Below are positions 1-32,725 of a DNA stretch of 32,725 nt, in pieces; position 1 is the first letter of the stretch; the number at the start of each line of letters is the position of its first letter. A program made the translations under genes and the position numbers. The stretch covers positions 1-32,725 of the forward strand of contig JAJHPN010000178.1 of the NCBI GenBank assembly GCA_020890855.1, read 5' to 3'. The notes under the pieces are model-generated. The model was not told the origin of the DNA and did not search any database. It saw only the letters and a program-made list of their open reading frames with translations. This DNA comes from Candidatus Contendibacter sp. (lineage in GTDB: Bacteria > Pseudomonadota > Gammaproteobacteria > Competibacterales > Competibacteraceae).

Positions 1-8
1 TTCCCGCC

Positions 9-611
9 ATGCGTCTGGCTGATGGCGACATTGAACGCTGGCTCGAACAAGGCCGCATTCGCATTGAACCGCAGCCCGCGCCGGGCAAGATCAATGGGGT
101 GAGCGTGGATTTGCACCTGGGCAGCCGATTTCGGGTGTTCAACGATCACGCCGCACCCTACATCGATCTCAGCGGCCCGCGCGAGGAGGTCGATCAGGCG
201 ATCAACCGAATCATGAGCAAGGAAATCAGGATCGCGGATGACGCCTCGTTTTTCATTCATCCCGGCGAACTGGCGCTGGCGGCGACCGTGGAAGTCATCA
301 CCGTACCGGATGATCTGGTCGGCTGGCTGGATGGCCGCTCCAGCCTGGCCCGGCTGGGGCTGATGGTGCATGTCACCGCCCACCGGATTGATCCCGGCTG
401 GAGCGGGGCCATCGTGCTGGAGTGCTACAACAGCGGCAAATTGCCCTTGGCGTTGCGGCCCGGCATGGCGATTTGCGCCATCAGCTTTGAGCTGTTGTCC
501 AGCCCGGCGATCCGGCCCTATTCCAAACGGCAGGACGCCAAGTACAAACACCAGAGCGGGCCAACGCCCAGCCGGATCGGCGGCGACGAGCCGCTCGATA
601 AAGGCCATTAA
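9..611 (+). CDS. dcd: dCTP deaminase
   Basis: Deaminates dCTP to dUTP, the first step of the Gram-negative route to dUMP and dTTP; cytosolic and usually homotrimeric. The 200-residue product matches the E. coli-type enzyme along its length. It starts MRLADGDIE, contains [20 protein letters not shown] around residues 106-125, then HRIDPGWSG, and ends its conserved core near [11 protein letters not shown]. The residues known to be catalytic in E. coli Dcd are all present at the same numbers: S111, R115 and E138 (in IVLECYNSG). The start is only 8 bases from the window edge, so its ribosome binding site and upstream neighbours cannot be judged. The separate or bifunctional dUTPase forms differ in the active-site region, so monofunctional Dcd is the best reading. 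A Uma2-family gene follows on the same strand after 24 bases. Confidence 0.97.
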
Positions 612-635
612 ACCCGGCCATTGGAGGGAAACCCC

Positions 636-1250
636 ATGTCTGCATCGATGTTGTCAGCCTCGACTCCCGCCGCCGGGCTTTACCCGATCCGGCATCGCTG
701 GACGGTCAGCGATTTTCAGCGCCTGGGCGAAACCGGCTTGCTGGCCCCGGATGCGCGGCTGGAATTGATTGACGGGGAGTTATTCGAGATGGCGCCGATT
801 GGCTGTTTTCATGCCGGAACGGTAGGGATTCTGACTCGCTTGTTGGCGCGGGCTGTCGCGGATACCGCGATTATTCATGTGCAAAACCCGATTCTGCTCG
901 GCGATGGCTCGGAACCGCAGCCCGATCTGCTGCTGTTGCGTCCGCATCCCGACGACTACCTCAGCGCGCATCCCCAGGCCAGGGATACGCTGTTATTGAT
1001 CGAAGTCGCCGACAGCACCGTCGCTTTCGACCGCAAAGTCAAAGTCCCGCTGTACGCCCGGCATGGCGTTCCGGAAGTGTGGCTGGTGGTGGGGCCGCAA
1101 CACCGGCATATCGAGGTTTACCGCGATCCGCAGCCGGAAACCGGGAGCTACCAGACCCGGTTGCGGCTGCGGCAGGGCCGATTGACGCCGGTGTTGTTGC
1201 CGGAGGTGGAAATCCGGCTGAGCGAGGTGTTCATCAGCGCCGCGCCATAA
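636..1250 (+). CDS. Uma2 family (DUF820) putative nuclease
   Basis: Uma2 proteins have a PD-(D/E)xK-type nuclease fold and are abundant in cyanobacteria and scattered elsewhere; the cellular role of most is unknown. The 204-residue product has the family landmarks in order: ELIDGELFEM near residue 45, PQPDLLLLRP in the middle, then LLIEVADSTVAFDRKVK and the tail YARHGVPEVWLV. The D of QPDLLL, E of IEVADS and K of DRKVK fit the expected acidic/lysine active-site set. ATG 636 is chosen over the upstream in-frame TTG at 621 because GGAGGG (623-628) lies 7 bases before it. It follows dcd in the same direction and converges on dnaQ. Uma2 genes are often mobile, and nothing here gives a pathway link to dcd. 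Confidence 0.85.
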   Translation: MSASMLSASTPAAGLYPIRHRWTVSDFQRLGETGLLAPDARLELIDGELFEMAPIGCFHAGTVGILTRLLARAVADTAIIHVQNPILLGDGSEPQPDLLLLRPHPDDYLSAHPQARDTLLLIEVADSTVAFDRKVKVPLYARHGVPEVWLVVGPQHRHIEVYRDPQPETGSYQTRLRLRQGRLTPVLLPEVEIRLSEVFISAAP

Positions 1251-1264
1251 ACCGGCCCCCGGTT
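1250..1264. terminator. Short hairpin between convergent genes
   Basis: AACCGG (1250-1255) pairs with CCGGTT (1259-1264) across a 3-base loop, exactly between the convergent ends of the Uma2 gene and dnaQ. The stem is short and there is only a weak AT-rich tail, so termination activity is a guess. Confidence 0.25.
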
Positions 1265-1276
1265 ATTGTCCACCCA

Positions 1277-2014
1277 TTAGCCCGGATTGTGCGGCGTTTC
1301 CAACCGTCGCCACACGCATAACCCGCCGCTGCTTTGATCCAGCATATCCAGATAACGGGCATGGGCGGCGCTTTCTCCGGCGCTGGCGCGCAGCACCGGC
1401 AACGGCGCCCGCTCCCTGAATACCGCCCGGCGCATCGCGCCATTACGTCCTCCCGCGCCATGGTGAGTTTCCGGCTCGAACATCGATCCCTGCTGGCGGG
1501 TCATCGTCAGATACACGTCGGCCAGAATTTCCGCGTCGAGCAACGCGCCGTGCAAGGTCCGCTGTGAATTATCGATGTTATAGCGTTTGCACAGGGCATC
1601 CAGACTATTGCGCTGGCCAGGGTGGCGCTGGCGGGCCAACAGCAGGGTGTCTTCCACGGCGCATAGCTGTTCCAGTTTTGGCCGGCCGCGCCTGCACCGC
1701 TGCAATTCATGGTTCAGAAAACCCAGATCAAATGAGGCGTTGTGAATAATCAGTTCAGCGCCCCGGACAAAGTCCAGGAACTGGTCGACGATGTCGGCGA
1801 ATCGCGGCTGGTCGGCAAGAAACTCGTTGGTAATGCCATGAACCTTCATCGCCTCTACATCAATGGCGCGATCCGGTTGCAGGTAAACGTGGAACTGCTG
1901 CGCGGTCTGGCGGCGGTTCACCAGTTCGATGCAGCCGATTTCGATGATCCGGTGTCCCTGAGCGGGATCAAGACCGGTGGTTTCGGTATCCAGAATAATC
2001 TGACGTTCGTGCAT
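1277..2014 (-). CDS. dnaQ: DNA polymerase III epsilon subunit (3'-5' proofreading exonuclease)
   Basis: Proofreading subunit of the replicative DNA polymerase III core. The 245-residue product has the three DEDDh exonuclease motifs: ExoI DTETTGLD near the N-terminus, ExoII HNASFDLGFLNHEL in the middle and ExoIII with H and D in HGALLDAEILADVYL. Its length is close to E. coli epsilon (243). ATG at 2014 (MHERQIILDTETTGL) gives the usual short lead into ExoI. The frame stays open to a TTG at 2110, but that would add 32 residues with no family counterpart. No strong Shine-Dalgarno precedes 2014. In many proteobacteria dnaQ pairs with rnhA; here it stands alone and is divergent from the phasin gene. 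Confidence 0.94.
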   Translation of the reverse strand: MHERQIILDTETTGLDPAQGHRIIEIGCIELVNRRQTAQQFHVYLQPDRAIDVEAMKVHGITNEFLADQPRFADIVDQFLDFVRGAELIIHNASFDLGFLNHELQRCRRGRPKLEQLCAVEDTLLLARQRHPGQRNSLDALCKRYNIDNSQRTLHGALLDAEILADVYLTMTRQQGSMFEPETHHGAGGRNGAMRRAVFRERAPLPVLRASAGESAAHARYLDMLDQSSGGLCVWRRLETPHNPG

Positions 2015-2134
2015 GGTTCGCGGTCGGGTGACAGGGTGGAACAGCGGGTTTTCTGCTGCGGCAAGGTCTGAAAATCGATGTGCTGAGATCCGGAAAGTTC
2101 CTCCTGCCAATTTCTCCGGAAGATTTTACGCTGC

Positions 2135-2175
2135 ATGTTGCATCGCAACATAAATCCCGTTATATTGCACTGCAA
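2135..2175 (+). promoter_or_regulatory. Phasin promoter with two TTGC-N3-GCAA operators
   Basis: A sigma70-like promoter is visible: TTGCAT (2138-2143), a 17-base spacer, then TATATT (2161-2166). Two dyads overlap it. ATGTTGC-ATC-GCAACAT (2135-2151) is a perfect 7-bp palindrome over the -35 box. TTGC-ACT-GCAA (2165-2175) sits over the -10 box and start region. Their spacing and TGC...GCA core resemble the sites bound by PhaR/PhbR, the repressors that sense PHA granules and control phasin genes in other bacteria (recalled knowledge, not checked). The regulator itself is not in this window. Confidence 0.7.
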
Positions 2176-2242
2176 CAAATACGGCAATAAGCCATTTCCC
2201 CGTTTAATCGCAGTCCACTCAAGTTCAACCGAGGAATTCATC

Positions 2243-2596
2243 ATGGTGATCAATCTGTTCAGTAAAGCTCTGGAAACTCCGCAAACCCTGCCGGAACCGG
2301 TGGTCAAGGCTAATAAACTGTTTGTCGAGAATATGGAAAAAATGATGGTGTTTCAGATGAACGCGCTCAAGTCGTATCTGGACATCGGTTTCAATCAGAT
2401 GAAGGCGGCTGCCGAAATCAATGATGTCAATAGCTTGCAGGATTTCTACAAGCGCCAGGCTGAGATCGCTCAGACGGTGCAGCACAAGATGATGGTCGAC
2501 GCCAAGGCCATGTCCGACATGGCGACGCGCTTCAAAGGCGAAATGGACGGTCTGACCAGGGCGACCTTTGAAGATGTGTTGCCCAAGGCGGCCTGA
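2243..2596 (+). CDS. Phasin family protein (PHA granule-associated)
   Basis: Small amphipathic protein that coats polyhydroxyalkanoate granules and controls their number and size. The 117-residue product has the phasin_2-type pattern: an N-terminal segment around LFSKALETPQ, then a helical, coiled-coil-like body (NKLFVENMEKMMVFQMNALK, then DFYKRQAEIAQTVQHKMMVD) with no cysteine and no signal peptide, ending KAA. ATG 2243 is set by GAGGAA (2231-2236) 6 bases upstream; the frame is open further up but lacks a better start. It has its own promoter with palindromic operators and is followed by a hairpin terminator, so it is probably a single-gene unit. No PHA synthase or depolymerase is adjacent. 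Confidence 0.88.
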   Translation: MVINLFSKALETPQTLPEPVVKANKLFVENMEKMMVFQMNALKSYLDIGFNQMKAAAEINDVNSLQDFYKRQAEIAQTVQHKMMVDAKAMSDMATRFKGEMDGLTRATFEDVLPKAA

Positions 2597-2602
2597 CTCG
2601 GC

Positions 2603-2636
2603 CAACCGCCGCCCCGCCTCTGCGGGGCGGTTGCCT
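2603..2636 (+). terminator. Phasin terminator hairpin
   Basis: CCGCCCCGC (2609-2617) pairs perfectly with GCGGGGCGG (2622-2630) around a 4-base loop, 12 bases after the phasin stop. The following TTGCCTTGCT is only a broken T tract, so termination may be incomplete. The rsmJ start codon lies 11 bases downstream of the hairpin. Confidence 0.65.
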
Positions 2637-2641
2637 TGCTG

Positions 2642-3439
2642 ATGACCGAAGCGCTCCTCACTCCGACGGTCATCGCCGTGACCGCTCAAGACCCCGCTGC
2701 GGTCGCCCACGCCGCGCTTCTGGCGGCGGAACTGCAACTCCCCCTGCTGACCGATCACGCTGTGTCCAGTTTCACTCATCTGCTGACGCTGACCAGCGAC
2801 TGGCTGGAACTGCGGGAACTTGGCCCCCATGCGCCAGGGCCGGTTTATGTTGACTTCGTTGCGGGAACCGCAGCCCACCGGCGGCGTTTCGGCGGTGGTC
2901 GCAACCAGCCGCTGGCGCGGGCGGTAGGTCTGAAAGGCAACGCCGCGCCTACCGTGGTCGATGCGACCGCCGGGCTGGGCCGCGACGCTTTTGTGCTGGC
3001 CTGTCTGGGCTGTACGGTGCGACTGCTCGAACGCTCTCCAATCATTGCTGCCCTGTTGCGGGACGGGTTGCAACGCGCCCGGCGGGACCCAAACCTTGGC
3101 GCGCTGGTTGCGGAGCGGTTGAGCCTCGAACTCGCCGATGGCCAAGACGTTCTGCACCGGCTTGCTCCTGACCAGCAACCTGAAGTCGTCTACCTCGATC
3201 CGATGTATCCGCACCGCCGGAAAACCGCGTTGGCCGGGAAAGAGATGCGGCTGCTGCGGCAAGTCGCCGGCGCTGATTTGGATGCGCCGGAACTGCTGAA
3301 TGCGGCGCTGGCCTGCGCCCGGCGGCGGGTTGTCGTCAAACGGCCACGGCAGGCCCCGCCGCTGGTCGGCCAGTCGCCCACCCTGCAAATCATCGCCCCT
3401 AACACCCGCTTCGACGTGTACCTGCTTCAGCGCCGCTGA
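2642..3439 (+). CDS. rsmJ: 16S rRNA (guanine-1516-N2)-methyltransferase
   Basis: SAM-dependent methyltransferase that modifies G1516 of 16S rRNA (E. coli YhiQ family). The 265-residue product has the SAM-binding signature DATAGLGRDAF near residues 107-117, the acidic LLERSP strand end, and the catalytic-type loop YLDPMYPHR characteristic of RsmJ, followed by a KRPRQAPPL segment near the C-terminus. The first ATG (2642) is used; an in-frame TTG at 2636 is less likely. No clear ribosome binding site exists because the start lies right behind the phasin hairpin, so expression may depend on read-through of that hairpin. It is a single gene on the plus strand; an EF-G-like gene follows after 180 bases. 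Confidence 0.92.
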   Translation: MTEALLTPTVIAVTAQDPAAVAHAALLAAELQLPLLTDHAVSSFTHLLTLTSDWLELRELGPHAPGPVYVDFVAGTAAHRRRFGGGRNQPLARAVGLKGNAAPTVVDATAGLGRDAFVLACLGCTVRLLERSPIIAALLRDGLQRARRDPNLGALVAERLSLELADGQDVLHRLAPDQQPEVVYLDPMYPHRRKTALAGKEMRLLRQVAGADLDAPELLNAALACARRRVVVKRPRQAPPLVGQSPTLQIIAPNTRFDVYLLQRR

Positions 3440-3619
3440 GCGGCTGGATCAACCGCACCGATCTCCGTAGAACTGCGGTCAAGGGCGATCAACTCCATGA
3501 CAAAAACACGACAGCCAGGCTGAGAAACCCGGCCCGTTCCTGTACACTTTTTGCTTCTACCCGGTTTCTTTTACCTAAAACTGAAGTCTCAAAAAAACCA
3601 TATTCGACAGGAGGCCACG

Positions 3620-5668
3620 ATGATCAGCTACACCACCGAGTCCATCCGCAATATTGCCCTGACCGGCCATGGCGCGGCCGGAAAAACCACGCTGGTGGAA
3701 TCGATTCTGTATCACGCCGGCAAGCTCGCCGCCCTGGGCGCGGTGGAAAAAGGCAACACAGTTTGCGATTTCGATCCGCAGGAAAAAGCCCATCAACACT
3801 CGCTGGACGCGGCGCTGGTCAATTTCGACTACCAGGGCGCTCACATTAACCTGATCGATACTCCTGGTTTTACCGACTTCATCGGCCAGGCGATTGCGGT
3901 GCTGCCAGCGGTGGAAACAGTGGCGCTGGTGATCAACGCCCAGACGGGCATTGAGGCGATGACCCAGCGGATGATGGAACGCGCCGCTGAACGCCGGCAG
4001 TGCCGGATGATCATTATTAACAAAATCGATGCCGAAAATCTCGACCTGCCCGGATTGCTAAGCCAGATTCAGGACAGTTTTGGCAAGGAATGTTTGCCGA
4101 TCAACTTGCCGGCCAATGGCGGCGCCGGCGTGGTGGACTGCTTTTTCAATCCGGCGGGCGACAGTGATTTTTCCAGCGTCGCCGCCGCTCACTCGGCCTT
4201 GATCGACCAGGTGGTCGAAATGGATGAGGACTTGATGGCGGTCTATCTGGAACAAGGGGATGATTTGCAGCCGGATCAGCTGCATGCGCCATTCGAGAAG
4301 GCGTTGCGTGAAGGCCACCTGATTCCCATCTGTTTTGTTTCGGCCCGCACTGGGGCAGGAGTAAAGGAACTGCTCAAGATCTTTGCCAAGCTGCTGCCCA
4401 ATCCGCTCGAAGGCAATCCCGAACCCCTGGTCAAGGGCGACGGCGCCGTGATTGAAGAATTTCCAGCGATCCCCGATCCGAAGCAGCACGCTGTCGCCCA
4501 TGTGTTCAAGGTGCTGATAGACCCGTTTATTGGCAAGCTGGGCATCTTCCGCATTCACCAGGGCAGCATCACCAGGGACAGCCAACTGTTGATCGGCGAT
4601 GGGCGCAAGCCGTTCAAGGTCAACCACCTGTTCCAGTTGCATGGCAAGGAGCATCCTGAAATCGCCATCGGCATTCCCGGCGATATTTGCGCCGTCGCCA
4701 AAGTCGATGAGATTCACCGTGACGTGGTGCTGCACGAGTCTCATGATGAAGATGAGATTCACCTGCGCCCATCGCGCTTCCCGACGCCGCTGTTCGGGCT
4801 GGCGATCCGCGCCGCGACCCGGGGTGATGAGCAAAAGTTGTCCGATACGGTTCACAAGCTGCTGGAGGAGGATCCTTGTCTGGCGCTGGAACACAACACG
4901 CACACCAAGGAAACCGTGCTGCGTGGCCTGAGCGATCTGCATCTGCGCCTGACCCTGGAAAAGATGCAGCAACGCTACAACATCCAGGTGGAGACCAAGC
5001 CGCCCAAGATTGCCTATAAGGAAACCATCGGCCAAATGGCGGAAGGCCACCACCGCCACAAGAAGCAAACGGGCGGCGCCGGCCAGTTCGGCGAGGTGTA
5101 CCTGCGGGTGGAGCCGTTGCCGCGTAACGCGGGTTTCGAGTTTGTCAGCGCCGTGGTCGGCGGCACGATTCCGACTTCGTTTCTGCCGGCGGTGGAGAAG
5201 GGGGTTCGCGAAGCGCTGCAGGAAGGAGTGATCGCGGGCTATCCGGTGCAGGATGTGCGGGCCATTGCCACCGATGGCAAATATCACCCGGTTGATTCCA
5301 AGGAAATCGCCTTTATCACCGCCGGACGTGAGGCGTTCTTTGACGCCGTGGCCAAGGCCCGGCCGCTGGTGCTGGAGCCGATTGTGAACTTGGAGGTGCG
5401 GACCCCGGCGGACTGCGTGGGCGGAATTACTGGCGATCTGTCCAGTCGGCGGGGGCGAATTGCCGGCACTGACGCCGGGCCGCGCGGAATGAGCATCATC
5501 AAGGCGCAAGTCCCACTGGCGGAACTGGACGGCTACGAATCACAGTTGAAGTCGATGACCGGCGGCCACGGCTCTTACAGTGTCGAGCTGAGTCATTACG
5601 ATCCGGTGCCGGGCGACATCCAGCAAAAGCTGCAAGCCGCGTACAAGAAACAGCAGCAGGAAGGATAA
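3620..5668 (+). CDS. Elongation factor G-like GTPase (EF-G2 type)
   Basis: Translational GTPase related to EF-G, in the second, non-essential lineage. The 682-residue product begins with a GTPase domain: G1 GHGAAGKTTLVES (residues 13-25), G3 DTPGFTDF, G4 NKIDAE and SARTGAG. It continues through an EF-Tu-like beta barrel (FKVLIDPFIGKLGIFRIHQG), the EF-G domain III/IV region (HKKQTGGAGQFGEVYLRVEP) and a C-terminal domain V ending near GHGSYSVELSHYDPVP. It is slightly shorter than canonical FusA (about 700) and is not near rpsL/rpsG/tuf, which argues against the housekeeping copy. ATG 3620 has AGGAGG (3609-3614) 5 bases upstream. In EF-G2 proteins studied elsewhere, GTPase activity is retained but translocation is weak; its role here is unknown. 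Confidence 0.92.
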   Translation: MISYTTESIRNIALTGHGAAGKTTLVESILYHAGKLAALGAVEKGNTVCDFDPQEKAHQHSLDAALVNFDYQGAHINLIDTPGFTDFIGQAIAVLPAVETVALVINAQTGIEAMTQRMMERAAERRQCRMIIINKIDAENLDLPGLLSQIQDSFGKECLPINLPANGGAGVVDCFFNPAGDSDFSSVAAAHSALIDQVVEMDEDLMAVYLEQGDDLQPDQLHAPFEKALREGHLIPICFVSARTGAGVKELLKIFAKLLPNPLEGNPEPLVKGDGAVIEEFPAIPDPKQHAVAHVFKVLIDPFIGKLGIFRIHQGSITRDSQLLIGDGRKPFKVNHLFQLHGKEHPEIAIGIPGDICAVAKVDEIHRDVVLHESHDEDEIHLRPSRFPTPLFGLAIRAATRGDEQKLSDTVHKLLEEDPCLALEHNTHTKETVLRGLSDLHLRLTLEKMQQRYNIQVETKPPKIAYKETIGQMAEGHHRHKKQTGGAGQFGEVYLRVEPLPRNAGFEFVSAVVGGTIPTSFLPAVEKGVREALQEGVIAGYPVQDVRAIATDGKYHPVDSKEIAFITAGREAFFDAVAKARPLVLEPIVNLEVRTPADCVGGITGDLSSRRGRIAGTDAGPRGMSIIKAQVPLAELDGYESQLKSMTGGHGSYSVELSHYDPVPGDIQQKLQAAYKKQQQEG

Positions 5669-5677
5669 TTCGCCCGT

Positions 5678-5702
5678 GGCCAGCCGGGTTGCCCGGTTGG
5701 CC
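5678..5702 (+). terminator. Hairpin after the EF-G-like gene
   Basis: An 11-bp stem with one G-U pair (GGCCAGCCGGG with CCCGGTTGGCC) and a 3-base loop lies 9 bases after the EF-G-like stop. No T tract follows, so it is either a weak terminator or a 3'-end stabilising structure. Confidence 0.4.
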
Positions 5703-5712
5703 CGCCAAAACC

Positions 5713-5809
5713 TTGTACAGCACTTAGTTACAAAATTTGTACATGAATTTTGGCGGAATGCTTGACTTTGGCGGCCAGTTTTGTATAACCACCAGCAGGG
5801 TCTGTACAA
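5713..5809 (+). promoter_or_regulatory. Promoter with four TTGTACA-like motifs
   Basis: A good sigma70 promoter is present: TTGACT (5762-5767), a 16-base spacer, then TATAAC (5784-5789). Four near-identical 7-mers surround it: TTGTACA at 5713-5719 and 5737-5743, TTGTATA at 5781-5787 overlapping the -10 box, and the inverted copy TGTACAA at 5803-5809 just after the predicted start. The arrangement looks like a multi-site operator for an unidentified regulator of the downstream small gene. TGTACA also occurs at 3541-3546, ahead of the EF-G-like gene. Confidence 0.55.
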
Positions 5810-5845
5810 GATTTTGCTTTTCGCCGGCATCGCTAGAGGTAAGCC

Positions 5846-6184
5846 ATGCACCATACGCTCCGCAGTATCCGCACGTTCAGTCTTTACCTGCTCCCGGCGT
5901 TTCTGCCGGTTATGGCGAGCGCACTGCTGGTGACGTTGCTGCACCCCCCGACGCGGGTTTCCGTCGCTGTCGTGGGCAACCACAACGGACATGCGCTCGC
6001 CAACGCCAGGATTGCCGTCTCGCTGGCGGATGCGGCGCGGCAATTCCAGGCTGAGCGGGAGTCCCGGGCCCGGATCCTGATGCATCGCTACGAAGAGGGC
6101 GCAGGGTCCACCGGGCGGCCGGGCGTATTCCAGACTGCGCCGCCCCGGATTGAGCGCGGCGGTCCGGTGTTCATCCGGCTGTAG
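5846..6184 (+). CDS. Small membrane-anchored or secreted protein, unknown
   Basis: I do not recognise this 112-residue product. Residues 1-10 are basic (HH, two R), and 11-32 form one hydrophobic stretch (SLYLLPAFLPVMASALLVTLL), which would serve as a signal anchor or an uncleaved signal peptide. The remainder is a soluble, charged region with an AERESRARILMHRYEEG segment of likely helix and a Pro/Gly-rich tail ending PVFIRL. There is no cysteine and no lipobox. ATG 5846 has GAGG (5836-5839) 6 bases upstream, and a strong promoter with repeated motifs precedes it, which supports a real, regulated gene. It stands alone between the EF-G-like gene and the convergent macro-domain gene. Confidence 0.6.
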   Translation: MHHTLRSIRTFSLYLLPAFLPVMASALLVTLLHPPTRVSVAVVGNHNGHALANARIAVSLADAARQFQAERESRARILMHRYEEGAGSTGRPGVFQTAPPRIERGGPVFIRL

Positions 6185-6258
6185 GCCAGGCCGCTGCGGT
6201 GGGTGGACCGGGACTAGCAAGATTGCGCTATTTTCCTGTCCCCCTTTTCTGAATCTCC

Positions 6259-6789
6259 CTATCCCGCCCTGTCTCCAGCCAGCGCCTGTTCATAAGCCTG
6301 GCGCACTTCATCATCAAAACAGACCAGATAGACGGTTTCAATCGGTGCATTGCCGGTCAGGAAGTGACGGATTTCTCGCACCGCGATCCGCGCCGCCTCA
6401 GACAACGGGTAGCGGTACACTCCGCAACTGATGGCGGGAAACGCGATCCGGCGGACGTCATGTTCGACCGCTAGTTGCAGGCTGTTGCGGTAGCAGGCCG
6501 CCAGCAGTTCCGGTTCGTCCCGGTCGCCACCCTGCCAGATGGGGCCAACGGTGTGAATGATGTAGCCGGCCGGCAAGCGGTAGCCCCGGGTGAGCTTGGC
6601 CTGCCCGGTTTCACACCCGCCCAGGGTGCGACACTCCTCCAGCAGTTCCGGCCCGGCGGCGCGATGAATAGCGCCATCCACGCCGCCGCCGCCCAACAGG
6701 GAGCGATTAGCGGCGTTGACGATGGCGTCCACCGCTAACCCGGTGATGTCCCCTGACATGATCCGGATCCGATCGGGACTGGCGTCCAT
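6259..6789 (-). CDS. Macro domain protein (O-acetyl-ADP-ribose deacetylase-like)
   Basis: A single macro domain of 176 residues, a fold that binds ADP-ribose and in the YmdB/MacroD group removes it or its acetyl ester. Visible family motifs: GDIT near residue 13, [18 protein letters not shown] at about 25-42 (the ribose/phosphate loop and catalytic N/D positions of MacroD types), HTVGPIW in the middle and [13 protein letters not shown] forming the second phosphate loop. The start ATG at 6789 lies 2 bases after the rubredoxin stop codon, so the two genes are almost certainly co-translated. The frame is open further upstream but runs through the rubredoxin gene. No toxin (DarT-like) partner is nearby, so a general deacetylase or de-ADP-ribosylase role is more likely than an antitoxin role. 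Confidence 0.9.
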
Positions 6790-6791
6790 CG

Positions 6792-6956
6792 TCAAATCTC
6801 CATCATATTGAAATCGCCCTTGCTCGCGCCGCATTCGGGGCAAACCCAGGTTGACGGCACATCTTCCCATCGGGTGCCAGGCGCGATGCCATCCTCAGGC
6901 CAGCCTTTGGTCTCGTCGTATACCCACGCGCAAATCAGACACATATATTTTTTCAT
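6792..6956 (-). CDS. Rubredoxin
   Basis: One-iron electron carrier of 54 residues. The four cysteine ligands are present as CLIC (C6, C9) and CPEC (C39, C42), with the conserved core [14 protein letters not shown] and the aromatic W before the second pair. No membrane segment. ATG 6956 gives the normal short rubredoxin N-terminus (MKKYMCLIC); AGAGG lies about 10 bases upstream. It is the first gene of a two-gene unit with the macro-domain protein. No alkane hydroxylase, rubredoxin reductase or rubrerythrin gene is adjacent, so its electron partners are unknown. The nifJ cluster 18 kb away uses ferredoxin-type clusters and is not an evident partner. Confidence 0.95.
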
Positions 6957-7053
6957 TGCCGTCTTACCTCTCGTTCTAACTGCTTTCGCAACAGTCGCCA
7001 TTGTAGCGCCAAGGCATGTTCTTGAGGATTTTTACGGGTCTGCTTGTTTCGCT

Positions 7054-7073
7054 ATTCCGGCGCAAGCCGGAAT
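7054..7073. repeat. Perfect 8-bp hairpin, REP-like
   Basis: ATTCCGGC (7054-7061) pairs with GCCGGAAT (7066-7073) around a GCAA tetraloop, in the 145-base gap between divergent genes. There is no T tract on either side. It has the look of an intergenic REP-type palindrome, but no second close copy was seen in this window. Confidence 0.4.
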
Positions 7074-7101
7074 TGGCCATGCGAAATCGGTCAGTTGAAC
7101 T

Positions 7102-8142
7102 ATGCTTATTAATAATGGCTTTTTAATTAAATCGGCGATGCAATGGCGGGAGCAGATCTTGATCAACCATCAGTTCTCCAAGCGAGCGGCCCAATCGCTA
7201 GAGGGGGTTTTGCTTCCCTATTATGATCTTGGCCCGACCGGACGGGCGCCGCGTTTGGTGCTGGTCGCCAATCTGAATGGCGACGATCTGAACGGCATGT
7301 TCGTCTTGTCGCGGCTGGCCGCGTTTCTGCAAAGCATTGAGTCGGGCCAACCGGGTGATTTGCGCTTGCGCGAACGGGTCGTGATCATTCCCACGCTCAA
7401 TAACCCAAACCGATCCGACCAACCCAGGAAGCGGCCGAAAATGGGCGCAAGACGTCGCCATCCGGACCAATCAACCGCTGAAGGGCTGGCGGCGCTGACC
7501 CGGACGGCGTACTACCGGGTGGATATTTACCCGGCCGCCGCCGATATTGAAGAAATGCCGCAGGTGCGGCTGTATGCGCCGAGCGACGATGAACGGGCCA
7601 GCGCCTGCCTGTTTGGCTTGCCGGCGGTGATCGAACGGCCAGCGGAGGATGATGCGGCGTCGACGCTGGCGCGGAACTGGCGGGCGCAGGGCGGCGAGCG
7701 GTTCGTCATTCATGCGGGTCAGGCGGGCGCCTTGCAAACCAGTCACTGTGAGACCCTGTATCGGGCCTTGGCGGCGTTTATGGATCGCACCGGGCTGATC
7801 AGCGGCCTGCGCCTGGCGACTGAGGACGAGGATTTGCGCTATTTCGGGTTGCAGCAGGTGATCACAGTGACATCGGAACAGTCCGGCCTGTTTGCTTCCG
7901 AACAGGAGGTAGGGCGCTGGATGCGGGCCGGCGAGGTCCTGGGGCAGATTTACGACAGCCTGACGGGCGGGCTCCAGGCGCGGGTATTAGCGCCGGCCGC
8001 TGGTCTGCTGGCCAGTCTGCGCCGGCAGCCGCTGTTGCAGCCGGGCAATCTGGTGGCCCGGATTTTGACGCCGGCGGCGCTCCATCGCCAACCGGCGCGG
8101 TTAGGAGAGCGTCATGGCCGACTGGTTAGCCGCAGCGCCTGA
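7102..8142 (+). CDS. AstE/aspartoacylase-like protein lacking zinc ligands
   Basis: A 346-residue protein with the layout of the succinylglutamate desuccinylase/aspartoacylase (M14-like) family: an N-terminal alpha/beta core and a C-terminal biotinyl/lipoyl-like barrel (GEVLGQIYDSLTGG, VLAPAAGLL, QPGNLVARI). The metal site is gone. The family HGDE motif reads NGDD (residues 59-62), the later DLH ligand motif reads DIY (141-143), and the catalytic-Glu strand reads FVIHAG. It should not bind zinc or hydrolyse amides as the family does. The frame is full length and open, so it looks maintained rather than decayed. The start is uncertain (7102 or ATG 7138); neither has a strong ribosome binding site. 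Its last 29 bases overlap pcm, implying coupled translation. An intact relative lies at 11244-12389. Confidence 0.72.
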   Translation: MLINNGFLIKSAMQWREQILINHQFSKRAAQSLEGVLLPYYDLGPTGRAPRLVLVANLNGDDLNGMFVLSRLAAFLQSIESGQPGDLRLRERVVIIPTLNNPNRSDQPRKRPKMGARRRHPDQSTAEGLAALTRTAYYRVDIYPAAADIEEMPQVRLYAPSDDERASACLFGLPAVIERPAEDDAASTLARNWRAQGGERFVIHAGQAGALQTSHCETLYRALAAFMDRTGLISGLRLATEDEDLRYFGLQQVITVTSEQSGLFASEQEVGRWMRAGEVLGQIYDSLTGGLQARVLAPAAGLLASLRRQPLLQPGNLVARILTPAALHRQPARLGERHGRLVSRSA

Positions 8143-8797
8143 AACCCTCCGGCAAGCGCTGCTGGAGCAGATAGCGGCGGAAATCCGTGAAACCAGCGCC
8201 GCCACCGGCTGTTATGAACTCAGCGAAACGGTGCGGCAAGCGCTGATGGCGGTTCCCCGCCATCGCTTCGTGTCGGATGAACGGCAGGAGTGGGCTTACG
8301 CCAATATCCCGTTGCCGATTGGACGGGGTCAGACCATTTCCCAGCCGTTCATTGTGGCGCTGATGACTGGACTGCTGCTCCCTGATCCGGCGGCAACCGT
8401 TCTGGAGATCGGCACGGGATCGGGTTATCAGGCCGCCGTGCTGGCGCGGTTGGTGCGGCAGGTCTATTCCATCGAGCGGATTCCCGAGCTGGCCCGGACG
8501 GCGGCGCAGCGCCTGCGGGATATGAACATCGACAATGTGGCTATCCGGGTCGGCGATGGCGGCCAGGGTTGGAAAGAACACGCGCCGTTCGATGGGATCA
8601 TGGTCACGGCGGCGGCGCCGAACATCCCGCCGGCGCTGGTGCAGCAGTTGAAACCGGGCGGGCGACTGGTCATTCCGGTGGGAGAACCGGGGCGAACCCA
8701 GGATTTGCAGGTGATCCACAAGGACGGGCAGGGCGCAGTGTTCAGCCGCAGTGTGTTGCCGGTGGTGTTCGTGCCGCTGATCCAGAATCCGGAATAA
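8114..8797 (+). CDS. pcm: Protein-L-isoaspartate O-methyltransferase
   Basis: Methylates abnormal L-isoaspartyl residues in ageing proteins so that they can be repaired. The 227-residue product has the PCMT signature GRGQTISQPFIVALM (residues 70-84), SAM motif I VLEIGTGSGYQAAVLA (96-111), the acidic VYSIER motif and MVTAAAPNIPPALVQQL followed by KPGGRLVIPVG. GGAGAG precedes ATG 8114. In many gammaproteobacteria pcm lies with surE and rpoS; here it instead overlaps a zinc-site-deficient AstE-like gene by 29 bases and faces dgt, with which it converges without a gap. The length is in the usual range (about 210-230). Confidence 0.95.
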   Translation: MADWLAAAPETLRQALLEQIAAEIRETSAATGCYELSETVRQALMAVPRHRFVSDERQEWAYANIPLPIGRGQTISQPFIVALMTGLLLPDPAATVLEIGTGSGYQAAVLARLVRQVYSIERIPELARTAAQRLRDMNIDNVAIRVGDGGQGWKEHAPFDGIMVTAAAPNIPPALVQQLKPGGRLVIPVGEPGRTQDLQVIHKDGQGAVFSRSVLPVVFVPLIQNPE

Positions 8798-10150
8798 TCA
8801 GCCGGTCGGTAAGGAAATCCCGGTCAGTTTCTTGAACAGCGTGACTGCGTAGGAATCGGTCATGCCGGAAACAAAATCGGTGATGGCCAGCACCCGGCGA
8901 TACCCGTCGGCGACCGGGCGGCGACTCGGGCCAATGAACTGTTCCGGGATCAGATGCACCAGCATCCGGCTTTTGGATGAGGCGACGGCGCCATGATGGG
9001 CGATGTCGTTGACCGTGGTCACGAAGGCTTCCAGCAACCCGCCCAACACCTCAAAGCCTGCCGCTTCCACTTCGACCACTGGCCGCGAGACGTAGACCTG
9101 AGTTTCGCCACAGTCCTTGAGAGCCTGCATCGCCGCCGCCGCTGGAATCTCATCGAGCAGTTCCCCATTGAAATCACCGGCGAGAATAGCGTCCTCATGT
9201 TCCATAAAGCACTGATGCGCCTGATCGATAATCGCGCCAATCGCCTTGGCCCGCAGGTATTCGATGCGTTCGCGGGGCCGGGTGAGATGCGCCATTTTCC
9301 GTTCGGCCTGCTCGGCCGAGCCGGTCAGCGGCAGCAACAGATCGCGCACATCCTCAAAACGCAGTTGTTGCAGCCGGAAGGCGTCCTCCACATCAATGAT
9401 CCGATAGCAGATGTCGTCGGCGGCCTCGACCAGCCAAGCCAGCGGATGGCGACGCCAAGCGCCGGGCGCTACTTCATCCAGTCCCAGGTGGCCGGCGACT
9501 TCCGCGAACAGATCACGATCGTCCTGATAGAAGCCAAACTTGCGGAAAGCGACACCGGGCGGAGAGGGGACGGAAAGCCAGGCAGCGCGGGGGTATTTGG
9601 TAAAAGCGCCCAACAGGGCGCAGGTCAGTTGCATCCCGCCGCGATTGTCGGGACTTTGCAGGCGGGTGATGATGCGGAACCCCTGGGCGTTGCCTTCAAA
9701 GCGCAGGAAGTCCTGCCGCTGGGGTTCAGACAACGTCTCCAGCACGGCCTGACCGGTCGCGGAAGCGGCGAACCACAGCCGGATCGCGTCTTCGCCGGCA
9801 TGACCGAACGGCGGATTGCCGATGTCATGGGCCAGGCAGGCGGCGGCCACCACCGCGCCAAAGTCCTGCGGGTAGACGCCTTTCAGGTCATGCCGGCGAA
9901 TCACCCGGTCGCCGACCATTGTCCCGAGCGACCGCCCCACGCTGGAGACTTCCAGGCTGTGGGTCAGGCGGGTGCGGACGTAGTCGCTCTGGGAGAGTGG
10001 AAAGACCTGAGTCTTATCCTGCAAGCGCCGGAACGCCGAGGAAAACACGATGCGATCAAAGTCACGCTGAAAATCGGTGCGGGCTTCGCTGTCGGGGTGC
10101 GGGCGGGACAGCCCCGGACGGATGCGGGAAAGCAGACGGTTCCAGTCCAT
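8798..10150 (-). CDS. dgt: Deoxyguanosinetriphosphate triphosphohydrolase
   Basis: HD-domain enzyme that hydrolyses dGTP (or other dNTPs, in the dGTPase-like group) to the nucleoside and triphosphate. The 450-residue product begins near FSSAFRRLQDKTQVFPL and has the metal site residues H64 in RLTHSLEV and H108-D109 in LAHDIGNPPFGHAGEDA, followed by the FEGNAQGFRII substrate motif. Its length is nearer the longer, type-1-like dGTPases than the short dGTPase-like proteins. ATG 10150 fits the family N-terminus, though no clear ribosome binding site is visible. It ends immediately beside the pcm stop (convergent). With dcd at the left edge this is the second dNTP-pool gene in the window, though the two are not linked in an operon. 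Confidence 0.93.
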   Translation of the reverse strand: MDWNRLLSRIRPGLSRPHPDSEARTDFQRDFDRIVFSSAFRRLQDKTQVFPLSQSDYVRTRLTHSLEVSSVGRSLGTMVGDRVIRRHDLKGVYPQDFGAVVAAACLAHDIGNPPFGHAGEDAIRLWFAASATGQAVLETLSEPQRQDFLRFEGNAQGFRIITRLQSPDNRGGMQLTCALLGAFTKYPRAAWLSVPSPPGVAFRKFGFYQDDRDLFAEVAGHLGLDEVAPGAWRRHPLAWLVEAADDICYRIIDVEDAFRLQQLRFEDVRDLLLPLTGSAEQAERKMAHLTRPRERIEYLRAKAIGAIIDQAHQCFMEHEDAILAGDFNGELLDEIPAAAAMQALKDCGETQVYVSRPVVEVEAAGFEVLGGLLEAFVTTVNDIAHHGAVASSKSRMLVHLIPEQFIGPSRRPVADGYRRVLAITDFVSGMTDSYAVTLFKKLTGISLPTG

Positions 10151-10290
10151 GTAACGCAGCTAGTGAGTGGGAATTCACGATCAAGCATAGTCGATCCATT
10201 GCAGGTCGCCGCACTCTAAACTTTATCCTCTTGTCAGTTTCCCTTGATCCAGTCCGTATGACTGAAATCTCACCGTTGCCAGGATTCCCC

Positions 10291-11232
10291 ATGACGACTA
10301 TGAAAGCGGTACGTATTCACGCCTATGGCGGTCCCGAAGTGCTGCACTATGAAGATGCGCCCATCCCGCAACTCAATCCCGATGATTTGCTGATCCGGGT
10401 GCGGGCGGCGGCGATCAATCCGGTGGACTGGAAAATCCGCGAGGGTGATCTGCAAGGCGTTCTGAACCATCAACTGCCGCTGACGCTGGGCTGGGATGTT
10501 TCCGGCGAGGTGGCGGCGGTTGGCCCGGAGGTGATCCAGTTCAAGATCGGCGATGCGGTGTATGCCCGGCCTAACATCGAGCGTGACGGCGGTTATGCCG
10601 AATACATTGCCGTCAAGGCCAGCGAGGCTGCCATCAAGCCGGTTCGGCTGGATCATGATCACGCCGCCGCCGTACCGTTGGCGGCGCTGACGGCCTGGCA
10701 GTCGCTGGTGGACGCCGCGCAACTGCGCGCCGGGCAGACCGTGCTGATTCACGCCGCCGCCGGCGGGGTGGGCAGCTTTGCGGTGCAATTGGCCAAGGCG
10801 CGGGGGGCGAAGGTGATCGCGACCGCTTCGGCGGTCAATATCGGCCTGGTCATGGAACTGGGCGCGGATCAGTTCGTGGACTACACCCGCACCCGGTTTG
10901 AGGAGGTGGCGAAAGAGGTGGATGTGGTGTTCGACACGATTGGCGGCGAAACCCAGGCGCGATCCTGGTCGGTGCTGAAACCGGGTGGGATGCTGGTTTC
11001 GGTGGTCAGTCCGCCGCCGGCAGCGACCGCTGCGGAGCAAGGCGTTCGCAGCGCCTTCGTGTTCATTCAACCCAGCGGTTCGCAACTCGACGCTATCGCC
11101 CGGCTAATTGATGAAGGACGGATGAAGCCGATCCTGCATACGGTGTTGCCGCTCTATGAGGCCCGACAGGCGCAGGTGATCAGCCAGGGCGGCCATGTAC
11201 GCGGCAAGATTGTGCTGCACGTCGCCGACTGA
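10291..11232 (+). CDS. NADPH-dependent MDR family oxidoreductase (zinc-independent)
   Basis: Medium-chain reductase/quinone oxidoreductase of 313 residues. The N-terminal GroES-like domain starts MKAVRIHAYGGPEVL and runs through AAAINPVDWKIREGD and LGWDVSGEV. The Rossmann motif is AAAGGVGSFAVQLAKARGA at about residues 155-173, with DVVFDTIGG later. There is no structural zinc cysteine cluster, so it is the quinone-reductase-like subgroup acting on quinones or activated alkenes with NAD(P)H; the actual substrate is unknown. ATG 10291 follows AGGA (10281-10284); ATG 10300 is an alternative. The next gene begins 11 bases after the stop, so an operon with the AstE-like enzyme is likely. Confidence 0.88.
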   Translation: MTTMKAVRIHAYGGPEVLHYEDAPIPQLNPDDLLIRVRAAAINPVDWKIREGDLQGVLNHQLPLTLGWDVSGEVAAVGPEVIQFKIGDAVYARPNIERDGGYAEYIAVKASEAAIKPVRLDHDHAAAVPLAALTAWQSLVDAAQLRAGQTVLIHAAAGGVGSFAVQLAKARGAKVIATASAVNIGLVMELGADQFVDYTRTRFEEVAKEVDVVFDTIGGETQARSWSVLKPGGMLVSVVSPPPAATAAEQGVRSAFVFIQPSGSQLDAIARLIDEGRMKPILHTVLPLYEARQAQVISQGGHVRGKIVLHVAD

Positions 11233-11243
11233 AGGCGCCCGCC

Positions 11244-12389
11244 ATGCCCACGCACACTGCCCGCATTGATTTGCCCGTCGCCGCGCCCGGCGTTCAGCGG
11301 ACGCTGACGGCGCATTACTATGGCGCGCCCGGCGCCCGACCCAAGGCTTACATTCAGGCCGCTCTCCACGCCGATGAGATTCCGGGGTTGCTGGTCGCGC
11401 AGCATTTGTTGCGCGGTCTGGAGCAGGCGCACCACGACGGGCGGATCCTCGGTGAAATCGTGGTGGTCCCGGTCGCCAACCCGATTGGCCTGAGCCAGCA
11501 TCTGAATGGCCGGTTGCTGGGGCGCTTTGATTTTGCAAGCACCGGCAATTTCAACCGGGATTTTCCCGATCTGACGGCGCTGGCGCTGGACCGGGTGCGA
11601 GGCCGGTTAACGATGGACCCGACTGCGAATGTGGCGCTGATCCGGAGCGCCTTGCAGGCGGTGCTCGCCGCGCAGAACCCGGTGCGGGAAACGACGGCGC
11701 TCAAGCAGAAATTACTGAGTCTGGCGATTGACGCCGATTTCGTGTTTGACCTGCACTGCGACAGTGAGGCGCTACTGCACTTGTACGCCTCGCAGTCGCA
11801 ACGCGCCGAGGCGGCGGAACTCGGCGCGGAACTCGGCGCGGCGGCGATCCTGCTGGAAGAGGAGCCGGGCGGCCGGCCGTTTGATCAAGCCTGCGCCGGT
11901 CCGTGGCGGCATCTGCGGGACGCCTTGGCGGGGGAGGGACCGATGCCGCTGGCCTGTTTTGCGACGACGGTGGAGTTGCGCGGCCAGGCGGACGTGAATG
12001 ACCGGCAGGCAGCGGCGGATGCGGCGGCGCTGCTGCGGTTTCTGCAACGGCGCGGAGTGCTGGCCGGCGATCCGGGGCCATTGCCGGAACCTTGTTGCGA
12101 ACCTACCCCGCTGGACGCCGTGGATGTGCTGGTTGCGCCGGTCGCCGGAGTGCTGGTTTACGGTAAGGGGCTGGGCGAGCAGGTCAGGGCCGGCGCGATC
12201 GTGGCGGAACTGGTTGACCCGCTCGGCGAACCGCTGGGCGCGGCCCGGACACCGGTTCGCGCGGTGACGGATGGTGTGCTGTTGACCCGAATGAGCGAGC
12301 GGCTGGCCCGGCCGGGCCAGAAATTCTGCAAGATCGCCGGCCGCGAGCCGCTTGGTTACCGGCGAGCGGGCCAGTTGCTGGAGGATTGA
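11244..12389 (+). CDS. Succinylglutamate desuccinylase/aspartoacylase family protein
   Basis: Zinc carboxypeptidase-like deacylase of 381 residues with an intact active site: HADE (H42, E45), DLH with H171, and the catalytic Glu in TVELRG (E244). The substrate-type motif GNFNRDFPD lies at 101-109. A C-terminal beta barrel (APVAGVLVYGKGLGEQV, then GAIVAELVDPLGEPL) follows. It likely removes an acyl group from an N-acylated amino acid or related small molecule. It is longer than AstE (about 320) and is not in an ast arginine-catabolism operon, so I do not call it astE. GAAGG precedes ATG 11244. It follows the MDR oxidoreductase by 11 bases. The 7102-8142 protein is a homologue that has lost all these residues. 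Confidence 0.85.
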   Translation: MPTHTARIDLPVAAPGVQRTLTAHYYGAPGARPKAYIQAALHADEIPGLLVAQHLLRGLEQAHHDGRILGEIVVVPVANPIGLSQHLNGRLLGRFDFASTGNFNRDFPDLTALALDRVRGRLTMDPTANVALIRSALQAVLAAQNPVRETTALKQKLLSLAIDADFVFDLHCDSEALLHLYASQSQRAEAAELGAELGAAAILLEEEPGGRPFDQACAGPWRHLRDALAGEGPMPLACFATTVELRGQADVNDRQAAADAAALLRFLQRRGVLAGDPGPLPEPCCEPTPLDAVDVLVAPVAGVLVYGKGLGEQVRAGAIVAELVDPLGEPLGAARTPVRAVTDGVLLTRMSERLARPGQKFCKIAGREPLGYRRAGQLLED

Positions 12390-12395
12390 TCGCGC

Positions 12396-13634
12396 TCACA
12401 CCAGCACTTCCCGGCACGGGGGATGGCTGAGGAACGCGATGGGGCTGGCGGTCAGGCCGTAAGCGCCGGACTGGAACACCACGATTAAATCGCCGATTTC
12501 GGTTTTCGCCAGTTCCATTCGGTCGGCTAGCACATCCAGCGGCGTACACAGCGGCCCCACTACGGTCACAACTTCCCGTTCAGCTCCGGTCACCCGGTTG
12601 CCGACCACCACCGGATAATTTTTGCGGATCACCTGGCCGAAATTGCCCGACGCCGCCAGGTGCTGATGCAAACCGCCATTGGTGATCAAAAAGGTTTGGC
12701 CGCGGGACACCTTGCGATCCACCACTTCGGCGACGTAAATCCCGGCTTCGCCAACCAGATAGCGGCCCAGTTCCAGCACCACCTCCGCCTCCGGCCACCG
12801 ATCGGCCATGACCGGCAGCCAGCGTTGCAGATTAGCGGCAATCGGTTGCACATTCAGCGGCTGGTCGCCGGGAAAATAGGGAATGCCGAAACCGCCGCCG
12901 ATATTCAGCAACCACACCCGCCCCGGCGCGTCGTCCGCCAGCCGCAACGCCAGTTCAAAAATGCGGTCGTGGGCCTCGATGATGGCTTCGGCCCGCAGAT
13001 TCTGGGAGCCGGTAAACAGGTGAAAGCCCTGGAAATCCAGGCCAAGCGCACCAATCCGCCGCAGCAGCGCCGGGACCTGTTCGGCGTCCACCCCAAACGG
13101 TTTGGAACCGCCGCCCATCTTCATCCCGGAGGTTTTCAGCTCGAAATCCGGATTGACCCGCACCGCCACCCGGGGTTGCCGACCCTGTTCCGCGCCGAGC
13201 CGCGCGACGATTTCCAGCTCACGGGGCGACTCCAGATGCAGGGTAATACCAGCCGCGATAGCGGCGGCCAATTCCACGGGACGTTTGCCGGGACCGGCAA
13301 AGCTGATGTGGGCTGCGTTCATGCCGGCGTCCAGCGCCACCTGCATTTCACCCAACGAGGCGACATCCAGGCCATCGACCTGCCGGGCGAGATGCTGCAC
13401 CAGCGCCGGCATCGGATTGGCCTTGATCGCGTAATGCAGCTTGAGCGTGGGCGGCAAGACTCGTCGCAACCAGGCGACCCGTTGATCGATCAGGCGGCGG
13501 TCATAGGCGTAAAACGGGGTTTGCCCAACCCGCGCCGCCAGTTGCAGCAACGACACTCCGCCAATCTGCAGGCAATCATCAACGGCTGGAAACTGGCTCA
13601 TCGGCCAATGGACGGGTCGGGCGGCATTCATCAT
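12396..13634 (-). CDS. PLP-dependent decarboxylase, exosortase A-associated family
   Basis: Fold-type III PLP decarboxylase related to diaminopimelate/ornithine decarboxylases. The 412-residue product has the PLP lysine in HYAIKANP, the phosphate-binding glycine run NIGGGFGIPYFPG, ELGRYLVGEAGIY, and the C-terminal active-site cysteine in GPLCTPLD. Stretches such as SGMKMGGGSKPFGVDAE and FHLFTGSQN match the subfamily I associate with exosortase A/EPS gene clusters (TIGR03099-type, recalled). The start is uncertain: the frame opens at a GTG (13667) inside a short repeat, followed by ATG ATG at 13634/13631 and ATG 13601; 13634 is chosen so that the PVHWP lead is kept. No start has a clear ribosome binding site. 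It is transcribed behind the acyl-CoA ligase, which is normally its partner. Confidence 0.85.
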   Translation of the reverse strand: MMNAARPVHWPMSQFPAVDDCLQIGGVSLLQLAARVGQTPFYAYDRRLIDQRVAWLRRVLPPTLKLHYAIKANPMPALVQHLARQVDGLDVASLGEMQVALDAGMNAAHISFAGPGKRPVELAAAIAAGITLHLESPRELEIVARLGAEQGRQPRVAVRVNPDFELKTSGMKMGGGSKPFGVDAEQVPALLRRIGALGLDFQGFHLFTGSQNLRAEAIIEAHDRIFELALRLADDAPGRVWLLNIGGGFGIPYFPGDQPLNVQPIAANLQRWLPVMADRWPEAEVVLELGRYLVGEAGIYVAEVVDRKVSRGQTFLITNGGLHQHLAASGNFGQVIRKNYPVVVGNRVTGAEREVVTVVGPLCTPLDVLADRMELAKTEIGDLIVVFQSGAYGLTASPIAFLSHPPCREVLV

Positions 13635-13645
13635 CAGCGGGTTGT

Positions 13646-13673
13646 CCACGGAAGACACGGAAGACACGGAAGG
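13646..13673. repeat. Short tandem repeat GAAGACACG
   Basis: Two exact copies of the 9-mer GAAGACACG (13651-13668) are flanked by partial copies (CCACG before, GAAGG after). The repeat falls between the acyl-CoA ligase stop and the safest start of the PLP decarboxylase, and covers the doubtful GTG start. It looks like replication slippage of an intergenic motif. Confidence 0.5.
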
Positions 13674-13702
13674 TTATGGCAAGACGATCAAGACCGGCTT
13701 CT

Positions 13703-15292
13703 TTAACCTTCCTCCTGAAACAGTCCGCGCAGTTCCTCCACCAGCGCTTTACGGTCGATCTTGCCGTTGGGATTGCGCGGCAAGCTGCGGGTGCGAATGA
13801 CAATTTGCAACGGAACCATAAAGTTGGGCAGATGCTGCCGACAATGGGTAATCAGCCCGTTTTCGCTGAGATCCTCGCGCAGACGCTTGACTACCGCGAC
13901 GATGGCCTGACCCAGCGCCGGGTGTCGAATGCCTAGCGCCGCCGCCTCGGCGACGTGCCCACTGCTGTACAGCACTTCCTCGATTTCGGTCGGACTGACC
14001 CGATAGCCGGAAGTCTTGATCAGATCATCCTTGCGGCCAATGAAATACAAAAAGCCGTCTTCGTCCATGCGCACCGTGTCCCCCGACCACACCGCCAGTT
14101 CGGGAATGGGCAGGCCGGGATTCTGGTTGGGAACCGGGCGGAATCGTTCAGCGGTTTTAGCGGGATCGTTCCAGTAGCCGAGCGCGACCAGTGAGCCGCG
14201 ATGGATCAGTTCGCCCGGCTCGCCGGGGGTGCAGGGTGTCCCGTCTTCACGCACTACCAGCACTTCGGCGCTGGGAATGGCCTTGCCAATGGAATCCGGG
14301 CGACGGTCCAGCTCGGTCGGGGACAGATAAGTCGAGCGGAACGCCTCGGTCAGGCCATACATCAGAAAGGGCGTGGTGTTGGGCAACGACCGGCGCAGCG
14401 CGTCCAGCGTGGCGCGGGGCATGGCGCCGCCGGAATTGGTGATGTAGCGCAGGCCGGCCACCGCCGCTTCCGGCCAGTCCAAGAGCGCCAGTTGCACCCA
14501 CATCGGCGGCACCGCCGCCAGTCCGGTGATGCCTTCGCGGGCGACGGTGTTGATCACGTCGCGGGGTAACAGATAATCCATCAGCACCGCGCGCGCGCCG
14601 GCGACAAAAGCGGTGGTGAGTTGGCTGAGGCCGTAATCGAAGCTGAACGGCAAGACCGCCAGAATTCGGTCTTCCGCCCGGTTCTCCAGATAATCGGCGA
14701 CGCTGCAAGCGCCGGTCAGCAGGTTGCGATGTGACAGGACCACACCCTTGGGTTTGCCGGTGCTGCCGGAGGTGTACAGAATCGCCGCCATGTCCAGGTC
14801 AATGGCCCGCGCTGGGGGACGATGATCGTTGCTGGACAGCAACATCGGCCAGTCGATAATTTGCACCGGCCGGGCCGGGCCGGGCCGGGCGATGGGACCG
14901 TCCACCAGGACCAGGCTATGCAGATCGGGGCAATCGGTCAGCAACGGTTGCAGCAGTTCTGCCCGGTCGCGGGCGGTGACCAGGACGCGCGCATTGCAAT
15001 CGCGCAGAATGTAGGCGACCTGTTCGGGTTTCAGCAGCGGATTGATGGGAACGAAGACCCCGCCAGCCAGCGCGGCGCCAAACAGAGCGGCGACGGTTTC
15101 CAGCCGCTTGGACAGATACACGGCGACCCGTTCCGCCCGGTTCAGACCCAGCGCCAGCAGACCCCGCGCTGCACATTGCATTAGGCCCGCCAGATCGGCG
15201 TAATTTATCGTCATTTGCCGATGGACGATGGCGGCGGCTTCCGGGTGACGATCCGCCTGTTCGAGAATCAGTTCGTGCAGCAGTCTGGCCAT
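13703..15292 (-). CDS. Acyl-CoA ligase (AMP-forming), exosortase A-associated family
   Basis: ANL-superfamily adenylating enzyme of 529 residues. The AMP-binding P-loop YTSGSTGKPKGV lies at residues 173-184, with MYGLTEAFRSTY (A5 motif), SGDTVRMDEDGFLYFIGRKDD (A7/A8), TSGYRVSPTEIEE (hinge) and the terminal catalytic lysine in NPNGKIDRK. It activates a carboxylic or amino acid by adenylation; the substrate is unknown. Together with the downstream PLP decarboxylase it forms the ligase/decarboxylase pair (TIGR03098/TIGR03099-type, recalled) usually found in exosortase A exopolysaccharide clusters, often with a small acyl carrier protein. No exosortase, acyl carrier protein or PEP-CTERM protein is in this window. 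ATG 15292 is preceded by GGAA. A GCCGG-type tandem run lies inside it at 14866-14890. Confidence 0.87.
   Translation of the reverse strand: MARLLHELILEQADRHPEAAAIVHRQMTINYADLAGLMQCAARGLLALGLNRAERVAVYLSKRLETVAALFGAALAGGVFVPINPLLKPEQVAYILRDCNARVLVTARDRAELLQPLLTDCPDLHSLVLVDGPIARPGPARPVQIIDWPMLLSSNDHRPPARAIDLDMAAILYTSGSTGKPKGVVLSHRNLLTGACSVADYLENRAEDRILAVLPFSFDYGLSQLTTAFVAGARAVLMDYLLPRDVINTVAREGITGLAAVPPMWVQLALLDWPEAAVAGLRYITNSGGAMPRATLDALRRSLPNTTPFLMYGLTEAFRSTYLSPTELDRRPDSIGKAIPSAEVLVVREDGTPCTPGEPGELIHRGSLVALGYWNDPAKTAERFRPVPNQNPGLPIPELAVWSGDTVRMDEDGFLYFIGRKDDLIKTSGYRVSPTEIEEVLYSSGHVAEAAALGIRHPALGQAIVAVVKRLREDLSENGLITHCRQHLPNFMVPLQIVIRTRSLPRNPNGKIDRKALVEELRGLFQEEG
14866..14890. repeat. CCGGG tandem run inside the acyl-CoA ligase gene
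   Basis: A run of CCGGG-type pentamers interrupts the acyl-CoA ligase, in a segment encoding alternating Pro, Ala, Gly and Arg. The unit length is not a multiple of three, so copy-number changes would shift the frame. The frame is intact here. Confidence 0.5.
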
Positions 15293-15360
15293 ACGCGGTT
15301 CCGGGGTTTGAGCAGCGGCGGTTGGTTCACCGTCGAGATCACAAGCATAGAAGGGAAAAC

Positions 15361-15591
15361 ATGAAAAATCAGGAGACTAGCCCAGCGTGGGTATTGTACA
15401 CAACCAGCGGTTGCCATTTGTGCGAACAAGCGGAGGCGCGGTTGCGCCAAGCGGGCCTGGCCGTTAGTCTGGTGGAGATCGCCGATGATGCGGCGTTGCT
15501 GGAGCGCTACGGCGTGCGGATTCCGGTGTTGCGCCGCCTGGATACGGGCGCGGAACGGGACTGGCCTTTCGATCCGACGGTGTTTCAATAA
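15361..15591 (+). CDS. Glutaredoxin-like protein (DUF836 type)
   Basis: Small thioredoxin-fold protein of 76 residues. LYTTSGCHLCEQAEARL near the N-terminus carries the redox pair C18-x-x-C21, and RIPVLRR holds the conserved cis-proline; the tail is WPFDPTVFQ. It belongs to the short glutaredoxin-like family often placed near housekeeping genes, and presumably reduces disulfides; the partner is unknown. ATG 15361 has AAGGGA just upstream. The frame is open before it but without a ribosome binding site. It diverges from the acyl-CoA ligase and is followed after 92 bases by lysS. TTGACC at 15611 has a poor -10 partner, so a lysS promoter there is unproven. Confidence 0.85.
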   Translation: MKNQETSPAWVLYTTSGCHLCEQAEARLRQAGLAVSLVEIADDAALLERYGVRIPVLRRLDTGAERDWPFDPTVFQ

Positions 15592-15683
15592 ACCCTGTTT
15601 CAGTGAACCCTTGACCGATTGGACGTTTTGCAAAAATAAGCACTATTCAGTCAATCCCCTGAGTCGATCCTCTGAGTAAATCC

Positions 15684-17189
15684 ATGACTTCCCCGACTTC
15701 TCCCGAAGAACTGTTTGACGAAAACAAACTGATCGCCTTGCGCCGTCAGAAATTGAATGAACTGCGCCAGCGTGGCAATCCCTATCCAACCGACTTTCGC
15801 CGCAATGCCCTGGCGGCGGAATTGCAGGCTGCCGATGGCGGCAAGGACAGCGCGGCTTTGGAGGCGGAACCTCGACGAGTCGCCATTGCTGGCCGGATGC
15901 TGGCCAAGCGCATCATGGGCAGGGCCAGTTTCGCCCGGTTGCGCGACCTGTCTGGCGACATGCAGCTTTTCATTCAGAAAAACGCCCTGCCGGAGGGACG
16001 GTATGAGGAATTCAAGACCTGGGATCTAGGCGACATTCTCGGCGCTGAAGGCACGATGTTCAAAACTAAAACCGGCGAATTATCGGTGAAAGTCGATTCG
16101 CTGCGACTGCTGACCAAATCGCTGCGGCCCTTGCCGGAGAAATTTCACGGTCTGGCCGATCAGGAAACCCGCTATCGGCAACGCTATGTGGACCTGATCA
16201 TGAACGAGTCGACGCGTGCAGTATTTCAGTTGCGCTCGGCGATGATCGCCCATATCCGCGAGTTTTTTAACCGACGCGGCTTTCTGGAAGTTGAGACGCC
16301 GATGATGCAGCCGATTCCCGGCGGCGCGGCGGCCCGGCCTTTCGCCACCCATCACAATGCGCTGGATATGCCATTGTACTTGCGGATCGCCCCGGAGCTG
16401 TATTTGAAGCGGCTGGTAGTGGGCGGATTTGAAAAAGTGTACGAGATCAACCGCAATTTTCGTAATGAAGGGCTGTCCACTCGCCACAATCCCGAATTCA
16501 CCATGTTGGAGTTTTATCAGGCGTATGCCGATTACCGCGACCTGATGGATTTGACTGAGGAATTACTGCGCGGCATGGCGCAAACTCTGTTGGGCGATAC
16601 GCGGATTTCCTGCCAGGGCGAGACTTACGATTTCAGCCAGCCCTTTCGGCGCTTGACGGTCAAGGAAGCCATTTTGTACTTCAATCCGGCGATAGCTGCG
16701 GTCGATCTGGAGCATCTGGACAGCGCCCGGCGAATTGCGGAAAACCTGGGATTAAAGATTCCGGAGGGTTATGGACTGGGGCGGATGCAACTGGATATTT
16801 TTGATCTGACGGTCGAGCATCAATTGCGCGATCCGACCTTTATTACCGCTTATCCGACCGAAGTATCGCCATTGGCCCGCTGCAATGATCAAGATCCCAG
16901 CATTACCGATCGCTTTGAATTATTTGTAGGCGGGCGGGAAATCGCTAATGGTTTTTCCGAGCTGAACGATCCCGAAGACCAGGCTGAACGGTTTCGCAAC
17001 CAGGCTAAAGCCAAAGCTGCTGGCGATCATGAGGCGATGCACTACGATGCTGATTATATCCGGGCGCTGGAGTACGGCTTACCGCCAACCGCAGGAGAGG
17101 GAATTGGCATTGACCGGTTGGCGATGCTGTTTGCCGACGCGCCGTCCATCCGTGATGTGCTGTTATTTCCGCACTTGCGGCCAGAGTGA
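15684..17189 (+). CDS. lysS: Lysyl-tRNA synthetase (class II)
   Basis: Charges tRNA-Lys. The 501-residue product has the N-terminal OB-fold anticodon-binding domain ([20 protein letters not shown]) and the class II core. Motif 1 is around [21 protein letters not shown], motif 2 is [20 protein letters not shown] with the class II lysine enzyme's [19 protein letters not shown] before it, and motif 3 is [13 protein letters not shown] near the C-terminus. Its length matches bacterial LysS (about 505). ATG 15684 has only a weak purine stretch upstream. The usual prfB neighbour is absent on its 5' side. The DNA after the stop holds a decayed gene remnant. Confidence 0.97.
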
Positions 17190-17346
17190 CGCCGCCGGTT
17201 TCCGTCTGACGGTTCGTTACTGATCCAGTGCGCTATCGGTTATTGAAACTCCGCCCAGCCGTTAGAGACTGTCGCAAAACTCGCCATTGATCGGGAAGAA
17301 AAATTTAGCGCTGAACCCACTTCTAGCCAGTTTTGACCCAACTCCA

Positions 17347-17640
17347 TCATCAAACAAATCAATGAGTTAATTTTTAGACGGCTTCTTGACGATGTGACGA
17401 GGCGTGATGTGCGCGCTTCGGCGGATAGCTTGGCGGACTTTGCCCAGGCGTGGAAAACTGGGCAGGCCAGTTCGCCACGCATTAGTTTTGCCACCCCGGA
17501 ATTACTGTGGAAGGTGTTGACCGCGAAACGCTGACAACGCCTCAAGGCGCTGACAGGTGCGAGGCTGGCGACGATTCGGGCAGCGGCGCGGCAGGCGGGG
17601 CGCGATGTGAAGACGGTCCATTCCAGCAAGGCCCGTTGCG
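17347..17640 (+). pseudogene. Decayed antitoxin-like DNA-binding protein (HVO_A0114-like)
   Basis: One reading frame here gives a recognisable helix-turn-helix antitoxin-type sequence. It runs SADSLADFAQAWKTGQ, ISFATPELLWKVLTAKR, a TGA stop at 17532-17534, then RLKALTGARLATIRAAA and RQAGRDVKTVH. Intact relatives read ...LTAKRW...LTGAG...ARRVGRDVKAVHGDV, so the stop replaces the expected Trp (TGG to TGA) in the same frame. After KTVH the similarity ends abruptly and the C-terminal half is missing. There is no plausible start codon or ribosome binding site. The 150 bases after the lysS stop contain only disrupted frames, perhaps the lost toxin partner, which I cannot identify. Boundaries are approximate. 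Confidence 0.6.
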
Positions 17641-17758
17641 TCCAGCGGAGGATTTGCATCATTGCGGCATCCCCATGTCCCCGCAGTCTGGTAAAATTAT
17701 CATTGAACCATCTAAACCTCAGTCGAAACCCATCAAAATTCATCCAAAGGACGATCTT

Positions 17759-18154
17759 ATGAACGCGCATAAACTGCTGGCATCCGCCCTGATTTTAGGA
17801 CTGGGCGCACTGGCGGGCTGCTCCGCAGAAAAGCCGGATAAGCCAGTCAGCTTTCAGAAAGACGTGTATCCGATTCTCAAGACGAGCTGCGCCGAGTGCC
17901 ACACCCCACCCAACGGCGAGGGCTATCAGAAAAGTGGTCTGGCGGTGGACACCTATGAAGGACTGATGAAAGGCACCAAAATGGGGCCGGTCATCATCCC
18001 TGGTCAGCCTCTTAACAGCACCCTCAATCGGTTGATCGAAGGCCGCCCCGGCGTGAATCCCTCAATCCAGATGCCGCATGGCAAAGTCAAGCTGCCGGAA
18101 GAAAAACTGGCGCTGATCCGCAAGTGGGTCGATCAGGGCGCCAAGAACAACTAA
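17759..18154 (+). CDS. Lipoprotein monohaem cytochrome c
   Basis: A 131-residue exported protein. The signal peptide ends in lipobox LAGC (C21), so it should be a lipid-anchored periplasmic protein. A single haem site, CAECH (residues 44-48), sits in the context SFQKDVYPILKTSCAECHTPP, which resembles the planctomycete-type cytochrome c domain (PSCyt1). M105 in IQMPHG is a likely axial ligand. The C-terminal ALIRKWVDQGAK is the usual closing helix of this domain. ATG 17759 has AAAGGA (17746-17751) 7 bases upstream. It stands alone between the decayed antitoxin gene and relA. No oxidase or dehydrogenase partner is adjacent, so its electron partners are unknown. Confidence 0.88.
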   Translation: MNAHKLLASALILGLGALAGCSAEKPDKPVSFQKDVYPILKTSCAECHTPPNGEGYQKSGLAVDTYEGLMKGTKMGPVIIPGQPLNSTLNRLIEGRPGVNPSIQMPHGKVKLPEEKLALIRKWVDQGAKNN

Positions 18155-18180
18155 ACCCTGCCGCTCCCGCCGCTGCGCCA

Positions 18181-18204
18181 CCCTTCTCCTTGATGGGAGA
18201 AGGG
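18181..18204 (+). terminator. Hairpin after the cytochrome c gene
   Basis: CCCTTCTCC (18181-18189) pairs perfectly with GGAGAAGGG (18196-18204) around a 6-base loop, followed by only ATTT. It may be a weak terminator or a dispersed palindrome. Confidence 0.45.
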
Positions 18205-18294
18205 ATTTCCGCCTCAAATCCCCCGTCGTTCGCCCCGCTGCCTTTCTGATTGCGGGCGCAAAGTTATTTCCGAACCTTCATCCTGGGAATGCAC

Positions 18295-20439
18295 ATGGTC
18301 AGCTCCCGACAAACCGCGCTGGCCGGCGCGGATTTCGATACTTGGCTCAAAACCCGACCGGTTCCCTGGTCGCCGGCGCAAATCGAGATCGTGCGTTGCG
18401 CCTATGCCTGTAGCGGCGAGCCGGAATTGGCGGTCGCCGATCTGCTGGCTGACCTGGGTATGGATCATGAGGTGGTCGCCGCCGCACTGCTCCATGAACC
18501 CGCCGCGACCGGCCAGATCAAGCCGGCGATGTTGCAAAACGACTTTGGGCCAGCCATCGCCCGGCTGGTCGCCGGCGTCGCCAAACTCGACACGATCAGC
18601 GATTTGCATCAGAGCAGCCAGCATGCCGGCCACCAACTCGAAAGCCTGCGCAAAATGCTGCTGGCGATGGCCCAGGACGTGCGGGTGGTGCTGATCAAGC
18701 TGGCGATGCGGTTGCACGACTTGCGCCGACTGGGCCAGCAGTCTGCTGAAGAACAACGACGCATTGCTAAAGAGACGCTGGATATCTTCTCGCCACTGGC
18801 CAACCGGCTTGGCATCGGTCGCATCAAATGGGAGATGGAAGACCTCGCATTGCGTTATCTGGACTCGGTGGTCTACAAACAAATCGCCGCCGCCCTCGAT
18901 CAGCGCCGCACCGACCGCGAATACTATATTGATCAGGTTATCGCCGAGTTGCGCAGCCATTTGCAGGAGGCCGGTCTGCACGCCGAGGTCAGTGGCCGGG
19001 TCAAGCATATCTACAGCATCTGGCGCAAGATGCAGCGCAAGAAGCTGTCCTTCGAGCAGATTTTCGACGTGCGGGCGGTGCGGGTGATGGTGGAGTCGGT
19101 GAGCGACTGCTACGCCGCGCTGGGGGTGACCCATACCCTGTGGAACCATATTCGCCGCGAATTCGACGACTACATCGCCCATCCCAAGCCCAACGGCTAT
19201 CAATCGCTGCACACCGCCGTCATCGGGCCGGAGGGGCGGGCGGTTGAAGTCCAAATCCGCACCTTCGATATGCACCAAAACGCCGAACTGGGGGTCGCCG
19301 CCCACTGGCGCTACAAGGAAGGCGGCGGACCGGGCGATGCCGCCGCCCAACAGATCGCCTGGCTGCGACAGATGCTGGAATATCGCGAGGATGACAGCGA
19401 CGATGGCGATCTGCTGGAGCGGTTCAAGGCCGAGGCGTTCCAGGATCGGGTGTACGCGATCACCCCCAAGGGCGCGATTGTCGAATTGCCCCAAGGCGCG
19501 ACCCCGCTCGATTTCGCCTACCACGTCCACACCGAAGTCGGCCACCGCTGCCGGGGCGCCAAGGTCAACGGCCGGATCGTGCCGCTGACCTACGAGCTCA
19601 AGAACGGCGAGCAGGTGGACGTGCTGACCGCCAAAAGCGGCGGCCCCAGCCGCGACTGGCTCAGTCCGCATCTGGGCTATGTCAAAAGCAACCGGGCGCG
19701 GGCCAAAATCCGCCAATGGTTCATCCAGCAGGATCAGGACAAGAACATCGCCGCCGGTCGCGCCGCTCTCGAACGGGAATTTCAGCGACTGGGAGTGCGC
19801 CAGATCAAGCTGGAAAAAGTGGCGGAAAAGCTCAACTTCGCCAAACCGGATGAACTGTTCGCCACGCTCGGTCACGGCGCCTTGACCACCGCGCAAGTGA
19901 TCGCCCGGATTCCTGAACTACTCTCGACCGCGCCGGCCCATGGCGACACTTTGCCAGTGGTTCGCAAGGCCAAGCCGGTTGAAACGGGCAAGAGCGGCGA
20001 TGTGCAGATTCGCGGGGTCGGGCGGCTGATGACCCAGATGGCCCATTGCTGCCAGCCGGCGCCGTTTGAACCGATTGCCGGCTACATCACCCAGGGGCGG
20101 GGCGTAACCATTCATCGTCAGGATTGCGCCAATCTGCTGGGGCTGGCCAACCAGCATCACGAACGGGTGATCGAAGTCAGTTGGGGCGATACTCCAGCCA
20201 CCTATCCAGTCGACATCATGATCATCGCCTACGACCGTTCGGGATTGCTACGCGACATCACGTCAGTGCTGGCCAACGATCAGGTCAATGTGCTCGGGGC
20301 GAATACCCTGACCGACCGGGATACGTCCATCGCCCGGATGGGCTTAACCTTGGAAATTACCGATGTGGTGCAACTGAGCCGGGTGCTGGACAAGATCAGC
20401 CAGTTGCATAACGTGGTGGAGGCGTATCGAAAAGTGTGA
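18295..20439 (+). CDS. relA: GTP pyrophosphokinase (ppGpp synthetase I)
   Basis: Makes (p)ppGpp on ribosomes stalled by uncharged tRNA. The 714-residue product has the long RelA/SpoT layout: an N-terminal pseudo-hydrolase, a synthetase domain (FEQIFDVRAVRVMVES, HPKPNGYQSLHTAVIGPEG, EVQIRT with AELGVAAHW), a TGS domain (VYAITPKGAIVELPQGATPLDFAYHVH), the zinc-finger region MAHCCQPAP and a C-terminal ACT domain (DRSGLLRDITSVLAND). The metal motif of the hydrolase is lost: LLHEPAATG stands where active SpoT has LLHDxxEDT. The synthetase has the RelA-type FDVRAVR. Both features make it RelA, not SpoT. Start 18295 has GGGA 6 bases upstream; ATG 18289 would overlap that site. Confidence 0.95.
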   Translation: MVSSRQTALAGADFDTWLKTRPVPWSPAQIEIVRCAYACSGEPELAVADLLADLGMDHEVVAAALLHEPAATGQIKPAMLQNDFGPAIARLVAGVAKLDTISDLHQSSQHAGHQLESLRKMLLAMAQDVRVVLIKLAMRLHDLRRLGQQSAEEQRRIAKETLDIFSPLANRLGIGRIKWEMEDLALRYLDSVVYKQIAAALDQRRTDREYYIDQVIAELRSHLQEAGLHAEVSGRVKHIYSIWRKMQRKKLSFEQIFDVRAVRVMVESVSDCYAALGVTHTLWNHIRREFDDYIAHPKPNGYQSLHTAVIGPEGRAVEVQIRTFDMHQNAELGVAAHWRYKEGGGPGDAAAQQIAWLRQMLEYREDDSDDGDLLERFKAEAFQDRVYAITPKGAIVELPQGATPLDFAYHVHTEVGHRCRGAKVNGRIVPLTYELKNGEQVDVLTAKSGGPSRDWLSPHLGYVKSNRARAKIRQWFIQQDQDKNIAAGRAALEREFQRLGVRQIKLEKVAEKLNFAKPDELFATLGHGALTTAQVIARIPELLSTAPAHGDTLPVVRKAKPVETGKSGDVQIRGVGRLMTQMAHCCQPAPFEPIAGYITQGRGVTIHRQDCANLLGLANQHHERVIEVSWGDTPATYPVDIMIIAYDRSGLLRDITSVLANDQVNVLGANTLTDRDTSIARMGLTLEITDVVQLSRVLDKISQLHNVVEAYRKV

Positions 20440-20447
20440 ACCGGCAG

Positions 20448-21044
20448 TTATCGCGTTGAGCGCCACCACAGCCGATAGCCGAGCAGGATCGCCAGCGTTC
20501 CCCCGTACAGCAACGGCTCGGTTAAATCGGCCTTGACCAGCCACGCATAGTGCAACACCCCTAACACCGCGATCAGATAAACCAGCCGGTGCAAGCGCTG
20601 CCAGTTGCGCCCCAACCGCTTCATCATTCCCTGAGTCGAGGTGATCGCCAGCGGAATCAATAGCAGGAAAGCCGCAAAGCCAACGGTGAGATAAGGCCGT
20701 TTGATCACATCCGCAACAATGGCCGATCCGTCGAAAAACTGGTCGAAAATCAGATAGACGGCAAAATGCAAACTGACATAGAAGAACGCGAACAGCCCCA
20801 GCATCCGCCGGAATTGCTGCAACCGGTTCCAGCCGGTCAAGCGCCGCGTCGGCGTCACCATCAAAGTCAGCAGCAAAAATCGCAGACTCCAGTCGCCGGT
20901 GCGATGACTGAGCGTTTCCACCGGATTAGCGCCCAGCTCTCCCTGCCACGCCAACCAGCCGATCCAGAACAGCGGCAGCAAACTCGCCAGAAAAACCAGT
21001 GGCTTGGCGACAAGGAAAAACCGGCGGGTTGCTTGTGGAGTCAT
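20448..21044 (-). CDS. msrQ: Haem-binding membrane subunit of the periplasmic methionine sulfoxide reductase
   Basis: MsrQ (YedZ) is the inner-membrane b-type haem protein that passes electrons from the respiratory chain or flavin reductase to MsrP, which repairs oxidised methionine in the periplasm. The 198-residue product has about six hydrophobic helices. Landmarks are GDWSLRFLLLTLMVTPTRRL, FAFFYVSLHFAVYLIFDQ (haem His), RPYLTVGF and LHRLVYLIAVLGVLHYAW with further His ligands. Normally msrP lies directly upstream; here the upstream DNA instead holds two small-RNA-like units, and no msrP is in the window. ATG 21044 is used; a GTG at 21065 would touch the upstream terminator. The leader is only about 22 bases from that terminator, so msrQ may rely on read-through. 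Confidence 0.9.
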   Translation of the reverse strand: MTPQATRRFFLVAKPLVFLASLLPLFWIGWLAWQGELGANPVETLSHRTGDWSLRFLLLTLMVTPTRRLTGWNRLQQFRRMLGLFAFFYVSLHFAVYLIFDQFFDGSAIVADVIKRPYLTVGFAAFLLLIPLAITSTQGMMKRLGRNWQRLHRLVYLIAVLGVLHYAWLVKADLTEPLLYGGTLAILLGYRLWWRSTR

Positions 21045-21065
21045 GGCAGGGTATTCGCTGGACAC

Positions 21066-21092
21066 AAAAAAGCCGGAACTTGCGTTCCGGCT
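21066..21092 (-). terminator. Rho-independent terminator of sRNA copy 2
   Basis: On the minus strand AGCCGGAAC pairs with GTTCCGGCT (9 bp, 4-base loop; 21084-21092 with 21071-21079) and is followed by a run of six T (21066-21071, sharing one base with the stem). Confidence 0.85.
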
Positions 21093-21143
21093 AAAGAACC
21101 ACCAAAGGAAGGTGTAGAGAAGAACAACATCTGAACGATGTCG
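21066..21143 (-). ncRNA. Putative small RNA, copy 2 of a tandem pair
   Basis: A complete minus-strand transcription unit of about 78 nt. It has a promoter at 21150-21179, a predicted start near 21143 and a Rho-independent terminator at 21066-21092. It shares 17 identical bases with copy 1 (21093-21109 here), giving RNA sense TCCTTTGGTGGTTCTTT, and also GATGTTGTT (21123-21131). The gap between the two blocks is 13 nt here and 9 nt in copy 1, a difference not divisible by three, and no reading frame with a start is shared. This argues for RNA rather than peptide function. I know of no named family with this sequence. Confidence 0.65.
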
Positions 21144-21149
21144 GCGAGC

Positions 21150-21179
21150 AGTTTAGTCGGTTTTGCTGCAATGCGTCAA
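21150..21179 (-). promoter_or_regulatory. Promoter of sRNA copy 2
   Basis: Minus-strand TTGACG (21174-21179), an 18-base spacer and TAAACT (21150-21155). CTGC-AAT-GCG (plus-strand 21166-21175), a one-end-imperfect version of the CTGC-N3-GCAG dyad at copy 1, lies in the spacer next to the -35 box. Confidence 0.65.
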
Positions 21180-21218
21180 GATTTTTCAGAAGCGCAACAA
21201 AAGTTTTTTGCAGGGCAT

Positions 21219-21248
21219 AAAAAAACCGGAGCAACTTGCTTGCTCCGG
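21219..21248 (-). terminator. Rho-independent terminator of sRNA copy 1
   Basis: On the minus strand CCGGAGCAA pairs perfectly with TTGCTCCGG (9 bp; 21240-21248 with 21226-21234) around a 5-base loop, followed by seven T (21219-21225). Confidence 0.88.
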
Positions 21249-21298
21249 CCAAAGAACCACCAAAGGAGGATTGAAAAACAACATCCAGATAAATGCTG
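21219..21298 (-). ncRNA. Putative small RNA, copy 1 of a tandem pair
   Basis: A minus-strand unit of about 80 nt with its own promoter (21305-21333), a predicted start near 21298 and a terminator at 21219-21248. Its core (21251-21267) is identical over 17 bases to copy 2. Just before that core the RNA reads CCTCC, so CCTCCTTT is complementary to a strong Shine-Dalgarno AAAGGAGG and could pair with ribosome binding sites of target mRNAs. The unit lies in the 332 bases between the oxidoreductase stop (21377) and msrQ. Because no terminator separates it from the oxidoreductase, it could also be made as a 3'-UTR fragment. Function is unknown. Confidence 0.68.
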
Positions 21299-21333
21299 CA
21301 ATGCAGTATAAAATGGCTATTGCATTGCGTCAA
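21296..21333 (-). promoter_or_regulatory. Promoter of sRNA copy 1 with CTGC-N3-GCAG operator
   Basis: Minus-strand TTGACG (21328-21333), an exact 17-base spacer and TATACT (21305-21310): the strongest sigma70 match in the window. The perfect dyad CTGC-AAT-GCAG (21296-21306) overlaps the -10 box and start point, and TTGC-ATT-GC (21320-21328) adjoins the -35 box. The dyad matches the spacing of the palindromes at the phasin promoter. Confidence 0.75.
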
Positions 21334-21376
21334 TACTTTTACCGAAAACCATTCATTTCATCGTTTATCAATCAGT

Positions 21377-22396
21377 TCAAACATTTCGCAACACGATTTT
21401 TCCCATTTGTTCCGCCGCCAGCAGCCGGCGATGCGCAGCGACCGCCTGCTCCAAAGGCCAGGTTTGATCGATGATCGGCTCGATGCGGTGGTCGGCGACA
21501 AAGCGCAACATCGCCGCAAATTCATCCGGCGATCCCATCGTCGATCCGATAATCCGCGCCTGGCGAAAGAACAGCCGCACCATGTCCAATCCGGGTGAAT
21601 TACCTGCGGTTGAACCGTAAACCACCAGTCGCCCGCCCGGTTTCAGCACCGAGAAACAGCCTTTGAACGCCGGGCCGCCGGTTCCATCCACCACCACATC
21701 CACGCCGCCGGTCAACTTGGCCAACTGCTGATCCCAATCTTCCGCCCGGTAATTGACGCCGCCCGCCGCGCCCAGTCGCCGGGCCTGCTCCAGCTTGCGG
21801 TCATCGCCGCTGGTGACAAACACCCGCGCGCCCAGCGCGACTGCCCATTTCAACGCAAAAGTGGCTACGCCACCGCCGATGCCGGTCACCAGCACCGTTT
21901 CGCCCGGTCGCGCTGCGCCCTGGGTCATCAGCGCCCGCCACGACGTCAGCCCGGCCAACGGCAGCGCCGCCGCCTGTTCCCAGTTCAAATGGGCCGGCTT
22001 GGGAAACAAATGCGCGGCGGGAACGCACAGGTATTCGGCGAAGGTTCCGGGGTCAGGCATACCCAACACCCGGAAAGTCGAACTGGGAAACCGGGGATTG
22101 GAACCCCAGTCATAGGCGGGATAGATCACGACTTCCTGACCAAGCCAGTCCTGCTCGAGCAAATCGTCCGGAACCTTCGGGCCGATTTTGTCCACTACCC
22201 CGGCGCCGTCCGAGCCGGCGGTGCAGGGCAGGCGAATGCCGGGATATTGGCCGAGGGTAATCCAGACGTCGCGGCGGTTGAGGGCCGCGGCGTACAGCCG
22301 CACCCGCACTTGCCCTGGCCCTGGCTCCGGAAGAGGGATCTCTTCGACCTGCAACTGATCGGGACCGCCGAGTTGACGGAGGATGACCGCTTTCAT
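21377..22396 (-). CDS. Zinc-independent alcohol dehydrogenase/quinone oxidoreductase family
   Basis: Medium-chain reductase of 339 residues. The GroES-like N-terminal domain contains MKAVILRQLGGPDQLQVEEI, AAALNRRDVWITLGQYPGI and CTAGSDGAGVVDKIG. The Rossmann motif is VTGIGGGVATFALKWA, with DVVVDGTGG and KPGGRLVVYGSTAGN. There is no four-cysteine structural zinc loop. NAD(P)H-dependent reduction of quinones or enals is the family expectation; the substrate is unknown. Its start codon overlaps the acyltransferase stop (ATGA, 22393-22396), so the two are co-translated. It is only distantly related to the MDR protein at 10291-11232. The first sRNA promoter begins 43 bases after its stop codon, with no intrinsic terminator between. 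Confidence 0.9.
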   Translation of the reverse strand: MKAVILRQLGGPDQLQVEEIPLPEPGPGQVRVRLYAAALNRRDVWITLGQYPGIRLPCTAGSDGAGVVDKIGPKVPDDLLEQDWLGQEVVIYPAYDWGSNPRFPSSTFRVLGMPDPGTFAEYLCVPAAHLFPKPAHLNWEQAAALPLAGLTSWRALMTQGAARPGETVLVTGIGGGVATFALKWAVALGARVFVTSGDDRKLEQARRLGAAGGVNYRAEDWDQQLAKLTGGVDVVVDGTGGPAFKGCFSVLKPGGRLVVYGSTAGNSPGLDMVRLFFRQARIIGSTMGSPDEFAAMLRFVADHRIEPIIDQTWPLEQAVAAHRRLLAAEQMGKIVLRNV

Positions 22397-23523
22397 AGGG
22401 TAGTCTCCCTGGGGATGGTGATGAATGATTTTAACTGGGCGATGGCGCTTTCCCGCAAATTCATCATCGGGAATTCATAAGTAGCGTAGACCAATCCGGA
22501 AACCAGATAGGTCAAAACCAGCATGAGCGCGATGCATGGCAATGCGCCCGCTCCGGGTTGACCTGCAAAATAGCTGGAAAATATCAGAGTCTGAATCATG
22601 TTATAGATTAGGAAATTGCACAGATACATCGAATACGACCACAATGCCGTTTTCCTGAAAAACCAGCCCAAAATGGATCGTTCGGCCATTCTCAGATCCA
22701 GCATGTAGGGCACCACCAAGGTAAAACCGGCTGAGGTGAGACTGAATTGCAGTGTTTTTAGAAAGTAACTGTGGTCCTGATCTAGATTGAAGTAAGCGAA
22801 CATCGATATGGACAGCGCGATTAACCCGATGATCAGCAGCTGATTTTGCCAATTTCTGATCCGGATTTGGTCAATGAAGCAGGACAGGTAAATACCATAG
22901 ATCAGCGCGTCCAGCCTGAAAATAACGACTTTCCTGATGCCGGCATCCCAAAGCAACGATGGTTCAAGCGCGGCGCTGGTTAACCTGAGCAGGGTCGAAA
23001 ACAGCAGCAGGAGCGCGCCGCCAGCCAGATAAGCCGTTTCAGGTTTTAGTCGGGCGTTAATCAGCATCCAGATCATGATCGGAAACAGCAGGTAAAAATA
23101 TTCCTCTATGGATAAACTCCAAGCTTCAGGAAAAAAAACCGGATGCTCCCAAGCCAGATTTTGTGCGAAGATGAGATAACTGAATAAGGACTGTGGCAAA
23201 ATTCCATTCAGATAAAAATACCAAAAAATATTGAGAATCAGAAATAACAGATAACAGGGGATAGTTCTGAACCATCGCTTGATCCAGAAAAAAATCAGCC
23301 AGTGACTCGAAGGAGGAACAGCCAGATTCCTGATGATTTTTCCAATCAGGAATCCGCTCAGGACAAAAAAGAGCTCCACTCCCCAGAAACCGCAGAAGTA
23401 GCTAATCAACTTGATGGATTCGGATTGCGGAACAGCCTGGATGACAAAGAAGATGGTGTGGGAGGCCAGGACCAGCAGAATGGCGGTCGCCCGAAGGACA
23501 TCAAGGCCATAGTTACGGTTCAT
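22393..23523 (-). CDS. Acyltransferase 3 family membrane protein (OafA/YrhL-like)
   Basis: Integral membrane O-acyltransferase of 376 residues, the type that acetylates or acylates surface sugars such as O-antigen, exopolysaccharide or peptidoglycan. The family signature is seen at the N-terminus: LDVLRATAILLVLASH (R and catalytic His), followed by GFWGVELFFVLSGFLIGKII. About ten hydrophobic helices follow. ATG 23523 (MNRNYGLDVLRA) gives the usual N-terminus; the frame is open to a TTG at 23568 without a ribosome binding site. The gene is visibly more A+T rich than its neighbours, especially 23090-23350, which suggests horizontal acquisition. The downstream oxidoreductase overlaps its stop by four bases. 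The acceptor is unknown. Confidence 0.88.
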   Translation of the reverse strand: MNRNYGLDVLRATAILLVLASHTIFFVIQAVPQSESIKLISYFCGFWGVELFFVLSGFLIGKIIRNLAVPPSSHWLIFFWIKRWFRTIPCYLLFLILNIFWYFYLNGILPQSLFSYLIFAQNLAWEHPVFFPEAWSLSIEEYFYLLFPIMIWMLINARLKPETAYLAGGALLLLFSTLLRLTSAALEPSLLWDAGIRKVVIFRLDALIYGIYLSCFIDQIRIRNWQNQLLIIGLIALSISMFAYFNLDQDHSYFLKTLQFSLTSAGFTLVVPYMLDLRMAERSILGWFFRKTALWSYSMYLCNFLIYNMIQTLIFSSYFAGQPGAGALPCIALMLVLTYLVSGLVYATYEFPMMNLRESAIAQLKSFITIPRETTL

Positions 23524-24030
23524 CGTTGAGCAGGATCGAGTGAGCATCGGTTGATAGGGTTCAGGCAAAATGATGGGGGGCGCTGACCAATGGCCGGCGC
23601 AGGCTGCTCCTGATTGTTCAACGATGATAGACGATACCTATCCGGTACAATGACGGATCCTTAGGCGATCAGGCGACCTGCAGGGCGATCCATCCCTTTC
23701 CAGTTTCAAACCGGTCGCCGCTAAAGCAGGGGGCTGGAAAATACCATCTTTATCTTGTTGTTTTTGCGGAATCATCACATCCCCAGCCAGCCGTTTTCAT
23801 CCGCCCCTTATTCACTTCCGGCCAAAATGGTCTACGTTTACCGGGTAAGTCCAGTTTGACCGGGCACACCACGCCGGAGAGGGTTCCGCCGCCGGTGTGC
23901 CGCTCACAGCGTATGCCCAACGACCCGGCCAACCCTTGCAGCTCAGGCCCGGCGCATACTGGAAGACCTGTATCGGGAACCCCGGCGTCCGGGCATCCCG
24001 CCACCAGAGACGATGACGAAGAGAAGCACG
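23524..24030. other. Intergenic region ahead of the PFOR cluster
   Basis: A 507-base gap between the divergent acyltransferase and PFOR-cluster genes. I see no credible coding region; frames that cross it are shadows of the GltD-like gene. GGCACACC (23863-23870) and GGTGTGCC (23894-23901) form an 8-bp stem with a 23-base loop, which would lie in the 5' leader of the cluster. TACAAT at 23646 lacks a well-spaced -35 box. The promoter of the cluster is therefore not located. Confidence 0.5.
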
Positions 24031-25671
24031 ATGACTGACAACCCTATCAATATGACCCGCCCGCTGGACCTGACGCACGAGAAGCACAACGTCGGTCCGG
24101 AGCGCATCCAGCGGCCGATTTACGCCGATCTGCTCCCGACCTGCAACAACGCCTGTCCGGCGGGCGAAAATATCCAGGCTTGGCTGACCCACGCCCAGGC
24201 GGGCCGGTTCAAGGAAGCCTGGCAGAGCCTGACCGAAAACAATCCGATGCCGGCCATTCACGGCCGGGTGTGCTACCACCCCTGCGAAACGGCTTGCAAT
24301 CGCGGCAAGCTCGACTCCTCGGTCAGTATTCACGCAGTGGAGCGCTTCCTCGGCGATCTCGCCTTGCAGGAAAACTGGCAGTTTGAAGTCAGCGCCCCAT
24401 CCAGCGGCAAGCGGGTGCTGGTGGTCGGCGCCGGTCCCAGCGGCCTGTCCGCCGCCTACCACCTGGCCCGACTGGGCCACGAGGTCGAAATTTACGAGGC
24501 CGGGCCAATGGCTGGCGGGATGATGCATTTCGGCATCCCCTCCTACCGGTTGCCCCGCGATGTGCTGGACGCCGAGATCAAACGGATTGAAACCATGGGC
24601 GTCAAGATCGTCCTCAACCACCGGGTCGACGATCTGCTGGCCGAAAAACGGCAAGGCGATTTCGACGCTATCTTTGTCGCGGTCGGCGCCCACATCAGCA
24701 AGCGCACCGATATCCCCTCCCGCGACGCCGGCAAGATGTTCGACGCGATCAGTTTCCTCAAGGACGTGGAATCGGGCAGCGCCCCGAAACTGGGACGGCG
24801 CGTCGCCATTTACGGCGGCGGCAACACCGCGATGGACGCTGCCCGGGTCGCCAAGCGCCTGGGCTATGAACCGCTGATTATCTATCGCCGCGACCGCGCC
24901 CACATGCCCGCCCACGATTTTGAAGCGACCGAGGCGCTGGAGGAGGGCGTGAAAATCCACTGGCTGCGCACCATCAAGAACATCGAGGAAACGAAGTTCA
25001 CGGTGGAAGTCATGGAGGTGGACGAGAAAGGCCGGCCGCGTCCCACCGGACAGTTTGAAACCCTGGAAGCCGATGCGCTGATTATGGCGCTCGGTCAGGA
25101 TGTTGACACCAGCTTCATGCAGAAGGTGCCGGGGGTTCAGTTCAAGGCCGACGGCGTGGTCATCGTCAACGACCAGATGATGACCGGCAGTCCGGGGCTG
25201 TTCGCCGGCGGCGACATGGTGCCGTCTGACCGCACTGTGACCATCGGGGTCGGTCACGGCAAGAAAGCTGCCCGCAACATCGACGCCTGGCTGCGCGGTG
25301 AAGCCTACGTCAAGCCGCCCAGGCACGATCTGGCGACTTTCGACAAGCTGCATGTCTGGTACTACACCGATGCTGCCCAGCGCCCGCAGGGTCATCTGGA
25401 TATCAAGGGTCGCCAGAGCAGTTTCGAGGAAGTGGTGGGTGGCCTGACCCAGAAGGAAGCGTTGTACGAGGCCAAACGCTGCCTGTCCTGTGGCAACTGC
25501 TACGAGTGCGACGGCTGCTTTGGCGCTTGCCCCGAAGATGCGGTGATCAAGCTGGGGCCAGGCAAGCGCTACCGCTACGACTACGATCTCTGCACCGGCT
25601 GCGCGGTGTGCTTCGAGCAATGTCCCTGCCATGCCATCGAGATGATCCCCGAACCGCCGGCAGCGGCCTAA
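24031..25671 (+). CDS. GltD-like NAD(P)H oxidoreductase fused to ferredoxin domains
   Basis: A 546-residue flavoprotein. The N-terminal cysteine-rich domain (CNNACPAGENIQAWL, then CYHPCETACNRG) is the Fer4_20 type of glutamate synthase small subunit. An FAD motif VVGAGPSGLSAAYHLARLG lies near residue 133 and an NAD(P)H motif YGGGNTAMDAARVAKRLG near 262. The C-terminus has two [4Fe-4S] ferredoxin motifs (CLSCGNCYECDGCFGACPE and CTGCAVCFEQCP). No glutamine-handling large subunit is present. Lying 54 bases before nifJ, it most likely moves electrons between PFOR-reduced ferredoxin and NAD(P). ATG 24031 is preceded by GAAGAGAAGCACG, nearly the same as the leader of nifJ (AAAGAGAAGCGCA), which supports this start over ATG 24013. 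Confidence 0.88.
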   Translation: MTDNPINMTRPLDLTHEKHNVGPERIQRPIYADLLPTCNNACPAGENIQAWLTHAQAGRFKEAWQSLTENNPMPAIHGRVCYHPCETACNRGKLDSSVSIHAVERFLGDLALQENWQFEVSAPSSGKRVLVVGAGPSGLSAAYHLARLGHEVEIYEAGPMAGGMMHFGIPSYRLPRDVLDAEIKRIETMGVKIVLNHRVDDLLAEKRQGDFDAIFVAVGAHISKRTDIPSRDAGKMFDAISFLKDVESGSAPKLGRRVAIYGGGNTAMDAARVAKRLGYEPLIIYRRDRAHMPAHDFEATEALEEGVKIHWLRTIKNIEETKFTVEVMEVDEKGRPRPTGQFETLEADALIMALGQDVDTSFMQKVPGVQFKADGVVIVNDQMMTGSPGLFAGGDMVPSDRTVTIGVGHGKKAARNIDAWLRGEAYVKPPRHDLATFDKLHVWYYTDAAQRPQGHLDIKGRQSSFEEVVGGLTQKEALYEAKRCLSCGNCYECDGCFGACPEDAVIKLGPGKRYRYDYDLCTGCAVCFEQCPCHAIEMIPEPPAAA

Positions 25672-25725
25672 CCACCAGAATTTCACCGCCCGCCGCCTGC
25701 GCGGGCCAGATTAAAGAGAAGCGCA

Positions 25726-29310
<3,585 letters not shown>

Positions 29311-29339
29311 GTATTGAAGGTTAACGGTTAAAGACTAAA

Positions 29340-29383
29340 GGATTCAGGGTGAGTTATGCAGGGTTTTCCTGCCCCCTGAATCC
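29340..29383 (+). terminator. Nested hairpin between nifJ and the DHOD-like gene
   Basis: GGATTCAGGG (29340-29349) pairs perfectly with CCCTGAATCC (29374-29383). Inside it GCAGG (29358-29362) pairs with CCTGC (29368-29372). No T tract follows, so partial termination or mRNA 3'-end protection, setting different levels for the two genes, is more likely than full termination. Confidence 0.5.
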
Positions 29384-29460
29384 TGACGCTTAAGACCTGG
29401 CCTTTCATACCCCGAACCCCTGGCGTGGAATTTTTCCTGCACATTATTTAGGGAATGATC

Positions 29461-30462
29461 ATGGATTTAAGAACGACTTATATGGGGATGGAACTGAAAC
29501 ATCCTCTCGTAGTTTCGGCGTCGCCGCTGGCGGGGAGCGTCGCCAATATCAAGCGCCTGGAAGATGCGGGCGCAGCAGCGGTGGTGCTGTTCTCACTGTT
29601 CGAGGAACAGTTGAAGCACGACAGCGCAGCGCTGGAGTATCTGATGACCGCCGGCACCGAGAGCTTCGCCGAGTCGCTCAGCTACTTTCCGGAAGTGGAC
29701 GACTATACGGTCGGCCCCGACACCTATCTGGATCTGTTGCGGCGGGCCTCTCAGGCGGTGGACATTCCGATCATCGGCAGCCTGAACGGCATTACCAACA
29801 CCGGCTGGATCGAGTACGCCCAGTTGATGCAGCAGGCCGGGGCGCGAGGGATCGAGCTGAATATCTACTACATCCCCGCCGACCTGACCACCAGTGGCCG
29901 CGAGGTTGAAGATCGCTATCTGGACATCGTCAAGGCGGTGAAGGCCGCAGTCACGGTGCCGGTGGCGGTCAAACTCAGTCCGTTCTTCAGCGCGATTGGC
30001 TCGATGGCCAAGTCACTGGATGACGCCGGGGCTGATGCGCTGGTGCTGTTCAACCGTTTCTATCAGCCGGATTTCGATCTGGACCGACTGGAAGTCGCGC
30101 CGAACCTGCAATTGAGCACCCCGGATGAGATTCGCCTGCCGCTGCTGTGGATTGCAGTGCTGTACGGCAAGTTGCGGGCTTCGCTGGGCGCGACCCGGGG
30201 GGTGCATACCCCGATTGAAGTGGTGAAATATCTGATGGCGGGGGCTGATGCGGTGATGACCACCTCAGCGCTGCTCAAAAATGGCGTCAATTACCTGTCC
30301 ACCCTGCGCGATGGCCTGAAAACCTGGATGGAGATTCACCAGTATGCGTCGGTGGCGCAGATGAAGGGATCGATGAGTCAGCAGAACGTGGCCGATCCGA
30401 CCGCCTTTGAGCGCGCTAACTACATCAAGACCTTGGAGAGCTACAAGGGTAATTACGCCTGA
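29461..30462 (+). CDS. Dihydroorotate dehydrogenase-like flavoprotein
   Basis: TIM-barrel FMN protein of 333 residues in the dihydroorotate dehydrogenase family. It starts MDLRTTYMGMELKHPLVVSASPLAG; later landmarks are IPIIGSLNGITNTGW, GARGIELNIYYIPAD, VPVAVKLSPFFS (FMN lysine) and AGADAVMTTSALL. The family name does not fit well: it lacks an obvious class-1 Cys or class-2 Ser catalytic loop in the usual context, and proteins of this type commonly sit beside nifJ. A redox role connected to PFOR is therefore plausible, while pyrimidine synthesis is doubtful. AGGGA (29450-29454) is 6 bases before ATG 29461, so that start is preferred to ATG 29455. It is the last gene of the cluster. Confidence 0.85.
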   Translation: MDLRTTYMGMELKHPLVVSASPLAGSVANIKRLEDAGAAAVVLFSLFEEQLKHDSAALEYLMTAGTESFAESLSYFPEVDDYTVGPDTYLDLLRRASQAVDIPIIGSLNGITNTGWIEYAQLMQQAGARGIELNIYYIPADLTTSGREVEDRYLDIVKAVKAAVTVPVAVKLSPFFSAIGSMAKSLDDAGADALVLFNRFYQPDFDLDRLEVAPNLQLSTPDEIRLPLLWIAVLYGKLRASLGATRGVHTPIEVVKYLMAGADAVMTTSALLKNGVNYLSTLRDGLKTWMEIHQYASVAQMKGSMSQQNVADPTAFERANYIKTLESYKGNYA

Positions 30463-30510
30463 TCACTGCTGGAGTCTGATTGGCCTCAGTCTTTTGCTTG
30501 GAGGTCTTTG

Positions 30511-30539
30511 GGGGATCGCAAGGAGCGATCCCCTTTTTT
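30511..30539 (+). terminator. Rho-independent terminator of the PFOR cluster
   Basis: GGGGATCGC pairs with GCGATCCCC (9 bp, 5-base loop AAGGA), followed directly by six T (30534-30539), 48 bases after the DHOD-like stop. It is the clearest plus-strand terminator in the window. Confidence 0.92.
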
Positions 30540-30562
30540 GTGGGCTATTGATAATAATCGCT

Positions 30563-31018
30563 CTAAAGTTTGGCAGGTCGCTTGCCCAATTTGCGTTGCA
30601 GGGTGCGGCGGTGCATGTTCAGTTGCCGGGCAGTGGCGGAGATATTGCCGCAGTTGTCGTGCAGCACCCGCTGAATGTGTTCCCATTCCAGCCGGTTGAC
30701 GCTCAGCGGTCAGGCGCTGAGCGGGATGGCCGGATCGCCGCTATTGACCACAAACGCCGCCAGAATTTGATCAGCATCAGCGGGCTTGGGCAGGGAGTTG
30801 ATCGCGCCAAGCTTGATCGCCGTGACCCCCGTAGCAATGCTGACGTAGCCGGCCATGATCGGGCGACTGACTGGTTTAACACGCCAGCAGCTGCGGAAAC
30901 GGGCGCTCTTGGCGACTGCCAGCGCAGCGGCCCCAACTGCTGAGTGGCTCCAGCGGAGTGCAATCGCTGACCGGGGCGCCTTGCATCCCGACGCTGGGCG
31001 GGCAATGCTTATAGGCAA
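30563..31018 (-). pseudogene. Decayed PrrA/RegA-type response regulator
   Basis: Read on the minus strand, the 3' part encodes the Fis-type DNA-binding helix-turn-helix typical of the PrrA/ActR/RegA redox response regulators: PLSVNRLEWEHIQRVL, NCGNISATARQLNMHRRTLQRKL, then a stop (30563-30565). In the same frame, a TGA at 30710-30712 cuts it off from the receiver-domain end (GYVSIATGVTAIKLGA, then LPKPADADQILAAF). Further upstream the receiver is damaged: AALAVAKSARF is followed within about 10 residues by RPIMAGYVS, so the segment carrying the phosphoacceptor aspartate is missing, and the N-terminal DDD motif is not readable. The reading to 30563 is firm; the upstream limit near 31018 is approximate. 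Confidence 0.82.
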
Positions 31019-31041
31019 TCCTCATCCACCGGAGAAACCCC

Positions 31042-31359
31042 ATGTCCAGCCGCTTGCCCCTGACCCTGTTGTTTTACGCCGCCCTGCTGCCGATCACCGC
31101 CCACACCGCCAGTTACGACTGCACCCGCGCCACGACTGCTGCCGAAATCGCGGTCTGCGATAACCCCGGCCTCAACCGCATGGATGAAGACCTGGCGGTG
31201 CAATATCGCTCCCTGCTTAACCAGTTGCCGCCGCGCCGCGCCGATGCCTTGCGCGATGATCAGCGCTCCTGGCTGGTCGCCCGCAACAGTTGCGGGGCCG
31301 ATGTGCGCTGCCTGCGCGCCCGCTACGAGGAACGGATCGCCCGGTTGAATGAGTATTGA
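31042..31359 (+). CDS. LprI-like secreted protein (DUF1311)
   Basis: A 105-residue exported protein. A signal peptide covers about residues 1-23 (hydrophobic LPLTLLFYAALLPI, then AHTA). The mature part has the DUF1311/lysozyme-inhibitor LprI pattern: YDCTRATTAAEIAVCDN with C27 and C39, LNRMDEDLAVQYRSLL, then LRDDQRSWLVARNSCG and C84/C90 in DVRCLRARYEERI. The four cysteines probably form two disulfides in the periplasm. Some family members inhibit host lysozyme; in free-living bacteria the role is unknown. GGAG (31031-31034) is 7 bases before ATG 31042. It is divergent from the decayed response regulator and converges on the ABC permease with 6 bases between. Confidence 0.87.
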   Translation: MSSRLPLTLLFYAALLPITAHTASYDCTRATTAAEIAVCDNPGLNRMDEDLAVQYRSLLNQLPPRRADALRDDQRSWLVARNSCGADVRCLRARYEERIARLNEY

Positions 31360-31365
31360 TGGCGG

Positions 31366-32364
31366 TCACTCCCACCGGAACAGCCACGCCCCGACCGCCA
31401 TGAGTCCCGCGCTCATCGCGGTCAGCGCCAATAGATGCCCGGAAATATCCGCTAGACCGGCGCCATCGATCATGATGGCCCGCGCCGCATCGATCATGTG
31501 GGTCAGTGGGGCAAACTGGGCGCATTCCTGTAAAAAGGGATGGACGCCTTCCAGAGAGAACCAGACGCCGGACAGGAAGGTCATCGGCCAACTCAGCAGG
31601 TTGAGCAACCCGCCCGCCAGTTCCTCACTGGTGGTCCGGGCTGAAACCACCATGCCCAGACTGATCAGACTCAACGCGCCAATGGCGAACACCAGCAGCA
31701 GATTCCAATAGGAGCCGTGCATGGGAAAACCGATAAAGAAATCGGCGCCGGCGAAAACCAGCACCGTGGTCGCCAGAGTCAGCCACCAGCGCGACGCCAC
31801 CTGGGCGGACAGGAATTCCAGCGGGGTCAATGGAGTCGCCTTCAGCCGCTTGAGCATCCCATTCTTGCGGTAGCGAACAATCACATAGCCAACCCCGAAC
31901 AGGCAACTGAACATCATGTTCATCGCCAGTACGCCGGGCGCGACCCAATCCACATAGCGGATCATCCGGCCACTGACCCGCTGCTTGCTGAACTCCGACG
32001 GCGCAGCGGAACCGCGCAAGACCTGCTCCAGGATATAACCCTTGGGCGATTCATCGTTGATCCAGTAGCGTCGCCCTGTGGGATCGAACAGCATATCCAG
32101 TTGGTGGCGTTCGACTTTAGTCAAAGCAGCCGGCAGTTCGGCAGCAGGCACAAACTGGACATAGCGAGTCTGGAGAAAAGCGCTCCCATCGGCATCGCCG
32201 AGGACGCCGACTTTGTACAGCGCCAGTCCCGGCCCGGAAAAAGCAAAGGCAAACCCGGCGATCAGCGAGATCGGAAACAGCAGATTCCAGGTCAGGGTTG
32301 AGCGGTCGCGCAGGAATTCCCGGTTGCGGCAGATCAGCAAGGCCCAGAACCGGGTGAAATTCAA
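31366..32364 (-). CDS. ABC-2 type transporter permease
   Basis: Membrane subunit of 332 residues of an ABC-2 export system. It begins with a cytoplasmic segment (ALLICRNREFLRDRSTLTWN) and one membrane helix (LLFPISLIAGFAFAF). A periplasmic domain of about 100 residues follows, then five more helices; the stretch RYRKNGMLKRLKATPLTPLEF is the classic ABC-2 loop. Its start overlaps the ATPase stop by four bases (ATGA, 32361-32364), so the two are translated together. The substrate cannot be told from sequence: this family includes drug, polysaccharide and other small-molecule exporters. Confidence 0.92.
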   Translation of the reverse strand: MNFTRFWALLICRNREFLRDRSTLTWNLLFPISLIAGFAFAFSGPGLALYKVGVLGDADGSAFLQTRYVQFVPAAELPAALTKVERHQLDMLFDPTGRRYWINDESPKGYILEQVLRGSAAPSEFSKQRVSGRMIRYVDWVAPGVLAMNMMFSCLFGVGYVIVRYRKNGMLKRLKATPLTPLEFLSAQVASRWWLTLATTVLVFAGADFFIGFPMHGSYWNLLLVFAIGALSLISLGMVVSARTTSEELAGGLLNLLSWPMTFLSGVWFSLEGVHPFLQECAQFAPLTHMIDAARAIMIDGAGLADISGHLLALTAMSAGLMAVGAWLFRWE

Positions 32365-32725
32365 GTCCGCAACTCCCGCCCGGTCAGCTCCAGAAATAAA
32401 TCTTCCAGGGTGCGCGGGCGGATTTGTAACCGCGCCAGCGAGATATGCTGCGCCAGCAATTCCTGAATGGCGGCATTGACATCGCAGGTGAGGATTTCCA
32501 CTGCATCCCTGCCCCGCATCATGGTCAGCCCCAACTGTGGCGGTGGATCAGGAAAATCCGCCAGTGGCAATTGCAGCACTACGTCATCGAAATGGGCCGC
32601 CAGCAGAGCGTGCGGCGTCCCCTGAGCAATGATCCGCCCGTGATCCATGATCGCGATTTCATCGCAGAGATGATAAGCCTCTTCCATGTAGTGCGTGGTC
32701 AGCAGGACCGTCTTGCCCCGCGCCT
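32361..32725 (-). CDS. ABC transporter ATP-binding protein (C-terminal part)
   Basis: Only the last 120 or so codons are in the window; the start and the Walker A, signature and Walker B motifs lie beyond 32725. The visible part opens with the strand ARGKTVLLTTHYMEEAYHL, which contains the H-loop histidine, then DEIAIMDHGRIIAQGTP, as in ABC-2 ATPases that pair with such permeases (CcmA/DrrA-like). A roughly 75-residue C-terminal extension ends LEDLFLELTGRELRT, a common regulatory tail in this group. It is the first gene of a two-gene operon with the permease. Confidence 0.93.
   Translation of the reverse strand, partial: ARGKTVLLTTHYMEEAYHLCDEIAIMDHGRIIAQGTPHALLAAHFDDVVLQLPLADFPDPPPQLGLTMMRGRDAVEILTCDVNAAIQELLAQHISLARLQIRPRTLEDLFLELTGRELRT

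Follow-up and report, generated by a model that had tools for sequence, protein, structure and literature searches.

A tandem pair of predicted sRNA genes with PhaR operator-like promoters in Candidatus Contendibacter

Competibacteraceae are glycogen- and polyhydroxyalkanoate (PHA)-accumulating organisms of wastewater plants and include the PHA producer Plasticicumulans. Full-text searching of the literature for Competibacter in combination with small RNA returned no paper. In the 32,725-nucleotide stretch of Candidatus Contendibacter sp. DNA analysed here (the window), two similar minus-strand units lie side by side, and a sequence-only reading had taken them for tandem sibling sRNA genes. 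Are they real sRNA genes, what might control them, and on which genes might their RNAs act?

Anatomy of the pair and its siblings

Both strands of the region 20500-22000 were scanned for promoters and terminators. Only two sigma70-like sites were found, both on the minus strand (0.5 expected by shuffling), and these are the TTGACG-17-TATACT and TTGACG-18-TAAACT promoters that had been read from the sequence (Table 1). Each precedes a strong terminator, the two strongest of the region lying at 21250-21224 and 21092-21071. Both terminators were where the earlier reading had them, although the copy-1 stem pairs over 10-11 bp and not exactly the 9 it had counted. Their U-rich tail is a feature of Hfq-dependent trans-acting sRNAs, and Hfq use by the pair may be expected. 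The 17-nt core TCCTTTGGTGGTTCTTT is common to both units (21267-21251 and 21109-21093), as is the block GATGTTGTT (21285-21277 and 21131-21123), again as originally placed. The folding energy of both predicted RNAs beat all 200 shuffles (z of -3.2 and -5.9).

Table 1. Features of the sRNA pair, its neighbours and the reference phasin locus in the window
Feature	Position	Strand	Basis
Sigma70 promoter of sRNA 1, TTGACG-17-TATACT	21305..21333	-	promoter scan; kept in type-A relatives
PhaR operator-like site 1 of sRNA 1, TTGACGCAATGCAATAG, over -35 box	21317..21333	-	matches YTKNTGCRNYGCANMAR (PMC12849132); kept in type-A promoters
PhaR operator-like site 2 of sRNA 1, ATACTGCATTGCAGCAT, over -10 box and predicted start site	21293..21309	-	
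sRNA 1 (type A), ~80 nt, predicted 5' end	21219..21298	-	
5' hairpin, sRNA 1	21279..21298	-	folding, covariation
Anti-SD core region, sRNA 1, AATCCTCCTTTGGTGGTTCTTT	21251..21272	-	
Intrinsic terminator of sRNA 1, including T tail	21219..21250	-	terminator scan, folding
Sigma70 promoter of sRNA 2, TTGACG-18-TAAACT	21150..21179	-	promoter scan
PhaR operator-like site of sRNA 2, TTGACGCATTGCAGCAA, over -35 box	21163..21179	-	same sequence in close relatives; 1 mismatch to Ralstonia consensus
sRNA 2 (type B), ~78 nt, predicted 5' end	21066..21143	-	
5' hairpin, sRNA 2	21125..21143	-	folding, covariation
Anti-SD core region, sRNA 2, CACCTTCCTTTGGTGGTTCTTT minus first base	21093..21113	-	
Intrinsic terminator of sRNA 2	21066..21092	-	terminator scan, folding
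Upstream neighbour: zinc-type quinone oxidoreductase/alcohol dehydrogenase	21377..22396	-	PF00107, PF08240; conserved synteny
Downstream neighbour: msrQ-like ferric-reductase-type membrane gene	20448..21044	-	PF01794; conserved synteny
Reference operator pair TGTTGCATCGCAACA / TTGCACTGCAACA in phasin promoter	2136..2177	+	
Phasin gene with same operator type as sRNA pair, 19 kb from pair	2243..2596	+	PF09361

Besides the tandem pair, the genome has two more copies of the core, four in all. One immediately precedes rnpB, whose identity as the RNase P RNA gene was confirmed by RF00010; the other is on a different contig. Neither the two further siblings nor the operators in the promoters of the pair had featured in the sequence-only reading. 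The exact 14-base pattern was present in 21 of 40 relatives, all Competibacteraceae, and in none of 15 genomes outside the family; a reversed control pattern gave 0. Alignment separates the sequences into four types, with copy 1 in type A, copy 2 in type B, the rnpB-linked RNAs in type C, and a further type D. In most of the Competibacteraceae loci examined, the A- and B-type genes, often in tandem, are flanked by the quinone-oxidoreductase gene and msrQ. The motif CCTTTGGTGGTT is invariant in 33 sequences, themselves gathered using that same pattern, and is retained in the wider family recovered with the covariance model.

Base pairing is conserved as well. In types C and D, 10 pairs of the 5' hairpin and terminator changed on both sides, a number reached in 0 of 500 shuffles, and pairing was destroyed by sliding the partner strand. 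Covariation in the type A/B hairpin has weaker support, its score being reached in 2 of 500 shuffles. Across Competibacteraceae, promoter, 5' hairpin, anti-Shine-Dalgarno (anti-SD) core and terminator are kept as a unit, which supports the tandem sibling sRNA reading; the lack of such conservation in relatives, which it had named as counting against itself, was not seen. The pair very likely represents real sRNA genes, with transcription predicted to start from the two promoters.

Distribution and known RNA families

A covariance-model search of related genomes, proposed in the sequence-only reading, found core and terminator conserved across many gammaproteobacterial families. The model (R1, core plus terminator) matched in 115 of 369 sampled Gammaproteobacteria genomes and gave nothing convincing on 400 kb of control sequence. 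Among the matches listed in a pattern scan of GTDB were Thioalkalivibrio, Cardiobacterium, Wohlfahrtiimonas, Acidithiobacillus, Sedimenticola, Halothiobacillus and others; matches in Helicobacter, Bifidobacterium and Nanopelagicales had weak scores and look like chance. Relatives from outside Competibacteraceae typically have the core CTCCTCCATCCTCCTTTGGTGGTT, which contains two anti-SD blocks. Triple-copy tandem arrays were seen in a Thiotrichaceae MAG (L110 5786-6056, model R1) and in G286 (L355, G286:C3:217943-218301, RF02278 model), and genome G006 has six matches of model R1.

The earlier reading had recognised no named family. At threshold this stands: Rfam gave no family in the window and, in 15 related loci, none except RNase P. 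Below threshold, however, RF02278 matches the same loci in dozens of genomes. RF02866 and RF02278 are the best sub-threshold Rfam models for the pair. RF02278 scored 20.6 and 15.7 bits on the pair against a gathering score of 50, 25-35 bits in relatives and 33.6 for the rnpB-linked sibling. It matched the sRNA at 6 of 8 gammaproteobacterial loci examined, being the best match at 5. Of 93 RF02278 matches in the class sample, 65 overlapped matches of the independent model R1, one of these, in G131, scoring above threshold; the two models coincide in 62 of 83 genomes. Because both models match the same loci, RF02278 with scores below its threshold in the pair, the RNAs appear to form a widespread, uncatalogued gammaproteobacterial family that is a distant relative of RF02278 and, by Rfam's own rule, not a member. 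Cuckoo RNAs of Alphaproteobacteria also have anti-SD loops and sibling copies; their likeness to the pair is by description and serves as a lead only.

RF02278, the Betaproteobacteria toxic small RNA, comprises the Burkholderia double-hairpin RNAs ncS03/05/27/62 and bdhR1, with Bordetella S17 related (PMC5688073, PMC11722255, PMC7011215), and has been described as restricted to Betaproteobacteria (PMC7011215). Bordetella S17 binds Hfq (PMC11722255). The pair shares with this family a short RNA, CU-rich anti-SD segments 5' of the terminator hairpin, several copies per genome and, as predicted here, carbon-metabolism and transport targets. It differs in its separate 5' hairpin and its PhaR-type promoters, and the core is different (CCUUUGGUGGUU). 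Burkholderia ncS16 (RF02866) likewise has a 5' hairpin, a single-stranded UCUCCU segment and a terminator, but the pair scores only 25.2 and 20.7 bits against its gathering score of 48, and ncS16, unlike the pair, sits after ompA (PMC5688073).

PhaR operator-like sites in the promoters

A PhaR-type palindrome, TGC-N3-GCA, overlaps the promoters of the pair, with CGC as first triplet in the -35 sites. The consensus was drawn from Herbaspirillum and Ralstonia (PMC3206438, PMC12849132), and the operator matches both the footprinted PhbF motif of the former, TG[N]TGC[N]3GCAA (PMC3206438), and the PhaR palindrome of the latter, YTKNTGCRNYGCANMAR (PMC12849132). Type A and B promoters carry TTGACGCANTGCARCA or a close variant over the -35 box; in type A another site, with 3 mismatches to the Ralstonia consensus, covers the -10 box and the start. 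The genome encodes PhaR (PF07879, E 8e-29) and has 56 matches to the operator motif versus 10 for the control. Similar operators precede three phasin genes (PF09361; one in the window) and phaA, a member of a cluster with phaB and phaR.

Beyond this genome, an upstream site with at most 2 mismatches was found at 28 of 153 sRNA loci versus 1.5 by shuffling, five of the 28 looking spurious on inspection and two having the site some 100 nt away. As a control, the downstream side of the loci gave 10, some of them the sites of tandem neighbours. PhaR was present in 17 of 19 operator-positive genomes versus 16 of 56 operator-negative ones (p = 5e-6, uncorrected for phylogeny and indicative only since the genomes are related), and the two operator-positive genomes without PhaR are incomplete MAGs (82% and 86%). 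In Cardiobacteriaceae, L059 and L119 have operator and PhaR whilst Cardiobacterium hominis and C. valvarum have neither, a contrast not explained by the Competibacteraceae clade. At Paraburkholderia RF02278 loci the operator is ambiguous, the palindrome core being broken, and among RF02278 loci it is clear only in G131. These promoter motifs suggest that the pair is likely under PhaR control, through predicted PhaR binding.

The operator was absent at C-type siblings. Types C and D share another promoter element, GTTTGCTCTAA, with a -10-like TAGAAT about 10 nt later (L002 1300-1548, L004 1474-1650), in which no PhaR site was found at either locus. Elsewhere, PhaR-type palindromes were seen ahead of two other genes, one cytochrome c-like and one whose beginning resembles an IclR-family regulator (L164 312-443, L006 1500-1570).

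Candidate targets, rival readings and proposed circuit

The exact sequence ACCAAAGGAG occurs upstream of a start codon in 48 cases across 39 genomes of the family; acs, a single gene out of thousands, makes up about one third of them. The other genes with it include DctP (TRAP substrate-binding proteins), FadD-like (acyl-CoA synthetases) and GlpK (glycerol kinase), names read from protein starts and not from family searches. Predicted targets of the Burkholderia RNAs are of the same kind as these further matches: TRAP, acyl-CoA synthetase and glycerol kinase (PMC5688073). When acs orthologues were fetched regardless of their upstream sequence, 15 of 28 had a 10-12-nt perfect complement, and several others retained pairing by other letters. 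Across the family CACCAAAGGAG, which complements the core exactly, is retained at the acs ribosome-binding site; in the 28 orthologues information is 0.84-1.29 bits at CACCAA, and conservation falls just outside CACCAAAGGAG. Mean duplex energy at acs was -21.6 kcal/mol versus -15.4 for ordinary starts. Shuffled extensions equalled the acs duplex in 12 of 300 cases, so that support is real but moderate, and the acs counts are not independent, the orthologues sharing ancestry. In most other sRNA-bearing families the acs site was mostly not seen (mean -15.6). The chance that acs is a direct target of the sRNAs, by the predicted pairing, is about even.

Another candidate, phaB, was rejected: it forms a strong duplex in the genus of the window, yet 248 of 300 shuffled extensions were as good over the family. 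In two genomes from other families (L332, L344, ~1470-1500), the start codon of acs is also preceded by AACCAAAGGAG or AACCACCATCAGGAG.

Several other readings of the locus were weighed. That the conserved RNAs encode short peptides is largely refuted and hardly credible: an ATG at GATGTTG does open a short frame in both RNAs, but the frames run through the terminators and base pairs are what conservation follows. The spacing between the shared blocks differs by 4 nt, as the sequence-only reading had noticed; the reading frame of the core therefore differs between the copies, which excludes a shared peptide. sRNA 2 might instead be partly the 5' leader of msrQ, its terminator attenuating that gene. 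The msrQ start codon lies about 22 nt past the sRNA 2 terminator. In about 15 distinct loci msrQ is found a short way downstream, and the window shows no other evident promoter. The same RNA anatomy, however, recurs at the rnpB-linked and fourth loci, neither of which is beside msrQ, and conservation extends over the whole unit of promoter, core and terminator; we consider a leader function very unlikely. The msrQ start (21044-21066) is without an evident Shine-Dalgarno sequence, and read-through coupling from sRNA 2 is possible.

A broader alternative is that the RNAs mimic the 16S rRNA 3' end (CACCUCCUUUA) and generally lower translation, hitting no particular targets, during storage or slow growth. 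The core resembles that 3' end, relatives outside the family have two anti-SD blocks, CTCCTCCATCCTCCTTTGG, and the core extension lacks a genome-wide match to ribosome-binding sites, its complement showing no enrichment there among 119 starts of one relative. RF02278 RNAs also inhibit the growth of E. coli (PMC5688073). Against this, CCTTTGGTGGTT is invariant though GGUGGUU is unneeded for Shine-Dalgarno pairing, and conservation at the acs site spans the same stretch. We regard a general damper of translation as unlikely, though clearly less so than either a msrQ leader or peptides.

Our preferred reading, which we hold to be probable as a whole, is that the pair encodes sibling trans-acting sRNAs, two of a set of four, controlled by PhaR. 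The single-stranded core CCUCCUUUGGUGGUU (CUUCCUUUGGUGGUU in sRNA 2) would pair with Shine-Dalgarno regions AACCACCAAAGGAG(G) and block the start of translation. PhaR would repress the tandem pair, and not its two siblings, until nascent polyhydroxyalkanoate granules titrate it off the DNA and the sRNAs are made; in other organisms, granules are known to release PhaR (PMC12849132, PMC12542648). The predicted direction of regulation is negative: the sRNAs would lower expression of acetyl-CoA synthetase and of further genes for carbon uptake, so that storage would feed back on uptake.

This type of circuit has a precedent in MmgR (RF00519) of Sinorhizobium meliloti, whose RNA does not match the pair: a search for RF00519 found no match in the window, and only 23.3 against a gathering score of 41 in Cardiobacterium. 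MmgR is an sRNA with a PhaR-bound promoter, and it tunes PHB (PMC12542648). It is alphaproteobacterial and has been reported to affect phasin expression rather than acs (PMC12542648).

More tentatively, and with slightly less than even confidence, we suggest that a widespread RF02278-related anti-SD family was recruited into the PhaR regulon in polymer accumulators, where granules would post-transcriptionally repress acetyl-CoA synthetase and carbon transporters. If so, a sRNA family regarded as betaproteobacterial would extend to a large part of Gammaproteobacteria, PhaR would control sRNAs of unrelated sequence, MmgR and the present pair, in two bacterial classes, and these organisms would possess a direct, testable switch between storage and uptake.
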